Shown here in pieces: positions 1 to 64,000 of a stretch of DNA of 64,000 nucleotides. Origin of the DNA: Gluconobacter morbifer G707 (GTDB lineage: Bacteria > Pseudomonadota > Alphaproteobacteria > Acetobacterales > Acetobacteraceae); assembly GCF_000234355.1 (NCBI RefSeq), contig NZ_AGQV01000001.1:917001-981000 (forward strand). The letters run 5' to 3'. Numbering within the stretch: position 1 is the first letter of the stretch; each line of letters starts with the position of its first letter. The position numbers and the translations under genes were made by a program. The notes beneath the pieces were generated by a model, which worked only from the letters and a program-made list of their open reading frames with translations, ran no database searches and was not told the origin of the DNA.

Positions 1-706
1 TCGGTTCTGAAAAACGCATGGCAAAACACAGAACACGTCCCGGCGCCCAGCCGCGCGTCGCACGGCATCCCGAAACGGTGCCGTCGTTCCCGACATGCAG
101 TCGGGTCCAGAGGACCTTGCCGGGATAGTCATAGATGCTCGGGCGCACGTCGAGGAGCAGATGGGCGGGCTTCTCCTTGGGGAAGGTATAACGATGCCAA
201 CCGATACGACGAGACGCAGTGAGTTCCGCGCGGATATTGTAATCGTCGAGCGTGACGGCGTAATATCCTGGCCGCTCCACTTCAGTATCATGGCGGAAGC
301 GGGACCGGTATCCGCTTCCGGGCACGGCAGCATCTCCGGGTTCTAGCCGGACATCACCGGAAACAGGCATAACCAGCACATCCCCAAGGTCGGAATGACC
401 AGCTCCCGAAAAATGAGTATGTGAGAAGCCCATGATCGTGGGGTCGTTATACTGATAGCCAGCGGCCCAGGCATAGGAATGATGAAAATCCGTCATCGCC
501 GTATCGGGTGACAGTTGGATCATTCCAAAAGGAACAGTCGCGCCTGGATAGGTATGTCCTGCACCACCCGTTCCGATCCGCGGATCCACAGTCCAGGCCG
601 GTCCTTTATCCATCAAAGCAACGGTTTGTGCCATGGCCAGAACGGGAATAGATTCCACCACCAAAGTGGCGACCAGTAAATAATGGGACGACTTGAGACG
701 CGCCAT
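1..706 (-). CDS. GH92 alpha-1,2-mannosidase, N-terminal part (runs off window)
   Basis: Only the first ~235 residues are inside the window; the gene continues beyond base 1. The ATG at 706-704 opens a signal peptide (MARLKSSHYLLVATL..., probable cleavage after AMA) and has a GGAG about 10 bases upstream. The mature part begins DPRIGTGGAGHTYPGATVPFG, the hallmark N-terminal motif of glycoside hydrolase family 92, followed by YQYNDPTIMGFSHTHFSGAG, also typical of GH92. These enzymes are calcium-dependent exo-acting alpha-mannosidases that trim mannose from N-glycans or yeast mannan, usually outside the cytoplasm. It lies 69 bases downstream of a second GH92 gene on the same strand, so the two are probably co-transcribed. 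The catalytic acidic residues lie in the missing part and cannot be checked. Confidence 0.9.
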   Translation of the reverse strand, partial: MARLKSSHYLLVATLVVESIPVLAMAQTVALMDKGPAWTVDPRIGTGGAGHTYPGATVPFGMIQLSPDTAMTDFHHSYAWAAGYQYNDPTIMGFSHTHFSGAGHSDLGDVLVMPVSGDVRLEPGDAAVPGSGYRSRFRHDTEVERPGYYAVTLDDYNIRAELTASRRIGWHRYTFPKEKPAHLLLDVRPSIYDYPGKVLWTRLHVGNDGTVSGCRATRGWAPGRVLCFAMRFSEP

Positions 707-775
707 GAGGTTTTTTACTCCGTGGAAGACTTACTAAAGGCGCCGCCCTGCATAGCTGCGCTCCGGACAGAATGG

Positions 776-3700
776 TTAGTGTGGTCTGGTGGCTGGATGG
801 CCGAGGAGTTCAAACTCACTGGCTTCGACTGTAGCGGGTTGCAGGATGTGCCAGTGATACAGGTGGTAACGGGCAGGATGAGATAGCAGGAACGGCCGGA
901 TCTGGTGTTTCCAGCGGAAGACTTCGCCGTCGCGATAATCCACGCGTTGCCATGTTTTCCCGTCATTAGAGGCCAGGATTTCCCATGACGAGGGTGCATG
1001 GGCGGGGTCTACGGAAGATGTCACGGTATAAGCCTGCGCCACGACGGAAGACGGGAGCGTAAGAGTAATGGTCCTGCTGGAGGTCAGGATGGAAACGGGA
1101 GCGGCCGTCATGGCGTCATTGTCAAACAGGGCCTCGGGTCCGGAATGCCGTGCGCCAGGCAGGTCTGTCAGATCAATGGCCGGGTCTGGGGTCTGGCCGG
1201 CCGGCGTCAGGGACGGAAGGGACGCGGCTGGAGTGGTGCCCCAGTGTGATGGGCTTGGCCCCATGTGGAACACCAGTTCGCCTCCGTTTGCAATTTCGTC
1301 ATGGGTCAGCCACCAGCGCGTCAGCGGTTTGCCGTTGAAAATGACGGACTGCACGAAGCGGTTGCGGTCACTGACGCCTGGTGCGCGGATGGTCAGGATC
1401 CGGTCATGGCCGACTTTCAGGCACATGGTCTCGAAGCGCGGCGCGCCGATGGCGTAAGTCGGCGTGCCCATCCGCAAGGGATAAAATCCCGCGGCACTGA
1501 AGAGCCACCAAGCCGACATCTCGCCGTTATCCTCATCACCGGGATAGCCTTGGCCGATAGCCGTACCGCGATAAAGCCGGTTCATGACATCGCGGATGCG
1601 GTCCTGTGCCTTCCAGGGTTGTCCTGCATAGTCGTACATGTAGAGGATATGGTGTGCAGGCTGATTGCTGTGGCTGTACTGCCCCATGCGGATGTCGTGC
1701 ATTTCCCGCATTTCATGGATCACGCCGCCATAGGCGCCCGTATGATAGACGCCGGGCGTCGTGAAATAGGCATCCAGTTTCCGGGCCAAGCCCGTGCGGC
1801 CACCGTAAAGGCTGGCGAGGCCCTGACCGTCCTGAACGGGATCGAAAGCCATGGTCCAGGCATTGGTTTCCGTATAATCGCCTCCCCAAGCCAATGGGTC
1901 GAAGTTCTCTTTGGTGGCTCTCCAGTGGCCATCCGGGCGGCGCCCGACGAAAAATCCGACGTCGCGGTCGAACAAATGGACGTAATTGAGAGCCCGATTA
2001 TGCAGGTACCAGCTTTCGGCAGCATAATCAGCCTGTTGCCGTGTGTTTGCCGATGTCGTGGTAGCGAGGGCGCTGGCCATTTCGCCCAGGGCGAAATCAT
2101 TCAGGGTTGCTGCGTTGGACCAGGACAGGGCTTCATCCGTGTCGGTATCGGTGTAACCGTGAAAAGCCGAGCGGTTCAGGCCCTTTCGTCCAACGCCGGG
2201 ATTGTCGGGAATAACCGTAGCGTCTTTCAGGCCTGCATCATAAAACGACGATGTGTCGAAGTTGCGGATCTGTTTGCTCCACGCATCGGCAAAGGCGACG
2301 TCAGCGCTCGTTCCGGTCATCAGATCGGCGTAGCCGGGAGAGGACCACCGGGCGATCCAGCCGCCTTCGCGATATTGCTGCACGAAACCCTCGATGAGTT
2401 GTCCGTCTTCATCCGGGGTCAGCAGGGCATAAGCGGGCCACGCTGTGCGATATGTGTCCCAGAAACCATTATTGACGTAGAGCACTCCATCCAGGACAGG
2501 AACGCCGGTCCGAGTTGGGCTATCGGGCGCGAGCCGAGATCGGAAGGAACTGGCATGCACGAAATGCGGCACGTCAGCCGTTCCTGCGTTTTCGGCAGCA
2601 TTGTTGGGGTAAAGATACATCCGGTAGAGATTGCCGTAGAGCGTACGTTGTTCATCCGCTGGTGCTCCCGGGATCTGCACGCGCGCCAGTCGGCTGTTCC
2701 ACGCGTCCTTTGCAGCCTGCGCCACGGTTTCGAACTTTGCATCAGAAGGAAGTTCCAGTGCGAGATTGTGCCTGGCCTGATCGAGGCTGATGAGGGATGT
2801 GGCAATCCGTATGGTAACGGAAGGGTCGACCTTTGTATCGAAGGCGGCCCAAGCCTGTACCTTGTCCCGTTTCTGGCCGGTCAGATGACCGGCAGCAACA
2901 ACCGGACGGTCAAATTCCAGATGCAAGAACATGCGGCTGGCGCCGGTCGAAAGGTCGCTGGCGATATCCGTGTAACCATCCGCACTGCGACCGTCCGGGG
3001 CCATAATGAGGCTGCCCTGGTTGGTGATGTTATCGAAGATCACTTGCCCACGGGATGCACCCGGATAGCGGAACCGCAGGATAGCGCTGTGGTCAGTGGG
3101 AGCTATCTCGGCGGTGATGCCGTTGTCGAGAGTGACAGCGTATTGATAAGGCAGGGCAGTTTCGTGGTCGTGCCTGAAGGTGGCGGCACGGGCAGTGCGA
3201 TCGGCGGACGGGCTACCGGATCCCGGTACCGGCATGATCTGGAAAGTGTTGCGGTCTCCCATCCAAGGACTGGGCTCATGGCTGAGAGACAGCGCCTCAA
3301 GGCGGGAATGGTTATCAGGGCCGTTGCGCTCCTGATATTGATAAAGCCAGTCGGAGTTGCCGCGTGTGACGGGAGTCCAGAAGTTGAAACCGTGCGGTAC
3401 AGCAACCGCAGGGAAATTGTTGCCACGAGAATAGTGACCATTCGCATTGGTGCCGCGTCGTGTGTCCACAAGGTCCGATGGCGTCAGACCCTGAATATCT
3501 TTGGCCTCACCAATTGAGATCGCATCGATATAGAGATGACGGGGAACAGCATGGGCTGCATGCGAGCAGAGCTCTATTGCAGCGACAGTCCGGCCAGCGG
3601 CGATAGCGCCCAAGGGCACATCCACCAGATTCCATTGATTGGGATAAAGCGCCCGACCCGTACCCTGATTCTGCGCCGTCAGCGGTGTTCCTGTAATGTC

Positions 3701-4147
3701 GTGCGCGCCAAGCATGGAGGCGCGCGTGCCGTCTGTGAATAGAAGATCGAGGCTGGAAAAAGTTGCCGGATCTGTCAGGGACAAAGGATCGGCCACCGGA
3801 AAGATCGCATATGTCAGATGGCTCCGTCTACTGATCCGGAGGGGCTCATTGCCTGTTGGATGGGCAATGATGGTGCGGGTCGTAACGTTGGTGGCATCCA
3901 GGCGGAGGATCTGAAGGCCAGTCAGGCCGCTCCCTGCCCGAGCGGTCAGAACTTCATCCTTTGTGGGCCCCTTGGAAACCGAGACACTCCAGCCCGTTCC
4001 GGACCCGGTCTGAGCAGCAAGAGGAGCGGTGGTATCGAACAATGCCGGGAGGGTAGGGGCGGAGAAAGCAGACGGCACCCTCATGACAAAAGCCGCCATA
4101 AGAGAGGCTGCGCAGAAACGGGATCGTTTGGGAAAAGGCTTCATCAT
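776..4147 (-). CDS. Secreted GH92 family alpha-mannosidase
   Basis: About 1123 residues. The reading frame is open further upstream to 4330, but the ATG-ATG pair at 4147/4144 opens a clear signal peptide (MMKPFPKRSRFCAASLM..., cleavage near AFSA), so that start is chosen; no good ribosome site is visible. After a beta-rich N-terminal domain comes the GH92 opening (DLVDTRRGTNANGHYSRGNN), then the catalytic (alpha/alpha)6 region with GGWIARWSSPGYADLMTGTS and, near residue 890, GDEDNGEMSAWW, which carries acidic residues typical of the family. The last ~110 residues (WEILASNDGKTWQRV) look like a discoidin-type carbohydrate-binding domain. Likely role: release of mannose from fungal or plant glycans in the periplasm or outside the cell. 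Paired with the next GH92 gene downstream, which is shorter at its N-terminus and not an obvious recent duplicate. Confidence 0.92.
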   Translation of the reverse strand: MMKPFPKRSRFCAASLMAAFVMRVPSAFSAPTLPALFDTTAPLAAQTGSGTGWSVSVSKGPTKDEVLTARAGSGLTGLQILRLDATNVTTRTIIAHPTGNEPLRISRRSHLTYAIFPVADPLSLTDPATFSSLDLLFTDGTRASMLGAHDITGTPLTAQNQGTGRALYPNQWNLVDVPLGAIAAGRTVAAIELCSHAAHAVPRHLYIDAISIGEAKDIQGLTPSDLVDTRRGTNANGHYSRGNNFPAVAVPHGFNFWTPVTRGNSDWLYQYQERNGPDNHSRLEALSLSHEPSPWMGDRNTFQIMPVPGSGSPSADRTARAATFRHDHETALPYQYAVTLDNGITAEIAPTDHSAILRFRYPGASRGQVIFDNITNQGSLIMAPDGRSADGYTDIASDLSTGASRMFLHLEFDRPVVAAGHLTGQKRDKVQAWAAFDTKVDPSVTIRIATSLISLDQARHNLALELPSDAKFETVAQAAKDAWNSRLARVQIPGAPADEQRTLYGNLYRMYLYPNNAAENAGTADVPHFVHASSFRSRLAPDSPTRTGVPVLDGVLYVNNGFWDTYRTAWPAYALLTPDEDGQLIEGFVQQYREGGWIARWSSPGYADLMTGTSADVAFADAWSKQIRNFDTSSFYDAGLKDATVIPDNPGVGRKGLNRSAFHGYTDTDTDEALSWSNAATLNDFALGEMASALATTTSANTRQQADYAAESWYLHNRALNYVHLFDRDVGFFVGRRPDGHWRATKENFDPLAWGGDYTETNAWTMAFDPVQDGQGLASLYGGRTGLARKLDAYFTTPGVYHTGAYGGVIHEMREMHDIRMGQYSHSNQPAHHILYMYDYAGQPWKAQDRIRDVMNRLYRGTAIGQGYPGDEDNGEMSAWWLFSAAGFYPLRMGTPTYAIGAPRFETMCLKVGHDRILTIRAPGVSDRNRFVQSVIFNGKPLTRWWLTHDEIANGGELVFHMGPSPSHWGTTPAASLPSLTPAGQTPDPAIDLTDLPGARHSGPEALFDNDAMTAAPVSILTSSRTITLTLPSSVVAQAYTVTSSVDPAHAPSSWEILASNDGKTWQRVDYRDGEVFRWKHQIRPFLLSHPARYHLYHWHILQPATVEASEFELLGHPATRPH

Positions 4148-4714
4148 GTGCTGCAGTATCGTTATAATTCTGAAGTGAAAATCCTGTTCCAGGGAATGAC
4201 TAGGCGGGAGCAATGTTTCTGAGCAGGATTCCGGTATTGATGTCATGTCACCATGCCCCCAATCGCCTGATGTTTCTATAGGGCAATCATCTTCTGGTGC
4301 ATGTTTTGCTCTGACGCCAATTTCAGCCACATTTGCTCGTCACGGGGCATCTGCAGCGCCATCCAGACCCTGAACTTACCTGAAGACCGTCTTCTCGTAA
4401 TCTTTATGAAATCTTTTCTCTGGCAGTTCGGGAACAGCTTATTACCTTGTCCAATTTTTGGGGATCCCTTTGTTAACGCGGAAGGGCGCTAGAACAATGA
4501 ATCTGGCTTCATATCGGTGGCCGGGATAACGTTGGTCGACCCTCTAAGGTAACTGATCGTGGATGATTTCACCACGACAGGCTGCATGAAATGATGCCTG
4601 CTTCGAAGATCGGGCCAGCAGAGACGTGAAGCAACACTTGCCTGCGTTGGAAGTTGAACATGGCAGGAGTGTTCTCCTCGGAGAACGCCAGAACCGTTTT
4701 CGGAGTGCTGTTTC
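4148..4714. other. Non-coding stretch between GH92 and SDR genes
   Basis: It separates two divergently transcribed genes and must hold both promoters. The frames open here have no recognisable protein character and mostly extend the GH92 frame upstream of its signal peptide. No convincing repeat, RNA gene or operator was seen. Confidence 0.5.
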
Positions 4715-5575
4715 ATGCCTGATCATATTCTTCCGCAATCCCAAGACCATCAACCTGGCCTGGAAGGGCCAATGCAGCCCAAGGCTATTCATATCCGGTC
4801 TGATTATCGTGGAAGCAGGAAACTGGCGGGTCGGAAGGCTCTGATCAGTGGTGGAGATAGCGGAATCGGACGGGCTGCTGCGCTGCATTTTGCTCGAGAA
4901 GGCGCTGATGTCGCGATCCTTTATCTGGAGGAGCATGAAAATGCACAGGAGACAGTGCGCCTCATTGAAAAGGAAGGTCGCAAGGGGCTGGCTATTGCCG
5001 GCGATGTTTCGTCCAGTCAGGTCTGTAATGATGCCGTTGCGCGCGTTGTGGATGCGTTCGGAAGTCTGGACATTCTTGTCAACAATGCCGGTGTTCAGGT
5101 TGTCCAAGAAGATGTCAGTGCCATATCCGATGAGGAATGGCAGCGTCATATGGACACCAACATCAACGGCTATTTCTATCTGGTCCGTGCCGCTCTTCCG
5201 CATCTTGGAAAAGGGAGCGCTATCATCAATACCTCTTCCATCAATGCTTTTGCGGGAAACAAAGCGTTGCTGGCGTATTCAACGACCAAAGCCGCAGAAA
5301 TGGGATTCACGCGTGCGCTGGCGCTGCAACTGGTTTCAAAGGGAATTCGCGTGAATGCCGTGGCTCCGGGACCAGTATGGACCCCGCTGCAGCCAGCGAG
5401 CTGGGGTGTTGTCGATCCCCAGGCTGTTGCTGATCTGGGGAAAGACACGCCCATGGGGCGCTGTGGCGATCCTGCGGAGCTTGGCCCGGCCTATGTTTAT
5501 CTTGCAAGCGAGGACGGGTCTTTCGTAACTGGACAGACACTACATGTGAATGGTGGCATGATCATCAACGGCTGA
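4715..5575 (+). CDS. SDR family NAD(P)-dependent oxidoreductase (YghA/YhdF-like)
   Basis: A 286-residue short-chain dehydrogenase with the extra ~40-residue N-terminal arm seen in the bacterial YghA/YdaD/YhxC group. The nucleotide-binding motif is SGGDSGIG (about residues 45-52), followed by NNAGVQ, a catalytic serine in NTSSIN and the catalytic Y-x-x-x-K as AYSTTKAA. The C-terminus HVNGGMIING is typical of the fold. GGAGTG sits about 9 bases before the ATG. Relatives oxidise or reduce polyols, sugars or aldehydes and are often linked to stress; the substrate here cannot be told. It is a single gene whose 3' end faces the paoABC-like operon across a strong hairpin. Confidence 0.9.
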   Translation: MPDHILPQSQDHQPGLEGPMQPKAIHIRSDYRGSRKLAGRKALISGGDSGIGRAAALHFAREGADVAILYLEEHENAQETVRLIEKEGRKGLAIAGDVSSSQVCNDAVARVVDAFGSLDILVNNAGVQVVQEDVSAISDEEWQRHMDTNINGYFYLVRAALPHLGKGSAIINTSSINAFAGNKALLAYSTTKAAEMGFTRALALQLVSKGIRVNAVAPGPVWTPLQPASWGVVDPQAVADLGKDTPMGRCGDPAELGPAYVYLASEDGSFVTGQTLHVNGGMIING

Positions 5576-5609
5576 TTAACAGCGGTTATTCTTCAAACCT
5601 GATGGTCGG

Positions 5610-5643
5610 CTTCCTCTCTGGTGCAGACAGCCCAGAGAGGAAG
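5610..5643. terminator. Bidirectional hairpin between convergent SDR and paoC-like genes
   Basis: A perfect 12-bp stem (CTTCCTCTCTGG at 5610-5621 and its complement at 5632-5643) with a 10-base loop. It lies 35 bases after the SDR stop and 7 bases after the stop of the opposing molybdenum-subunit gene, so it can serve both strands. There is no strong U-tract on either side. Confidence 0.7.
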
Positions 5644-5649
5644 TAAGAC

Positions 5650-7896
5650 TCAGCTTCCAGGGGTAACTGGCAAATTGCGATGACGCTGGCCTGTTGCATG
5701 GAAAATTGCGTTGGCGATAGCTGCAGCCGTCCCGCACATGCCGATTTCACCCACACCCTTGATGCCGAGCGGGCTGACTTCCGAGTCTTTTTCTTTGACG
5801 AAAAGGACGTCCATATGTGGAATGTCCGCATGGGCCGGAATGTGATATTCGGAGAAATTGTGGTTCATAAAGCGGCCGACGCGTTCATCCATCAGGGATT
5901 CTTCGTGAAGCGCCATGCCAGTAGCCATTACCATGGCACCGCGGACCTGACTGGCTGCAGTTTTGGGATTCATGATGCGACCAGCCGCGACGGCATTGAC
6001 GAGACGGCTTACGCGCACAATGCCGAGTTCTGCATCCACGCGGACCTCGCAGAAGACTGCGCTATGGGTGAAGCGAGCTTTTCTCATCTGGCTGATGGTT
6101 CCGCGTAGGCCGGGCTTTGCGGTTTCCTCGACTTCGAGCTTTTCCTGACCCGTCAGGGACAAGGCTTCGGACAGGGAAAGCCTGAGAGTTTCATCTTCGC
6201 CCATGCCATGAAGAAAGCCATCCTGCAGGACCGTGGTGTTGTTCGATAGACCCTCGATCAGCCAGGTAGAGATATTCCCGCTTTTGCCCAGCGTTTTGAA
6301 AAGCTTCTCGCGCAGGCTCTGACAGGCAAGCCAGACGGCAGCTCCTGCGGAGGCAGCCGTCCACGATCCGCCTTCCGTTGGACACTCTGGAAGGGTTGAA
6401 TCGCCCAGTTCGATATCGATCCGATCTATTGGCATACCGAACGCTTCAGAAGCTGTCTGTGCCAGGATCGTATAGGTTCCTGTCCCGATGTCGGAGGCGG
6501 CCGTTGCGATATGCAGACGTCCATCGGAAGTCAGGGTGGCGCGTGCTGACGTGGGGGAGAACATTGCGTCCCAGATGCCTGTCGCCATGCCCCAGCCGAT
6601 CAGTTCCTTGCCCTCCCGCATGCTCCCTGGTGCCATCAGGCGGTCATGCCAGCCGAAACGTTCCGCGCCCTCAAGCATGGCCTCTTTCAGCGCCTTGCTG
6701 GTCAGAGGCATGTCATGCATGGCGTCGATGTCGGAATAGTTGTGCAGGCGAAATTCGAGCGGGTCCATATTGCAGGCATAGGCCATTTCATCGATAGCCA
6801 TTTCAAAGAGATTGACGCCTGTGGCCGCTCCCGGAGCCCGCATGTCGCTGGAGGTATAGGTATCGCGCGGGGCGACCTTGTAATCAGCCGTTGCGTTGGG
6901 ACATTTGTAATTGATCAGGCCCCAGATAACGAGATTTTCCATGTTGTGTTCGAAGCGGGACGTGTCCGTCACGCCGTCGACGATCATGGATTGCAACGTG
7001 CCGTCCAGCTGGGCACCAAGGGCAATATCCATGACGGCTTCCGGGCGGAAGACATGGGTGAACATCTGCGGGCGCGTCAGGGTGATACGGGTCGAGCGCT
7101 TCAGCATTTTTGCGCCGAGGGCTGCCAGAAAGACGTTGTGCTGGGCTCGCAGGCCGGATCCGAATGCACCGCCAACATAGGGATTGCGAACGCGGACCTG
7201 ATCCTTGGAGAGAGACAGGGCACTCGTCAGGTAGGCCTGTACGGCCTGCGGGCCCTGTGTCTTGTCCCAGACCGTGAAGGTGCCGTCATCTTCGGCAACA
7301 ACGGTGGTGGCGTGCATTTCCATGGGATTGTGATGTTCGGGAGCCAGGTGATAGCGCCCTTCGATCTTGATCGGACTGAGGGCATAGGCTTCGGCAGCGT
7401 TTCCGCGTGATTTGGGCGGCACGTAGTTACTGCGCGGTTTGCTGGGCATGTATTTCTGATGCAGGGACGCTTCGAAGTCCGCGTTATGAGGCCAGCATTC
7501 GTAATCAACTTCGACGAGCATCGCGGCTTCACGGGCGGCTTCGAATGTCTCTGCGAAGACAACGGCAACCGGCTGGCCATTGAAATTTATCTTTGCGTCG
7601 TGAAGCGGCCTGTAGGGGGAGCCGGGGACGCCTAGACCATCCACATAGGACTTTTCAAAAAGCGCGGTATGAGGGCGATTGAGGTGGGTCATGATTTCCA
7701 CCACGCCGGGCACTGAACGGGCTGCATCATCCCGGATCGTCTCAATGCGCCCCCGGGCGATGGGACTGTTCACGATGAAGCCGTACAGCATGCCGGCGGG
7801 ATGGGGTTCGGCAGCGTATCTGGCCTGTCCTGTCACTTTGGCGAGGCCATCGATCCGGGAAATGGGTTGTCCGATTTTTGCTGAGTGGATTGTCAT
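5650..7896 (-). CDS. paoC: Xanthine dehydrogenase-family molybdopterin subunit (PaoC-like)
   Basis: A 748-residue large subunit that binds the molybdenum cofactor and does the hydroxylation chemistry (aldehyde to acid in PaoABC-type enzymes). Family landmarks are the N-terminal IDGLAKVTGQARYAAE, the cofactor-binding NPYVGGAFGSG region, and the C-terminal GIKGVGEIG, whose glutamate is the expected catalytic base. It is the last gene of a three-gene operon, 12 bases after the FAD subunit, in the order 2Fe-2S, FAD, Mo as in E. coli paoABC. No XdhC/PaoD-type cofactor-insertion chaperone is adjacent, which is odd because that gene usually follows. Substrate is inferred from subunit type only; isoquinoline or nicotinate oxidoreductases share the fold. 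Confidence 0.87.
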   Translation of the reverse strand: MTIHSAKIGQPISRIDGLAKVTGQARYAAEPHPAGMLYGFIVNSPIARGRIETIRDDAARSVPGVVEIMTHLNRPHTALFEKSYVDGLGVPGSPYRPLHDAKINFNGQPVAVVFAETFEAAREAAMLVEVDYECWPHNADFEASLHQKYMPSKPRSNYVPPKSRGNAAEAYALSPIKIEGRYHLAPEHHNPMEMHATTVVAEDDGTFTVWDKTQGPQAVQAYLTSALSLSKDQVRVRNPYVGGAFGSGLRAQHNVFLAALGAKMLKRSTRITLTRPQMFTHVFRPEAVMDIALGAQLDGTLQSMIVDGVTDTSRFEHNMENLVIWGLINYKCPNATADYKVAPRDTYTSSDMRAPGAATGVNLFEMAIDEMAYACNMDPLEFRLHNYSDIDAMHDMPLTSKALKEAMLEGAERFGWHDRLMAPGSMREGKELIGWGMATGIWDAMFSPTSARATLTSDGRLHIATAASDIGTGTYTILAQTASEAFGMPIDRIDIELGDSTLPECPTEGGSWTAASAGAAVWLACQSLREKLFKTLGKSGNISTWLIEGLSNNTTVLQDGFLHGMGEDETLRLSLSEALSLTGQEKLEVEETAKPGLRGTISQMRKARFTHSAVFCEVRVDAELGIVRVSRLVNAVAAGRIMNPKTAASQVRGAMVMATGMALHEESLMDERVGRFMNHNFSEYHIPAHADIPHMDVLFVKEKDSEVSPLGIKGVGEIGMCGTAAAIANAIFHATGQRHRNLPVTPGS

Positions 7897-7908
7897 GCCC
7901 GGGCTCTT

Positions 7909-8916
7909 TCAGAAAATGTTCTTTTGCGTCTGGGACTGAGGCGTGCCAGCGGCCGCCTGCGATAGCGCGCGAATGATCACGCGAGGTGCCAGCTTCAGCT
8001 TTGCGGCATTGTCGCGGTCGGTGACGGCCCCTTGCAGAAGACATTCGGCGGCGTCCCGGAACAGGGAGTGGGAGGGCATTTTCCCTTCGAGGAGTGCCTC
8101 GGCTTCCGGAACACACCAGGGCTTTGTCCCGACGCCGCCCATGGCAACGCAGGCTTTGCGGATCGTATTGTTTTCCATCTGCAGGCCCGCTGCGACGGAG
8201 ACGATTGCAAAAGCGAAAGACAGGCGGTCACGTATCTTGAGATACGTGTGATGTGGGCCGAAAGAGAGGGGAGGAAGGTCAATGGACGTGACGATTTCGC
8301 CGGTACGCAGGATGTTGTCCTGCCACGGTGTATCTTCCGGGAGACGGTGATATTCGCGAAGGGGAACCTGACGTTCACCTTCCGGACCGGTAAGGTTGAC
8401 CGTCGCGTTCAGGGCCGCAAGCGCTATGCACATGTCGGATGGGAAGGTGGCGATACAGGCGTCGCTGGTCCCCAAAATGGCCATGATCCGGTTTCGTCCG
8501 CCTTTTGCAGAGCATCCTGTACCCGGTGAGCGCTTGTTGCAGGCCATGTCCGGGTCATAGAAATAATGGCATCGGGTTCTCTGGTTGAGGTTTCCACCGT
8601 TCGTTGCCCTGTTCCGGATCTGTGGGCTGGCGCCAGCGAGGATGGCGGAGGCCAGGAGAGGATAACGTTCGGTGACGAGCGGGTGAGCCGCCGTATCGGC
8701 ATTGGTGGCGAGGGCGCCGAGGCGCAGGACGCCGTCAGGACGTTCCTCGATCTGGCTCATGGACAGGGCGCTGAGATCGACGACATGTTCGGGGCGTTCG
8801 ACGTCCGATTTCATGAGGTCAATGAGGTTTGTGCCTCCTGCCAGATACCGTGTATGGTCTGGAGTGTGACAGGCGCTATCGAGGGTTTCGGGGCGGGAAT
8901 AGGAGAAATGTCTCAT
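7909..8916 (-). CDS. paoB: FAD-binding subunit with extra 4Fe-4S cluster (PaoB-like)
   Basis: A 335-residue FAD subunit (CO-dehydrogenase flavoprotein fold) with the nucleotide motif AGGTNLIDLM (about residues 26-35). The insertion RTRCHYFYDPDMACNKRSPG, followed by TGC, matches the segment that carries an additional [4Fe-4S] cluster in E. coli PaoB; this separates the PaoABC subtype from ordinary xanthine dehydrogenases. It overlaps the preceding 2Fe-2S gene by 4 bases, so translation is coupled. It passes electrons from the iron-sulfur subunit to FAD and then to an acceptor. Confidence 0.88.
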   Translation of the reverse strand: MRHFSYSRPETLDSACHTPDHTRYLAGGTNLIDLMKSDVERPEHVVDLSALSMSQIEERPDGVLRLGALATNADTAAHPLVTERYPLLASAILAGASPQIRNRATNGGNLNQRTRCHYFYDPDMACNKRSPGTGCSAKGGRNRIMAILGTSDACIATFPSDMCIALAALNATVNLTGPEGERQVPLREYHRLPEDTPWQDNILRTGEIVTSIDLPPLSFGPHHTYLKIRDRLSFAFAIVSVAAGLQMENNTIRKACVAMGGVGTKPWCVPEAEALLEGKMPSHSLFRDAAECLLQGAVTDRDNAAKLKLAPRVIIRALSQAAAGTPQSQTQKNIF

Positions 8917-9419
8917 GCAGCTTCTCCGGCCCGGTCCTGCTGTTGCTGGGTGAGGACCTGTTCAATGGCGTCAATGATACCGTTATAGGCTCCGCACCGG
9001 CAGAGATTGCCGCTCATGAACTCACGGATTTCCTCGCGGGTGCGCACATGTCCTTCTTCCAGAAGGGCGACCGCCGACATGATCTGTCCTGGCGTACAGT
9101 AGCCGCACTGGAAGGCATCCTGGTCAACGAAGGCCTGCTGCATCGGATGCAGATGGCCTTCATGCGCCAGCCCTTCGATTGTCGTGACCTCGGCATCCGG
9201 GATCGATACAGCCAGGATGAGGCAGCTTTTCACGCGCTTGCCGTCAACGAGAACGGTGCAGGCACCGCATTGTCCATGATCGCATCCCTTTTTCGTGCCG
9301 GTGAGATCCAGACGCTCACGCAGAAGGTCCAGTAATGTTACAGAGGGAGACAGATCAGCAGAGTAAGATTTTCCATTGATCTGGAGGCGACAGGGGCTAG
9401 CGACAGACACATCGGTCAT
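8913..9419 (-). CDS. paoA: 2Fe-2S subunit of aldehyde oxidoreductase (PaoA-like), no Tat leader
   Basis: A 168-residue small subunit with two [2Fe-2S] clusters: the plant-type motif GCDHGQCGACTVLVDGKRVKSC and the C-terminal QCGYCTPGQ ... GNLCRCGAY motif. A GGAGCG site precedes the ATG. Unlike E. coli PaoA, which has a long twin-arginine leader, this protein begins MTDVSVASPCRLQINGK and enters the ferredoxin fold directly. The complex is therefore predicted to be cytoplasmic unless exported by a partner. First gene of the operon; the promoter must lie in the long gap upstream. Confidence 0.88.
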   Translation of the reverse strand: MTDVSVASPCRLQINGKSYSADLSPSVTLLDLLRERLDLTGTKKGCDHGQCGACTVLVDGKRVKSCLILAVSIPDAEVTTIEGLAHEGHLHPMQQAFVDQDAFQCGYCTPGQIMSAVALLEEGHVRTREEIREFMSGNLCRCGAYNGIIDAIEQVLTQQQQDRAGEAA

Positions 9420-10170
9420 TGGGAAGCGCTCCGTTCGGCATCAGTTTTTTAAGTGTGTCAGGGTATAAGAAGCAGGCAGAGCTCAGGTTTCACGAAATTA
9501 TCTGCGATGCGGGAGATAAATTTCTTTCTGTCGGTGAATATTTTTCAGATGTGAAGATGACTGTGCGTGATATTCATTTTGAGAAAAGGGGAGAACAGTC
9601 ATTATTTTTCGTAACATATTCGTGACCTGGACATTCAGTACGAACGAATCAGATATCCGGCATCTGTTGAACTTCTGAAAATACTTTGACGGGAATTATG
9701 GCGGTGAAAAACAGGGCGTAACTTCGTCACTGAAGGAATAGTCCTTTTTTTGGACGGGTTAAGCTTGCTGTTTGCAAATGTTCAGGTCAGCCTGAGGGAC
9801 TTTCTGGCGGCTTTTCTTGCAACAGAGGATGGATCGCGGCTGGTTATGGCCGGGAGAGGGGTGGGGGCCGTTCTGGCCTGTTTGTGGGTAGATAACTGGA
9901 TACCCTCGCGCACCCACGTCTAATGCTGGGCATCTGTTACGTCACGATCTTTATCCTGCCCGGCGAATAGCGTGGGAGTTGCTGTTCTCCAATGTGTCTG
10001 TGGGCTCGCCGTGGCCTGCCTCTTTGCATTGGCCATGTCAGAAATCCATCCTCCGGTTTCAGATGCAGCTCATTCCCGCAGAATAGTGACCGGGGACTGT
10101 GTTCTGATCGGGATCCATGACTGGTAACCGGGCGTTGCCAGATCTGGATTGCGTGGAAGGACGCTCAGGC
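9420..10170. other. Long intergenic gap, possibly with a decayed membrane-protein gene
   Basis: No intact gene. It contains the start regions of the divergent paoABC-like and flavoprotein operons. Between about 9770 and 10080 the + strand translates in two broken frames to hydrophobic runs (GRGVGAVLACLWV; CVCGLAVACLFALAMSE) separated by stops. This could be a remnant of a membrane transporter such as an FUSC-type exporter, but the match is weak. Confidence 0.35.
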
Positions 10171-11310
10171 ATGTTGAATTCTGGTCAGGATATTTCTGAC
10201 GACGGCCTTTCTGCATTTCGGGTCAGGCTGAAGCATCTGTATGAGGACTGGAAGGCCAGACCATTCATTCCAACCGAAAATCTTTTTCCTGCGGAGCTTC
10301 TGAATGCTTTACGGGAGATCGGAGCGCTGGATGCTCTTCTCACGGCTGAAGAGGGAGGCCTCGGACTGGCCAGCTCGTCTGAAGAAGGAAGCAGGGCGCT
10401 TCTCATTCTCTTGCGGCGGGTGGGGTATCTAAGTCTCTCTCTGGGGCGGTGTCTGGAAGGGCACATGAATGTTGTGCGGCTTGCGGGGCTATATGGCACA
10501 AAAACGCAGTTTCACGCCTTGGCTCGTACTCTCAGGACTGGCGTTCTGGCTGGCATATGGGTTACGGACAACAATATTCCTGTATCGATACGAAAGGCAG
10601 GTGAGGGATACAGGCTTTCCGGCATCAAGGGATTTGCAAGCGGTGTCAGTGAGGTTGGTCTGGCGTTGATAACAGCTCTGACCGAGAAAGAAGATTCGGT
10701 TATGGTGCTGGCCCCGACCACTGATGCTGATCGCAGGCGACCGGGGCCGGGCAAGCTGACCGGTATGCAGGCGAGTGGGACGGGCGCTTATGATTTCACG
10801 GATCTTTCCATTGCCGGCGAGAATATTCTTGGGTCTGCGGGAGACTATCTGCGGCAGCCTGAATTTTCTGCCGGAGCGTGGCGGGGATCGGCAGTTGCCC
10901 TTGGCGGCATGGACCGCTTGGTTGATCTGCTGAAGCAGGAACTTCTGACGCGGGGTCGGGCCAATAATCCGCATCAGCTTTTTCGGATTGGAGAAGCAGC
11001 TATCCTTCAGAGGACGGCTTCCATGTGGATTGAGCGGGCTGCCCATGCGGCGTGCGGTGGTTCAGATATGGAACATGAAGAAGTGACTGCTACTGTCAAT
11101 CTTGCGCGGATTGCCGTTGAGCGAGCGGCTCTGGATCTGATCACGCTTGTACAGAGGGGGCTTGGTCTTTCAGCTTTTGTAAGGGGGAGGGCGGTTGAAC
11201 AGGTCATGCGGGATCTGGCGACTTATCTGAGGCAGCCGGCTCCGGATGAAGCGTTGACTGAAGGCGCTGCCTGGTTTGTCCGCCATGACTGGCCGGAGGA
11301 GCATGCATGA
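10171..11310 (+). CDS. Acyl-CoA dehydrogenase-fold flavoprotein, catalytic Glu region atypical
   Basis: A 379-residue protein with the acyl-CoA dehydrogenase layout: helical N-terminus, FAD/substrate beta domain (GIWVTDNN ... YRLSGIKGFASG) and helical C-terminus (GRAVEQVMRDLATYLRQPAP). The frame is open back to an ATG at 10117, but the ATG at 10171 has AAGGA nine bases upstream and is preferred. The C-terminal segment lacks the usual E-G-T/S motif holding the catalytic glutamate; QPAPDEALTEGA stands in its place. The protein may therefore not dehydrogenate acyl-CoA and could be a flavin oxygenase of the same fold, as in amino-sugar N-oxygenases (inference). It overlaps the deacetylase gene by 4 bases, so they form one operon. 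Confidence 0.75.
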   Translation: MLNSGQDISDDGLSAFRVRLKHLYEDWKARPFIPTENLFPAELLNALREIGALDALLTAEEGGLGLASSSEEGSRALLILLRRVGYLSLSLGRCLEGHMNVVRLAGLYGTKTQFHALARTLRTGVLAGIWVTDNNIPVSIRKAGEGYRLSGIKGFASGVSEVGLALITALTEKEDSVMVLAPTTDADRRRPGPGKLTGMQASGTGAYDFTDLSIAGENILGSAGDYLRQPEFSAGAWRGSAVALGGMDRLVDLLKQELLTRGRANNPHQLFRIGEAAILQRTASMWIERAAHAACGGSDMEHEEVTATVNLARIAVERAALDLITLVQRGLGLSAFVRGRAVEQVMRDLATYLRQPAPDEALTEGAAWFVRHDWPEEHA

Positions 11311-12038
11311 AAATTCAGGACATGCTTCAGTATTTTGCCAGTTTTCCGGTTGCGCCCCTCGAGACGATTGCATGCGGGACGACGCTTGTCCTGTCTCCTC
11401 ATCCGGATGATGAAAGTCTGGGCTGCGGGGGCTTTATCGCGACGACGGTCAGCAATGGGCGGCCGGCGGTTGTGGTGATCGTTTCTGATGGGTCGGCGTC
11501 TCATCCCCGTTCATTGACGTGGCCGTCCGGGCGGCTTGCCCGGCTTCGTCAGGAAGAGACCCGGGATGCTGTGGCGGAGCTTGGTTTGCCCTCTGACCGG
11601 CTGTTGTTTCTGGGATTGCAGGATACGGCCGTTTCGACGGAGGGTGAGGGCTTTGACGCCGCTATTTCTCAGCTGCTTGAAATTGTCCTTCGTCATGATT
11701 GCACGACGGTTCTGGTGCCGTGGCGGCATGATCCGCACTGCGACCACGAAGCCGTCTGGATCATGGGGCAGAAGCTGAAAACCCTGCGGCCAAATCTCAG
11801 GATACTGTCTTATCCTGTCTGGGGTCTGACCCTGCCTCCTGAAATGGAAATCGAAGAGGCGGTTCCAACAGGCTGGCGGCTTGATGTCCGGGCCTTTCTG
11901 GACAGGAAACGGGCAGCCGTTCTGGCACATCGGAGCCAGCGTGGGTTGGTCGTGGAGGATGATCCGACGGGCTTTGTTCTGCCGGAACATCTCCTGGGAA
12001 AAATTCTGCAGCCTTATGAAATCTTCATCGCGTCATGA
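11307..12038 (+). CDS. PIG-L/LmbE family N-acetylglucosaminyl deacetylase
   Basis: A 243-residue zinc-dependent deacetylase. The family's metal site is visible as SPHPDDESLGCGG (HPDD at residues 32-35) with the third ligand in RHDPHCDHEAV. PIG-L/LmbE/MshB enzymes remove acetyl groups from N-acetylglucosaminyl or related amines. GGAGGAGC precedes the start; the gene overlaps both neighbours by 4 bases (ATGA), so it sits between the flavoprotein and the methyltransferase in a tightly coupled operon. In other bacteria a PIG-L domain is found fused to a class I methyltransferase; here the two are separate but adjacent. Substrate unknown. Confidence 0.87.
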   Translation: MKIQDMLQYFASFPVAPLETIACGTTLVLSPHPDDESLGCGGFIATTVSNGRPAVVVIVSDGSASHPRSLTWPSGRLARLRQEETRDAVAELGLPSDRLLFLGLQDTAVSTEGEGFDAAISQLLEIVLRHDCTTVLVPWRHDPHCDHEAVWIMGQKLKTLRPNLRILSYPVWGLTLPPEMEIEEAVPTGWRLDVRAFLDRKRAAVLAHRSQRGLVVEDDPTGFVLPEHLLGKILQPYEIFIAS

Positions 12039-12667
12039 GCAATGATACATGGAAACCGGAAGTCTTCGAAAATCTGTTTCAGGACAATCCTGATCCCTGG
12101 GGCTTTGAAAGCAGTCCGTACGAGAAAAAGAAGCTTGCGCGGGTTCTGGAATGCCTTCCTGCCTCTCCGGTTTCCTTTGTTGTAGAGCTTGGATGTGCAA
12201 TCGGGGTCAGTACGCTGGCGCTTTCAGAACACTGTCAGCGTGTTCTGGCAGTTGATGCATCGGAAAATGCGCTTGTTATCGCAAGGGAACGATGCCAGAG
12301 ACAGGCACACGTCAATTTTCTGAAGGCTTTCCTGCCGGTGGATTATCCGGTTTCAGAAGCTGCCGGTTGTGATCTCGTGCTTATTTCGGAAATTCTTTAC
12401 TTCCTGGCACCAGAAGACATTCGGTGCCTTGCTGGCATGGTGATGGAGAGCCTGGTATCGACAGGGCATATCCTGATCGTAAACTGGACCGGACAGACAG
12501 ATACGCCCTGCACGGGAGATGAGGCGGCCGAGTGTTTTATCCGGGCCTGCCATAAAAGATACTGGGGTCCTGATCTGTCAGAACGGGGTGACGGATATCG
12601 TATAGACCGGTTGTGCTGGTCCGGAAATTCTCAGACGAAAGGCGTTTCTTCCGACGAAGAAAATTGA
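12035..12667 (+). CDS. NodS-like class I SAM-dependent methyltransferase
   Basis: A 210-residue methyltransferase. The N-terminal DPWGFESSPYEKKKLARVL is characteristic of the NodS family, and VVELGCAIGVSTLALSE is SAM motif I, followed by VLAVDASENAL. NodS N-methylates the deacetylated amino sugar of rhizobial Nod factors; small-molecule relatives methylate other amines. Directly following a PIG-L deacetylase, an amine-methylating role is plausible but inferred. It overlaps the deacetylase by 4 bases, and its 3' end overlaps the opposing glycosyltransferase by 131 bases. Confidence 0.85.
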   Translation: MSNDTWKPEVFENLFQDNPDPWGFESSPYEKKKLARVLECLPASPVSFVVELGCAIGVSTLALSEHCQRVLAVDASENALVIARERCQRQAHVNFLKAFLPVDYPVSEAAGCDLVLISEILYFLAPEDIRCLAGMVMESLVSTGHILIVNWTGQTDTPCTGDEAAECFIRACHKRYWGPDLSERGDGYRIDRLCWSGNSQTKGVSSDEEN

Positions 12668-13736
12668 GAACTCGCAGCGCCCGCTCATGATGCCGCTGCA
12701 GTTCACTACGGCGAATAGGAATGGCAGGAAGCTCCGGATAGGGTATTTCGAGGCAGGATGACTGACTTGCGTGCCAGTATGCATGTTCTCTTCGAAGACG
12801 CAGCAGGCGTCTGGACACCGGTTCGAAGGCGTCGTCGATATGTTCGTCCTGTGCGATCAGGCGCCTTGCCAGGGTTTCCGCCATGCCACCCCGGGCCCGT
12901 CCCTGAAGGCGTGCTGAGACGTACACCTTCACTTCCGGGGCATGGCGGACAGGAATCCCTTTCTGCCGTAATGCGCGATAAAATTCCCGGTCTTCTCCTG
13001 AAGAAACATCTGGAATCCCGCCTGCCTTACGCCATGCCTGATGTGTGACAGCGATGCTGGCACCTGAATGTTCCAGATGCCGGGGCCACGGGTCGTGGGG
13101 TTCGGGGCTGAGCAGCAGTCCGATCTGTTCCAGAAGTGCTCCATAGGCCCGTTCCGACTTCTCATCCTCATGAAGGTGGGGAGGAATTTTCCTGTGTTCT
13201 TCTGGAAAAAGAAGGACATGACCGAAAACGGCTTCAACAGGATATCGAATGAACGCTGCAAGAATGCTGTCCATCCAGTCATCGGCGACTTTACTATCGG
13301 CATCCGTGGTTAACAGAATGGCGTCGGGCGACGCAGTTCTGGCAGCATGGGCTATGGCATCACGCCGTGCCACACCGGCGCTTGCTACTGACGGGTCATA
13401 AAAGACCGTGACAGTTTCCAGCTCGAATGGGAGCCTGTCGGCCAGAGAGACAGCCTGATGATGAGTATCGTCCGTCGTGTTGTTGATCCAGAGAACGACC
13501 TTGTCTGGCGGATGCTTCTGCGCGGCCAGGGCGAAAAGGCAGGGAGCGATATGCTCTTCCTCGTTACACACGGGAATCACGACAATTCTCTGTTTTTTCC
13601 AGACAAGGACCTGTCTGCGCAGGAATGAAGAACCTGAATTGATAACCGAAAGAGTATGGCCGTCCAGTTGGGGTTTACCCATGCTTTCAGGGCAAAGAAC
13701 GGCTGCACCTGGTCCACCCGTCCGTCTGTTCGCCAT
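12537..13736 (-). CDS. Family 2 glycosyltransferase
   Basis: A 399-residue GT-A fold protein. VVIPVCNEEEHI (about residues 52-63) is the nucleotide-sugar binding start, TTDADS (residues 143-148) is the metal-binding DXD, and EHSGASIAVTHQAW ... SSGEDREF supplies the acceptor region and catalytic acid (ED). No membrane segments were seen, so it should be cytosolic. It starts 2 bases after a proline-rich small gene and runs head-on into the flavoprotein/deacetylase/methyltransferase operon, ending 131 bases inside the methyltransferase gene. The four enzymes together resemble an amino-sugar glycoside tailoring set. Confidence 0.85.
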   Translation of the reverse strand: MANRRTGGPGAAVLCPESMGKPQLDGHTLSVINSGSSFLRRQVLVWKKQRIVVIPVCNEEEHIAPCLFALAAQKHPPDKVVLWINNTTDDTHHQAVSLADRLPFELETVTVFYDPSVASAGVARRDAIAHAARTASPDAILLTTDADSKVADDWMDSILAAFIRYPVEAVFGHVLLFPEEHRKIPPHLHEDEKSERAYGALLEQIGLLLSPEPHDPWPRHLEHSGASIAVTHQAWRKAGGIPDVSSGEDREFYRALRQKGIPVRHAPEVKVYVSARLQGRARGGMAETLARRLIAQDEHIDDAFEPVSRRLLRLRREHAYWHASQSSCLEIPYPELPAIPIRRSELQRHHERALRVLNFLRRKKRLSSENFRTSTTGLYDIRHPVLTDQDPSIFYGRPG

Positions 13737-13738
13737 TT

Positions 13739-14005
13739 TCAGATGCTCACCATCAGTAACGGTTCAGGGACGTGCTGAACCTGGTTTGTCGGGTTCTCAG
13801 GGCCATCGGGAAGCGCTGGTGGCTCATCTGGCGGCGGAGGGGGAGCTTTTTTCTCCGGAGGATACGATTTTCCCGGAGTTTCTTCTTCGGGGGGCTCGTC
13901 CGTGATCGGACTTTTATCCGGGTAGGGATCGAAGCGCTCCTGTTCATCAGGAGAGCCGGGGGCTTTTGTAGGGTTTTTGGGCAAAGCGCTATTCGGAAAA
14001 GGCAT
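13739..14005 (-). CDS. Small proline- and glutamate-rich protein
   Basis: An 88-residue protein of very low complexity: many P, E, D and K residues, with a run of five prolines (KKAPPPPPDEPPALPDGPEN). No signal peptide, membrane segment or known domain. The ATG at 14005 has GGAGG eight bases upstream, so it is preferred over the in-frame ATG at 14017. It ends 2 bases before the glycosyltransferase start, which argues that it is expressed with it. It is probably intrinsically disordered; function unknown. Confidence 0.55.
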   Translation of the reverse strand: MPFPNSALPKNPTKAPGSPDEQERFDPYPDKSPITDEPPEEETPGKSYPPEKKAPPPPPDEPPALPDGPENPTNQVQHVPEPLLMVSI

Positions 14006-14316
14006 GATCGCCTCCATTGATGAGACAGATCAATGGCTGAGAATGACGAGAGTTCAGATCACTTAAAAAAGATGCTGGAGGTGGGCCTGTTTGTTCGGAT
14101 TGGGACGCCCCTAGATTTCTGGACGTACCGATGCGGTGGCGCAGGTTACTGATGTCGTGTGGAAGGTGCTCCACATGGCCAAGTGAAAAATCTTCAGGTT
14201 CCCCGGGTAATGACGGTTCGTGGAGGCCAGATTTTTGACGAGCGCAAACGGCTTGACCGCAACCATGTTTTGCACCCAGCCTGATACTCGAAAGAGAGGG
14301 AGGTGATTACCTGCCT
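14006..14316. other. Gap between proline-rich gene and hutC
   Basis: It lies downstream of hutC and upstream of the proline-rich gene. No gene-like frame, repeat or convincing terminator was seen; it must contain the promoter for the minus-strand glycosyltransferase pair. Confidence 0.4.
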
Positions 14317-15063
14317 CTATATTTGGAAACCGTCGGTTGTGGATTTTCGTCTTCCGCCCAGGCTGTAACGGTTGCCGGGATAGGTGAAGATTCCTTTCAT
14401 GACGACCCGCCCTTTGACCCATGTGCGGCGAACCAGTTGGAGACAGGGCTCGTGCGGGCCGATGTCCAGTAGAGACTGCAGTTCCAGTGTGGGAGAGACC
14501 GCGAAGACAATGTGCTCGATCTCGTCAGGGCCAGAAATATGGTACAGATGCCGGTGCGGATGGGCCAGGGTAAAATCCTGCTGGAGATATTCGGGAGCGA
14601 AGGCTGGTGAGACGAAACGTTCTTCTACCTGAAGCGGAATATCGTCTTCGAAATGCACGATTACTGAATGGAAGAGTTTGCTGCCAGGACGCATGTCGAA
14701 GGAAAATGCGAGGTCGATGTCTGCCCGGATGGCTTCCAGTGTAATGACCTGCGCTGTGTGGGTGTGGCCTGAACTCAGGATGTCATCGGCGATGTCGTGG
14801 AGTTCCAACAAGTCGGCTTTGGGAGACGGTCGGGAAACGAATGTTCCCACCCCCTGCGCACGGACAACGATCCCCTCGGTCATCAGTTCGCGAAGGGCGC
14901 GGTGAACCGTCATGCGAGAGACGCCGAGGAGATCCACCAGCTCACTTTCAGAGGGAAGCTTCTGGCCTTCCTTCCACTCTCCATCCTGAATACGCTCGGT
15001 AATGTAGAGTTTGACCTGTTCGTACCGAGCGGGAGAGCGTTCCCGGGGAGCGGCCATTTTCAT
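14317..15063 (-). CDS. hutC: Histidine-utilisation repressor HutC (GntR family)
   Basis: A 248-residue GntR/HutC-type repressor: winged helix at the N-terminus (KLPSESELVDLLGVSRMTVH, about residues 35-54, then RALRELMTEG) and a UTRA ligand domain ending in RTWVKGRVVMKGIFTYPGNRYSL. HutC blocks hut operons until urocanate binds its C-terminal domain. It lies 98 bases downstream of hutI on the same strand, so it is probably co-transcribed and autoregulated. Matching half-palindromes with TATATACAAG occur at the hutI/hutF divergent promoter and at hutU, and a relative in front of the aminotransferase operon. Confidence 0.92.
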   Translation of the reverse strand: MKMAAPRERSPARYEQVKLYITERIQDGEWKEGQKLPSESELVDLLGVSRMTVHRALRELMTEGIVVRAQGVGTFVSRPSPKADLLELHDIADDILSSGHTHTAQVITLEAIRADIDLAFSFDMRPGSKLFHSVIVHFEDDIPLQVEERFVSPAFAPEYLQQDFTLAHPHRHLYHISGPDEIEHIVFAVSPTLELQSLLDIGPHEPCLQLVRRTWVKGRVVMKGIFTYPGNRYSLGGRRKSTTDGFQI

Positions 15064-15161
15064 GTCGCAGGCTGTCCTTCAACCAAGAAGCGGCAATCCA
15101 AAAAACATCCTGGCGAAACAGTTATCTAGACCAGAGGTTGTATGGATAAGAATATACGATT

Positions 15162-16406
15162 TCATACCACAGGAGCCAGTTTGCCGTCAAAAATCCGATG
15201 AATGGGTCTTCTGCCTCCGATCCAGTATGAAAGTTCGTGCGGGCCGGTGATATCCCACAGGAGCATATCTGCAACCTGTCCCGCAGCCAGTGTGCCAGCT
15301 ATGTTCTGAAGACCCAAGGCCTGGGCGCCGATCCGCGTCACGGCCGAGAAGGTCTCTTCCGGGGTCATGCGGAACAGGGTGCAGGCCATGTTCATGATGC
15401 CTGTCAGACTGACGCTTGGGGAGGTACCGGGGTTGCAGTCTGTAGCAAGTCCCATCGGAACATTGTGCTTACGGAACAGGTCTATGGGGGGTATGCGCGT
15501 TTCGCGGATGAAATAGAAGGCGCCGGGGAGCAGCATGGCGACCGTACCTGCCCTGGCCAGATCGATGATGTCGTCTTCGACGACATATTCCAGATGGTCG
15601 GTCGAGAGAGCGCCGTAACGGGCTGCCAGTTTTGTCCCGCCGCTGTTGGAGAGCTGCTCGGAATGGAGGCGTACAGGGATATTCAGGTCGGAGGCGGCGA
15701 TGAAGAGCCGCTCGATCTGGTCAGGGGTGAAAGCGATGTTTTCACAGAAGCCGTCAATGCTGTCGATCAGGTTTTCTTTTGCGGCCTGAGGAAGGATGTC
15801 TGAGATGAGGTGAGTGACATAGTCGTCCTGACGGCCTCTGAACTCCGGGGGCAAAGCGTGGGCGCCGAGGAAGGTGGCATGGACGCGCACGGGTAGGGCA
15901 GCGCCGATGGCGCGGGCGACACGAAGCTGCTTGAGTTCATCCTGCAGGGTCAGCCCATAGCCGGATTTCATTTCCAGGGTTGTCGTGCCCTCGGCGATCA
16001 TGCGGTGAACGCGACGGGCGGTGATGTCGAAAAGTTCTTTTTCGGTCACGTTGCGGGTCGCATTGACCGTGGAGACGATACCGCCGCCCTTAAGTGCGAT
16101 CTCCGCATAGGAGGTGCCGTTGAGGCGTTCGGCGAACTCCAGACTGCGGTCTCCGGCGTAAATGACATGGGTGTGGGCATCCACGAGGCCCGGCGTCATC
16201 CAGAGCCCCTGTCCCGAGCGGACATCATAGGCCAGATTCGAAGGGACGTCTGGAAGATCGCAAACTGGGCCGACCCAGCTGATCCGTCCGTTTTCAATGC
16301 CGATGGCTGCGTTATGGATGCAGCCATAGCCATCCTGCTCCGAAATGAGCGTCGGATCGGCGGTTGCGACATGAATGTCTGTCCAGAGTGTATCCCACAT
16401 TCGCAT
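15162..16406 (-). CDS. hutI: Imidazolonepropionase HutI
   Basis: A 414-residue amidohydrolase that opens imidazolonepropionate to N-formimino-L-glutamate, the third step of histidine breakdown. The metal site is visible as [20 protein letters not shown], with further histidines in HATFLGAH and LHSEQ, and the late [14 protein letters not shown] motif. The frame stays open far upstream (to 16964), but that part is antisense to hutF; the ATG at 16406 has AAGGAAGA immediately upstream and gives the normal family length. It is transcribed divergently from hutF, and a HutC-type site lies 31 bases upstream of the start. Confidence 0.95.
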
Positions 16407-16437
16407 TCTTCCTTGGTGGCGCCGAATCCGCCACAGT

Positions 16438-16449
16438 GGTATATACAAG
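16438..16449. promoter_or_regulatory. Putative HutC operator at hutI/hutF
   Basis: GGTATATACAAG, identical over 12 bases to the site in front of hutU (18769-18780). It lies in the 123-bp divergent region between hutI and hutF. HutC of Pseudomonas and relatives recognises dyads of the CTTGTATATACAAG type, so this is a good half-perfect match. Confidence 0.75.
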
Positions 16450-16529
16450 TCTTGTAATTCCATTATCATCACGCAACCAACGGAAAAAGAAAAGACTTTC
16501 CGCATGATGAGGGAAGGAATGTCGAGGTT

Positions 16530-17891
16530 ATGGAACTGTTTGCGGAGCAGGCCCTTCTGCCAGATGGCTGGCGCAGGAATGTAAGAATTACGGTTTCTTC
16601 CGACGGGAGATTTGATGCGATTGTCCCGGACTCCGATATGCCTGCCGGAGCTGAGCGGAAAGCGATTGTTGTTCCATCGCAGCTCAGTCTGCATTCCCAT
16701 GCCTTTCAGCGTGGCATGGCGGGTCTGGCGGAGAGCCGACAGAACCCGGCTGATACGTTCTGGACCTGGCGCCGGCTGATGTATCAGCTCGCGCATCGCA
16801 TCTCGCCCGCACAGATGCAGGACATTGCAAGCTACCTGTATATGGAAATGCTGACGGCCGGATATACGCAGGTCGCGGAGTTTCATTATCTTCATCATGC
16901 GTCGGGTGGTGTGGCCTACGGGCAGGTGGCGGAGATGTCCCTGCGGGTTGGCGAGGCGGCGCATGCGGTTGGGATCGGACTGACGCTTCTGCCGACGCTT
17001 TATGAGCGCGGGGGCTTTGATGGTCGCCCTTTGCAGGAGGCTCAGGAGCGGTTCGCGACGACGCCTGAGCTTATTGGCAGGATCGTCAGTGAGACCCGGT
17101 CAGCTTGGGCAGGGAGGCCGCTTCTGTCCGTTGGACTGGGGCTGCATTCGCTGCGGGCTGTTGATCTGGAGGCGGCCTCGGATCTTCTGGTGGCGCAGAC
17201 AGGTCCCGTTCATATTCATGTGGCCGAGCAGCAGAAGGAAGTGGAGGAATGCGTTGCCTCCGTTGGCGCGCGGCCTGTGGAGTATCTGCTGTCTCATGCG
17301 GATGTGGACGAGCGATGGTGTCTGGTGCATGCGACCCATCTGTCATCATCCGAGGTCGCAGGCATGGCGCGTTCCGGAGCTGTGGCGGGGCTTTGCCCGA
17401 TTACGGAAGCCAATCTGGGGGACGGCCTTTTTCCGCTTGAGTCTTATGTGAATGACGGGGGGCGCTTCGGAATCGGAAGTGACAGCAACGTGCTGGTCAG
17501 TCCGTGGGAAGAGTTGCGTACTCTGGAATACGGGCAAAGGCTTTTTACGCAGACGCGATGTGCGGCCCTGCCGGCTGAGACTCTGGGCTCTACGGGCGGA
17601 TGGCTGTACCGTCAGGCTCTGGATGGTGGTCGGCGTGCCTGTGGACTTGAGGCCTGGGGATTAGTGGCTGGTGCCCGGGCTGATCTGTGCGTGCTGGACG
17701 AGGATCTGCTGCCGCTGCCGTATCTACAGGATGATGCCGTGCTTGATGCGGCCATTTTCGGATCGCGTCAGCCTCCCGTGAAAAATGTACTGTGCGGTGG
17801 GCAGTGGCGCGTGCGTGATGGGCGACACCTGAATCATGATTCCGTGACGGCTGCGTTCCGGCGGACCGTGCGTACTCTTCTCGATCTATGA
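16530..17891 (+). CDS. hutF: Formimidoylglutamate deiminase HutF
   Basis: A 453-residue amidohydrolase that deaminates N-formimino-L-glutamate to N-formyl-L-glutamate. The metal-binding [12 protein letters not shown] is at about residues 53-64, [14 protein letters not shown] in the middle, and GIGSDSNV late, all typical of HutF. The start has GAGG seven bases upstream. With HutG it defines the five-step histidine route that releases formate and a second ammonia, rather than the formamide route. It is followed by hutG with 21 bases between. Confidence 0.94.
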
Positions 17892-17912
17892 TCTTACAAG
17901 GAAAGCCTGATC

Positions 17913-18713
17913 ATGACGGATGTTTTTTCCTTTGTTCCCGGCACGATGCCCGTGCTTGTGACCCTTCCTCACTCCGGCTGCCATCTGACGCCCGGAATGG
18001 AAAAGCGAATGACGGAACGGGGACGTCAGTTACCTGATACTGACTGGTATATGGAACATCTCTATGCGGGGGCCTTGTCAAAGGGGATGGGTGTACTGAA
18101 GGCTCATCATTCCCGTTATGTGGTGGACCTGAATCGTGGCGCTGACGATGCGGCGCTTTATCCGGGGCGTCCCAGCACGGGGCTTGTGCCATCTCTGACG
18201 TTTGATGGACGGCCCATTTACCGGTCCGGGCAGGAGCCGGACGAAAGCGAGATTGCCGAGCGGCGGGAAGCTTGCTGGCGCCCTTACCATGATGCCGTGT
18301 CGGCAGAACTGGAGCGGCTCCGTCAGAAATGGGGATGGGCGGTTCTGTGGGATGGACATTCCATCAAATCGACTATTCCCCGGCTGTTTGAGGGGACGCT
18401 TCCGGATCTGAATCTGGGGACCAATAGTGGGCAGTCCTGTGCCGGGGAGTTGCAGGCGCGTCTGGAACGCCGGCTGGCAGGAAATGCGGCTTATAGCCAT
18501 GTCGTCAATGGTCGTTTCAGGGGCGGTTATACGACGCGGCATTACGGGCAGCCTGAGCATGGAATCCATGCCGTCCAGCTTGAAATCGCGCAATCCACCT
18601 ATCTGCGGAGCGAAGAGGCGCCTTGGCCGATCGATCTGGAAAAGGCGGTGCGTCTGTCGCGGATGATCGACGGTCTGCTGGAGACGGCCCTGTGCTGGCG
18701 GCCGGGAAAATAA
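17913..18713 (+). CDS. hutG: N-formylglutamate deformylase HutG
   Basis: A 266-residue zinc amidohydrolase of the N-formylglutamate amidohydrolase family that splits N-formylglutamate to glutamate and formate, the last step of the route. Visible landmarks: TLPHSGCHLTP, DTDWYMEHLY, VVDLNRGADD, LWDGHSIKS and GGYTTRHYGQPEHGIHAVQLE. AAGGAAAG precedes the start. Formate released here could be used by the molybdenum oxidoreductase and FdhD system at 43-47 kb (inference). Co-directional with hutF and hutU. Confidence 0.94.
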   Translation: MTDVFSFVPGTMPVLVTLPHSGCHLTPGMEKRMTERGRQLPDTDWYMEHLYAGALSKGMGVLKAHHSRYVVDLNRGADDAALYPGRPSTGLVPSLTFDGRPIYRSGQEPDESEIAERREACWRPYHDAVSAELERLRQKWGWAVLWDGHSIKSTIPRLFEGTLPDLNLGTNSGQSCAGELQARLERRLAGNAAYSHVVNGRFRGGYTTRHYGQPEHGIHAVQLEIAQSTYLRSEEAPWPIDLEKAVRLSRMIDGLLETALCWRPGK

Positions 18714-18738
18714 ATCCCGGTGTCATTTCATAAATGGA

Positions 18739-18767
18739 TTGACAATTCCGCAGTGCGATTTGAGTAT
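18739..18767 (+). promoter_or_regulatory. Putative sigma70 promoter of hutU
   Basis: TTGACA at 18739-18744, then 17 bases, then GAGTAT at 18762-18767 as a weak -10. The HutC-type site begins two bases after the -10, where a bound repressor would block initiation. Confidence 0.55.
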
Positions 18768-18768
18768 T

Positions 18769-18780
18769 GGTATATACAAG
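18769..18780. promoter_or_regulatory. Putative HutC operator in front of hutU
   Basis: GGTATATACAAG, the same 12-mer as at 16438. It covers the likely transcription start of the hutU-hutH operon, 20 bases before the hutU ATG. Confidence 0.78.
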
Positions 18781-18799
18781 TTCATACAGGATAAAGCCC

Positions 18800-20485
18800 A
18801 TGAGTGATTCCGGCAGCCGCCTTTCGAATGATCGTGTCATCCGCGCCCCGACTGGTCCTGAACTCTCGGCAAAGAGCTGGCAGACGGAAGCGCCGCTCCG
18901 GATGTTGATGAACAATCTTGACCCCGAGGTTGCGGAAAAGCCGTCTGAGCTCGTTGTCTATGGTGGTATTGGTCGGGCGGCACGGAACTGGGACTGCTAT
19001 GACAGGATCGTCGAGGCGCTGCGTGGCCTGGAAAACGATCAGACGCTGCTGGTTCAGTCCGGCAAGCCGGTGGGTGTGTTCCGGACGCATGCTGATGCGC
19101 CGCGTGTGCTGATCGCGAACTCCAATCTGGTGCCGCACTGGGCAACCTGGGAAAAGTTCAATGAACTCGATCGGGCCGGGCTCATGATGTATGGGCAGAT
19201 GACGGCGGGATCATGGATCTATATCGGGTCTCAGGGCATCGTTCAGGGCACGTATGAGACCTTCGTGGAAATGGGACGCCAGTATTATGGCGGTAACCTG
19301 AAGGGACGCTGGATCCTGACGGGCGGTCTGGGTGGCATGAGCGGAGCGCAGCCTCTGGCGGCCGTCATGGCCAGTGCGTCCATGCTTGCTGTGGAATGTG
19401 AGCCTTCCCGTATCCAGAAGCGTCTTGAGACGGGGTATCTGGACCGGCAGGTAAAGGATCTGGATGAGGCCTTGGAAATCATTCATGACGCCTGCGCGAA
19501 GGGCGAGGCCGTTTCTGTCGGTCTTCTGGGAAATGCCGCGGAAGTCTTTCCGGAACTGGTGCGGCGCGGCATCCGTCCGGATGGTGTGACGGATCAGACG
19601 TCCGCTCATGATCCGCTGAATGGATATCTGCCGGCGGGATGGTCGTTGGAGAAGGCCGAGAAGATGCGGCTCACCAATCCGGCAGCGGTCGAAAAGGCGG
19701 CGCGGGAGTCCATGCGGCTTCAGGTCGAGGCCATGGTTGCGTTCCATCGCCAGGGCATTCCGACCTTCGATTACGGCAACAACATCCGGCAGATGGCTTT
19801 TGACGAAGGCCTTGAAGACGCCTTTGCCTTCCCGGGCTTCGTGCCGGCCTATATCCGCCCGCTTTTCTGCCGGGGTGTGGGGCCGTTCCGATGGGCGGCG
19901 CTCTCGGGTGATCCGGAGGACATCTACAAGACGGACCAGAAGGTCAAGGAACTGCTGCCGGACGACAAACACCTGCACAACTGGCTCGATATGGCGCGGG
20001 AGAAGATCCACTTCCAGGGCCTGCCTTCGCGCATCTGCTGGGTCGGTCTGGGGGATCGTCATCGTCTGGGGCTGGCGTTCAACGAGATGGTTGCCAGTGG
20101 CGAGCTCAAGGGACCGATCGTGATCGGTCGTGACCATCTGGACAGTGGTTCAGTGGCCAGTCCGAACCGTGAGACCGAAAGCATGCGTGACGGATCGGAT
20201 GCTGTGTCCGACTGGCCGCTGCTTAATGCGCTGCTGAATACGGCGTCGGGCGCGACCTGGGTTTCGCTGCATCATGGCGGCGGTGTCGGCATGGGCTTCT
20301 CCCAACATTCCGGCATGGTGATCGTGGCGGATGGTACGCCGGATGCGGCGCGGCGTCTGGAGCGGGTGCTGTGGAACGATCCTGCGACAGGGGTCATGCG
20401 GCATGCCGATGCCGGTTACGATATTGCGACTGACTGTGCCCGCGAGAAGGGCCTCGATCTTCCCATGATTACGCGCGGAGCCTGA
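18800..20485 (+). CDS. hutU: Urocanate hydratase HutU
   Basis: A 561-residue urocanase with tightly bound NAD+, converting urocanate to imidazolonepropionate. Strong family signatures: [66 protein letters not shown] and the catalytic-cysteine region [16 protein letters not shown]. The start at 18800 has AGGA upstream and matches the usual length; an earlier ATG at 18767 would lie inside the promoter and operator. Seven bases separate it from hutH. Confidence 0.96.
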
Positions 20486-20492
20486 GATCATC

Positions 20493-22040
20493 ATGACAAC
20501 CAGTACTTTCACACTCACGCCCGGCAAGATCACACTCGATGACCTGCGGACCTTCTATTTCGGCCAGATGGATGTCCGTCTGGACGACGCGGCCTTTGAG
20601 ACCCTGCAGCGTGCTGCTGAATCCGTTGAGCGCATCGTCGGGCGTGGCGAGCCTGTTTATGGCGTGAATACGGGGTTCGGAAAACTCGCGAAGACCCGTA
20701 TTCCCGATGACCGTCTGCGGGATCTGCAGCGCAATCTGGTGCTGAGCCATGCTGCGGGGATCGGTCAGCCGATGCCGGACCGTGTGGTGCGCCTGATCCT
20801 GCTGCTCAAGGCCAATGGTCTGGCGCGTGGATATTCCGGTGTGCGTCCGCAGATCGTGCAGCTTCTGCTGGATATGCTGAACCGGGGCGTCGTGCCTGTC
20901 ATTCCGGAGAAGGGATCGGTCGGCGCTTCGGGCGATCTGGCTCCGCTGGCGCATATGTCGGCCGTGGTGATCGGTGAGGGCGAAGCATTCTATCAGGGCA
21001 GGCGCCTGAAGGGCGAAGAGGCCCTGAAGGCGGCGGGGCTTGAGCCGCTGGTGCTGGGGGCCAAGGAAGGGCTCGCGCTTCTGAATGGCACGCAGGCTTC
21101 TACAGCACTGGCGATTGCGGCTCTTCTGGATGCCGAGCGGCTGTTTCATGCCGCCCTCATTACGGGCGGCCTGACGCTTGATGCGGCGCGGGGCACGGAT
21201 GCGCCGTTCGATCCGCGTCTGCATGAACTGCGCGGACAGAAAGGGCAGATCGAGTGTGCAGCAGTCTATCGCGCGCTGATGCAGGGTTCTGCCATCCGGG
21301 CATCGCACCTTGAGGATGACGAGAGGGTGCAGGATCCGTACTGCCTGCGCTGCCAGCCTCAGGTTATGGGGGCCTGTCTGGACAATCTGCGTCAGGCGGC
21401 GCGGGTTCTGGTAATCGAGGCGAATGCGGTTTCGGACAATCCTATCCACTTCCCGGATACGGACGAAATGATTTCGGGGGGCAACTTCCATGCCGAGCCT
21501 GTGGCGATTGCCGCGGATCTCATGGCGATTGCCGTGTCCGAAGTCGGGGCGATCGCCGAGCGTCGTCTGGCGCTGCTGGTCGATGCGCAGATGAGTGGTC
21601 TTCCGCCGTTCCTCGTGCAGGATAGCGGGCTGAACTCCGGCTTCATGATCGCGCAGGTCACGGCGGCGGCTCTGGCGTCGGAAAACAAGACGCTGGCCCA
21701 TCCGGCGAGTGTGGATAGTCTGCCGACCTCGGCCAATCAGGAGGATCATGTCTCCATGGCGACGTTTGCGGCACGTCGCGTCGGCGATATCGTGGACAAT
21801 GTCCGGACGATCATTGCCGTTGAATATCTGGCGGCCGTGCAGGGGCTTGATTTCCTGGCGCCTCTGGAAACATCCGCGCCGCTGCTTGAAGTCGCGAAGA
21901 CATTGCGGAAAACTGTGCCTTTCTTTGCCCAGGACCGGCTGTTCACGCCGGACATGGAAGCCGCCCGCGCACTCATCATTGATGGCGCTCTGGGAGGCTG
22001 TGTCGGGTCGGGGGTTGCCCTGCCTGCTCTTGAGGGCTGA
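20493..22040 (+). CDS. hutH: Histidine ammonia-lyase HutH
   Basis: A 515-residue lyase that removes ammonia from histidine to give urocanate. The Ala-Ser-Gly triad that cyclises to the MIO cofactor is at residues 145-147 ([14 protein letters not shown]), and the active-site region GVNTGFGKL is at about residue 57. The C-terminal part ([14 protein letters not shown]-like, here [17 protein letters not shown]) is fully typical. It is directly downstream of hutU in the same operon, so both are under the HutC site at 18769. Confidence 0.96.
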
Positions 22041-22063
22041 TCGGGACGGGAGAATAACGGGGA

Positions 22064-23199
22064 ATGGACCATCATGGCATCGCGGCCCTGCATCGACGGG
22101 CTGACAGGGTTCTTCCCCGTATTTTCCGGGATTATGTAAACGGTGGCTCCCACTCGGAGCGCACCGTCCGGGCCAATCGCCGGGCGTTTGATCGTTGGGC
22201 GGTTGTTCCGAAATGTCTGGTGGATGTTTCGGAGTGCGATCTGTCCGGGTCTTTTCTGGGGGCCACGCATCGGCTTCCGTTCATGTTTGCACCGTTGGGT
22301 TTTGGCGGTCTGATGTGTCCGGACGGCGAGATCCGGGCCGCGCGGGTTGCGGCTTCGGCGGGTTTGCCGATGGCGGTGTCCACATTCGCCATTCAGTCGC
22401 TTGAGACGCTGTCCAGGGTGCCGGGCGTGAATCTGGCAGCACAGATCTATGTCTTCCGCGACCGGGGCATTACCCGCGACATGCTTCGTCGGGCAGAGAG
22501 CTGCGGCATCCGGACCATTATCCTGACGGTCGATACGCCGGTCACGCCGCTGCGGCTGCGCGACGTGCGTAACGGATTTCGCAATCTGACACGTCCGTCC
22601 TTGCGGCATGTGCTGTCCATGGCGGCGCATCCGTGCTGGACAGCGAGGATGCTGCGCAGGGGAATGCCGAAAATCGGCAATCTGGCGCCTTATGGCATGG
22701 GTAGTAATCTGATGGAGCAGGCTAGGAACGCGGCCTTCCAGATTGATCCGACACTGACCTGGAAAGATCTGGACTGGCTGCGATCTGTCTGGCCGGGACA
22801 TCTGGTCGTGAAGGGGATCATGGATGCCGGAGATGCGCGGTCCTGCCAGAAGGCGGCAGTGCAGACCGTGATCGTTTCCAACCATGGAGGGCGGCAAATG
22901 GATCCGGCTCCGTCTTCGCTCTCCGTCCTTCCGGATATTGTCGAGGCCCTGAAGGGCGAGGCGGATGTCATTCTTGACGGTGGGGTGGAGACGTCGTCAC
23001 TGCTCTGGCGCTGGGCGCGAAGGCCGTAGGGATTGGGCGTCCATGGGCCTGGGCACTTGCTGCCGGCGGTGAGAAAGGCGTTCGCAGTCTGGTGGACGGA
23101 TTGAGCGGTGAGATCCGCGATGTCTTGCGTCTGGGCGGGATGGTAGATCTGGCATCGCTACGGGCAAAGGAAGCGGAGGCGCTCCGGCCTGTTAGCTGA
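22064..23199 (+). pseudogene. FMN-dependent alpha-hydroxy acid dehydrogenase (LldD-like), frameshifted
   Basis: The protein starts 23 bases after hutH and reads as an L-2-hydroxyacid dehydrogenase (lactate or mandelate type): FAPLGFGGLMCPDGE, then WPGHLVVKGI and the catalytic IVSNHGGRQMD. At about 22986 the frame breaks: the expected DGGVR-x-G-DVVTALALGAKAVGIGRPW continues in another frame (codons from 22990) to a stop at 23197-23199. In the original frame the protein ends after 321 residues without the FMN-phosphate loop. A small deletion (1 base plus possibly whole codons) explains it. Its tail overlaps convergent hutD by 8 bases. It is either a recent pseudogene or a sequencing error. Intact, it would oxidise an L-hydroxyacid, perhaps imidazole-lactate given the context. 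Confidence 0.85.
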
Positions 23200-23725
23200 C
23201 TGCGTAGGCGATCTGGCCCGCTTTCAGGACGGTGATTTCAAAGGGAACGTCGCCAAGAAGACTGTCTCCGGGCGTGAGTGTGTAGCGTTGCTGTCCTGCC
23301 ATGACGTCCCAGTGGCCCCGTACGGCGATGAAACCTGACAGAGCACCTGAGGGTGGGTTTTCCGGTGTGATAGTGATCAGGTTCGGGCCTGTGCTGCGGT
23401 CAGGACGCATCAGGTTCAGGACTTCGACCGGACCATGGAGAGGCATGCCTGTCAGAGGCAGGTCGCCGCCGAACTGGATCAGGCCGCCGGCCTGATCCAG
23501 CAGAAGGGGTGGAGCACCCGAGGTCGGCAAAAGCCGGACGCCCTGTCCTTTCAAAAGTCCCATCTGTCTGATCAGGCCTTCGAAGACGGAAAACGGCGCA
23601 GGTCGGGCGATGGAGGCGACGCTGAGCCGCCATTCCCGTTGTTCGGTCAGCAGTCGGGTGGTCCCAGCTCCGTTTTTCCAGGGAATGTCGGGCACTGTGT
23701 GCAGGCGGATGTGACGGAGGGTCAT
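23192..23725 (-). CDS. hutD: HutD family protein
   Basis: A 177-residue bicupin-like HutD protein (PWKNGAGTTRLL near the N-terminus, then WRLSVASIARPAPFSVFEG). HutD genes are found almost only in hut loci; in Pseudomonas HutD limits hut induction, probably by binding a pathway intermediate such as formylglutamate. Here it is the last gene of a minus-strand operon behind a D-2-hydroxyacid dehydrogenase (4-base overlap) and a HisC-like aminotransferase, which ties those two genes to histidine metabolism. Confidence 0.88.
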   Translation of the reverse strand: MTLRHIRLHTVPDIPWKNGAGTTRLLTEQREWRLSVASIARPAPFSVFEGLIRQMGLLKGQGVRLLPTSGAPPLLLDQAGGLIQFGGDLPLTGMPLHGPVEVLNLMRPDRSTGPNLITITPENPPSGALSGFIAVRGHWDVMAGQQRYTLTPGDSLLGDVPFEITVLKAGQIAYAVS

Positions 23726-25128
23726 GGAGTGTCTTCAGGAACAAGTTTGCCCGGATTGAGGATGTTTTTCGGATCCAGTGCGGTCTTGATGGCACGCATG
23801 ACAGACAGGGCAGTGGGCTCGTGCTCTTCAGTCATGAAAATCTGTTTTGCGAGGCCGATACCGTGTTCGCCGCTGGCGGAGCCCCCCAGAGAAAGGGCAC
23901 GGCGGATGATTTTGTGATCCAGTTCGAGAGCGCGTTTTTCGGCTTCCGGGTCATTGGGCGGGATCAGGGTGACGGTGTGGAAATTGCCGTCACCGACATG
24001 GCCGACAATGGGGGCCAGCAGGCCGGAAGCGTCAATGTCGGCTCTGGCGCCAGTCATGAGTTCCGTCAGGGCGGCAATGGGAACGATGGCGTCCGTGGTG
24101 ATACCTTTGTAGCCAGGGCGATAGGCCATGCAGGCCCAGAAGGCGTCATGGCGCGCTTTCCAGAGTGTATTGCGCTCTTCGGTTGCGGTGGCCCAGCGGA
24201 ATGACTGTCCGCCCTGACTTTCCACGAGATCACGCAGGATCGCTTCCTGTTCTGCCACACTGCCGGGGGAACCTGTCAGTTCGAAGAACATGGTGGGCAG
24301 GGCTTCATATCCCGTAAGATGGGAGTAGTGGATGCAGGCATCCATTTGGACGTCGTCGAGCAGCTCCATCCGGCCGACCGTCAAGCCGCACTGGATCACA
24401 AGGACGGCCGTTTCCACGGCGCTGGCCAGGGTCGGGAACTGGCAGACGGCGGCACCAATGGCTTCGGGGATGGGATGCAGCTGGGCCTGGATTTCCGTGA
24501 TGACAGCCAGTGTTCCTTCCGAACCGATAAGCAGGCTGGTCAGATCGTAACCTGTGGCGGCCTTGCGGACGGCGCCTCCGGTATGGAGGATGCGTCCATC
24601 GGCCAGAACAGCGGTGAGGCCCAGTACGTTCGCGCGCATGGTGCCGTAGCGCATGGCGCCCGTGCCGGAAGCCCGGGTCGCGCACATTCCGCCGAAAGTT
24701 GCCTCGCCACCCGGATCGACAGCGAAGAACAGGCCCAGCGTCCGGAGATGAAGATTGAGTTCCTGCCCCGTCACGCCGGCCTGCACGCGGCAGGTCAGAT
24801 TCTCGGGTGAGACGTCGAGGATCTCCGTCATCAGGGCGAGGTCGAGACTGATGCAGCCTGGAACGGGTGTTAGTTGTCCTTCGAGGGAAGTACCGCCGCC
24901 GAAGGGGATAATGGGAACGTTTTCCTCGTGGCAGATCCGCAGGGCGTCGGACACGTCCTGCGTGGTGCGGGCGAACAGGACATAGGCTGGCAACAGCGTC
25001 TGATCTGGGTGGCGCCATCCTTCGCCGTGGGCGTGATGATCCCGGACTGTCTCGTTGGCGGTCAGGCGATCCCCGAAGAGCGGAGCGAGACGCCGGGCGG
25101 CGTGGTCGGCGGCAAAAGTGCCGGTCAT
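23722..25128 (-). CDS. FAD-linked D-2-hydroxyacid dehydrogenase (D-LDH/GlcD type)
   Basis: A 468-residue PCMH-type flavoprotein. FAD-binding landmarks are IPFGGGTSLEGQLTPVPG and VDPGGEATFGGMCATRASGT; the C-terminal domain has GHVGDGNFH, the metal/substrate histidines, and SGEHGIGLAK. It is closest in pattern to cytochrome-linked D-lactate dehydrogenases. The ATG at 25128 has AGAAGGA upstream and replaces a longer open frame to 25359 that runs into the aminotransferase gene. It sits between a HisC-like aminotransferase and hutD, so its natural substrate may be D-imidazole-lactate rather than lactate (inference). Confidence 0.85.
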   Translation of the reverse strand: MTGTFAADHAARRLAPLFGDRLTANETVRDHHAHGEGWRHPDQTLLPAYVLFARTTQDVSDALRICHEENVPIIPFGGGTSLEGQLTPVPGCISLDLALMTEILDVSPENLTCRVQAGVTGQELNLHLRTLGLFFAVDPGGEATFGGMCATRASGTGAMRYGTMRANVLGLTAVLADGRILHTGGAVRKAATGYDLTSLLIGSEGTLAVITEIQAQLHPIPEAIGAAVCQFPTLASAVETAVLVIQCGLTVGRMELLDDVQMDACIHYSHLTGYEALPTMFFELTGSPGSVAEQEAILRDLVESQGGQSFRWATATEERNTLWKARHDAFWACMAYRPGYKGITTDAIVPIAALTELMTGARADIDASGLLAPIVGHVGDGNFHTVTLIPPNDPEAEKRALELDHKIIRRALSLGGSASGEHGIGLAKQIFMTEEHEPTALSVMRAIKTALDPKNILNPGKLVPEDTP

Positions 25129-25141
25129 GACGCTTTCCTTC

Positions 25142-26296
25142 TCAGGCTGCGGACGTTTGCAGAGGAGCGCGGACGTGATCGAGGGCTTGTAGAAAGGCCT
25201 GGCTGTCTTCGGGGCGGCCAATGCTGACGCGGACCCAGTTCTCGTATCCCTTTTCTTTCCATGGTTTGACGATAACGCCTTCCCTGAGAAGGCGTTCAGC
25301 CAAGGGTGCGGCGGCTTCGCGGGCGTCAAAGAACAGGAAGTTGGCGTAGGACTGCGCAATGAAATAGCCGCGTTCTTCCAGTGCGGCTTTCAGAATCGTC
25401 CCTTCGCTCAGGGTTGCTTCCACCGTTTCGCGCATATGGTCCTGGTCGAGAAGGCTCAGCCGGGCCATTTCGAGCGCTGCGCTGTTACTGTTGAACGGGT
25501 CGCGGACGCGCGTCATGATGGACGTGAGACCACGATCCGATGTCAGGGCGTATCCCACTCTCAAACCGGCCAGACCATAGGCCTTTGAAAAGGTTCTCAG
25601 AACCATCCAAGGCCTGGACTGGTTTTTGAGGATGGAGAGGCTGTCGGCATAGTCCGGGTTGGAGCGGGCATATTCCCAGTACGCTTCGTCGATGACGATC
25701 AGCGTTTCCGGCGGGCAGGCATCGATCAGCTTCTGCATGGCTTCACCTGTCATCATGCAGCCGATGGGATTGGACGGGTTTGAGAACATCAGAATCTTGA
25801 GGGGGCCTGATGTTACGGCCTGATGCAGACGGGAAAGGTCAAAACTGGCATCCGCCGTCATGGGGACAGCGTCTGCCCGGGCATCCATCATCTGTGGCCA
25901 GATCAGATGCAGGCCGAAGGACGGCAGAACGGTTACGAGGCGCTCACCAGGAGACAGGAAGGCTTCGCAGATCATTCGGATGATCTGCTCGGAGCCGTTT
26001 CCGATAACGATATGGTCCGTGTCGATTCCGGTCTGGCGGGACAGCTCTTCCCGAAGCCCCTCAGCGGAAGCATCCGGATAGCGGAACAGACTGGAGGCAA
26101 TGTCGGTCCAGTGGCCAAGAGCAACGGGGGATGGGCCGTAAGGGTTCTCGTTGCTTCCCAGCTTGGTGATCCGGGAGAGGCCGTATTTTGCTCTCACGGC
26201 ATCTTCCGACAGGCCAGCATTGTAGACCGGCAGCTGACGGACTTCAGCGCGGGCCAGAGAAGGGGAAGATGTCCGGCAGTCAGAAGCGGCAGTCAT
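25142..26296 (-). CDS. HisC-like PLP aminotransferase under a HutC-type site
   Basis: A 384-residue class I/II aminotransferase. [12 protein letters not shown], the internal [16 protein letters not shown] and the PLP-lysine motif [15 protein letters not shown] match histidinol-phosphate aminotransferase-like enzymes, which can also transaminate histidine or aromatic amino acids. It heads the minus-strand operon aminotransferase, D-hydroxyacid dehydrogenase, hutD, and a HutC-type operator lies 57 bases upstream. A biosynthetic HisC would not be expected under the catabolic repressor, so a role in interconverting histidine and imidazole-pyruvate is proposed (inference). Confidence 0.85.
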
Positions 26297-26724
26297 GCGT
26301 GAGCTCCACAGGAAGGAAGAGGTTGGTGGCTCTGTGAGAGAAAATCATCCAACTTGTAAATACAACCATAGATTCTTCGGGATATCCAGAGCCACAAAAG
26401 GTTTCGAGGATGTTTTTCCAATCTTTTGTATAGCTTTCTGAACGAGATGGAAGAGGGGTGATTCGAGGAAGTTGATGGAAATATAACACATTGATTAAAT
26501 GGTATTTTTAAACAGATTTTGCAGATCAGCCCTCTCTGCGGGGACGGTAACTGGCATGCTACAGGACCTAAAAAGTCGGTTCGGTATCAGAATAGACATA
26601 GACAACTGTTTTTTGGAATGACATGGTCTATTCCGGAAAGGCGATATGCCTCTCAGTTTTCTCTGTAGCCTGTCAGCGACTGATGGTGTCTCCTCAACGT
26701 CTGCTTTTGGGAAAGTACGGGAAT
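26297..26724. other. Divergent regulatory gap between hisC-like and TonB receptor genes
   Basis: It is AT-richer than its surroundings and contains a HutC-type site at 26353-26365. No gene was seen. The frame of the TonB receptor is open upstream to 26623, but that extension has no signal-peptide character. Confidence 0.5.
26353..26365. promoter_or_regulatory. Putative HutC operator in front of aminotransferase operon
   Basis: CTTGTAAATACAA. Its first 11 bases match the reverse complement of the hutI/hutF and hutU sites (CTTGTATATACC) at all but one position, and the dyad is more complete here. It lies 57 bases upstream of the aminotransferase start and 360 bases upstream of the divergent TonB receptor, so it could act on either. 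Confidence 0.68.
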
Positions 26725-29250
26725 ATGATGTTGAAAAATAACATTCCATCAGCAGATCGGTATGCCTGTTGTTTTCCCATCCCAGGAGCCAGATCGCGTC
26801 TGTTTCTAAAACGAAAGGGATCATCGTCGTTTCTGGTCTGGGTATTCGCGACGACTGCTTTCTCCTGTTGCTCAGCCCAGGCCGCCGATCCCACGAAGCA
26901 GACCCGTTCTGTCGTCCATCATAATGCTAGCAAGACACCGCGGGCAGCTCCTGTCCACGTGAAAGCTGCGCGTTCCCGGCGTGCGACGGCGCGTGAGGCA
27001 CTGGAAAGCGAGAGCATGCATGTGACGGCCCGCCATGTCCCTCATGGCGCTGTTACGACCGTTTCATCGGAAGCGCTGGCGGATGCCGTGCCAGGGACCA
27101 ATCCTCTCAAGGTGCTGGCGCGTCAGCCGGGTATCATGTTCCAGTCCGATGATCCGCAGGGCATGGATACCTGGTCCACCCAGTTCTATATGCATGGTTT
27201 CCAGCAGGACCAGATCGGCATGACGCTTGATGGCATTCCCCTGGGCGATCAGGAGTTCCATACCTTCAATGGGCTGAATTCCGTCAATGCGATCTCGGCC
27301 GAGAATGTCGGGCGTATGGATGTCTCGATGGGGGCCGGGGCTGAATCCGTTGCCAGTACCAGCAATCTGGGTGGCGCTGTCGAGTATGTGTCTTCCGATC
27401 CCAAGCACAAGGCCGGCGGGCTTGCGTCACAGACATTCGGATCAAACAGCGGGTTCCACACGTTCCTGCGAATGGACAGCGGCGACCTGAACAAGAGCGG
27501 GACGCGGTTTTACGTGTCCTATATGCGTAACTCGCAGGACAAGTGGAAAGGCGGTGGGGACCAGTTCGGGCAGCAGGTCAATGCCAAATTTGTTCAGCCG
27601 ATTGGTGAACGCAGCAGGATTTCGTCCTTCTTTGATTACAACCTGACGCAGAGTTATCTGTATCAGGACATGTCTTTCGACATGCTGAAGAATGGCGGAT
27701 ACGGGATCGACAATTTCTACGGGACGCCCAATGCCTACAAGAAAGCCTATCTGTCTGCACTTTCAGCAAATGGTCTGCCGGGCGGTGCGTTGCCGGCAGG
27801 TTATTCCAAGATGTCTGATCCGTGGGATGCATCCTATTATGATGGTGCACTGGTTGAGCGTGACTATCTGGGTGGGCTGAAGGCCAATCTTGCCCTGACG
27901 GATCGCCTGTGTTGGGAAAGCGTGGTGTACGGGCATGGCCAGTATCTGCGCGGAACCTGGGCAAACCCGTATGTTTCATCCCCTAATGGTGCGCCGCTGA
28001 TCGATCAGGCGACCGTGACGCATTCACAGCGTTTTGGCTTTACGTCCGCCCTTCATTATCAGATCGCGCATAATGATATCAGCGGTGGTGTCTGGTACGA
28101 AAATTTCCATACGGATGTTGGGCGGTTCGGATACGAAGAGCCGCTGCTTTCGGATGTGGAGGCCGGGCGTGCCAAGCCGATCAATTCAGTAGGAGAACTT
28201 CCGGATCCTTACGCCACCCTGTGGGGACAGAATCTCAATTCGAACAGTTTCACCGCTTTTGTTCAGGATACATATCACGTCCTTCCCAATCTGGCCCTGC
28301 ATTTCGGGTTCAAATCGCTTCTCCAGACAGTGCGGGGAGGGCAGTACGCCAATGACGAGAGCTATACGGGTGTTGGCCAGATTGCCGGGGGTAGTATTAC
28401 GACAGCCAAGGCGTTTCTGCCGCATTTCAGCGGTGACTGGCATTTCCTGAAGCATCATGAGCTTTATTTCGATATTGCTGAAAACGTAAAATCCTATCCA
28501 GTCCAGGCTTTCAAGGAAGGGGCTTCACCATTTTCCGTCTCCCAGTCCGCGTATAACCAGCTGCTGCAGAATGGCGGATTAAAGCCTGAGACGGACTGGA
28601 ATTTTGCGGTAGGGTATCGTTTCACGCACAAATATGCCCTGGCTTCCATCCACGCCTACAGGACGAATTTCCACAACCGCTTGCAGCAGGTGACATCGGG
28701 CTCGATCGTCAATCCGGTTTCCACGGTTGCGAACGTGGGTGGCGTGACCATGAACGGTGTGGATGGCGGGTTGACGCTGATGCCCGTCAAGGGGCTCTCG
28801 CTGTATAACAGTATAAGTTATAACCACGCGACCTATGACAACAACGTCACTGAAGCCGGAACGACTTACCATATCAAGGGGCAGCAGATCGTTGCGTATC
28901 CACGCTTCATGTACAAGGCGAGCCTGGCCTATGAATGGCGCAACTTCTCGGCGCATCTTGATACCCAGTTTCTTGGTACACGCAATTACAGCTATACGGG
29001 AGACATGAAAATTCCCTCCTACTGGATCGAGACGCTCGGCGCGCGGTATCGCTTCGGAAACCTTGGGAAATATTCGAAAAATCTCGATTTCGTCCAGAAC
29101 CTGACATTTGAATTCAATGTCTATAACCTGACGAACACGAAATATATTTCAACCATGGGTGAAAACGGTGTGCCGATGTCGGGTGATTATCAGTCCTTCC
29201 TTGTAGGCGCGCCGCGTCAGTATTACGGCACGCTCAAGGCGGAATTCTGA
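26725..29250 (+). CDS. TonB-dependent outer membrane receptor
   Basis: About 841 residues. A signal peptide ends SCCSAQA (about residue 50) after a positively charged leader. The plug domain holds LKVLARQPGIMFQSDDPQG, QFYMHGFQQDQIGMTLDGIP and SAENVGRMDVSMGAG, and the C-terminal barrel ends QYYGTLKAEF with the usual terminal aromatic. The ATG-ATG pair at 26725/26728 was chosen because it precedes the leader; exact start uncertain. The receptor overlaps the NCS1 permease by one base, so outer-membrane uptake, inner-membrane uptake and the following hydrolases belong to one transcript. The ligand is unknown; the neighbours suggest a histidine-related peptide, N-acyl amino acid or metal complex rather than a siderophore. 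Confidence 0.88.
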   Translation: MMLKNNIPSADRYACCFPIPGARSRLFLKRKGSSSFLVWVFATTAFSCCSAQAADPTKQTRSVVHHNASKTPRAAPVHVKAARSRRATAREALESESMHVTARHVPHGAVTTVSSEALADAVPGTNPLKVLARQPGIMFQSDDPQGMDTWSTQFYMHGFQQDQIGMTLDGIPLGDQEFHTFNGLNSVNAISAENVGRMDVSMGAGAESVASTSNLGGAVEYVSSDPKHKAGGLASQTFGSNSGFHTFLRMDSGDLNKSGTRFYVSYMRNSQDKWKGGGDQFGQQVNAKFVQPIGERSRISSFFDYNLTQSYLYQDMSFDMLKNGGYGIDNFYGTPNAYKKAYLSALSANGLPGGALPAGYSKMSDPWDASYYDGALVERDYLGGLKANLALTDRLCWESVVYGHGQYLRGTWANPYVSSPNGAPLIDQATVTHSQRFGFTSALHYQIAHNDISGGVWYENFHTDVGRFGYEEPLLSDVEAGRAKPINSVGELPDPYATLWGQNLNSNSFTAFVQDTYHVLPNLALHFGFKSLLQTVRGGQYANDESYTGVGQIAGGSITTAKAFLPHFSGDWHFLKHHELYFDIAENVKSYPVQAFKEGASPFSVSQSAYNQLLQNGGLKPETDWNFAVGYRFTHKYALASIHAYRTNFHNRLQQVTSGSIVNPVSTVANVGGVTMNGVDGGLTLMPVKGLSLYNSISYNHATYDNNVTEAGTTYHIKGQQIVAYPRFMYKASLAYEWRNFSAHLDTQFLGTRNYSYTGDMKIPSYWIETLGARYRFGNLGKYSKNLDFVQNLTFEFNVYNLTNTKYISTMGENGVPMSGDYQSFLVGAPRQYYGTLKAEF

Positions 29251-30653
29251 TGGGGGAGCAGGTGTACGGGGCTGAGATCCGCCAGACTGTCGAGGTTCAT
29301 ACAATCTATCGCATCCCGACGGAACACCGGCACGGACGTGTCCCCGACCTGTTCACCGTTTGGTTCAGTACGAACATGACCCTCCTGACCATCGTGACCG
29401 GAGCACTGGGACCAAAGATTTTCGATCTGTCCCTGATCTGGGCGATCGTGGCGGTGATTGGCGGCAATCTAGTTGGAGCGGTCTTCATGGCGCTCCATGC
29501 CGCGCAGGGGCCGGTTCTGGGCGTGCCGCAAATGGTGCAGAGCCGAGGGCAGTTCGGCGTCTGGGGCGCGGTTCCCATCATTGTTCTGGTCGTGCTGATG
29601 TATATCGGTTTTGCGGCCTCGAACTGTGTGGTGGGGGGCGAGGCGCTTGACGATGCGATGCCCATGCTGGGGCGCGTTCCGGCTGTTCTTCTGCTGGCGT
29701 TTATCAGCCTTGTTCCCTGCATTCTCGGCTACGGTGCCATTCATGCCTGTTCAAAGGCTGTGACGTGGTTGTCCGGGATTGCGGTCATGTACTGTCTGGT
29801 GGTCGGGTTCGGGCATATGCCAGCCACCCTCCTGACAGACATGCATGGTTCGATCGCCGGCTTCTGCGGCATGTTTTCGATTGCGGCGCTCTGGCAGATT
29901 GCCTATGCGCCGTACGTTTCCGATTCATCACGATATCTGCCTGAAGACAGTCTTTCCGTCAGAAACACGTTCTGGGCGAGTTATGCCGGGACTGTGCTGG
30001 GAACGATCCTTCCGATGGTACTGGGGGCATTCCTGGTTCTGCAGTGGCCCGGAGAAAGCGTGGTGCAGTCGCTGGGACATCTTGTGGGAGTCTGGGGGGC
30101 GCCGGTTCTGGTTATTCTGTCCCTGTCGATCGCTCTTGCCAATGCCATGAGCGTTTACTGTGGAGCGCTGTCGAGCATCACGATTATCCAGACCTTTCTG
30201 CCGGAGTGGCGGGCGGGTCTGAAAAGTCGGGTTGTCCTGACATGCGCGCTGCTGGGCCTGTCGCTGTTCTTTGCGCTGGGGATGGCGGACAGCTTCATGA
30301 AATCCTATGCGGCTTTTCTGGATATCCTGATGGCAGTCATGGTGCCGTGGACGGCGATCAATCTCTATGACTACTATGTCCTTCGTCATGGCGACTATGA
30401 CGTTGATTCATTCTTTCAGAAGGATGGCGGCATATACGGTTATGTAAACTGGTCCGCTGTCGGAAGTTATGTTCTGGGCGTTCTTGTCGAAATACCGTTT
30501 CTGAAGAATGAATTTTTCACAGGATTTTTCGTCCCTTATCTTCATAAGGTGGATATTTCCTGGCTGGTCAGTCTGATTGTGACCAGTCTGTTCTATTCGT
30601 TTGTATCCCGAAGGAGCAGTGGCGTTGATGCTTCGCGTCCTTTCTCCTGCTAG
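29250..30653 (+). CDS. NCS1 family permease (cytosine/purine permease-like)
   Basis: A 467-residue inner-membrane transporter with about 12 hydrophobic segments. VWFSTNMTLLTIVTGALG and the helix FGVWGAVPIIVLVVLMYIGF match nucleobase:cation symporter-1 proteins. The start codon overlaps the TonB receptor stop (TGATG). CodB-like permeases occur in several hut loci, where imidazole compounds such as urocanate are plausible substrates; the position next to a TonB receptor and peptidases leaves the substrate open. Confidence 0.87.
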   Translation: MGEQVYGAEIRQTVEVHTIYRIPTEHRHGRVPDLFTVWFSTNMTLLTIVTGALGPKIFDLSLIWAIVAVIGGNLVGAVFMALHAAQGPVLGVPQMVQSRGQFGVWGAVPIIVLVVLMYIGFAASNCVVGGEALDDAMPMLGRVPAVLLLAFISLVPCILGYGAIHACSKAVTWLSGIAVMYCLVVGFGHMPATLLTDMHGSIAGFCGMFSIAALWQIAYAPYVSDSSRYLPEDSLSVRNTFWASYAGTVLGTILPMVLGAFLVLQWPGESVVQSLGHLVGVWGAPVLVILSLSIALANAMSVYCGALSSITIIQTFLPEWRAGLKSRVVLTCALLGLSLFFALGMADSFMKSYAAFLDILMAVMVPWTAINLYDYYVLRHGDYDVDSFFQKDGGIYGYVNWSAVGSYVLGVLVEIPFLKNEFFTGFFVPYLHKVDISWLVSLIVTSLFYSFVSRRSSGVDASRPFSC

Positions 30654-31158
30654 CGTGCCGGGATACATGCGGAGCAGGGGGCGATGGCTGTGGCTGGCGG
30701 TCAGCGCGGTCGCGGGCGTGCAGGATGTGTCTGCACAGACTGTGCAGCGGTATTCCGACCCAAGGGATGATTTTCCGATATCCGCAGCGGTTAAGGTACA
30801 GGCCGGAGCAGAGACGGTTTATGTCTCCGGTCTGGGGCCTGCGCCGGACAGGGCCTCTGGTACAACAACCGCAGAGCAGACTCAGAGCGCTCTGGACCAG
30901 ATCTCGGCGGCGCTCGGGCATTTCGGGATGACGCTTCGGGATGTCGTGCAGATGCATGTCTATCTGGTGGCTGATCCACGTCTGGGGCACATGGATTTCG
31001 CTGGTATGATGAAGGCCTATCAGACCAGGTTCAGAAGCGGTTTTCCGGCACGGACCGTTATCGAAGTTCCGCATCTGACCAATCCTGACTGGCTGGTCGA
31101 GATTGACGTGATTGCATCCAGGAATGGTGCAGGACAAAAACGTTTTCCTGCGCAATGA
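30628..31158 (+). CDS. RidA/YjgF-family protein with signal peptide
   Basis: A 176-residue protein whose C-terminal ~120 residues are a RidA/YjgF/UK114 domain (ETVYVSGLGPAP; LDQISAALGHFGMTLRDVVQMHVYLV; PARTVIEV). Ahead of it are a leader and hydrophobic stretch (RWLWLAVSAVAGVQDVSAQ), so it is predicted to be exported. Cytosolic RidA removes reactive enamines and imines; exported family members are of unknown role. The start ATG at 30628 lies 26 bases inside the permease gene, with AAGGAG 12 bases upstream; a TTG at 30601 would give a longer form. Confidence 0.75.
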   Translation: MLRVLSPASVPGYMRSRGRWLWLAVSAVAGVQDVSAQTVQRYSDPRDDFPISAAVKVQAGAETVYVSGLGPAPDRASGTTTAEQTQSALDQISAALGHFGMTLRDVVQMHVYLVADPRLGHMDFAGMMKAYQTRFRSGFPARTVIEVPHLTNPDWLVEIDVIASRNGAGQKRFPAQ

Positions 31159-31230
31159 TGTTCACGGCAGGATGACAGAACGGTGTCTGGTCACAGGTTC
31201 AATTCTTAGGCAATCAAAAAGGGGTAAGGC

Positions 31231-32673
31231 ATGACTGTAATCAAAAGGACGCGGATTTCTCGGAACCGGATGCGCAAGATGCTGCTGAAAGGTGGCTTTC
31301 TGTTGCTGGCTGGCGATCTGACGGCCAGCCGGGCGATCAGCGCTACGGCAGATCATCATGCCGCGGCTGAACAGGCCCTGGATCTGGCTGAAAAATCCAT
31401 CGCGCTGCGCTCGGTGGCAGGCCCTGGGAACCAGACGCCGGAAGTGGCGGCCCTGTTCCGCGATGCGCTGATCAAGGGAGGCTTTGCTCCGTCCGATATT
31501 ACCATTACGCCTTACAAGGACACGGCCTATCTGATTGCCCGCTGGCCGGGGCAGGATCCGTCCCTCAAGCCGCTGGTGATTTCGGGACATATGGATGTTG
31601 TGGAAGCCAAGGCGTCGGACTGGACGCATGATCCGTTCAAGCCGCAGATCGAGAACGGCTACCTTCTGGGGCGTGGTTCAACGGACATGAAGCTGGATGA
31701 CACCCTGGCCATTGCAGCGCTTCTGGAACTGAAGAAGGAAGGTTACAGGCCACGGCGGGACATCATCCTCGAGTTTTCGGGGGATGAGGAAACCACGATG
31801 GCGACGGGCGCCGTCATCGCGGACAAGCTCACCAATGCCGAACTGGTTCTGAACATGGACGGCGCGAACGGCACGCTCGATGAAAAGACGGGCAAGCCGG
31901 ACTATTTCACATGGGAAGGGGCGGAAAAGAATTATGCCGATTTCCGTCTGATCGTGACCAATCCGGGGGGGCATTCCTCCGAGCCGCGCCCGGTAAATGC
32001 GATCGACGAGCTTGCGGCTGATCTTCTCCGGATCCAGCAGTATCGCTTCAAGCCTGAGGTCAATGATCTTAGTCGCAGCTATTTCCTGAATGCCGCACGG
32101 TGGCAGAAGCCTGAGCTTGCGGCCGCCATGAAAGCTTTTGCCAGGAATCCTGCGGACGAAAAGGCTATTCGCACCCTGTCTGCTGACCCGGCCTATATCG
32201 GCCGGATCGGGACGACCTGCGTCGTGACCATGATTGAGGGTGGTCATGCGCTGAATGCCCTGCCGCAGAAGGTGACGGCCAATATCAACTGCCGGATTTT
32301 TCCAGGCCATCCGCGCTCAGCCATTATGGAAGAACTGCGGAAGGCTGCTCAGGACCCGTCCATGAAAATCGAGGATGCAACGGAAGGATCAGTCCAGACC
32401 GCAGCGTCTCCGATGCGTCCGGACGTGATCAAGGCCATCGAGCATGGCATGCAGGTCGCCTATCCGGGCGTTGCGGTTTTTCCGGCCCTGTCTTCCGGGG
32501 CAAGTGACAGCATGTGGTTCCGTTCGCATGGCGTGCCGAGCTATGGCATCAGCCCCATCTTCATCAAGAACTCGGACTCTTTCATGCATGGTCTGAACGA
32601 GCGCACGCCTGTCTCCAGCATTGCGCCTGCTCTGGAGGATCTGCTGGTTCTGATTCCAGATCTGTCTCGCTGA
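31231..32673 (+). CDS. Secreted M20 family metallopeptidase
   Basis: A 480-residue di-zinc peptidase/deacylase. GHMDVV (first metal histidine), GRGSTDMKLDD (bridging aspartate), GDEETT (catalytic glutamate) and the late HGLNE histidine are all present. The N-terminus MTVIKRTRISRNRMRKMLLK followed by GGFLLLAGDLTASRAISA looks like a signal peptide, placing it in the periplasm. M20 enzymes cleave dipeptides such as carnosine or remove N-acyl groups. In this cluster it could release amino acids, possibly histidine, after TonB uptake (inference). Confidence 0.88.
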   Translation: MTVIKRTRISRNRMRKMLLKGGFLLLAGDLTASRAISATADHHAAAEQALDLAEKSIALRSVAGPGNQTPEVAALFRDALIKGGFAPSDITITPYKDTAYLIARWPGQDPSLKPLVISGHMDVVEAKASDWTHDPFKPQIENGYLLGRGSTDMKLDDTLAIAALLELKKEGYRPRRDIILEFSGDEETTMATGAVIADKLTNAELVLNMDGANGTLDEKTGKPDYFTWEGAEKNYADFRLIVTNPGGHSSEPRPVNAIDELAADLLRIQQYRFKPEVNDLSRSYFLNAARWQKPELAAAMKAFARNPADEKAIRTLSADPAYIGRIGTTCVVTMIEGGHALNALPQKVTANINCRIFPGHPRSAIMEELRKAAQDPSMKIEDATEGSVQTAASPMRPDVIKAIEHGMQVAYPGVAVFPALSSGASDSMWFRSHGVPSYGISPIFIKNSDSFMHGLNERTPVSSIAPALEDLLVLIPDLSR

Positions 32674-32721
32674 GATCGGACGATCGGAACGGGAACAGGG
32701 CTGGCGTGAAGGGGTGAGCTT

Positions 32722-34212
32722 TTGTTTGATCTTGTGATCCGCAACGGCCTGCTGATTGATCCTGAAGCGGGTCTTGAGCAGGTGGGGGATGTGGCGGTGC
32801 AAGGCGGCGCCATTCAGCGTGTCGGCTCTGTTTCCGGTGGGGCACGGCGTGAAATCGATGCGGAAGGGCTCGTGGTTGCGCCCGGCTTCATTGATCTTCA
32901 TGCCCATGGACAATGTGTGGCTTCCGATCGCATGCAGGCGTTTGACGGGGTTACGACATCTCTGGAACTGGAGGTCGGGATTCTTCCGGTTGCTGACTGG
33001 TATGGCCGTCAGCGGGAGCATGGCCGGGTTCTGAATTATGGGGCGTCGGTTGCGTGGGCTTTCGCGCGGATCAATGCGATGATCGGCCGACCGGTGGAGC
33101 CGTCGCTTTCATTCATGGGGAAATGTTACGATGATCCCCGCTGGAGCGAGAATACGGCGAGCCCTGCGGAACTGTCGGCCATTCTGTCTCTCGTCCGGCA
33201 GGGGCTGGCGGAAGGTGGTCTGGGCATCGGTATTCCTCATGCCTATGTGCCTGGAGGTGGGGCAAAGGAGCTTGTGGAGCTGTGTACGCTGGCGAAGCGG
33301 CATGAGGCTCCGACCTATACCCATATCGCCTATTCCTCGAATATTGATCCGCGCAGTTCCATCGAGGCCTATACTCGCCTGATCGGGTATGCAGGTGCGA
33401 CCGGGGCGCATATGCATATCTGTCACTTCAACAGTACGAGCCTTCTGGATATCCGTCAGGCGGCCGAGCTTGTCGCGACTGCTCAGAAGCAGGGACTGAA
33501 TATTACCGTGGAGGCTTATCCTTACGGAACAGGATCAACGGTAATTGGTTCTCCCCTTTTTGGAGAAGCTGCCTTCAGGGAGCGAACGGGCAGCGCATAT
33601 ACGGCGATCCAGAAGGTTGATGACGGCCATCGGTTTGAAAGTCGCGAGGAGGTTCTGGAAGTGCAGAAGGAGCGACCTGACACGCTCGTGCTCTGGCATT
33701 TCCTGGATGTGGAGAGTGATCCGTCGGCACAGGCTCTGCTGGATGTATCTGTTCTTTATCCGGGCGGAGTCATTGCATCGGATGCCATGCCCTGGACGCT
33801 TCCGGACGGCTCCGTGTACGAGGGACGAGATTGGCCGCTGCCCGGGACGGCGGTATCCCATCCCCGTTCATCAGGGACTTTTTCACGCTTTTTGCGGGAA
33901 TATCTGCGCGAACGTCGCAAGGTTTCGTTGTGTGAGGCCATGCGCCGCTGTTCGCTTGGTCCTGCGCAAATCCTAGAGACGGTCTCCCCACAGATGCGCC
34001 GGAAAGGGCGCCTTCAGGAAGGGTGTGATGCGGATATTGTCGTGTTTGATCTGAAGACAATTACGGATCGTGCGGATTTTGCGGTGATGAACCGTCCTTC
34101 GGAAGGGGTTTGCCATCTGCTGGTCAATGGTCAGGCCGTGATTACCGAAGGCGAACTCAACACGGAGGCTTTCCCGGGGCGGCCAGTTCGCGGACGTTAC
34201 GGCGCACAGTGA
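32722..34212 (+). CDS. D-aminoacylase-like amidohydrolase (N-acyl-D-amino-acid deacylase family)
   Basis: A 496-residue amidohydrolase. VIRNGLLIDPEAG and VVAPGFIDLHAHGQ give the N-terminal beta domain and HxH metal site; later HICHFNST and the IASDAMPW aspartate are as in D-aminoacylases. No signal peptide, so cytosolic. Translation most likely begins at the TTG at 32722, with GAAGGGGTGAG a few bases upstream; no in-frame ATG gives a full domain. It overlaps the next gene by 4 bases (GTGA). Confidence 0.84.
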   Translation: MFDLVIRNGLLIDPEAGLEQVGDVAVQGGAIQRVGSVSGGARREIDAEGLVVAPGFIDLHAHGQCVASDRMQAFDGVTTSLELEVGILPVADWYGRQREHGRVLNYGASVAWAFARINAMIGRPVEPSLSFMGKCYDDPRWSENTASPAELSAILSLVRQGLAEGGLGIGIPHAYVPGGGAKELVELCTLAKRHEAPTYTHIAYSSNIDPRSSIEAYTRLIGYAGATGAHMHICHFNSTSLLDIRQAAELVATAQKQGLNITVEAYPYGTGSTVIGSPLFGEAAFRERTGSAYTAIQKVDDGHRFESREEVLEVQKERPDTLVLWHFLDVESDPSAQALLDVSVLYPGGVIASDAMPWTLPDGSVYEGRDWPLPGTAVSHPRSSGTFSRFLREYLRERRKVSLCEAMRRCSLGPAQILETVSPQMRRKGRLQEGCDADIVVFDLKTITDRADFAVMNRPSEGVCHLLVNGQAVITEGELNTEAFPGRPVRGRYGAQ

Positions 34213-35171
34213 AGGGGAATGATGGCCTGGCAGAGGCTTCGGCAATTCCGGTCCATGTCGTGGGTGGTTTTCTTGGCGCAGGAAAAACCACGTTTCTCAA
34301 CCGATTGCTCAGGGCACAGCAACATCGTCGCCTGGCCATCCTCGTCAATGACTTCGGGGCTATTGATATTGATGGACTGCTGTTGGAGCGGCGGGATGAG
34401 GACGTTCTGGCACTGAGAAACGGCTGTATCTGCTGTTCCCTGCAAGCGGACCTGTTCTCCACATTAAGGATGATTCTGTCTCGCAGGCCTATGCCTGAGG
34501 CGATTTTTATCGAATGCAGTGGGGTTTCGAAACTTCAGGAGATGCGCAGGACGCTGGCAGATCCCATGCTCTGGCAGTATGCGGCCCTTGAAGGTGTGAT
34601 CTGTGTCGTTAGTGCGGTTCATGTGATCGCACAGGCCAGAATTACAGAAGATCCGCTCTGGAAAGAGCAGATCCTGTCTTCAGACATGATTGTTCTTTCC
34701 CATATGGACGAAATTGGAAAGGCTGACATCCGGGACGTAGAAGAACGGCTTCAGAAGATCAGGGGAGGGATACCAATCCTGCCTGTCTCGGAGAACCTTC
34801 TGACCCACGGGGTTCTTGTTCGCCCCTTAGAACCGACAACAGAAAAATCTCTGTTCTGGGCTGAGGGGGAAGATATTGATGATGACTTCATCAATCTTGA
34901 ATGGCGACGGGAAGCCTCTCTGGATCTGATGGCCTTTCGCAGTGTGATCGAGCGCCATGCTCCGGTTCTGCTTCGGGCAAAAGGAATCCTTTATCTCACC
35001 ACTGCTCCGCAGCGTGCGCTGCTTCTGCAGATGACAGGATCTCGAATTACCATTGGGGTGGCGCCTGAAAAGGCTTTGTCCGATCCAGCCAGCCGACTGG
35101 TGTTTATCGGTCGGAGCGGGATGTTTGATTCGCAGATGCTGAAAAATGATCTTGATGCCATTCCGGCCTGA
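34209..35171 (+). CDS. COG0523 (CobW/YjiA/ZigA-type) GTPase, putative zinc metallochaperone
   Basis: A 320-residue G3E-family GTPase. Walker A is VVGGFLGAGKTT, followed by LVNDFG, the metal-binding GCICC (in ALRNGCICCSLQ) and LSHMDE as the guanine-specificity loop in variant form. The GTG at 34209 overlaps the preceding stop as GTGA and is preferred over an ATG at 34110 that lies deep in the upstream gene. Family members insert zinc or cobalt into client enzymes. Here it closes an operon containing predicted metal-dependent hydrolases and lies near a hut locus with three metal-dependent amidohydrolases. In Acinetobacter the COG0523 protein ZigA is linked to histidine-bound zinc and HutH. Confidence 0.87.
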   Translation: MKGNDGLAEASAIPVHVVGGFLGAGKTTFLNRLLRAQQHRRLAILVNDFGAIDIDGLLLERRDEDVLALRNGCICCSLQADLFSTLRMILSRRPMPEAIFIECSGVSKLQEMRRTLADPMLWQYAALEGVICVVSAVHVIAQARITEDPLWKEQILSSDMIVLSHMDEIGKADIRDVEERLQKIRGGIPILPVSENLLTHGVLVRPLEPTTEKSLFWAEGEDIDDDFINLEWRREASLDLMAFRSVIERHAPVLLRAKGILYLTTAPQRALLLQMTGSRITIGVAPEKALSDPASRLVFIGRSGMFDSQMLKNDLDAIPA

Positions 35172-35965
35172 TTGTTGGAGGGGATAGTAAAAAAAGTTCC
35201 AGACGGAACTGGGTATCTTAGCGCAGCATTGTCGGATCGATCCGGAATATGTGGAAGACGAAGGCGGCCTGATCGAGCGAACAGAGTGAAATGGCGGGCG
35301 GTCTCCAGTTTACTGAAGTAATCTGCCGAAATCGCGTGCAAAGCTGCAGGTCTCGGATGTGGCGTAGGTTCTTGTTGGATGGAGCTCGGAAAGACAGACC
35401 ATTCATTGGGTGCACTGCATTATTGCAGGTCAGGATCGTGGTCTGAGGATTGTGAACGATGGCAGATATTCTGGTTCATGGCGGACTGATGCCAATCTTC
35501 CGCTCTCCGTCGGAACAATGGTTTACATTTCTGGTGAATAAAGCAGCCGAATACCGTCGAGAGCTGCGTTGCGAAGGCTGCTTTCGACTACGCGTCCGGA
35601 CAGTCCTCTGACAGCATGTGACGGTATTTCCTGTTAACGCGCTCGCGCAAAGGTCTGGTCTGTGCGGCCAAACGCATTCAGAGAGCAAAAACGAAACATT
35701 ACAGGGCGATTGATATCGTATCGATCGGCGTCCGGTTTGACCCGTGGCAAACATAGCTTTTTATAACACCAATCCATGAATAGAATTCATGATTCAATGA
35801 AATTAAATCATTTTTATTCATTTTTGTCTTCAGGCATAAGATGCGCATCGCTCTGAACAGAAGACATGATGAACGCCACCACCTGAGAAAAACAGAATAA
35901 AAATGGCGCTTCTTAATCTTCAGTAAATAAAATCTGACCTTTTAAAGGTGGGGAGGGAAGCTGCA
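35172..35965. other. Gap with MetR-type box; otherwise featureless
   Basis: It starts with a short 6-bp stem (AGTTCC-agac-GGAACT near 35193), perhaps a weak end signal for the COG0523 operon. The first ~580 bases look like broken coding sequence on either strand but match nothing I recognise. From about 35755 it is strongly AT-rich and holds the MetR-type dyad at 35777-35789. Confidence 0.45.
35777..35789. promoter_or_regulatory. Perfect MetR-type binding site upstream of mesX-mesD
   Basis: TGAATAGAATTCA fits TGAA-N5-TTCA, the consensus bound by MetR, exactly. It lies 177 bases before mesX in AT-rich DNA, and a metR-like LysR gene sits just downstream of mesD, so regulation of methionine synthesis in response to homocysteine is likely. 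Confidence 0.65.
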
Positions 35966-36948
35966 ATGATAAAAGATTCTTCGTTTAGGATTAAAAAAAT
36001 TCGTTTCGATGAGAATTATCAGCCATCCGATAAGACACGTCTCACGACCAATTTCGCTAATCTGGCGAGAGGGAAAAGCCGTCAGGAAAACCTGCGTAAC
36101 GTGCTAAGGATGATTGACAATCGTTTCAATGATTTGGCGCACTGGGATAACCCCAAAGCAGATCGTTATTCTGTCGAACTTGAAATCGTTTCCGTTGAGA
36201 TGGATATCGATTTTGCAGGCAGAAGCGATAGTTTCCCGGTGATTGAAGTTCTGAATACTACGATTGTCGATAAAAAAACAATAAACTCATAGAAGGTCTG
36301 GCAGGGAACAGTTTCTCCTCGTATGTGCGGGATTATGACTTCAGTATATTATTACCGGAGTACAACAATAATAAGCCGAAATTTAGTGTCCCTCATAATT
36401 ATGGGGATTTGCATGGGAATCTTTTCAAGAGTGTTGTGAATTCCACTGCGTATAAGAAGAATTTCAGGAAGCTGCCTGTTATATGCCTCAGTGTTTCAGC
36501 CAACAGAACCTATCACCGGACTGCAAATCGGCATCCTGTATTAGGTGTTGAATATCAACAGCATGAATTTTCCCTGACTGACCAGTATTTCGGAAAAATG
36601 GGGATGCAGGTTCGTTATTTCATGCCGCCCAATAGCGTTGCACCTCTGGCTTTTTATTTTTCCAGTAATCTTCTTTCTGATTATTCCAATCTTGAGCTTA
36701 TCAGCACGATCAGCACGATGGAATCCTTCCAAAAGGTTTACCGTCCTGAAATTTACAATGCTAACTCTACGGCAGCGGATTGTTACCAGCCGAGCCTGAA
36801 AAATCAGGATTATTCAATCACCCGGATTGTCTATGACCGCGAGGAACGAAGTCAACTGGCTGTCGCTCAGGGGAAATTCACCGAGGAGCGATTTATCAAG
36901 CCGTATCAGGATGTTCTTGAGCAGTGGTCTGCCAATTACTTCGTTTGA
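35966..36948 (+). pseudogene. mesX: MesX (DUF1852) oxygenase-like partner of MesD, split at an A7 run
   Basis: Two frames together make one DUF1852 protein of about 327 residues. The first (ATG at 35966, GGAGGG upstream) reads IRFDENYQPSDKTRLTTNFA ... FPVIEVLNTTIVDKK and ends early. The second resumes as NNKLIEGLAGNSFSSYVRDY and runs to QWSANYFV. The break lies in the run of seven A at 36272-36278; eight A would restore the frame. MesX is the accessory protein needed by MesD, the folate-independent methionine synthase that requires oxygen. All downstream sequence looks well conserved, so this is a recent mutation, a sequencing error in a homopolymer, or a slippage site. mesD follows after 25 bases. 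Confidence 0.85.
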
Positions 36949-36973
36949 TTAACCGGAAAAAAGGTCATCTTTC

Positions 36974-38002
36974 ATGAAAACATTGCTTCCCACCTCGACG
37001 GCTGGCAGCCTGCCTAAACCTTCCTGGCTCGCAAAGCCTGAGACACTCTGGTCCCCCTGGAAATTGCAGGGTGAAGAACTGATCGAGGGTAAACAGGATG
37101 CGCTGCGCCTGACGCTGGACTATCAGGATCGCGCCGGCATTGATATCGTCAGCGATGGCGAACAGACGCGTCAGCATTTTGTCACGACATTTATCGAGCA
37201 TCTCGGTGGTGTTGATTTCGAGAATCGTCAAACCGTCAGAATTCGAAACCGCTATGATGCGAGTGTGCCGTCGGTCGTGGGCGCAGTGACGCGCGAAAAG
37301 CCCGTCTTTGTTGAAGATGCCAGGTTTTTGCGTACGCTAACGAAGAAGCCAATCAAATGGGCTCTCCCGGGCCCTATGACGATGATAGACACACTTTACG
37401 ATGGTCACTACAGAAGCCGTGAAAAGCTGGCGTGGGAATTTGCAAAAATCCTTAATCAGGAGGCCAAGGAATTAGAGGCGGCTGGTGTCGATATTATCCA
37501 GTTTGATGAGCCCGCATTTAACGTTTTCTTTGATGAGGTGAATGACTGGGGCATTGCGGCCTTGGAAAAGGCAATAGAAGGGCTTAAATGCGAAACCGCT
37601 GTCCATATCTGTTACGGTTACGGCATCAAGGCCAATATCGACTGGAAAAATGCTCTGGGGACAGAGTGGAGGCAGTATGAAGAAATCTTTCCGAAACTGC
37701 AAAAATCCAATATCGATCTGATTTCACTGGAATGTCAGAATTCTCGCGTTCCAATGGATCTCATTGAGCTCATTCGTGGTAAAAAAGTAATGGTAGGGGC
37801 CATTGATGTGGCGACCAAGGTTATTGAGACGCCAGAACAGGTTGCCAGTATTCTGCGAAAGGCTCTTCAATTTGTAGACGCCGACAAGCTTTACCCCTGC
37901 ACCAATTGCGGCATGGCCCCTTTGCCTCGTCGGGTAGCACGAGCCAAGCTTGGCGCTTTGAATGCTGGCGCAGAGATCATTCGAAGAGAACTTTCGGTTT
38001 AG
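36974..38002 (+). CDS. mesD: Core-MetE methionine synthase MesD
   Basis: A 342-residue protein equal to the C-terminal catalytic half of cobalamin-independent methionine synthase, without the folate-binding N-terminal half. Substrate and metal landmarks: PTSTAGSLPKPSWL, DGEQTRQ, DIIQFDEPAF, HICYGYG (zinc histidine and cysteine) and YPCTNCGMAPLPR (zinc cysteine). Together with DUF1852 this is the MesD/MesX type, which methylates homocysteine from a donor other than methyl-folate. AAGG precedes the start. It is co-transcribed with mesX and probably controlled by the MetR-like protein encoded just beyond the IS debris. Confidence 0.9.
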   Translation: MKTLLPTSTAGSLPKPSWLAKPETLWSPWKLQGEELIEGKQDALRLTLDYQDRAGIDIVSDGEQTRQHFVTTFIEHLGGVDFENRQTVRIRNRYDASVPSVVGAVTREKPVFVEDARFLRTLTKKPIKWALPGPMTMIDTLYDGHYRSREKLAWEFAKILNQEAKELEAAGVDIIQFDEPAFNVFFDEVNDWGIAALEKAIEGLKCETAVHICYGYGIKANIDWKNALGTEWRQYEEIFPKLQKSNIDLISLECQNSRVPMDLIELIRGKKVMVGAIDVATKVIETPEQVASILRKALQFVDADKLYPCTNCGMAPLPRRVARAKLGALNAGAEIIRRELSV

Positions 38003-38094
38003 GTTACGTTGGCAAAAAATCTCTTGGGCTGGGGTAAGATCTGATTCACTGAATGCTTCAGTGAAGGCAATATGGCGGAGCGGGCAAGGCACCG

Positions 38095-38711
38095 GGCGAC
38101 CTGACGGATCAGGAAAGGGCGATGATTGGCCTGCTTCTACCTCTTGAGTATGGACACTGAACCTGTCCGCCCGAAGATAATTGCCTGTTTCTTAACGGTA
38201 TGGTGCATGTCCTGCGCATAGGCTGTCCTTGCCGGGACATGCACGAGCGCTACAGCAAGTGGAGCTCCGTTCATGTCCGGTTTTATCGTTGGTCCGAACA
38301 TGGCGTGTGGGATGCCCTTCTGGCTTTGTTTTCTTAGGAGAGAGGGCCTCAGACTACAAAGCCACAGGTATCTTGAGGGAATTGTCACTCCCGAACCCCA
38401 GAACCATGCTGGCCGACCGGGAATATGACACCGACGGCTTTCGCTAGGATCTGCTGATCCGAGGGATCCTGCCGCTCATTTCTTCATGCAAAGGCCGCAT
38501 TGCTCCAAAGAAAACAGACTAGAAGCGCGACCGGGGCCGAAACCGCATCGAGCGGATGTTCAACCGCCTCAGGCAGATGCGCCCCATCGCATTTTGCTAC
38601 GACAAGACTGCTCTGTCTTTCATGAGCTTTCTCAATCTTGTCTCCGTAAGGCTTTGGATCAGCTCTTTTGTCAACGTGGCCTCATCGTACAGAGACATCG
38701 TGATAAAAGTT
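38095..38711 (+). mobile_element. Decayed IS5-family transposase fragment 1
   Basis: Translated pieces match an IS5-type DDE transposase in order but in shifting frames with stops and a central deletion. The N-terminal part reads LTDQERAMIGLLLP, then LFLNGMVHVLRIGCPCRDMH and ERYSKWSSVHVRFYRWSEHG. After a gap come MLADREYDTDGF (the second catalytic aspartate region) and NRIERMFNRLRQM with the final YDKTALSFMSFLNL. No intact ends were located. IS5/IS1031-type elements are common in acetic acid bacteria. It lies between mesD and the metR-like gene and probably inserted between once-adjacent genes. Confidence 0.8.
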
Positions 38712-38778
38712 CAGAAAAATGAACTGAAATGATATGTTTTTATGATTGTATAAATTTCATGCATTCATGAGGTGCGGT

Positions 38779-39705
38779 ATGGGTGTTCTGGAGCGCAGTC
38801 ATCTGACAATCATTCAGGAAGTGGCGCGGGAAGGGTCGTTGACGGCAGCCGGGATGCGCCTGAATCTGACCCAGCCAGCGCTCAGCCACGCCATTCGCAA
38901 GATCGAAAACCAGCTTGATGTAAAGATATGGCGGCGGGAGGGACGATCCCTTGCGCTCACCCAGACAGGGGAGTGGCTACTGTTAGTGGCGAACCGTCTG
39001 CTTCCTCAATTCGAACTGGCAGAAAAGCGGCTTGAACAATTTGGCAATGGTGAACGTGGTACGCTCCGGCTCGGTATGGAGTGTCATCCCTGCTATCAGT
39101 GGCTTCTGAAGGTGGTTTCACCCTATCTGGAGCGATGGCCAAAGGTCGATGTGGATGTGCGGCAGAAGTTCCAGTTTGGTGGTATCGGCGCGCTGTTCAG
39201 TAATGAGGTTGATATTCTGGTTACGCCTGACCCGCTTTACAAACCGGGTCTGAAGTTCACGCCGGTTTTTGACTATGAACTCGTTCTGGCTGTTGGTCCC
39301 CAGCATCCTTTGCGGGATGCAAGGTTCGTCTTACCGGAGCAGCTTGCAGACGAGACATTGATTACTTATCCAGTGCCATCCGAGCGGCTTGATATCTATA
39401 CGCAATTTCTGCAGCCTGCCGGCATTGGTCCACGGCAACAGAAGCAGATAGAAACGACGGACATCATGCTGGTGATGGTGGCGCATGGCAGGGGCGTCGC
39501 AGCACTTCCGCGCTGGCTCGTGGAGGAATATGCCAGCCGCTTTGAACTATATCCGGTAAAGCTTGGTAAAAACGGTATTGCGAAACAGATATTTCTTGGA
39601 CACCGCGAAACTGACGAAGAGATTCATTATCTGCGGGATTTTATAGAATTTGCTGCTTCGCCTCATTTGGAACGCGTTGAAGAAAGTCCTGTGCGTTCTG
39701 TCTGA
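38779..39705 (+). CDS. metR: MetR-like LysR-family regulator
   Basis: A 308-residue LysR protein whose effector domain follows E. coli MetR closely: LGMECHPCYQWL (MetR has an equivalent IECHSCIQWL), FDYELVLAVGPQHPL, ITYPVPSERLDIYTQFLQPAG and GRGVAALPRWLVEEY. The winged helix lies at residues 5-60 (SLTAAGMRLNLTQPALSHAI). The ATG at 38779 has AGGTG upstream; earlier in-frame ATGs at 38746 and 38767 are less likely. MetR binds homocysteine and activates methionine synthase genes; the MetR-type box before mesX fits. The IS5 remnant lies just upstream and may have altered this gene's own promoter. Confidence 0.86.
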   Translation: MGVLERSHLTIIQEVAREGSLTAAGMRLNLTQPALSHAIRKIENQLDVKIWRREGRSLALTQTGEWLLLVANRLLPQFELAEKRLEQFGNGERGTLRLGMECHPCYQWLLKVVSPYLERWPKVDVDVRQKFQFGGIGALFSNEVDILVTPDPLYKPGLKFTPVFDYELVLAVGPQHPLRDARFVLPEQLADETLITYPVPSERLDIYTQFLQPAGIGPRQQKQIETTDIMLVMVAHGRGVAALPRWLVEEYASRFELYPVKLGKNGIAKQIFLGHRETDEEIHYLRDFIEFAASPHLERVEESPVRSV

Positions 39706-39727
39706 GGTCTGAGGTCTGAGGTCTGAG
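39701..39727. repeat. Heptamer tandem repeat (TCTGAGG) at the 3' end of metR
   Basis: Three full copies of TCTGAGG plus TCTGAG. The metR stop codon (TGA, 39703-39705) is inside the first unit, so changes in copy number would not alter the protein. Confidence 0.9.
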
Positions 39728-39784
39728 CAGTCTAGCAGAGATGGCATGGGGCGACCACTGCGCATGAGGAGGGAAAGTATTGTG

Positions 39785-39957
39785 TCCCTTCTTCTCTGCG
39801 GACGAGGGCGCTGGGTCTGAGCATCTGTTTCTCAACGGGATACGCCGGATGTCTTGGGGATAGCCGCGTTTGGCAGGACATTCATGAGCGCTACGGCAAA
39901 TGGAACTCCATTTGTGTCCGGTTTCATCGTTTAGGTGAAGCTGAACTACGGAGCTGT
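39785..39957 (+). mobile_element. Decayed IS5-family transposase fragment 2
   Basis: The frame reads FLNGIRRM and, after a frameshift, DIHERYGKWNSICVRFHRLG, equivalent to the N-terminal part of the fragment at 38095 (LFLNGMVHVL ... MHERYSKWSSVHVRFYRW). Stops and the missing remainder show it is dead. It is the only recognisable content of the 660-base gap between metR and cioA; the rest (39960-40368) is AT-rich and should hold the cioA promoter. Confidence 0.72.
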
Positions 39958-40368
39958 CTCTTACAGACGCCGGTAGGATCTGGGGTTGAGTGATGACTGG
40001 CAGTATGTAGTCCGCAGCACTATGATCCGTGTCCTTCACAGGATACTGGCGCCAAATGCGAAAATTTCATCTCGAATTTCTGGCGTGGTCTTGCCTGTAA
40101 GAGAATGACTCACTGTGCGAATGAACCAGCAGAGTGGCAGACTATAATCAAATCAGATGATTCCGTATTATTTTATAACTCAAATGCATAACTGTATAAA
40201 TAAAAGGTCTTGGACTTGCGGTTCTGATTTATTTTATTGATGCGGAAGATGTATCGCATAGTGTTTCTCTACCTTCTTTGCAGATAAGGGGGCGAGAATG
40301 CTGTTGTCGTATGCGTGAACATAGTCGTTCTATGCGTCGAGGACTTGCAATGATTTCGGAAGGTATGG

Positions 40369-41802
40369 ATGCAGAATGCTCATGACATCGCGCTGTTGCT
40401 GGCGCGTTTTCAGTTCGCCTTTACCGTGGGCGTTCACATCATCTTTCCCGCCTTTTCCATCGGATTGGCGGCGTATCTGGCTGTTCTTGAAGGATTGTGG
40501 CTGATAACGGGACGCAAGGTCTTCCTCGACCTCTATCGTTACTGGATCAAGGCATTCTCCATCGTGTTCGGTATGGGGGTCGTGTCCGGTCTGGTCATGT
40601 CTTACGAGTTCGGTACCAACTGGTCGGTATTTTCCAAAAAAGCCGGACCGATTACGGGTGTCCTGCTGTCTTATGAGGTCATGACCGCCTTCTTTCTGGA
40701 GGCGGGTTTTCTCGGTGTGATGCTATTTGGCATGAACAAGGTCGGGAAGGGAATGCACTTCGCAGCGACCTGCTGCGTTTCAGTCGGTACGCTGATCTCT
40801 ATGACCTGGATCCTGGCCTCAAATTCCTGGATGCAGACCCCGCGAGGCTATCGGATCGATCCCGCCAACGGACAGTTCCTACCTGATGACTGGTTGGCGA
40901 TCATCTTCAACCCGTCCTTTCCGTTCCGTCTGGTACATATGGGGCTGGCGGCTTTCCTTTCGGTGGCGTTCGCGGTCGGGGCGACGGGTGCATGGCATCT
41001 GCTGAAGGCGCGCCGGCAGGGTAAGATGTCCACTGAACCCGTGCGCGTCATGTTTTCGATGGCAATGTGGATGGCGACCATCGTGGCGCCCGTCCAGATC
41101 CTGGCGGGGGATGCTCACGGGCTGAACACTCTGAAATATCAGCCTGCCAAGCTGGCTGCCATGGAAGGGGACTGGAACAGCGAAGGACGTGCGCCGGAAC
41201 TGCTGTTCGGTATTCCCAACATGAAAACCGAACGCACGGATTACGCGGTGAAGGTTCCGCTGCTGGGTTCGCTGATTCTCACGCATAGTCTGGATGGCAA
41301 GGTTCCCGGGATGAAGGATTTCCCGCGCGACCAGCGGCCGCCGTCTCAGATCATCTTTTTCTCGTTCCGTATCATGGTTGGACTGGGGGTGCTGATGGTC
41401 CTGGTTGGGCTCTGGTCCCTGTGGCACAGGCGGAACAACACGCTCTTCCTCAGTCCGCTTTTCCACCGTGTTGCCCTGTGCATGGCGCCGGCTGGCTTCC
41501 TTGCTCTGCTGTGCGGCTGGATTACCACCGAAGTCGGACGGCAGCCCTGGACTGTGTACGGGCTGCTGCGGACCTCGCAGAGTGTCTCGCCGGTCATCCT
41601 CTCGAGCATGGTGGTATCAATGGCCGTTTTCGTTGTCGTTTACATCATCGTCTTCGGGTCCGGTCTGGGCATTCTCGTCCGGATGCTCGGGCGCGAGCCT
41701 GAAGAAGGCGAGCATAATGCTGATCCGGCGCATGCATCCGATATTCTAGCCATGCGCACGCACCCTTCGGTCGTCGATGCCTCTGCTGCGAAAGGTGCCT
41801 GA
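40369..41802 (+). CDS. cioA: Cyanide-insensitive bd-type quinol oxidase subunit I (CioA)
   Basis: A 477-residue membrane protein with about nine helices. ARFQFAFTVGVHIIFPAFSIG carries the heme b595/d ligand histidine, GLVMSYEFGTNWSVF and PFRLVHMGLAAFL the second heme ligand, and GWITTEVGRQPWTVYGLLRT is the quinol oxidase signature. The Q-loop is short, which marks the CIO type rather than E. coli CydA. TCGGAAGG precedes the ATG. It reduces oxygen with ubiquinol without pumping protons; such oxidases let acetic acid bacteria burn quinol at low pH. cioB begins 3 bases after the stop. Confidence 0.93.
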   Translation: MQNAHDIALLLARFQFAFTVGVHIIFPAFSIGLAAYLAVLEGLWLITGRKVFLDLYRYWIKAFSIVFGMGVVSGLVMSYEFGTNWSVFSKKAGPITGVLLSYEVMTAFFLEAGFLGVMLFGMNKVGKGMHFAATCCVSVGTLISMTWILASNSWMQTPRGYRIDPANGQFLPDDWLAIIFNPSFPFRLVHMGLAAFLSVAFAVGATGAWHLLKARRQGKMSTEPVRVMFSMAMWMATIVAPVQILAGDAHGLNTLKYQPAKLAAMEGDWNSEGRAPELLFGIPNMKTERTDYAVKVPLLGSLILTHSLDGKVPGMKDFPRDQRPPSQIIFFSFRIMVGLGVLMVLVGLWSLWHRRNNTLFLSPLFHRVALCMAPAGFLALLCGWITTEVGRQPWTVYGLLRTSQSVSPVILSSMVVSMAVFVVVYIIVFGSGLGILVRMLGREPEEGEHNADPAHASDILAMRTHPSVVDASAAKGA

Positions 41803-41805
41803 ACA

Positions 41806-42825
41806 ATGATAGATTTTGCACACTGGTTGCCGATCGTCTGGGCCATCATCCTGATCGCCGCGATTTCGATTTACGTTATCCTTGACGGGTTCGATCTGGG
41901 GATCGGTATCCTGTTTCCCCTGGAAGGGGACGCAACGCGGCGAAACGTGATGATCAGCACGATTGCGCCCGTCTGGGACAGTAACGAAACCTGGATGGTT
42001 CTGGGTGGGGCTGTGCTTTACGGCGTTTTCCCGGGCGCGTATGCCACGTTGCTTCCGGCTTTTTATCTGCCGATCGTGCTGATGCTGGTCGCCCTGATCT
42101 TTCGCGGCGTTGCGTTCGAATTCCGTGTGATGACCAAAGGTACGCCCAGGGCACGGCATTGGGATCTGGGTTTCATGACCGGTTCCATCGTTGCCGCGTT
42201 CTGTCAGGGCGCGATCTTTGGCAGCGTCATTCAGGGCGTGACGGTAACAGACGGTGCTTTTGCCGGAGGTCCGCTCGACTGGCTGACGCCGTTCAGTATT
42301 CTCTGTGGGCTGTCCGTAGTATGCGGCTATGCGCTGCTTGGTGCGACCTGGCTGGTGTGGCGGACGACCGACGTACTGGAAGCGTCATGTCGCCGCTGGG
42401 CCGGCCGGCTGGCTGTCGGGCTGTTCGCGTGCATTGCCGTCATCAGTGTCTGGACACCGTTGTTGCATGCTCCCTACCTGCGTCGCTGGACGGCGTGGCC
42501 GAACATCGCTCTTGTGGCGCCGGTCCCGGTTCTTGTGGTCGTATTGGGTCTGCTGCTGGCTCTCAGCCTGCGAAAGGGGCATTCGCGTGTGCCCTTCCTG
42601 TGTGCCCTAGGCTGGTTCTTTCTGTGCCTTTCTGGCCTTGGTATTACCATCTGGCCTTATGCCGTGCCGCCGACGCTGAGTCTGTGGGATGTCTCGTCGC
42701 CGCCATCAAGCCAGTTCTTCCAGCTTGTCGGCACCGCCATCATGCTGCCAATCATTCTGACCTACACGATCTACTCCTACCGCGTTTTTCGCGGGAAAGT
42801 GTCGGAAGCCGATGGCTATCATTGA
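41806..42825 (+). CDS. cioB: Cyanide-insensitive bd-type quinol oxidase subunit II (CioB)
   Basis: A 339-residue CydB-family membrane subunit. ILDGFDLGIGILFP, APVWDSNETWMVLGG and FRGVAFEFR are the family hallmarks, and the C-terminal FQLVGTAIMLPIILTYTIYS ends the last helix. It follows cioA by 3 bases and overlaps a 49-codon small gene by 14 bases, so the oxidase is encoded as a three-gene unit. Confidence 0.93.
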   Translation: MIDFAHWLPIVWAIILIAAISIYVILDGFDLGIGILFPLEGDATRRNVMISTIAPVWDSNETWMVLGGAVLYGVFPGAYATLLPAFYLPIVLMLVALIFRGVAFEFRVMTKGTPRARHWDLGFMTGSIVAAFCQGAIFGSVIQGVTVTDGAFAGGPLDWLTPFSILCGLSVVCGYALLGATWLVWRTTDVLEASCRRWAGRLAVGLFACIAVISVWTPLLHAPYLRRWTAWPNIALVAPVPVLVVVLGLLLALSLRKGHSRVPFLCALGWFFLCLSGLGITIWPYAVPPTLSLWDVSSPPSSQFFQLVGTAIMLPIILTYTIYSYRVFRGKVSEADGYH

Positions 42826-42961
42826 AGTCGTAAAAGGAGACGGGTCGGAGGCGCCCCGCCGCTGGAGCGCCCGGTTCGGCTGGCTTGCCGGGATATGGGC
42901 TGCCAGCACTGCCGTGTTCTTTGTTGGAGCGTCACTGCTCCATCTTCTGGTCCCCAAATAA
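42812..42961 (+). CDS. DUF2474-like small membrane subunit of the bd oxidase
   Basis: A 49-residue protein with one membrane helix (FGWLAGIWAASTAVFFVGAS) after a charged N-terminal tail (PRRWSAR). DUF2474 proteins of this size and shape follow cioB in many proteobacteria and are the counterpart of CydX, which stabilises the oxidase hemes. The ATG at 42812 lies within the end of cioB (14-base overlap), so translation is coupled. Confidence 0.75.
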   Translation: MAIIEVVKGDGSEAPRRWSARFGWLAGIWAASTAVFFVGASLLHLLVPK

Positions 42962-42999
42962 GAATCACGTCTCTTCTGAAGGACGAAAGGGCAGATACA

Positions 43000-43485
43000 A
43001 TGTCCGAGAACCCTATGATTTTCGAGTTTGAGCGCGATTTCGCCGGTTCTCTGCGCTGCATTCCCATGATCGCGCGGCAGAAGCTCGACATCGCTGGAAT
43101 CAAGATGACACTTCGTCAGTGGAGCCGTCTGACGCGTGAGGAACGGGGCATGTTGGTGGATATGCCGTGCGAGACAGACAGGGAGCAGGCGTCCTATCGC
43201 GCGCTCGTCGAGAAACTGATCATGACACGTGCGGACGAACCCGTACGCTTTCTGACGATCCAGGCGCTGGAAGACTGGCGCGAGAAGGATCGTATGCCCG
43301 AAGCCGTATTGGCTCAGGCAAGGGCGGATGGGGTTTCGGCTCCCACACCTGAGCAATGGGCGGGATTGGTGCCGCTCAAGCGTTTTGCGTTGATCAAACT
43401 CGCGCGGTCAAAGCATGAAAATGAGAATTTCGTACCGGCGTTGAAAGAATTCGGCCTCCTTCAGGGAGATGAAGTAAGACCATGA
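43000..43485 (+). CDS. Nitrate reductase-associated protein (Nitr_red_assoc family)
   Basis: A 161-residue soluble protein. IFEFERDFAGSLRCIPMIAR and GIKMTLRQWSRLTREERGML match the small family named for its position next to assimilatory nitrate reductase genes; its biochemical role is unknown. The ATG at 43000 has GAAAGGG upstream; the frame is open further back but that part belongs to the small oxidase gene. No nitrate reductase is present; instead the gene overlaps, by 4 bases, a formate-dehydrogenase-like molybdenum enzyme, which suggests the family serves molybdoenzymes more widely. Confidence 0.8.
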   Translation: MSENPMIFEFERDFAGSLRCIPMIARQKLDIAGIKMTLRQWSRLTREERGMLVDMPCETDREQASYRALVEKLIMTRADEPVRFLTIQALEDWREKDRMPEAVLAQARADGVSAPTPEQWAGLVPLKRFALIKLARSKHENENFVPALKEFGLLQGDEVRP

Positions 43486-45785
43486 GCAAAGAGAAGAAAT
43501 CCGAATTCAGGCCCTACCATCATCCGGCCGGTGGTTGGGGAGCCGCCAACGCTACGGCCAGGGTGCTCATGGAGCAGAGCGTTCTGGCCAAAGGGTCGCG
43601 CGGGCTGCTGTCCATGAACCAGCCGGGTGGTTTCAAATGCCCAAGCTGCGCCTTTCCCGATCCGGATCATCGCAAGACACTGGAGTTCTGCGAAAATGGC
43701 GCCAAGGCGCTTGCTTTCGAGGCAACAAAAGCCCGGGTGACGCGGGCGTTTTTCGCGCAGCACACCGTCACGTCCTTGATGGAGCGGAGCGATTACTGGC
43801 TGGAAATGCAGGGACGCCTGACCGAGCCGATGCGCTATGACGCTGCAACCGACAAATATGTGCCCATCGCATGGGATGACGCCTATGCGTTGATCGGCCA
43901 GCACCTTCAGGCGCTCGACAGTCCACATGAGGCCGAGTTCTACACGTCAGGTCGGACCGCCAATGAAACGGCGTTTCTTTATTCCATTTTTGTACGTGAA
44001 TACGGGACCAACAATTTTCCCGACTGCTCGAATATGTGCCATGAGCCGACATCGCGCGGTCTGCCGCCTGCCATCGGAATCGGCAAGGGCACGATCGTCA
44101 TGGCGGATTTCGATCAGGCGGAGGCGATTTTCGTCATCGGCCAGAACACCGGCACGAACTCACCGCGGATGATGACCAATCTGGTCGAGGCGCGCAAACG
44201 TGGCGTTCCGGTCGTGCTGATCAATCCGATGCCAGAGCGTGCGCTGATCCGCTTTACCGAGCCACAGGATATCCTTCAGATGGGGACGTTCGGGTCGACT
44301 GCAATCTCCACGGATTTCGTACATGTCCGGATTGGTGGCGATCTGGCTATCTTCAAGGGCATGATGCGGGCGATGTTCGAGGCGGAAGAGGCTGGCGAAA
44401 ATGTGCTGGACAGGGCGTTCATTGCCGAACACACCGTTGGCATGGAAGCGGTGCGCACGGATGTCATGAATACGTCCTGGGCGGATATCACGCGTATTTC
44501 GGGCGTTTCGGAAGACCAGATCCGCCATATCGCCGGGATCTATGCGAAATCGAATGCGACGATCATGTGCTATGGCATGGGTCTGACGCAGCATCAGGAA
44601 GGCTCGCATCTTCTCCAGCAGCTCACGAATCTTTTGCTGCTGAAAGGAAATATCGGAAAACCTGGTGCTGGCATCGCACCGATCCGCGGTCATTCCAACG
44701 TGCAGGGCGACCGTACCGTCGGGATCGATGAGAAGCCGACACAGGCCTATCTTGACCGCGTGCGTGACGTCTTCGGTTTCGAGCCTCCGCGTGAGCATGG
44801 CCATCATGTCGTCGAGGCGGTCGCGGCCATGAAAGAGGGTAGGGCAAAGGTGTTTTTTGGCATGGGCGGTAATTTCGCCCGCGCCATTCCTGACACCGAG
44901 CGCTCTTATGCAGCCATGGCGCGGCTGAATCTGACCGTGAACGTCACGACCAAACTCAATCGCGCGCATCTGGTCCACGGCAGGGACGCACTGATTCTGC
45001 CGGTTGTGTCGCGTTCGGAAATCATCCGCACCACGAAGGGCGAGCAGTTTGTGACCATCGAGGATGCGATGGCGAATGTTACGCCGTCGCGTGGTGTGTT
45101 CGAGCCCGTGACCGAGCATGTGCGCCCGGAGACGGAGATCATCTGCCGTGTGGCGATGGCGACGCTTCCCAATTCGAAGACGCCCTGGGCCGATTACATC
45201 GAGGATTACACGCTGATCCGCGACAGGATCGCCGACGTCTATCCTGCGATCTATGCTGACTTCTCGGAGAAGATGAAAAATCCGCACGGGTTCCATCTGG
45301 ATATCCCGCCACGTCGTCGCGTGTGGATGACGCCGAACGGAAAGGCGAATTTCCTCGTTATGCCCGGTCTTGAGGTCAACGCCGTGATTGATGACCCGGC
45401 AATGCTCCGTCTGGCGACGATCCGCTCGCATGATCAGTACAATACCACGATCTACAGCAACAGCGACCGGTATCGCGGGGTTTATAACAACCGTCTTGTC
45501 ATTTTCATGAACAGAGAGGACCGCGAGGAACGGGGGCTGGACAACGGGGCGGTCGTTGGACTGGAAACCTACAGCGACGACGGCCACCGGCGTTATGTCG
45601 ATGGGTTGACGATCCTCGACTATCCGATGCCGCGCGGTGCGATCGCGGGGTATTATCCGGAACTTAATCCGCTTCTGCCGCTCGATTTTTATGACGAGAT
45701 CAGTGGCACGCCAGCTGCCAAGGCAATTCCGGTCAGGATCGTGCCGAGTGTCGCTTCGGCGCCTCCGGTCAAGATCACGGGCTGA
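43482..45785 (+). CDS. FdhF/YdeP-family molybdenum oxidoreductase
   Basis: A 767-residue molybdopterin-guanine-dinucleotide enzyme of the formate dehydrogenase alpha-like (YdeP) type. The N-terminal iron-sulfur motif is FKCPSCAFPDPDH ... EFCENGAKA; SNMCHEPTSRG lies where formate dehydrogenases carry their molybdenum cysteine or selenocysteine. KGNIGKPGAGIAPIRGHSNV and the C-terminal cofactor domain (SHDQYNTTIYS; RYRGVYNNR) are canonical. E. coli YdeP is tied to acid resistance, but its reaction is unproven. The gene overlaps the Nitr_red_assoc gene by 4 bases, and FdhD, the sulfur carrier for this enzyme class, is encoded just downstream. Confidence 0.9.
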   Translation: MSKEKKSEFRPYHHPAGGWGAANATARVLMEQSVLAKGSRGLLSMNQPGGFKCPSCAFPDPDHRKTLEFCENGAKALAFEATKARVTRAFFAQHTVTSLMERSDYWLEMQGRLTEPMRYDAATDKYVPIAWDDAYALIGQHLQALDSPHEAEFYTSGRTANETAFLYSIFVREYGTNNFPDCSNMCHEPTSRGLPPAIGIGKGTIVMADFDQAEAIFVIGQNTGTNSPRMMTNLVEARKRGVPVVLINPMPERALIRFTEPQDILQMGTFGSTAISTDFVHVRIGGDLAIFKGMMRAMFEAEEAGENVLDRAFIAEHTVGMEAVRTDVMNTSWADITRISGVSEDQIRHIAGIYAKSNATIMCYGMGLTQHQEGSHLLQQLTNLLLLKGNIGKPGAGIAPIRGHSNVQGDRTVGIDEKPTQAYLDRVRDVFGFEPPREHGHHVVEAVAAMKEGRAKVFFGMGGNFARAIPDTERSYAAMARLNLTVNVTTKLNRAHLVHGRDALILPVVSRSEIIRTTKGEQFVTIEDAMANVTPSRGVFEPVTEHVRPETEIICRVAMATLPNSKTPWADYIEDYTLIRDRIADVYPAIYADFSEKMKNPHGFHLDIPPRRRVWMTPNGKANFLVMPGLEVNAVIDDPAMLRLATIRSHDQYNTTIYSNSDRYRGVYNNRLVIFMNREDREERGLDNGAVVGLETYSDDGHRRYVDGLTILDYPMPRGAIAGYYPELNPLLPLDFYDEISGTPAAKAIPVRIVPSVASAPPVKITG

Positions 45786-45804
45786 AAGGCTTCCATTCGG
45801 CGCG

Positions 45805-45828
45805 GCATCCTTCATCAATGAAGGATGC
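45805..45828. terminator. Perfect 11-bp hairpin after the FdhF/YdeP-like gene
   Basis: GCATCCTTCAT, a 2-base centre, then ATGAAGGATGC; 20 bases after the stop codon. No U-tract follows, so it may be a processing or attenuating hairpin rather than a full terminator before moaA' and fdhD. Confidence 0.55.
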
Positions 45829-45855
45829 TATGGAGGGAAGCAGGGATCCAAAATC

Positions 45856-45996
45856 ATGAATTCGGAAGTCTTACCGAACGACTGGTCATCAGGGGACCGA
45901 CTTCGTGGACCACTCAGGGATTTGCGCATCTCGATGATGGATTATTGCGATTTCCACTGCCCTAATTGCATGCCGGATTCAGTCTGTCATGGATAA
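45856..45996 (+). pseudogene. Truncated MoaA (radical SAM N-terminus only)
   Basis: A 46-residue frame starting at an ATG with GGAGGGAAG upstream. It reads RGPLRDLRISMMDYCDFHCP followed by NCMP, the N-terminal radical-SAM signature of the molybdenum cofactor enzyme MoaA (C-x3-C-x2-C), then stops at CHG. The remaining ~290 residues of MoaA are absent. It sits in a molybdoenzyme operon, directly before fdhD. Either a deletion stub or, less likely, a short expressed peptide. Confidence 0.7.
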
Positions 45997-46132
45997 GATC
46001 AGGGTCCGTGTGTCGGTCTGGAAGGGCGAGTATTATGTCGACGGCTGTACGGAATGGGTCACCTGCTGTTCTGTCTCTGACGAAACTGAGCGGTCGGGCC
46101 TGACTGATGCCGGAAACAGGCACGCTTTATGA
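45989..46132 (+). CDS. Short ORF linking moaA' to fdhD (47 residues)
   Basis: It begins MDKIRVRVSVWKGEYYVDGC and ends in the ATGA that starts fdhD; its own ATG lies in the last codons of the moaA stub, so all three frames are chained by short overlaps. There are three cysteines but no recognised domain. It may be a real small protein or the remnant of whatever followed moaA before the deletion. Confidence 0.3.
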   Translation: MDKIRVRVSVWKGEYYVDGCTEWVTCCSVSDETERSGLTDAGNRHAL

Positions 46133-46935
46133 TTCCCCTGTTTCATACGCGGAAGGTGACTGTCCTTGGTTGGGCGGAAGAAACGGTTGATCTGAACATT
46201 GTAGACGAGGTGCCTGTCAGGCTCGTCTTCGGCGGCATTTTTCCGTATGGTGTCATGATGATGACGCCGGATCATCTGGTGGATTTTGCCTTCGGTTACT
46301 GTCTGACGGAACAGATTGTTGATTCTCCGCAACAGATACGTTCGGTCTCGGTGTCGGACGGTGTGGATGGGCCGACAATTGATGTTACGATTTCGGGCGA
46401 TTGTTTCTCGCGGTTGCTGCGGCGAAAGGCGCGTGTTCAGACCGGACATTCCAGTTGTGGTATATGCGGCAGCGACGACGTGCCGTCCGTCGAGGTAACC
46501 GGGCAGGCATCCTTTCCTCTGGAACCGTTGATTGCCTCGTCCGCGATCCGCCGTGCTCTCCATGACCTCGATCGCTGGCAGGAACTGAATGCCCGCACAC
46601 GGATGGTTCATGGTGCGGCCTGGGCGGATACGGACGGACAGATTCTCCTGATCCGGGAGGATGTCGGTCGGCACAACGCGCTTGACAAACTGATCGGCGC
46701 CCGCATGCGTGATGGCACGTTCTCCGGAAATGGCATTTGCCTGCTGACCAGCCGCTATTCGTATGAGATGGCGCTCAAGACGGTACATGCAGGCATGAAT
46801 ATCGTCGTTGCGATATCCGCTCCCACTGATCGCGCTATGCGTCTGGCTGAGAAAATGAACCAGACGCTGATTGCGATCGCACGACATGACAGGCAGTTCG
46901 TCTTTTGTGGCAGCCAGCGCCTGACCGGGCGATGA
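46129..46935 (+). CDS. fdhD: Formate dehydrogenase sulfurtransferase FdhD
   Basis: A 268-residue FdhD protein, which carries sulfur from IscS to the molybdenum cofactor of formate-dehydrogenase-type enzymes. The conserved cysteine loop is HSSCGICGSDDV (about residues 107-118), and VGRHNALDKLIG and TSRYSYEMALKTVHAG are typical. It belongs with the FdhF/YdeP-like enzyme upstream. The ATG at 46129 is the first base set of an ATGA overlap with a short ORF. Confidence 0.92.
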   Translation: MIPLFHTRKVTVLGWAEETVDLNIVDEVPVRLVFGGIFPYGVMMMTPDHLVDFAFGYCLTEQIVDSPQQIRSVSVSDGVDGPTIDVTISGDCFSRLLRRKARVQTGHSSCGICGSDDVPSVEVTGQASFPLEPLIASSAIRRALHDLDRWQELNARTRMVHGAAWADTDGQILLIREDVGRHNALDKLIGARMRDGTFSGNGICLLTSRYSYEMALKTVHAGMNIVVAISAPTDRAMRLAEKMNQTLIAIARHDRQFVFCGSQRLTGR

Positions 46936-47185
46936 TTACACCGGTTGGCAGAACTTCCGTTGTTTTGTGGGCCACGCGGTACGACTGGGGTATGCATCGT
47001 CCGGCGCAAACTGGCATTTTTACTCAGTTTGCTGGTCTTCCACAGCAGTTGACAGGCAGCAGAGAAGAAATCGTCGGGAAATGGAACGTCTGGAAAAAGT
47101 CATGGCGGGGAACGTATTTTGTATGGAAATATCATGATGTCAGGTGCGGCGGATGTGACGATCTCTCATCGGCGAGGAGTATGAG

Positions 47186-48127
47186 ATGTTTCTGAAACAG
47201 CTGCAGTACTTGCGGGAAATCGAACGCCATAAAAGCTTCTCCAGAGCGGCCATTGCGTGCGGTGTGTCACAGCCTGCACTGTCGCGAGCCATCCGTCAGC
47301 TCGAGGATGAGCTGGGTGTCGTTATTATCGACCGCAAGAAAAAGGTGTTCGGGATCACGGACGATGGCGCGCGTGTCCTCAAATGGGCGCATGACATCCT
47401 GCGAGGGATCAGCGAGTTGCGCAATGAGGTGTCGGTGACGAAGAAGGCGATCGCGGGGATCGTCAAGATCGGTGTTATCCCGACTGCCGTGCATATTGTT
47501 CCACTCTTGCTGGAAGCTGTTCAGGGACGATGTGGCGATTTCGCCAGTGAGGTGTACGTGCTTCCCAACGTGTCGATCATTGAAAAACTCGTCAGTAGGG
47601 AACTCGATATCGGAATCATGTATTATGATCAGTGTCCCCAGGCAAAAGCCTTCCAGGTTCGTGCTCTGTATGCCGAACAGCAGGTTCTGGCGGCCGCCAG
47701 CGTTTTTCAGCTTCCTGAAGGCGACGATATCAGCTGGGAGGCTGCATCCAGATTGCCGCTGGCACTGTTGACTAGGGAAATGCGCTGCCGGCAACTGGTC
47801 GATGTGGGATTTCAGACGGCCGGCGTCGAGCCGATGATCAGGCTGGAGACAAACTCGCTGGAACTGATTCATGCTCAGGTCATGACCGGGAAGGTCGCAA
47901 CCATTCTGCCGGTTTCATCATTTCCCTTACGCGTATCTCCTCCCGGTCTGCTCAGGATGCAGAGACTGCCGGGCTTTTCACCCGGCGCTGTAGGGGTGGT
48001 GCGTCTTGGCGAACAGGTGACGCCGGAATTTGTGTCGGCAGTCTGGGACAGCATACTGGAAACGAATATTCAGGACGACCTTGACCTGCTCTGTAAGCCC
48101 GCGACTACGTCCGGGCGGAAGCGATAA
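47186..48127 (+). CDS. LysR-family transcriptional regulator
   Basis: A 313-residue LysR protein: winged helix at residues 1-60 (SFSRAAIACGVSQPALSRAI) and a substrate-binding-protein-like effector domain (GIVKIGVIPTAVHIVPLLLE; GKVATILPVSSFPLR). It lies 250 bases downstream of fdhD on the same strand. LysR genes often sit beside FdhF/YdeP-type operons, so it may control the cio/YdeP unit. It has no clear link to the minus-strand sulfate transporter that converges on it, although CysB-type control of sulfate uptake by a LysR is also possible. Confidence 0.82.
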   Translation: MFLKQLQYLREIERHKSFSRAAIACGVSQPALSRAIRQLEDELGVVIIDRKKKVFGITDDGARVLKWAHDILRGISELRNEVSVTKKAIAGIVKIGVIPTAVHIVPLLLEAVQGRCGDFASEVYVLPNVSIIEKLVSRELDIGIMYYDQCPQAKAFQVRALYAEQQVLAAASVFQLPEGDDISWEAASRLPLALLTREMRCRQLVDVGFQTAGVEPMIRLETNSLELIHAQVMTGKVATILPVSSFPLRVSPPGLLRMQRLPGFSPGAVGVVRLGEQVTPEFVSAVWDSILETNIQDDLDLLCKPATTSGRKR

Positions 48128-48311
48128 GCATTTTTACTTTCGTCATTGGCTTGCTTTCTGTATTCCCGCATTTCCACGCAAACCACGAGACCGTTGTTAC
48201 CCGGACACGTCTGGCCGTCTGATCTTTACTGTCCATGTAAGCGGCGGAAGAAAGTGTGGTTCTTCTGCCGATAGTCATGATTTGCCAGATTTTTTCAGGC
48301 AAGAGCGGCTT

Positions 48312-49334
48312 TCAGGGGAAAAAATGTGCGTTCGTGATGTCGAGCCCGACCAAGCCATCGGTAGGTGGCGGAGATGGAGACAATATTTCGATTGTCCTGT
48401 CCGTAAGGACAACATCGTAACGGTAAAGGCCATTGGGATGATGGGGGCCAGGACGGACCCGTGCCTGTCCTTCATGGCTTTTCAGGCGAATGGCATGAGG
48501 TCGGATGAAAGCCGTTGCAGGTCCTTCGGGGAACGCGCAGGCGAACGGAAGAACGTCCCGCTCAGAAGGCCTGAAGATTCCATTCCTGATCTCTCCTTTG
48601 AACTGGAGGGTTTCTCCCAGGAACTGCATCACAAAGAGAGTGGCCGGAGCATGATCGAGGGTGGCGGCATCTGCCGACTGCACGATCTGCCCATTCTGCA
48701 TCACGACAAGTGTATCCGCGATATCCAGCGCTTCTTCATGATCATGAGTGACGAGGATGGTTGTCAGACCCAGCCGGTCATGCAGTTCCCGCAGCCACCG
48801 GCGGATCTGACGTCGGATAATGGGGTCCAGAGCGCCGAAGGGTTCGTCAAGCAGCAGTAACTGCGGCTGGGTTGCCAGTGCCCGTGCAAGCGCCACGCGC
48901 TGTCGCTGACCGCCAGATAGCTGATTAGGTCTTGCTTTTGCAAAGTGAGGAAGCTGGATCAGGTCGAGAAGTTCCATGACGCGCTGCCTGATGGTTTCGC
49001 GGTCAGGGCGTCTGTTCCGTGGCAGAACGTCCAGTCCAAAGGAAATATTCCGCGCAACGGACATATGGCGGAACAGAGCATAGTTCTGAAAAACGAAACC
49101 TATATTCCGGTCGCTTGCAGGGCGTTGGGACGCGGCTGCGCCATCAATCAGAAGCGTTCCCTCAAAAGATGGAGAAAGGCCTGCAATGGCACGCAGAAGG
49201 GTTGTTTTCCCTGCTCCGGAAGGACCAACAAGGGCTACGAAAGAACCGTCTGCCACGTCGAGATCGATCGTATCCAGAATTTTTCGGGATGTGCCGGGTG
49301 CATATTGGCTGAAAGACTGAAGACGGACGCTCAT
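48312..49334 (-). CDS. cysA: Sulfate/thiosulfate ABC transporter ATP-binding protein CysA
   Basis: A 340-residue ABC ATPase. Walker A is GPSGAGKTT, the Q-loop is in FVFQNYALFRHMSVARNISF, the signature is LSGGQRQRVALARAL, Walker B is LLLLDEPFGALD and the H-loop is VTHDHEEA. The C-terminal ~100 residues (TAFIRPHAIRL) form the regulatory domain seen in CysA. It overlaps cysW by 4 bases and is the last gene of the operon. Confidence 0.9.
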   Translation of the reverse strand: MSVRLQSFSQYAPGTSRKILDTIDLDVADGSFVALVGPSGAGKTTLLRAIAGLSPSFEGTLLIDGAAASQRPASDRNIGFVFQNYALFRHMSVARNISFGLDVLPRNRRPDRETIRQRVMELLDLIQLPHFAKARPNQLSGGQRQRVALARALATQPQLLLLDEPFGALDPIIRRQIRRWLRELHDRLGLTTILVTHDHEEALDIADTLVVMQNGQIVQSADAATLDHAPATLFVMQFLGETLQFKGEIRNGIFRPSERDVLPFACAFPEGPATAFIRPHAIRLKSHEGQARVRPGPHHPNGLYRYDVVLTDRTIEILSPSPPPTDGLVGLDITNAHFFP

Positions 49335-50149
49335 GACTGTTTTTTCGCTACAGAATGCTCCAGGACAGAGCGGAACAGGACAATGGCCATTGCGAAAAGC
49401 GCCAGAAGGGCAGCCATCGTGAATGCTGCGGCTGTCTGATAGCCATTATAGAGAGTTTCGATATGCAAGGGCATCGTTTCGGTTTCTCCCGGAATGTGCC
49501 CGGAAACGACGGAGACTGCTCCGAACTCTCCCATGGCCCGGGCCGTGGTCAGGAGAATGCCGGAAAGCAGCGCACCTCCTGCATCCGGAAGGGTGACGTG
49601 CCGGAGCGTTTTCCAGAAGCTGGCTCCCAGCAGGAATGCGGCTTCTTCCGCGTCAGTCCCCTGTTGTTCCATGTAAGGCATGAGGGTTCGCGCCACGTAA
49701 GGGAAAGTGACAAACAGCGTTGCCAGTACGATTCCGGGAACAGCGAAGGCGACCTGGATATCATGTCGTTCCAGCCAGTTTCCCCACCATCCTTCCCGCC
49801 CGAACAGAAGCAGCCATACCAGGCCGGCAATCACGGGAGAAATGCTGAGCGGCAGTTCAATGAGCGCAACCATGAAACGCCGTCCAGGGAAGGTATATTT
49901 GGTCAGGAACCAGGCGGCGGCCATGCCGCCCACCGTGTTGAGGACGGTTACGATGACGGTCACGAAAGCGGTCAGACGAATGGCGGAGAGGGCATCCGGA
50001 TCCATCAGGCTGGTCCAGGCATGATGCCATCCCTGCTGCAGTGCCTCTGACAGGATCAGCAGGACGGGCAGAAGCAGGACAGTCGCGACGGCAACATAGC
50101 TCAGTACAATCAGCACGAAGCGCCCGATACGCGCGGATGGCTGGATCAT
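49331..50149 (-). CDS. cysW: Sulfate ABC transporter permease CysW
   Basis: A 272-residue inner-membrane permease with six predicted helices. The EAA loop that contacts the ATPase is EEAAFLLGASFWKTLRHVTL, and ARAMGEFGAVSVVSGHIPGETE is strongly CysW-like. It overlaps cysT and cysA by 4 bases each. Confidence 0.92.
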   Translation of the reverse strand: MIQPSARIGRFVLIVLSYVAVATVLLLPVLLILSEALQQGWHHAWTSLMDPDALSAIRLTAFVTVIVTVLNTVGGMAAAWFLTKYTFPGRRFMVALIELPLSISPVIAGLVWLLLFGREGWWGNWLERHDIQVAFAVPGIVLATLFVTFPYVARTLMPYMEQQGTDAEEAAFLLGASFWKTLRHVTLPDAGGALLSGILLTTARAMGEFGAVSVVSGHIPGETETMPLHIETLYNGYQTAAAFTMAALLALFAMAIVLFRSVLEHSVAKKQS

Positions 50150-51006
50150 CGGCCATCTTCCCGTACCAGCCCGCGGGATGCGATGCGACGGACCTGTCCG
50201 ACAAGAGCCAGACAGAGCAGGGACAGGATCAGAAGAATGGCTGCAATCGATGTTGCGCCCGCATAATTGAATTCCTGAAGACGCATGACGATGAGAAGAG
50301 AGGCGACCTCACTGTGGAAAGGCTGGTTGCCGGCAATGAAAATGACGGACCCGTATTCCCCGACGCAGCGGGAAAACGCGAGACCGAAACCACTGATGAG
50401 AGCCGGAAGAAGAGAAGGCAGGACAACACGAAAAAAACGCTGCCATGGTGTTGCTCCCAGCAGAAAGGCAGCTTCCTCGACATCATGAGGGGTGGCCCTC
50501 AGGACAGGTTCGACCGTACGGACAATGAACGGCAGACCGACAAACATGAGCGCCACGACAATTCCCGCTGGCGTGAAAGCGACTGGAAAGCCAAGATGCA
50601 GCAGAGGCTTACCAAGCCACCCGTTGGGGCCATACAGCGTCGCCAGGGTAATGCCCGTAACGGCTGTGGGCATGGCAAAGGGAAGATCAATCAGGGCATT
50701 GATCAGCCGGGTCCCCGGTGGTTTCAGCCGTACCAGCGTCCAGGCCAGCAGAAGTCCGAGCAGAAGGTCCATCAGAACGGCCAGAAACGCATAGCCGAAG
50801 CTGACACGCAGGGCCGCATACATGCGCCGGTCATGAAGCGCATGTATCATGGCCGCTGCACCGTCCTGCCAGGGACGAAAGAGCAAAGCTGTCAGAGGAA
50901 GAAGCACGATCAGGCCGAGCCAGAAGAGCGTGATGCCAGCCGTGAGGAAAAAACCCGGCAGGATCTGCCGTTGCCTGAAAGAGGCCAGCAGGCTGGCGTT
51001 CATCAT
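50146..51006 (-). CDS. cysT: Sulfate ABC transporter permease CysT
   Basis: A 286-residue permease (also called CysU) with six helices. LPGFFLTAGITLFWLGLIV opens the first helix, EEAAFLLGATPWQRFFRVVL is the EAA loop, and FSRCVGEYGSVIFIAGN is typical. The frame is open to 51069, but the ATG at 51006 overlaps the upstream sbp stop as ATGA and gives the normal length. Confidence 0.92.
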   Translation of the reverse strand: MMNASLLASFRQRQILPGFFLTAGITLFWLGLIVLLPLTALLFRPWQDGAAAMIHALHDRRMYAALRVSFGYAFLAVLMDLLLGLLLAWTLVRLKPPGTRLINALIDLPFAMPTAVTGITLATLYGPNGWLGKPLLHLGFPVAFTPAGIVVALMFVGLPFIVRTVEPVLRATPHDVEEAAFLLGATPWQRFFRVVLPSLLPALISGFGLAFSRCVGEYGSVIFIAGNQPFHSEVASLLIVMRLQEFNYAGATSIAAILLILSLLCLALVGQVRRIASRGLVREDGR

Positions 51007-52082
51007 CGACTGTAGATCTGGTCGAAGAGGCCGCCTTCCGAAAAATGTGTTTTCTGAACGTCTGCCCATCCGCCCAGACTGGCAATGTCAAATGTCCGGG
51101 TTCTGGAGAAAATGGAGGATTCGGCTAAAATAGTGGGATCGACAGGTCTGAAATAGTGTTTCGCGCCAATGCGTTGACCTTCAGGCGCAAACAGGAACTC
51201 CAGGTAGGCCTGGGCCAGCTTTTCGGTCCCGTGCGCCTGGGCGTTGCGATCCACAACGGCGACGGGAGGTTCCGCAAGGATGGTGACGGGCGGAACAACA
51301 ATGTCGAATTTGTCCGGCCCGAGGTCGCGTGCGGCCAGAAGGGCTTCGTCTTCCCATGCCAGAAGAACATCTCCCAGCCCACGCTGTACGAAGCTGTTTG
51401 TTGCTCCTCGCGCACCCGTGTCAAGGACCGGGACATGACTGAACAAGCTTTTCAGATAGTTTCTGGCTGCCGTTTCTGATCCTCCCGGCCTATGGAGCGC
51501 CCATCCCCAGGCCGCGAGATAATTCCAGCGTGCGCCACCAGAGGTTTTCGGATTGGGTGTAATAACCTGCACATTGTTACGGATCAGATCCGGCCAGTCG
51601 TGGATGTTTTTTGGGTTGCCCTTGCGCACAAGGAAGATGATCGTGCTGGTATATGGGGTCGAGTTATGTGGCAATCGCTTTTGCCAGTCCGGGGCAATCA
51701 GGCCTTTCTGAGCCAGAATATCGATATCGTACGCGAGACCCAGCGTCACGACATCCGCCGGCGCGCCTTCCAGAACCGACCGGCCCTGCGCCCCTGACCC
51801 TCCGTGAGATGTTGTAACACTGACCCGATCATCCGGGTGGCTTCGGCTCCAGTAAGCAGCAAAGGCCCTGTTGACGTCAGCGTAAAGCTCCCGGGTAGGA
51901 TCGTAGGAAACATTCAGAAGCCGGGTGGTCGCGGCCTGTGCCGTACCTGCAGTGAGCGCGGCCAGACTACTTGTGGCGAGGCCGCCAAGGACCAGGCGCC
52001 GGGAAAGCTGAAGTTTTTCTCCGGAAGATGGAAAACGGGAAGCATGCGGGAGACGTGAATTTCTTTTTCTGTAAATGGCCAT
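51003..52082 (-). CDS. sbp: Sulfate-binding periplasmic protein with Tat-like leader
   Basis: A 359-residue substrate-binding protein. LLNVSYDPTRELYADVNRAF, TSHGGSGAQGRSVLEG (sulfate-binding loop), GLAYDIDILA, NPKTSGGARWNYLAAWG and the later YLEFLFAPEGQ are the Sbp/CysP signatures. The leader is long and contains LSRRLVLGGLATSSLAALTA, a twin-arginine motif before the hydrophobic core, so Tat export is likely. The ATG at 52082 is preferred over a TTG at 52103. First gene of sbp-cysT-cysW-cysA. Confidence 0.92.
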   Translation of the reverse strand: MAIYRKRNSRLPHASRFPSSGEKLQLSRRLVLGGLATSSLAALTAGTAQAATTRLLNVSYDPTRELYADVNRAFAAYWSRSHPDDRVSVTTSHGGSGAQGRSVLEGAPADVVTLGLAYDIDILAQKGLIAPDWQKRLPHNSTPYTSTIIFLVRKGNPKNIHDWPDLIRNNVQVITPNPKTSGGARWNYLAAWGWALHRPGGSETAARNYLKSLFSHVPVLDTGARGATNSFVQRGLGDVLLAWEDEALLAARDLGPDKFDIVVPPVTILAEPPVAVVDRNAQAHGTEKLAQAYLEFLFAPEGQRIGAKHYFRPVDPTILAESSIFSRTRTFDIASLGGWADVQKTHFSEGGLFDQIYSR

Positions 52083-52409
52083 GACGCTGATTTCGCTTTC
52101 CAATAAAGCCTATAAGATTACGTCAAATGATCATAACCATGGATTTGAAAGTTGATAAAGTAAATATCTATGGATTATGTGGAATTTAATAATAACTAAA
52201 TAATATAGTTATTTACCTGCAAACCAAAGCCGGGAAGAGGCGGTTTTCCCAGAAATGCCAGTTTGTGCCAAGAAGCTGGTTTGTCCGCGAGGTAGCGCTT
52301 TCGGGGCGGCCAGAGACGCCGCGAACGTTTCGACCGGGCATGGGCGAAGGCTGTAGAAGCTTGCGCTTCTTCATGGTTCTGCCAAAGCAGAACCATGAAA
52401 AAAGGTTGT
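52083..52409. other. Gap between sbp and M28 peptidase with two inverted repeats
   Basis: The sbp promoter should lie in the AT-rich first 110 bases. An AT-rich inverted repeat (AATAACTA ... TAGTTATT) is at 52191-52213. From about 52240 the sequence is GC-rich again and resembles broken coding DNA on the minus strand, but no protein family was recognised. Confidence 0.5.
52370..52399 (-). terminator. Perfect 13-bp hairpin behind the M28 peptidase gene
   Basis: TTCATGGTTCTGC, loop CAAA, then its exact complement. It begins 10 bases after the peptidase stop codon, the position of a transcript end; no U-tract follows on the minus strand. Confidence 0.6.
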
Positions 52410-54110
52410 TCAGTGAGTGTTGCGGCTTGCGTCGCTGGCGGTGCGAATGGATGCGAATTCCGAACCCTTTTTCCAGACAGGCCACTGATGGGAGAAAGCC
52501 AGCTTGGAACCGACCAGACGGACTGCTTCAGCATCCTGAGCTGCACCGCGGACATCCCAGTTCGGGCTCCATGCATCACAGGGCTGGTGATAACAGGCCA
52601 TATATGCTGTCAGCCACTGACCGCCGGCTTCCGTTCCGCCTTTCAGAAGATCAAACTTCCCGGCCATATCCATGACCGCCAGAACAGGCACGCCGGCCCG
52701 TGCAAAGGGAAGGTGATCTGCGCGATAAAAAGCACCACGCTCCGGCATGGCTTCGGGTTCTGCCGTACGACCCTGTGTCCGGACTGCTGCGGCAAAATCA
52801 TCCTGAAGACTGTCCTGACCTGGCCCGATGATGAAGGCATTGCGCGCGGGGCCAGCCATCTGGAGGACGTCCATGGTCAGATTGGCTGCTGTCTTGTCCA
52901 GGGGAGACAGCGGATGGGAAACATACCAGCCCGATCCCAGCAACCCGCGTTCTTCGCCTGTCCAGGATGCAAAGCGCACGGTACGTTCCGGCTTGGGACC
53001 ACCCTTGAAGGCACGGGCAATCTCCAGAACGGCGGCTATTCCTGACCCGTCGTCGATGGCGCCACGGCGAATAACCGTATGACCCTGTGCATCCTTGCGC
53101 TGGCCATAAGCATCCCAGTGGGCTCCGAACATAACCGTTTCGTCAGGATATTTCGTTCCCGTGATCTTGCCGAGCACGTTCTGGCTCTTCAGTTGTTCGC
53201 TCTTTACAGGAAGATCGGCGGAAAACAGTGTTCCAGGCAGCGTTACCGGATGGAAATCCATGGTACGGGCCGCTACGCGAAGCTGTTCGAGGTCCAGGCC
53301 CGCTTCGCTGAAGAGGCGAGCGGCGGCATCGCCCTGAAGCCAACCCTGAACAGGAACAGGTTTCTGTTCGGTATCAGCATGTACAACATCAAATGCTTCA
53401 CCGTTCGGCGCTATGACAGTGCTCCAGGGATAGGATGCACCGGGGGTATCATGAATGATGAGAGCAGCAACGGCGCCCCGACGTGCCGCTTCTTCGTACT
53501 TGTACGTCCATCGACCGTAATAGGTCATGGTTTTGCCGCCAAACCGTCCATAGACTGGTTCACCCGGTTTTGCGTCAAAATCCGGATCGTTGACCAGGAA
53601 AACAGCGACTTTTCCATGAAGATCCACGCCTTTGTAATCGTCCCAGTGACGTTCAGGCGCAGATACACCGTAACCAACGAAAACCATCGGTGCCTTCAGG
53701 ACACGCAGCCGGTCTTCCGGCAGCAGGGTCGCAAGATAAATGTCTTTCAGTTGAGCCAGAGGAAGATTTTTCGATCCGGTCTGGACCGAGATGTTTCCGT
53801 TAGCCTGTGTCTGAGTGTGGATCATGGGAACGGTCTGTGTCCAGCCGCCATTCTCGCCACCCGGTTCCAGCCCCAGTTTCTTGTACTGCTGGATCAACCA
53901 GGGAACCGTAACGGCTTCTCCATGCGTGCCGGGAGCGCGCCCTTCAAAAGGGTCAGACGCCAGAACCCGCATGGTTTCCGACATACGGGCCGGATCAATC
54001 GGGCCGGATGCGCCTGCTGGAGCAGCGGCAGCCGAAAAGGAAACAGCGGCGCAACTCACGCAAAGAGCACCAAGGGACATACGGACAGGGAAGGAAGGAA
54101 AAGGCATCAT
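52410..54110 (-). CDS. Secreted M28 family metallopeptidase with PA domain
   Basis: A 566-residue zinc aminopeptidase. A signal peptide (MMPFPSFPVRMSLGALCVS..., cleavage near SAAAA) is followed by an inserted protease-associated domain (about residues 150-260: VFVGYGVSAP, KVAVFLVND, ALIIHDTPGA). The catalytic domain has GAHWDAYG, AIDDGSGIAAVLE (bridging aspartate), ASWTGEERGLLGS (catalytic and metal glutamates), a later metal aspartate and YRADHLPFARAGVP (metal histidine). It is probably periplasmic and trims peptides from the N-terminus. It stands alone between two hairpins. Confidence 0.92.
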   Translation of the reverse strand: MMPFPSFPVRMSLGALCVSCAAVSFSAAAAPAGASGPIDPARMSETMRVLASDPFEGRAPGTHGEAVTVPWLIQQYKKLGLEPGGENGGWTQTVPMIHTQTQANGNISVQTGSKNLPLAQLKDIYLATLLPEDRLRVLKAPMVFVGYGVSAPERHWDDYKGVDLHGKVAVFLVNDPDFDAKPGEPVYGRFGGKTMTYYGRWTYKYEEAARRGAVAALIIHDTPGASYPWSTVIAPNGEAFDVVHADTEQKPVPVQGWLQGDAAARLFSEAGLDLEQLRVAARTMDFHPVTLPGTLFSADLPVKSEQLKSQNVLGKITGTKYPDETVMFGAHWDAYGQRKDAQGHTVIRRGAIDDGSGIAAVLEIARAFKGGPKPERTVRFASWTGEERGLLGSGWYVSHPLSPLDKTAANLTMDVLQMAGPARNAFIIGPGQDSLQDDFAAAVRTQGRTAEPEAMPERGAFYRADHLPFARAGVPVLAVMDMAGKFDLLKGGTEAGGQWLTAYMACYHQPCDAWSPNWDVRGAAQDAEAVRLVGSKLAFSHQWPVWKKGSEFASIRTASDASRNTH

Positions 54111-54190
54111 TCTCTTATCTTATCGTAATTATTTCTTATATGGGAAGTCTTTCCGCCTTTTGTCAAAAGGCGAGAAATTCCTGTATGGGA

Positions 54191-54216
54191 TTCCCGAAAA
54201 TGCCGGTTTTCGGGAA
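54191..54216 (-). terminator. Hairpin behind the PepSY gene
   Basis: TTCCCGAAAA, loop TGCCGG, TTTTCGGGAA: a perfect 10-bp stem beginning 14 bases after the PepSY stop, between it and the M28 gene start. Probably the end of the iron operon transcript. Confidence 0.6.
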
Positions 54217-54229
54217 CATGGATTTTCGG

Positions 54230-55780
54230 TCAGATCGTCCGTGCATAAAGTGTTTTCCTGTCATGTGACGCAATCAGAATGAGCACGGCGCCGTAAAGCA
54301 GGGCCAGCAGATCAATGATTACTGAGACATGATTCAGGCCGGTCGACAATACACGCGTCCCGTCTGTCATGGGAATCAGTATGGTCAGAAGACCGGTCGC
54401 CAGAAGTAATGGTTGCCTGCTCCTGTCGCCACCAAGGCAGACTGCCGTAGCGAGACAGGCGAGGAAAACAGCGTAAAACAGGATCTCGACTGTCTGATAA
54501 TGCCCTCCTTCCGGCAGGAGAGGCACGGCAGCAAGAATGGCGGATATTCCGCTCATGCAGCCCAGCATGCATCCTGTTGTCAGGATGGAAAGAGCGCGGG
54601 TTGTAGAGCTGGCCTGTGTCAGACCCGCGCTGCGTTCCCGCTGACGGCGCGAGGAAAGCCAGAGCTGGTTGCCAGAATAGAACAGAAAAGCGCCACCCAT
54701 GCCCAACAGGGCATAACAGATCTGTCCTGCAAGGCCGCCAAACGTCCCGAAATGGAGAGCATAAATTGTCGTTAGCGCCACAAATCCATGGCTCTGATGT
54801 CCGGGAAGGTAATCAGTGGATATCATATGGCCGTCATAGGGATTGATATCGACATAACCGCCATCTGCCCGACGGGTCACGTGTCGAAAATCATGTCCCG
54901 TGACGCGGAGGGATATCTTGCCGTTCCGGGTGGAGTAGGTCAGCTTGTCCGGCGTGAAATCGGGCGCCTGTTCTGCCAGTATTGCGACAATCTGTCCAGG
55001 TGCAGGCATATTGCCGTGTTTCACATGACTACTATTTCCGTTTCCGGGATGTTTATGTCGTGCCATTTCGACATGAGGAGCGGGTATGAACAGGGCGTGT
55101 TCCAACGCTAGGACAGGCTGTTGGAATGCGAAACCTGCCGCTGTTGCAGCTATGACAATATGGAAGGGAAGGGAACACACCCCCAACAACGTATGAAAAT
55201 CCATCCAGACGCGTCTCAGGTTTTCCCCCAGGCGCAGAACGAACAGGTTACGCACCAGTGAGGGAAGAAGTGTAATCGTTCCGGAAACGAGGGCGACGGC
55301 ATAAAGCAGCGCGACAAAGCCCATGATCAGTCGTCCTGACGTCCGTCCGAGGGGAAGGCCGATCCGCTGATGCAGGATATTAATGAAATACGCTGCCTGT
55401 GACGGAGTACGGCTTCGGGTGACAAGGGTGCCATCCGGAGCAAGACCCGCATACACAGTCCGGGCAGGCCCATGATCCCGATCTTGCGAGACGGACCACA
55501 TCAGGCTGGAAGGACTGACAGGGTCAGGATGCAGAACAACCGTGTAACTGGTTGCCGCTGCAGGGTTCGCCTTGGACGCCTTCTGAAGCAGTTCTGGAAG
55601 CTGCGTCATGGAGACAGGAGCTGGAAGTGTGTCGGACCGGGAGCCCCAGTACTCCAGCGGTTCCTCGAACATCGTCATGCCACCGGCATAAAAGGCGATA
55701 AACAGGAACAGGCCTGCCATGATGCCGACCCAGCTATGGATTGCCCGGTACAGGCGGACGATATCTCCCCGGATCTTCAT
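54230..55780 (-). CDS. PepSY-domain transmembrane protein (iron-uptake associated)
   Basis: A 516-residue inner-membrane protein of the PepSY-associated TM family. LYRAIHSWVGIMAGLFLFIA is the first helix, GGMTMFEEPLEYW and FINILHQRIGLPLGRTSGRL surround periplasmic PepSY repeats, and DFHTLLGVCSLPFHIVIA and LHFGTFGGLAGQICYALLGM are further helices. Such proteins are found next to ferric-siderophore receptors and may act as ferric reductases. The ATG at 55780 overlaps the DUF3649 stop by 4 bases, fixing the start. Three-gene operon behind a Fur-like box; no receptor gene is adjacent. Confidence 0.87.
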   Translation of the reverse strand: MKIRGDIVRLYRAIHSWVGIMAGLFLFIAFYAGGMTMFEEPLEYWGSRSDTLPAPVSMTQLPELLQKASKANPAAATSYTVVLHPDPVSPSSLMWSVSQDRDHGPARTVYAGLAPDGTLVTRSRTPSQAAYFINILHQRIGLPLGRTSGRLIMGFVALLYAVALVSGTITLLPSLVRNLFVLRLGENLRRVWMDFHTLLGVCSLPFHIVIAATAAGFAFQQPVLALEHALFIPAPHVEMARHKHPGNGNSSHVKHGNMPAPGQIVAILAEQAPDFTPDKLTYSTRNGKISLRVTGHDFRHVTRRADGGYVDINPYDGHMISTDYLPGHQSHGFVALTTIYALHFGTFGGLAGQICYALLGMGGAFLFYSGNQLWLSSRRQRERSAGLTQASSTTRALSILTTGCMLGCMSGISAILAAVPLLPEGGHYQTVEILFYAVFLACLATAVCLGGDRSRQPLLLATGLLTILIPMTDGTRVLSTGLNHVSVIIDLLALLYGAVLILIASHDRKTLYARTI

Positions 55781-56079
55781 GCCATCACACCACGAAGAAA
55801 GAAAAATACGCCCCAGATTACGATGTTCGCAGAAGCCAGCCCAAGCCAGGCTCGTAACGCAGACGGGAACAGAAAGGAAAACGCCAGGATCAGGCCCCAT
55901 ATCGGTCCTGGAAGCCATCGGAGAATCAGGGCCGCTGGCGTTTTGACGGCGGCATCTGCATGGAAGAGAAGACCGGCCACACCCATCAGCCCTATTGATG
56001 CGGTCGCTCCCAGCACAAGCCCGGCCAGTGCTTTTCCCATCCAGCCGCCTGTATCAAGCGGTTGCCTCGCCCGGTTCAT
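55777..56079 (-). CDS. DUF3649 family small membrane protein
   Basis: A 100-residue protein with three predicted membrane helices (LAGLVLGATASIGLMGVAGL; GPIWGLILAFSFLFP; LASANIVIWGVFFFLRG) and the family-like SALRAWLGL segment. The ATG at 56079 overlaps the DUF3325 stop and the PepSY start overlaps its own stop, each by 4 bases. Its function is unknown; the family co-occurs with PepSY and DUF3325 in siderophore-use operons. Confidence 0.75.
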   Translation of the reverse strand: MNRARQPLDTGGWMGKALAGLVLGATASIGLMGVAGLLFHADAAVKTPAALILRWLPGPIWGLILAFSFLFPSALRAWLGLASANIVIWGVFFFLRGVMA

Positions 56080-56342
56080 GACAGACGTCCTGTACGAAAC
56101 GGGATAACGGAAGCGATGATCGCCATCACGATACAGCCCGTCATCAGCAGTGCCGCCACCAGAAGAACGGCCGCCACCGGCTGGAGGATCCGGCACAGAA
56201 GCACAGTCCCCAGCGCCGTGAAGCCCAGACCCGAAAGCCATCCCGCCCACCCCGGAAAGGGGCGAGGCAGAAGACATTGGGACGGGGTGGAAAGGTAGAA
56301 CAGGACTACTGCAGGTAGAAGCGGAAAGGCTGAAAGAAGCAT
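56076..56342 (-). CDS. DUF3325 family small membrane protein
   Basis: An 88-residue protein with about three helices and a short basic tail (IPFRTGRLS). Order and size match DUF3325, which precedes DUF3649 and PepSY in iron-uptake operons of other proteobacteria. The ATG at 56342 is preferred to a TTG at 56408. First gene after the Fur-like box. Confidence 0.65.
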   Translation of the reverse strand: MLLSAFPLLPAVVLFYLSTPSQCLLPRPFPGWAGWLSGLGFTALGTVLLCRILQPVAAVLLVAALLMTGCIVMAIIASVIPFRTGRLS

Positions 56343-56678
56343 GGACGGCAGATCTTTTACCAGAGGCTGGGGAGCGTCATGACCACGGTCCGGCCCGATG
56401 TCTGGCAATGGTCATTTGGCCAGCTGAAAAGCAATTCATGACGATACCGGAAGCAGGGAAGGGCTGAACAGGGAGGGAATGTGGATGCGGCCATATCATG
56501 CTCAGTCTCCGTAAGAGGAAATCCTGATTATCATTAGTGATAATCATTCTCAATAACAAGAAGGCAGGAGCTTTCCGAATGTGTCAGCCTTGTTCGCCGG
56601 GCTCTAGTTGACGTGTCAGAGACGGATATGACCCCCATGATCCTGAATGCTGACCTGCGGCCTTTTTCGTGAACCAGA
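56343..56678. other. Promoter region of the iron operon and end of the efflux operon
   Basis: It contains the Fur-like box at 56526-56554. A 60-codon minus-strand frame lies here but has no family resemblance. No clear hairpin ends the efflux operon. Confidence 0.4.
56526..56554. promoter_or_regulatory. Fur-like box upstream of DUF3325-DUF3649-PepSY
   Basis: GATTATCATTAGTGATAATC followed by ATTCTCAAT; on the minus strand it reads as overlapping GATAAT/ATTATC repeats close to the GATAATGATAATCATTATC consensus. It lies 184 bases before the first gene of an iron-associated operon, so iron-dependent repression is likely. Confidence 0.72.
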
Positions 56679-58130
56679 CTATTGCTTGACCTTGGCAGGG
56701 CTTCCTACCCGTTCAGGGGAAGGGACTGTCCGAAAGCCGCCTCCCGTTGCCTTGAACAGATCCACGGAGGCATTCAGCCGCATGAGGGTTGCTGTCACGT
56801 GAGCGATCTGCGTTTCCTGCACGGTGGAGCGGGCTGCGAGAACATCAACCTCGCTGGCATATCCCTGGTTCAGGCGCAGGACCGTCAGGTGCAGCTTCTT
56901 CTCCGCCGCATCTTCCCGGTCAGTATTGTCCTGGCTGCGCTCCTGCGCCGTTGTCTGCGCCAGAAGCGCGTCCCTGACCTCTTTGAACGCTGTGCGGATG
57001 GACTGTTTGTACAGAATGACCTGCTCGTTTTTATTTTCTTTGGCAAGCCGTACCCCGCTCTCCGTGCGGCCGAAGTCGAGAACGGGAGCCGCCATGGCTG
57101 CACCCAGTGTCCATGCCCGGCCCGTCGCCCGATACAGGTTGTCGATGTCGACATTGTTCACGCCTGCCAGCGACGCCAGGGAAATACTGGGGAAATAGGC
57201 CGCCCGGGCATATCCGATGTTGAAATTGCTCGCGATCAGGGCCTGTTCATGCATGGCAATATCCGGACGGCGCTCAAGAAGCTCCGACGGCAGCACCGCC
57301 GGCGTCGGGTCAGGCACGGTTATGTCCCGGATGTCCCGCCCACGGGGAATGGTATTCTGGACGATGCTTCGGGGAGAACGCCCGATGAGAACGGCGAGCG
57401 CGCTTTCTGCCCGGTTTCGCTGATCCTCCAGGTCAGGGAGGGCAGCATGCACGCTGTCCCGCCGCTCCGTAACATCCTGAAGCGTCAGGGCATCCACTGC
57501 GCCGACCCTGTACTGATGCTGGACAATGGCGAGGAGTTCATCCTGTGTTTGGATACTGTCCTTCAGGATGACGACATCGTCATCGAGGGCACGGAGGCTG
57601 AAATAGAGTTTGACGCCTGCTGCGGCGATGGAAAGATCCGCGGCCATTTCAGCATAGGCCGCCGCACGGACACCCGCTTTCGCGGCCTTGCTGAGGCTGG
57701 CGTTCTTGCCCCACAGATCCAGCTCATAGTTCAGCATCCCTCCGACAAAGCCGAAATTGCTGGTCTTGTTGGGAAATGGAAAACTCCGGCCAAGCGCATG
57801 GATGCTCCCGTCCGCGAATTTTCCGTATGCGTCTGCTCCGGCAATGGACAGGGCAGGGAGCTGGTTGGCGAAGGCATAGCTGTACTGCGCCTGTGCTTGG
57901 GAAAGCCGGTTTTTCGCGAGCGCAATGTCATCACTGTACTGCAGGGCCTCGAGCACGATCTGGTCAAGGGCTGGATCGCCATAGCTGCGCCACCACTGGC
58001 TTTCATCCCGCGGGACGGCATGCGTCCCGTTCCAGGTGTCGGGTAGCGTCACAGTGGGTCGCCTGTAGGTCGGTGACAGCCACGAACATCCGGCGAGAAG
58101 CGCGGGAAGAAGGAGCAGCAGTCGTTTCAT
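56679..58130 (-). CDS. RND efflux outer-membrane factor (NodT/OprM family lipoprotein)
   Basis: A 483-residue outer-membrane channel. It starts with a lipoprotein signal (MKRLLLLLPALLAGCSWLSP), followed by the two repeated coiled-coil halves of the TolC fold (QWWRSYGDPALDQIV; NYELDLWGKNASLSKAAKAG; LLERRPDIAMHEQALIASN; NQGYASEVDVLAARSTVQET). The ATG at 58130 overlaps the RND pump stop by 4 bases, so the longer open frame to 58367 is rejected. It completes the MFP-RND-OMF tripartite pump. Confidence 0.92.
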   Translation of the reverse strand: MKRLLLLLPALLAGCSWLSPTYRRPTVTLPDTWNGTHAVPRDESQWWRSYGDPALDQIVLEALQYSDDIALAKNRLSQAQAQYSYAFANQLPALSIAGADAYGKFADGSIHALGRSFPFPNKTSNFGFVGGMLNYELDLWGKNASLSKAAKAGVRAAAYAEMAADLSIAAAGVKLYFSLRALDDDVVILKDSIQTQDELLAIVQHQYRVGAVDALTLQDVTERRDSVHAALPDLEDQRNRAESALAVLIGRSPRSIVQNTIPRGRDIRDITVPDPTPAVLPSELLERRPDIAMHEQALIASNFNIGYARAAYFPSISLASLAGVNNVDIDNLYRATGRAWTLGAAMAAPVLDFGRTESGVRLAKENKNEQVILYKQSIRTAFKEVRDALLAQTTAQERSQDNTDREDAAEKKLHLTVLRLNQGYASEVDVLAARSTVQETQIAHVTATLMRLNASVDLFKATGGGFRTVPSPERVGSPAKVKQ

Positions 58131-61100
58131 GGCGCGGCTGCCTTCGTGGAGGGGGACGGTTCCCGGATGTGGAAACACAGGACATACAGTGACGGAAGGA
58201 AGATCAGGGTCAGGGCCGTGGCAACTGCGAGACCGCCCATGATGACATCCGCCATTGGCCCCCAGAATACGCTGGAAGCAATCGGCACCATCCCCAGAAT
58301 GGCGGCGACGGCCGTCAGCATGATCGGGCGGAAGCGGATCATGGCCGCACTGACCACCGCATCCCATTCAGACTTCCCGGCGTCCTGCTCGATCCTGATC
58401 TGATGCACGAGAATGACGGAATTACGGATGATCATCCCGACAAGCGCCACCAGCCCGAGCAGGGCAATGAATCCGATCGGATTACCGGTCAGAAGCAGGG
58501 CGATGACCACACCGATCAGGCCGAAGGGCGCCACACTGACGACCAGGGCCACGCGCTTGAAATCCTGAAGCTGTACCATCAGCACGGCGAGCATGATCAG
58601 GACCATGACAGGCATTACGGCAATGACCGAATTCTGGGCTTTTGCGCTTTCCTCGACCGTTCCGCCAGTTGCGACATGGTAACCGGATGGCAGATGCGCG
58701 TTATAGGTCTTTATCTGGTCCGACAAGGCGGAAACGGCGGTTTCGGCCTGAATCCCGTCCTGAAGCTGCGCCTGTACCGTCATGGTCGGCAGTCTGTCTC
58801 GCCGCCAGATCAGGGGATAATCCTCCACATATGAAACGCTCGCTACTGATGACAGCGGGACCGTCAAATCATTCGGCAGGCGGATGTCAAGATTGCGGAG
58901 GCTCTCGATGGACAGGCGGTCTTCCTTCCTGGCCCGTAGTACGACATCGACAAGATAGATGCTGTCCCGTACCTGTGTGGCCGTCATGCCCGTGACGGTC
59001 GAGTTGATGGCCAGCGCGATCGTCGCGGAGGAAAGGCCGAGACGACGCGCTTCATCCTGCCGCACATCGATCCTGAGCTTGCGCGCCGGATCGCCCCAGT
59101 CGAAGTTAATGAGACGCAGGTTCCCGGTGGCGGCCATCATCTGCGCCACATCCTGCGCATAATGACGGACTTCATCCGGGTTGCGGCCGCTGACCCTGTA
59201 CTGGATCGGCCAGCCTACGGGTGGTCCCAGCTCCAGGGGAAAGAGCCCATGCACGAGATCCGGCATCTCCCGTGCCAGTCTGTCATCGAGACGCCGGCGT
59301 AGACGTTCACGGGCAGATGCGTTTTTGGCCACGATGACCGTCTGGGTGAAGAAATCGTTCGGAAGTTGTTCATCAAGCGAGAGATAGAACCGGATCGCGC
59401 CACGCCCCACATAGGAGCTCCAGTGGTCAATATCCGGATCATTGCGCAGCATGGCGTCAAGGCGGCGCGAAATTTCTCCTGTCTGCTTGATGGAGGCTCC
59501 CTGTCTCAGCGAGAGATTGACCAGAAGTTCCGGCCGGTCCGAAGCCGGAAAGAATTGGCGGGGAACAAGGGGCAGAAGGATCAGCGAAACAAGCAGCGCA
59601 CCCAGACTGAGCAGAACGGTCATCCGCGGATGACGCATCGTACCAAGCAGGAAACGTTTGAAAAGCGTCAGGATCCGTCCCTGGCGGGGCTTCTCGGCGG
59701 ACGCCCGGGACGCATCATCACGTGGACGCAGGATCGTGACACCGATCAGCGGGGCCACCAGCACGGCCACGAACCATGAAACAATGAGGGCCAGGCCGAC
59801 AACGGCGAACAGTGAGAACGTGTATTCCCCGGCAATGCTATGGGCGAAACCCACGGGCACGAAACCGGCGACCGTCACCAGTGTTCCCGTCAGCATGGGA
59901 AAAGCCGTGGACGTATAGGCAAAGGTTGCGGCCCGCCCCAGTGGCCACCCTTCCTCGAGTTTGCTGACCATGCTCTCGACGGTGATCATGGCATCATCCA
60001 CGAGCAGCCCGAGCGCGATGATCAGGGCGCCCAGCGAAACGCGCTGAAGGTCGATGCCCAGTAATTCCATGCAGGTGAACACGACTGCCAGCACGAACGG
60101 AATACAGAACGCGACTACCGTTCCCGCCCGTCCGCCAAGACTGAGGAAGCTGACCCCCAGAACAATTGCGATGGCCTCGAACAGGGCTTCCGTAAAATCG
60201 CCCACCGCATTCTTCACGACTTTCGGTTGGTTGGCGACGAGGTGCGCCTCGATCCCGATCGGCATGTGAGCGTGAAACTCCGCCATTTTCGCGGAGACGT
60301 TCTTTTCCATGTTCAGGATATTGCCACCGCTGCTCATGGAGAGCGCAAGCCCGATGGCGTCATGACCATTGACCCGGAACATGGTCTGGGGCGGATCGGA
60401 ATAGCCACGGCTAATGGTGGCGATGTCTCCCAGACGGATCTTGCGGTTGCCCGCATAGACCGTGACATTGGCGATATCGCTCGTGGAGCCGAACTTGCCC
60501 GTCGGCTGGATCATGATATTTTCAGATCCGGTGTCGATTGTGCCGGAAGGAACGATCGCATTCTGCGCCTGAAACGCGGCGGCAATCATTTCTCCGCTGA
60601 TGCCAAGCCGGGCAAGGTGTCTGCTAGAAAAATCGACAAAAATCTTTTCGTCCTGTGCGCCCAGCATTTCCACCTTGGCGACATCGGGGACGTGCAGCAG
60701 TTCGTCGCGGACCGTTTCGACATAATCCCGCAGTTCACGGGGGGAAAAACCATCCGCCGTGAAGGCGTAGATGATGCCGTAGGTATCGCCGAATTCATCG
60801 TCAAAAAACGGTCCTTCGGTCGTGGCGGGCAGATAGGGTTTTATATCCCCCACCTTCTTGCGGACCTGATACCAGATGTCCGCCACCCGGGCCTTGGGTG
60901 TGCTTCCCAGAAGGTTGACCAGAATGGTGGTCTTTCCGGGAACCGTGTAACTTTTGACGTAATCGAAATAAGGCGTTTCCTGAAGCTTCTTCTCGATCCG
61001 GTCCGTCAGCTGATGGGTCGTTTCTTCCAGGGTCGCGCCAGGCAGCATGGCCTGCACCACCATGGTCTTGACGGTGAAGGGCGGATCTTCGTTCCGGCCC

Positions 61101-61237
61101 AGACTGAAGTAGGATCGTACCCCCGCCACGGTAATGAGGATCATGGCGAACAGGACAAGGGCACGATGGCGCAGGGACCAGGACGAGAGGTTCAGGCCCT
61201 GTCCATCCTGTTCATCAGGGCCGGACATGGGACTCAT
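58127..61237 (-). CDS. RND family efflux pump inner-membrane transporter
   Basis: A 1036-residue AcrB-like pump of the subgroup that begins LSSWSLRHRALVLFAMILIT. Landmarks: SLGRNEDPPFTVKTMVVQAM, GALIIALGLLVDDAMITVES with the proton-relay aspartates in helix 4, two large periplasmic loops and a C-terminal helix bundle (LLGLVALVGMIIRNSVILVH). It overlaps the adaptor gene by 23 bases and the channel gene by 4. Substrates cannot be told from sequence; the pattern is closer to multidrug than to metal pumps. Confidence 0.93.
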   Translation of the reverse strand: MSPMSGPDEQDGQGLNLSSWSLRHRALVLFAMILITVAGVRSYFSLGRNEDPPFTVKTMVVQAMLPGATLEETTHQLTDRIEKKLQETPYFDYVKSYTVPGKTTILVNLLGSTPKARVADIWYQVRKKVGDIKPYLPATTEGPFFDDEFGDTYGIIYAFTADGFSPRELRDYVETVRDELLHVPDVAKVEMLGAQDEKIFVDFSSRHLARLGISGEMIAAAFQAQNAIVPSGTIDTGSENIMIQPTGKFGSTSDIANVTVYAGNRKIRLGDIATISRGYSDPPQTMFRVNGHDAIGLALSMSSGGNILNMEKNVSAKMAEFHAHMPIGIEAHLVANQPKVVKNAVGDFTEALFEAIAIVLGVSFLSLGGRAGTVVAFCIPFVLAVVFTCMELLGIDLQRVSLGALIIALGLLVDDAMITVESMVSKLEEGWPLGRAATFAYTSTAFPMLTGTLVTVAGFVPVGFAHSIAGEYTFSLFAVVGLALIVSWFVAVLVAPLIGVTILRPRDDASRASAEKPRQGRILTLFKRFLLGTMRHPRMTVLLSLGALLVSLILLPLVPRQFFPASDRPELLVNLSLRQGASIKQTGEISRRLDAMLRNDPDIDHWSSYVGRGAIRFYLSLDEQLPNDFFTQTVIVAKNASARERLRRRLDDRLAREMPDLVHGLFPLELGPPVGWPIQYRVSGRNPDEVRHYAQDVAQMMAATGNLRLINFDWGDPARKLRIDVRQDEARRLGLSSATIALAINSTVTGMTATQVRDSIYLVDVVLRARKEDRLSIESLRNLDIRLPNDLTVPLSSVASVSYVEDYPLIWRRDRLPTMTVQAQLQDGIQAETAVSALSDQIKTYNAHLPSGYHVATGGTVEESAKAQNSVIAVMPVMVLIMLAVLMVQLQDFKRVALVVSVAPFGLIGVVIALLLTGNPIGFIALLGLVALVGMIIRNSVILVHQIRIEQDAGKSEWDAVVSAAMIRFRPIMLTAVAAILGMVPIASSVFWGPMADVIMGGLAVATALTLIFLPSLYVLCFHIREPSPSTKAAAP

Positions 61238-62312
61238 CCAGCAGGGAGACTTTCTTTCCGGGGTAAAGGGCCTGCACGCCTGCGGTCACGATACGCTCCC
61301 CGGCCTTCAGTCCCGAAGCGATTGTAACATCGTCCGCGGCATACTGCGCGACCCCCACTGGCCGCAGCGTGACAGTCATCGTGTCGGGCATAACAACCCA
61401 GACAGCGGGCTGACCATTCTGTGCGGTCAGCGCCGCTGGCGGCAGGTGAATGTCCGGATGAGGGGACGCAGAGAAACATCCGACCGCGACCGAGCCCAGA
61501 GTCATGGCTGCCGGTGTGTCCTGAAGCACAACCCTGGCCCGATAGGTCCGGGTGAGGGGATCACTGTCCGGTGACAGTTCGTAAAGGGTGCCGTTCGCGC
61601 AGATCTGGCGGTTTGCATCCAGACATACGGTCATGAGGGTACCGGTGGTCAGGCCGGAGCGCAGGAAGTCCGCTGGAATATCGAACTGCGCATCCCGGCC
61701 CGCAGAATCCGCCATGCGCATGATTGGTTGTCCGGCAGCGACAACCTCACCCACCTCGACCAGCCGATCCGTAATGATACCATCCGCATCGGCCCGCAGA
61801 CGGGTCCGTTCCAGCTGCTGTGCGGCAATCTTCTGCCGGGCTTCCGTAGCCAGCACTGTTTCTTGGGTCATCCTGTAGCGGCGGATCACGTCATCATAGT
61901 CATTCCGCGAGACGGCATGGTCGGGGAGAAGGGCTGTTGCGCGTTGTTTTAGTGGCGTCATCTGCGCCAAGGCAGCGCGTGCCGACTGTGCATCAGCCGT
62001 TGCCGCGAGCAGGGTCTGGGTTTCAGTTGCATCGTCCAGCCGGGCTAAAATCTGCCCTTGCCGGACGGGATTTCCGGCCAGAACCGAACGTTCCACCATT
62101 TTCCCCGGAACGCGGAATGACAGGGTGACCATCCGGTGTGCCGTGATCTGTCCTGTCAGACGCTCCCCGGATGTCTTGTCCAGTGGCTGAACCACCATGG
62201 ATCGGACGGGTCTTATCTCTTCGACCGCCGGTTTTTTGTGATGACATCCGGCCAGGGTGACGAGCAGGCAGCTTCCCAGGCCGGTCATATATGGCGATCG
62301 CCGTCGGTTCAT
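61215..62312 (-). CDS. RND efflux periplasmic adaptor (membrane fusion protein)
   Basis: A 365-residue lipoprotein adaptor. MTGLGSCLLVTLAGCHHKKP is the lipobox leader; RLTGQITAHRMVTLSFRVPG and GQILARLDD form the lipoyl half-motif, a short coiled coil follows, then IITDRLVEVGEVVAAGQPIM and the beta-barrel. The ATG at 62312 overlaps the TetR stop as ATGA, which decides the start. Second gene of the tetR-MFP-RND-OMF operon. Confidence 0.92.
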   Translation of the reverse strand: MNRRRSPYMTGLGSCLLVTLAGCHHKKPAVEEIRPVRSMVVQPLDKTSGERLTGQITAHRMVTLSFRVPGKMVERSVLAGNPVRQGQILARLDDATETQTLLAATADAQSARAALAQMTPLKQRATALLPDHAVSRNDYDDVIRRYRMTQETVLATEARQKIAAQQLERTRLRADADGIITDRLVEVGEVVAAGQPIMRMADSAGRDAQFDIPADFLRSGLTTGTLMTVCLDANRQICANGTLYELSPDSDPLTRTYRARVVLQDTPAAMTLGSVAVGCFSASPHPDIHLPPAALTAQNGQPAVWVVMPDTMTVTLRPVGVAQYAADDVTIASGLKAGERIVTAGVQALYPGKKVSLLDESHVRP

Positions 62313-62977
62313 TGGAAAGCACCTTTGAACTGGCCGGGGAGCGGGCTGGCCAGTATCCCGTTCATGAATGTGACCCACGCGCCGTTAAAATAATGGTCGC
62401 GTTCTGTCTTCGTCTCGAACTTTCCCCGCCCGAAAAGCATCTTCTGATGCGGAATCCCGAGTGTCAGGCCACAAAGCATCTGGCCTGTTTCCTCCAGATG
62501 ATAAGGCCCGTTCAGAAGCCCTGCTTCTTCAACGGACCCCAGAAACCTGGATGTCAGATTTTCGAGTGATTCGAAGATATGGGCGCCTGCATGGTTTACC
62601 AGATCGGGAAAACGCCACCCTTCCGCAATGAAGGTCCTGCTCAGGGCGAGCGTTTCCGGAGCGAGGACCAGGTCAAGAAGCATTCTCAGGGTTCTGTACA
62701 ACGCCAGCAGCGGATCGCTGGAGGCCAGTTCCTCCAGTGGTTCGGCGGTGGCAAGAAAACTGTTTCCCAGTTCGAAGATAACTCTCTTGAACAGGTTTTC
62801 CTTAGAAGAGTGCCGTCGGTAGATGGTCTGTTTTCCGACTTGGGCCGCGGCGGCAATCTGTTCGACTGATGTGGCTGCGTAACCCTGCTCTCCGAACAGC
62901 CGGCTGGCCGTTTCCAGAATGAGGGTATCCAGTTCTTCCGACATCCGGAGGTCCGGTCGTCCGGCAAATCTTTGCAT
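62309..62977 (-). CDS. TetR family repressor of the efflux operon
   Basis: A 222-residue TetR protein. The helix-turn-helix is at about residues 28-48 (TSVEQIAAAAQVGKQTIYRR) after LETASRLFGEQGY; the rest is helical, with an AefR-like C-terminal domain. The ATG at 62977 has AGGAC just upstream; the open frame continues back to 63061 across the promoter and is rejected. It is the first gene of its own operon, and an 18-bp palindrome lies in its promoter, so autoregulation with induction by a pump substrate is expected. Confidence 0.88.
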   Translation of the reverse strand: MQRFAGRPDLRMSEELDTLILETASRLFGEQGYAATSVEQIAAAAQVGKQTIYRRHSSKENLFKRVIFELGNSFLATAEPLEELASSDPLLALYRTLRMLLDLVLAPETLALSRTFIAEGWRFPDLVNHAGAHIFESLENLTSRFLGSVEEAGLLNGPYHLEETGQMLCGLTLGIPHQKMLFGRGKFETKTERDHYFNGAWVTFMNGILASPLPGQFKGAFQ

Positions 62978-63024
62978 TGTCCTGCCAGTTCCTGTCCGGC
63001 TCAAACCAAAATCAACAGCATCCT

Positions 63025-63054
63025 TAAATAGAACGAGACGGTATCGTCTCGCAA
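63025..63054 (-). promoter_or_regulatory. TetR promoter with 18-bp palindromic operator
   Basis: On the minus strand: TTGCGA (63054-63049) as -35, an 18-base spacer, TATTTA (63030-63025) as -10. The palindrome CGAGACGGTATCGTCTCG (63034-63051; 8 of 9 base pairs matched) overlaps the end of the -35 and fills most of the spacer, an ideal place for a TetR dimer to block RNA polymerase. Confidence 0.72.
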
Positions 63055-63084
63055 GAAACAAAATTACACAGAAAGGAGGAAATT

Positions 63085-63171
63085 TTGCATCTTTTGCGGA
63101 TTATGCTTTTCGGGTCGGGTGGTATGCAGGCCTTAGCTCCGGCTGCAACTTCTGAACGTCATCGGATCTGA
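63085..63171 (+). CDS. Possible 28-residue peptide with strong ribosome site
   Basis: A TTG start five bases after AAAGGAGGA opens MHLLRIMLFGSGGMQALAPA, ending after TSERHRI. It could be a leader peptide, the start of a lost gene, or chance. It is divergent from the efflux operon and on the strand of the nitrilase-family gene. Confidence 0.2.
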   Translation: MHLLRIMLFGSGGMQALAPAATSERHRI

Positions 63172-63383
63172 AAAACAGTTTTCTCCATTGACCGTCAAAA
63201 TACTGTCCAGGCAGTGAAAAATTGGAAACAGCCCGGAAAGTACGGGCCTGTATTGAAAACATACTTGACCATCATGACAGGATTGCATCGTCTGTGATTT
63301 GCCATGACCAGCGGGTCTGTTCCGCAAGCTGACGGGTTTCCGGCAGTTCGTGAAGCAGGTCTTTTCAGGGGAAGAATACCGAC

Positions 63384-64000
63384 ATGAAGGTTGCATTGGG
63401 ACAGTTCGCGGTTGCGCCGGACTGGGAGACAAATCTGCATCAATGTCAGAAACTGATCAGCGAAGCCAAAGCCGGTGGAGCGGATCTGCTTGTTCTGCCG
63501 GAAGGCATTCTGGCTCAGGACATCAACAATCCCGACCTACTGCCCCATACGGCTCAGCCGCTGGATGGTCCTTTCCTGGAGAAGCTGCGACAGGAGACAC
63601 AGGGCATTGCCGTAGCGGGATGCGTTAATGTTCCTGATGGGGCCGGGCGCTTTTTCAACACGCAGTTCGTGCTGCGGGATGGCGCATTCATTGCGCAGTA
63701 TCGCAAACTTCACCTGTATGACGCTTTCAGCATGAAGGAGTCCCGCCGGACCTCTCCGGGAACGGAACTCCCGCCGGTGGTGGAAATCGCCGGAATGCAG
63801 GTTGGCCTGATGACCTGTTATGATGTCCGCTTTCCGGAAATGGCGCGGTATCTCGCCCTGGCGGGAGCGGAAGTGCTGCTGCTGCCTGCAGCCTGGATCC
63901 GCGGTCCGGCAAAGGAGCGCCACTGGGAGGTTATGGCCGTGGCCCGGGCGCTTGAAAATACCTGTTATGTCGTGGCTGTTGGAGAATGTGGAGAACGGAA
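63384..64000 (+). CDS. Nitrilase-superfamily amidase, 5' part (runs off window)
   Basis: The first 205 codons of a carbon-nitrogen hydrolase. The Glu-Lys-Cys catalytic triad is visible: LVLPEGI (glutamate, about residue 40), RKLHLYDAF (lysine, about 110) and TCYDVRFPEMAR (cysteine, about 147). The YDAF and CYDVRFPE contexts fit the deaminated-glutathione amidase/omega-amidase branch (NIT1, YbeM-like). GGGGAAG lies about ten bases before the ATG. The 3' end is outside the window. Confidence 0.88.
   Translation, partial: MKVALGQFAVAPDWETNLHQCQKLISEAKAGGADLLVLPEGILAQDINNPDLLPHTAQPLDGPFLEKLRQETQGIAVAGCVNVPDGAGRFFNTQFVLRDGAFIAQYRKLHLYDAFSMKESRRTSPGTELPPVVEIAGMQVGLMTCYDVRFPEMARYLALAGAEVLLLPAAWIRGPAKERHWEVMAVARALENTCYVVAVGECGER

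Follow-up and report, generated by a model that had tools for sequence, protein, structure and literature searches.

A conserved four-gene set best read as stress-associated tailoring of an amino-sugar glycoside

Do an ACAD-fold flavoprotein, a PIG-L deacetylase, a NodS-like methyltransferase and a GT2 glycosyltransferase, encoded side by side within a 64,000-nucleotide stretch of DNA (the window), act together, and if so what might they make? The source genome comprises 2.89 Mb across 19 contigs, and its closest named relatives, judged by this locus, belong to Gluconobacter. Our best reading is that the locus represents an uncharacterised, widespread four-gene pathway, composed of ordinary enzyme families, for stress-associated tailoring of an amino-sugar glycoside.

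Gene layout and conservation of the set

The flavoprotein gene, which encodes a candidate flavin-dependent monooxygenase of 379 aa, lies at 10171..11310 on the forward strand. Its open reading frame spans 10117-11310 (+), and comparison with relatives placed the start at the ATG at 10171, which they have in common. It is followed on the same strand by the genes for the PIG-L (LmbE-like) deacetylase (11307..12038, 243 aa) and the NodS-like SAM methyltransferase (12035..12667, 210 aa). As originally predicted, the three genes are chained by 4-base overlaps, both joins reading ATGA, and they face a GT2 gene on the reverse strand (12537..13736, 399 aa). The convergent methyltransferase and GT2 genes share 131 bases at their 3' ends, a feature absent from the original prediction; such overlaps are frequent, for in the named loci described below 41 of 53 convergent pairs show one. 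Twelve comparisons of the four genes with three Gluconobacter loci gave dN/dS values of 0.11-0.19, which are rough given a dS of 0.84-1.39, and the four genes are therefore under constraint. A small Pro/Glu-rich ORF, matched in Gluconobacter loci only, lies at 13739-14017 on the reverse strand; the stretch originally singled out ends at 14005, inside this frame.

We determined how often the four genes occur together in other genomes. In a first round covering 60 genomes, the flavoprotein was matched in 16: the source genome, 11 of 25 congeners and four further genomes, G028 being one of these four. A contig scan then confirmed 343 flavoprotein relatives, of which 80 were kept as named loci; with presence defined as an HMM score of at least 100, all four genes were found at 64 of these. 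The remaining named loci lacked PIG-L alone (8), PIG-L and GT2 (2) or GT2 (1), or held the flavoprotein alone (5), and some of the contigs stop within the locus. A phylum sample of 397 genomes yielded 37 flavoprotein matches of at least 150 bits, including that of the source genome, with the cut-off placed at a visible gap in the scores (151.9, 131.9, 109.0). Excluding the source genome, 27 of the 36 sampled loci were complete; three lacked GT2, two lacked PIG-L, three had only the flavoprotein and methyltransferase and one had the flavoprotein and PIG-L, some of these stretches being cut by contig ends. In contrast, at E 1e-6 all four families were absent from each of 40 control regions, taken from 29 of the same genomes as the sampled loci, a run in which the 36 case loci gave 36 flavoprotein, 32 PIG-L, 35 methyltransferase and 29 GT2 matches. 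Co-occurrence across genomes had been set beforehand as the main refuting test of the original prediction, and on these counts the four genes are a conserved, widespread unit. Two candidates were set aside: L017 (genome G028), an ordinary acyl-CoA dehydrogenase, was excluded from the counts, and the match in G453 (131.9 bits) lies under the 150-bit cut-off in a region with no partner genes.

The complete loci differ in gene order, with GT2 last and convergent in 62, first in 20, last on the same strand in 19 and otherwise placed in one. The set is carried on both chromosomes and plasmids. The flavoprotein was matched at 1e-5 in 59 of 72,556 plasmid records; of 15 regions examined among these matches, 11 contained all four genes, including those of Deinococcus sp. 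NW-56 and Nostoc. GT2 was missing from the stretches examined in D. radiodurans and Roseomonas, and the flavoprotein stood without any partner in Methylobacterium sp. FF17 and Gloeothece. The family HMMs were built partly from plasmid loci, so that their hits in those loci arise by construction. The four families agree in their pairwise distances across 62 loci, with correlations (r) of 0.87-0.94, to which common descent contributes.

The deacetylase was also searched for genome-wide in eight genomes. Five of these, all of one genus, contain exactly one PIG-L of the cluster type apiece. The sole PIG-L of G086 and G200 lies away from the cluster and scores 309.9 and 303.0 bits, respectively, compared to 293-316 for cluster-borne copies, while the PIG-L of G190 lies ~12 kb from its cluster. 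No PIG-L was detected genome-wide at 1e-8 in G325 and G267, the L151 locus of the latter containing only a weak, divergent PIG-L-type frame; at L015, none was found within its short stretch. In a single case (L123), PIG-L and the methyltransferase are joined in one open frame. PIG-L is thus a true partner of the cluster.

Enzyme families and active-site motifs

The deacetylase matched PF02585 with 86.6 bits (cut-off 28.2), and its best solved profile match was diacetylchitobiose deacetylase (5.5e-22). The HPDD metal site noted earlier is indeed intact, at residues 32-35, and the protein shares HPDDE and DPHCDH segments with PIG-L sugar deacetylases (diacetylchitobiose deacetylase, BshB, MshB). 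H32, D35 and H147, which we take to be the metal ligands, are invariant across 36 sequences. Unlike BshB and MshB, it has other partner genes and lies far under the NCBIfam equivalog cut-offs (BshB1, 51.1 vs 182.5 bits; BshB2, 49.9 vs 195.25; MshB, 19.3 vs 224.35). The methyltransferase matched PF05401 with 52.6 bits (gathering cut-off 24). Its profile matches included 4isc (1.8e-45), whose title reads simply Methyltransferase, and NodS (3ofj, 5.1e-29), its closest relative among named structures; against the NodS equivalog of NCBIfam it scored 59.9 bits, below the cut-off of 300. It had been described as having a NodS-type N-terminus with DPW and SPYE. Both motifs are present and DPW and EVLYxL are common to NodS, but NodS reads NPFE where this protein reads SPYE. 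The deacetylase and the methyltransferase both have, as their closest solved relatives with a name, enzymes that act on chitooligosaccharide-type sugars, which supports the amino-sugar logic proposed for the two. The glycosyltransferase matched PF00535 with 53.4 bits (cut-off 23.3) and has the expected intact DXD, as DAD at residues 145-147, with D145 and D147 invariant across 50 sequences. A profile search of solved structures returned a single weak match for it, TarS (7e-4); its model (pLDDT 85.6) matched GT-A enzymes of several specificities in Foldseek, chondroitin polymerase first.

The flavoprotein has the ACAD fold but scored only 14 bits against the ACAD N-terminal domain PF02771 (cut-off 22.9), and the Pfam search gave no match to the C-terminal ACAD domain; its D. 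radiodurans homologue does score above the Pfam ACAD gathering score. The E-G-T/S segment was looked for and is absent, in line with the earlier observation; the protein reads RDLATYLRQPAPD. We judged the active site by what we take to be the catalytic-base positions of MCAD and IVD, anchored on the genuine acyl-CoA dehydrogenase L017; an alignment of four sequences by MAFFT left the C-terminus unaligned, and the base position therefore rests on the RD anchor. The two positions are occupied by Pro356 and Trp237 in 48 of 48 rows of alignment A3; in A2 they are variable, with P, A, S or D at the first and W, L, V, A or P at the second. Glutamate occurs at neither position in any row of A2 (0/14) or A3 (0/48), which supports the original prediction on this point.

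Searches against solved structures gave a ranking that shifts with the choice of rows. VLCAD ranked first with profile A1, which also matched FkbI (1.7e-12). With A2, the oxygenases MsuC (1.3e-28) and DszC (1.5e-28) came ahead of the best dehydrogenase, 2dvl (1.3e-25). DszC and MsuC stayed on top with A8, which is A2 minus the distant Gloeothece row (DszC 1.4e-21 vs 2dvl 9.2e-20), and an ACAD and DszC tied at the top with A3. Oxygenases thus lead in two of the four profiles, A2 and A8. In a Foldseek search, ranks 1-16 were taken by TdsC, DszC, 5gj7 and 5z8t, with TcsD at rank 17; the structural aligner VIA-align did not separate DszC-type oxygenases from dehydrogenases. The likeness to the two-component flavin monooxygenases DszC, TdsC, MsuC and KijD3 therefore lies in the fold, the missing dehydrogenase glutamate and these leading ranks. 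Against it stand an identity of only 17-20 percent to ACAD-fold oxygenases, A1, A3 and VIA-align, which leave the protein unseparated from ACADs, a DszC equivalog score of 21.6 bits (NCBIfam cut-off 850) and the replacement of the LHD of DszC and MsuC by RQP or close variants. Taken together, the profiles and the structural comparison lead us to lean towards a DszC-type monooxygenase rather than a dehydrogenase. The original prediction had gone further, to an amino-sugar N-oxygenase in place of a beta-oxidation enzyme. Excerpts of one study term KijD3 and DnmZ glycoside-modifying N-oxygenases within this oxygenase group (PMC5481743). The missing glutamate agrees with that prediction, but the sugar N-oxygenase KijD3 is about as distant from the flavoprotein as many other relatives, including dehydrogenases, and N-oxygenation of an amino sugar by the flavoprotein is accordingly offered here as a hypothesis.

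Stress genes and EcfG-like promoters at related loci

Two features of the relatives go beyond the original prediction: their stress-gene neighbourhood and their EcfG-like promoters. At least one stress gene (KatE, Mn-catalase, OtsAB, TreYZ/MalQ or Ku/LigD) shared the stretch with the set in 16 of the 36 sampled loci and was present in two of 40 controls, both of the latter through TreYZ (odds ratio 15.2; Fisher p = 7e-5, kinship among genomes uncorrected). The query list was drawn up post hoc and two queries were taken from case loci; 14 of 36 loci remain without those two. By family, KatE was counted at 4 loci, Mn-catalase at 2, OtsAB at 3, Ku/LigD at 3 and TreYZ/MalQ at 6; clustering assigns L122 to the Mn-catalase group, for which the count of two is that of tblastn. 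Among the 15 plasmid regions, one of them unannotated, catalase adjoins the set or the flavoprotein gene in five (Sulfitobacter, Acinetobacter, Paracoccus, Novosphingobium and Sphingomonas), trehalose genes in two and Ku/LigD in one. The set is thus linked to stress genes in other genomes; for the source-genome locus, a stress link would follow from these relatives and not from anything seen in the window itself.

Upstream regions were searched with a pattern that we take to be the EcfG promoter consensus. Within 400 bases, the motif preceded the flavoprotein gene in 17 and GT2 in 10 of 103 loci taken as alphaproteobacterial, compared to ~2 expected for each; near duplicates are included and some of these loci have no GT2. 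When the distance was limited to 300 bases, 13 of 18 loci from Komagataeibacter, Novacetimonas and Gluconacetobacter had the motif before the flavoprotein gene, against an expectation of 0.19 after shuffling, and 3 of 17 had it before GT2; 12 of the 13 flavoprotein-gene sites in this group end in TGTT instead of CGTT. Over the same distance, it was found in 0 of 11 Gluconobacter loci and in 0 of 15 from Acetobacter and Tanticharoenia, and in other groups it preceded the flavoprotein gene in 1 of 34 and GT2 in 7 of 25 (0.21 expected). The source-genome locus gave no upstream match. We called PhyR by frame length, since PF22233 also responds to ECF sigma factors. All 9 Komagataeibacter-group genomes that were tested have PhyR-sized frames (253-255 codons), whereas 0 of 5 Gluconobacter genomes do, and PF22233 had no match in the source genome. 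Three Acetobacter genomes (G461, G464, G465) contain PhyR-sized frames of 249-250 codons, one of them scoring under the cut-off, and no Acetobacter locus has the motif, which therefore does not simply follow PhyR. L057 also carries the motif though its genome has no PhyR-type match, and L125 repeats the same site. Excerpts of work on S. melonis give examples of EcfG-type sites and report that catalase, Ku and trehalose genes are EcfG-dependent (PMC6599016). The cluster resembles such EcfG/PhyR regulons through the motif in some groups and the catalase, Ku and trehalose genes beside it elsewhere, and differs from them through the lack of motif at Gluconobacter and Acetobacter loci and of a PhyR-type match in the source genome.

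Proposed pathway and its alternatives

We tentatively propose, at a probability of roughly 0.38, that the four enzymes form one small pathway making an N-modified amino-sugar glycoside that is used under desiccation, osmotic or oxidative stress. GT2 would move an N-acetylhexosamine from a nucleotide sugar onto an acceptor, and PIG-L would take off the acetyl group. The flavoprotein, drawing its reduced flavin from a reductase whose gene lies outside the cluster, would oxygenate the product, most likely at the freed nitrogen, and the NodS-like enzyme would place a methyl on that nitrogen or on the new oxygen. The sugar donor, acceptor, order of steps, protective role and role in this genome are our conjecture from the families and neighbours. 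A GT2 transferase, a deacetylase and a NodS-like methyltransferase at one locus recall the Nod factor pathway (NodC, NodB, NodS). The cluster departs from that pathway in its PIG-L deacetylase, a type that we assume to be distinct from NodB, in its added flavoprotein, and in that no acyltransferase was recognised nearby. So compact and widely shared a set, found near genes for desiccation and oxidative stress, suggests a stress metabolite or a surface sugar that has so far been missed, and could give the ACAD fold a new role in sugar chemistry. The more specific idea of an unrecognised protectant, an N-oxygenated, N-methylated glycoside (a radical-trapping sugar hydroxylamine or nitrone) that Pseudomonadota, Deinococcus and cyanobacteria have in common and use alongside catalase, trehalose and end-joining repair in a stress programme, strikes us as improbable.

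It is quite possible, instead, that the target of the cluster is a glycan of the cell surface or of an exopolysaccharide, the amino sugar being added and modified on an envelope acceptor rather than on a small molecule. Up to three extra glycosyltransferases stand beside the set in Novosphingobium, Sphingobium, Jiella and several sampled genomes, and the EcfG-dependent genes of S. melonis, in the excerpts consulted, include glycosyltransferases #3505-3508 and an exopolysaccharide protein, #3509 (PMC6599016), none of which we equate with this cluster. Yet the minimal set has a single glycosyltransferase, and no flippase or polymerase was recognised among recurrent neighbour families, most of which lack annotation; an MFS transporter recurs near the set in nine loci. 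An unlikelier role for the flavoprotein is that of an acyl-ACP-type dehydrogenase or desaturase, akin to FkbI and TcsD, preparing an acyl chain for the amino sugar of a glycolipid. The FkbI match of profile A1, the Foldseek rank of TcsD and the ACAD ties in A3 and VIA-align would fit this role; the lack of glutamate at both known base positions in A2 and A3 does not, nor was an acyltransferase or acyl carrier protein recognised among those same, mostly unannotated neighbours.

The lead of sulfur oxygenases in A2 and A8, a deacetylase resembling BshB (~50 bits) and a stress neighbourhood compatible with redox protection could together suggest that the product is a low-molecular-weight thiol or sulfur compound built on a sugar, and that the flavoprotein acts on sulfur like DszC and MsuC. 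We regard this as quite improbable given how far the BshB1, BshB2 and MshB cut-offs are missed and that the recurrent neighbours, again mostly without annotation, yielded no recognisable cysteine ligase. That the genes are accidental neighbours with unrelated functions draws on the loci with partial sets and on nothing further, and is very hard to reconcile with the complete sets in both surveys, the empty controls, the several gene orders and the L123 fusion.

Searching the open PMC literature by annotation words, we recognised no paper describing the four-gene set; a paper giving locus tags only would escape such a search. In a separate observation, the Acinetobacter plasmid with the locus also encodes a haem-oxygenase-like redox enzyme (PF14518). 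This enzyme is similar in type to a diiron oxidase described for the desiccation protein DtpC in a study whose main text, in the part available, contains no words for the four enzymes; that oxidase is co-transcribed with KatE (PMC13232832, in excerpt).

Gene overlap and flanks in Gluconobacter morbifer

The methyltransferase and GT2 genes meet tail to tail in the window, where their coding frames have 131 bases in common (12537-12667). Such a tail-to-tail overlap recurs in 41 of the 53 convergent methyltransferase/GT2 pairs in the named loci, i.e., the 80 relatives kept from a scan of genome contigs. Adjoining the GT2 gene is a small minus-strand ORF rich in proline and glutamate (13739-14017), which shares 38-79 percent identity with counterparts in Gluconobacter loci and gave no match in searches of Pfam and NCBIfam. 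The cluster is flanked upstream by a three-gene set of molybdenum-hydroxylase type (5650-9419, minus strand) and downstream by genes of histidine-utilisation type (14317-20485), both named solely by reading translations.

Additional genes beside the set in relatives

A second PIG-L-type gene lies close to the set in L131, L139, L141, and L142, all loci of one genus. An MFS transporter gene is common to the Methylobacterium and Bradyrhizobium loci L075, L079, L080, L082, L088, L089, L093, L094, and L099, and its product is a candidate exporter. On an Acinetobacter plasmid, the island L104:1383-14758 comprises genes for a catalase, a haem-oxygenase-like redox enzyme, and a DUF2171 protein, together with the four genes, an MFS transporter gene, and otsAB.

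Flavoprotein genes in other settings

No partner genes were recognised near the flavoprotein gene in L073, L076, L078, L095, and L108 (Methylobacterium, Methylorubrum); the sequence of L095 stops shortly past this gene. The flavoprotein homologue on a D. radiodurans plasmid (L098:6546-8885) carries approximately 400 additional residues at its N-terminus; this extension gave no match in a Pfam search and, judged by eye, appears glycosidase-like. At the same locus, a helicase gene separates the PIG-L and methyltransferase genes.
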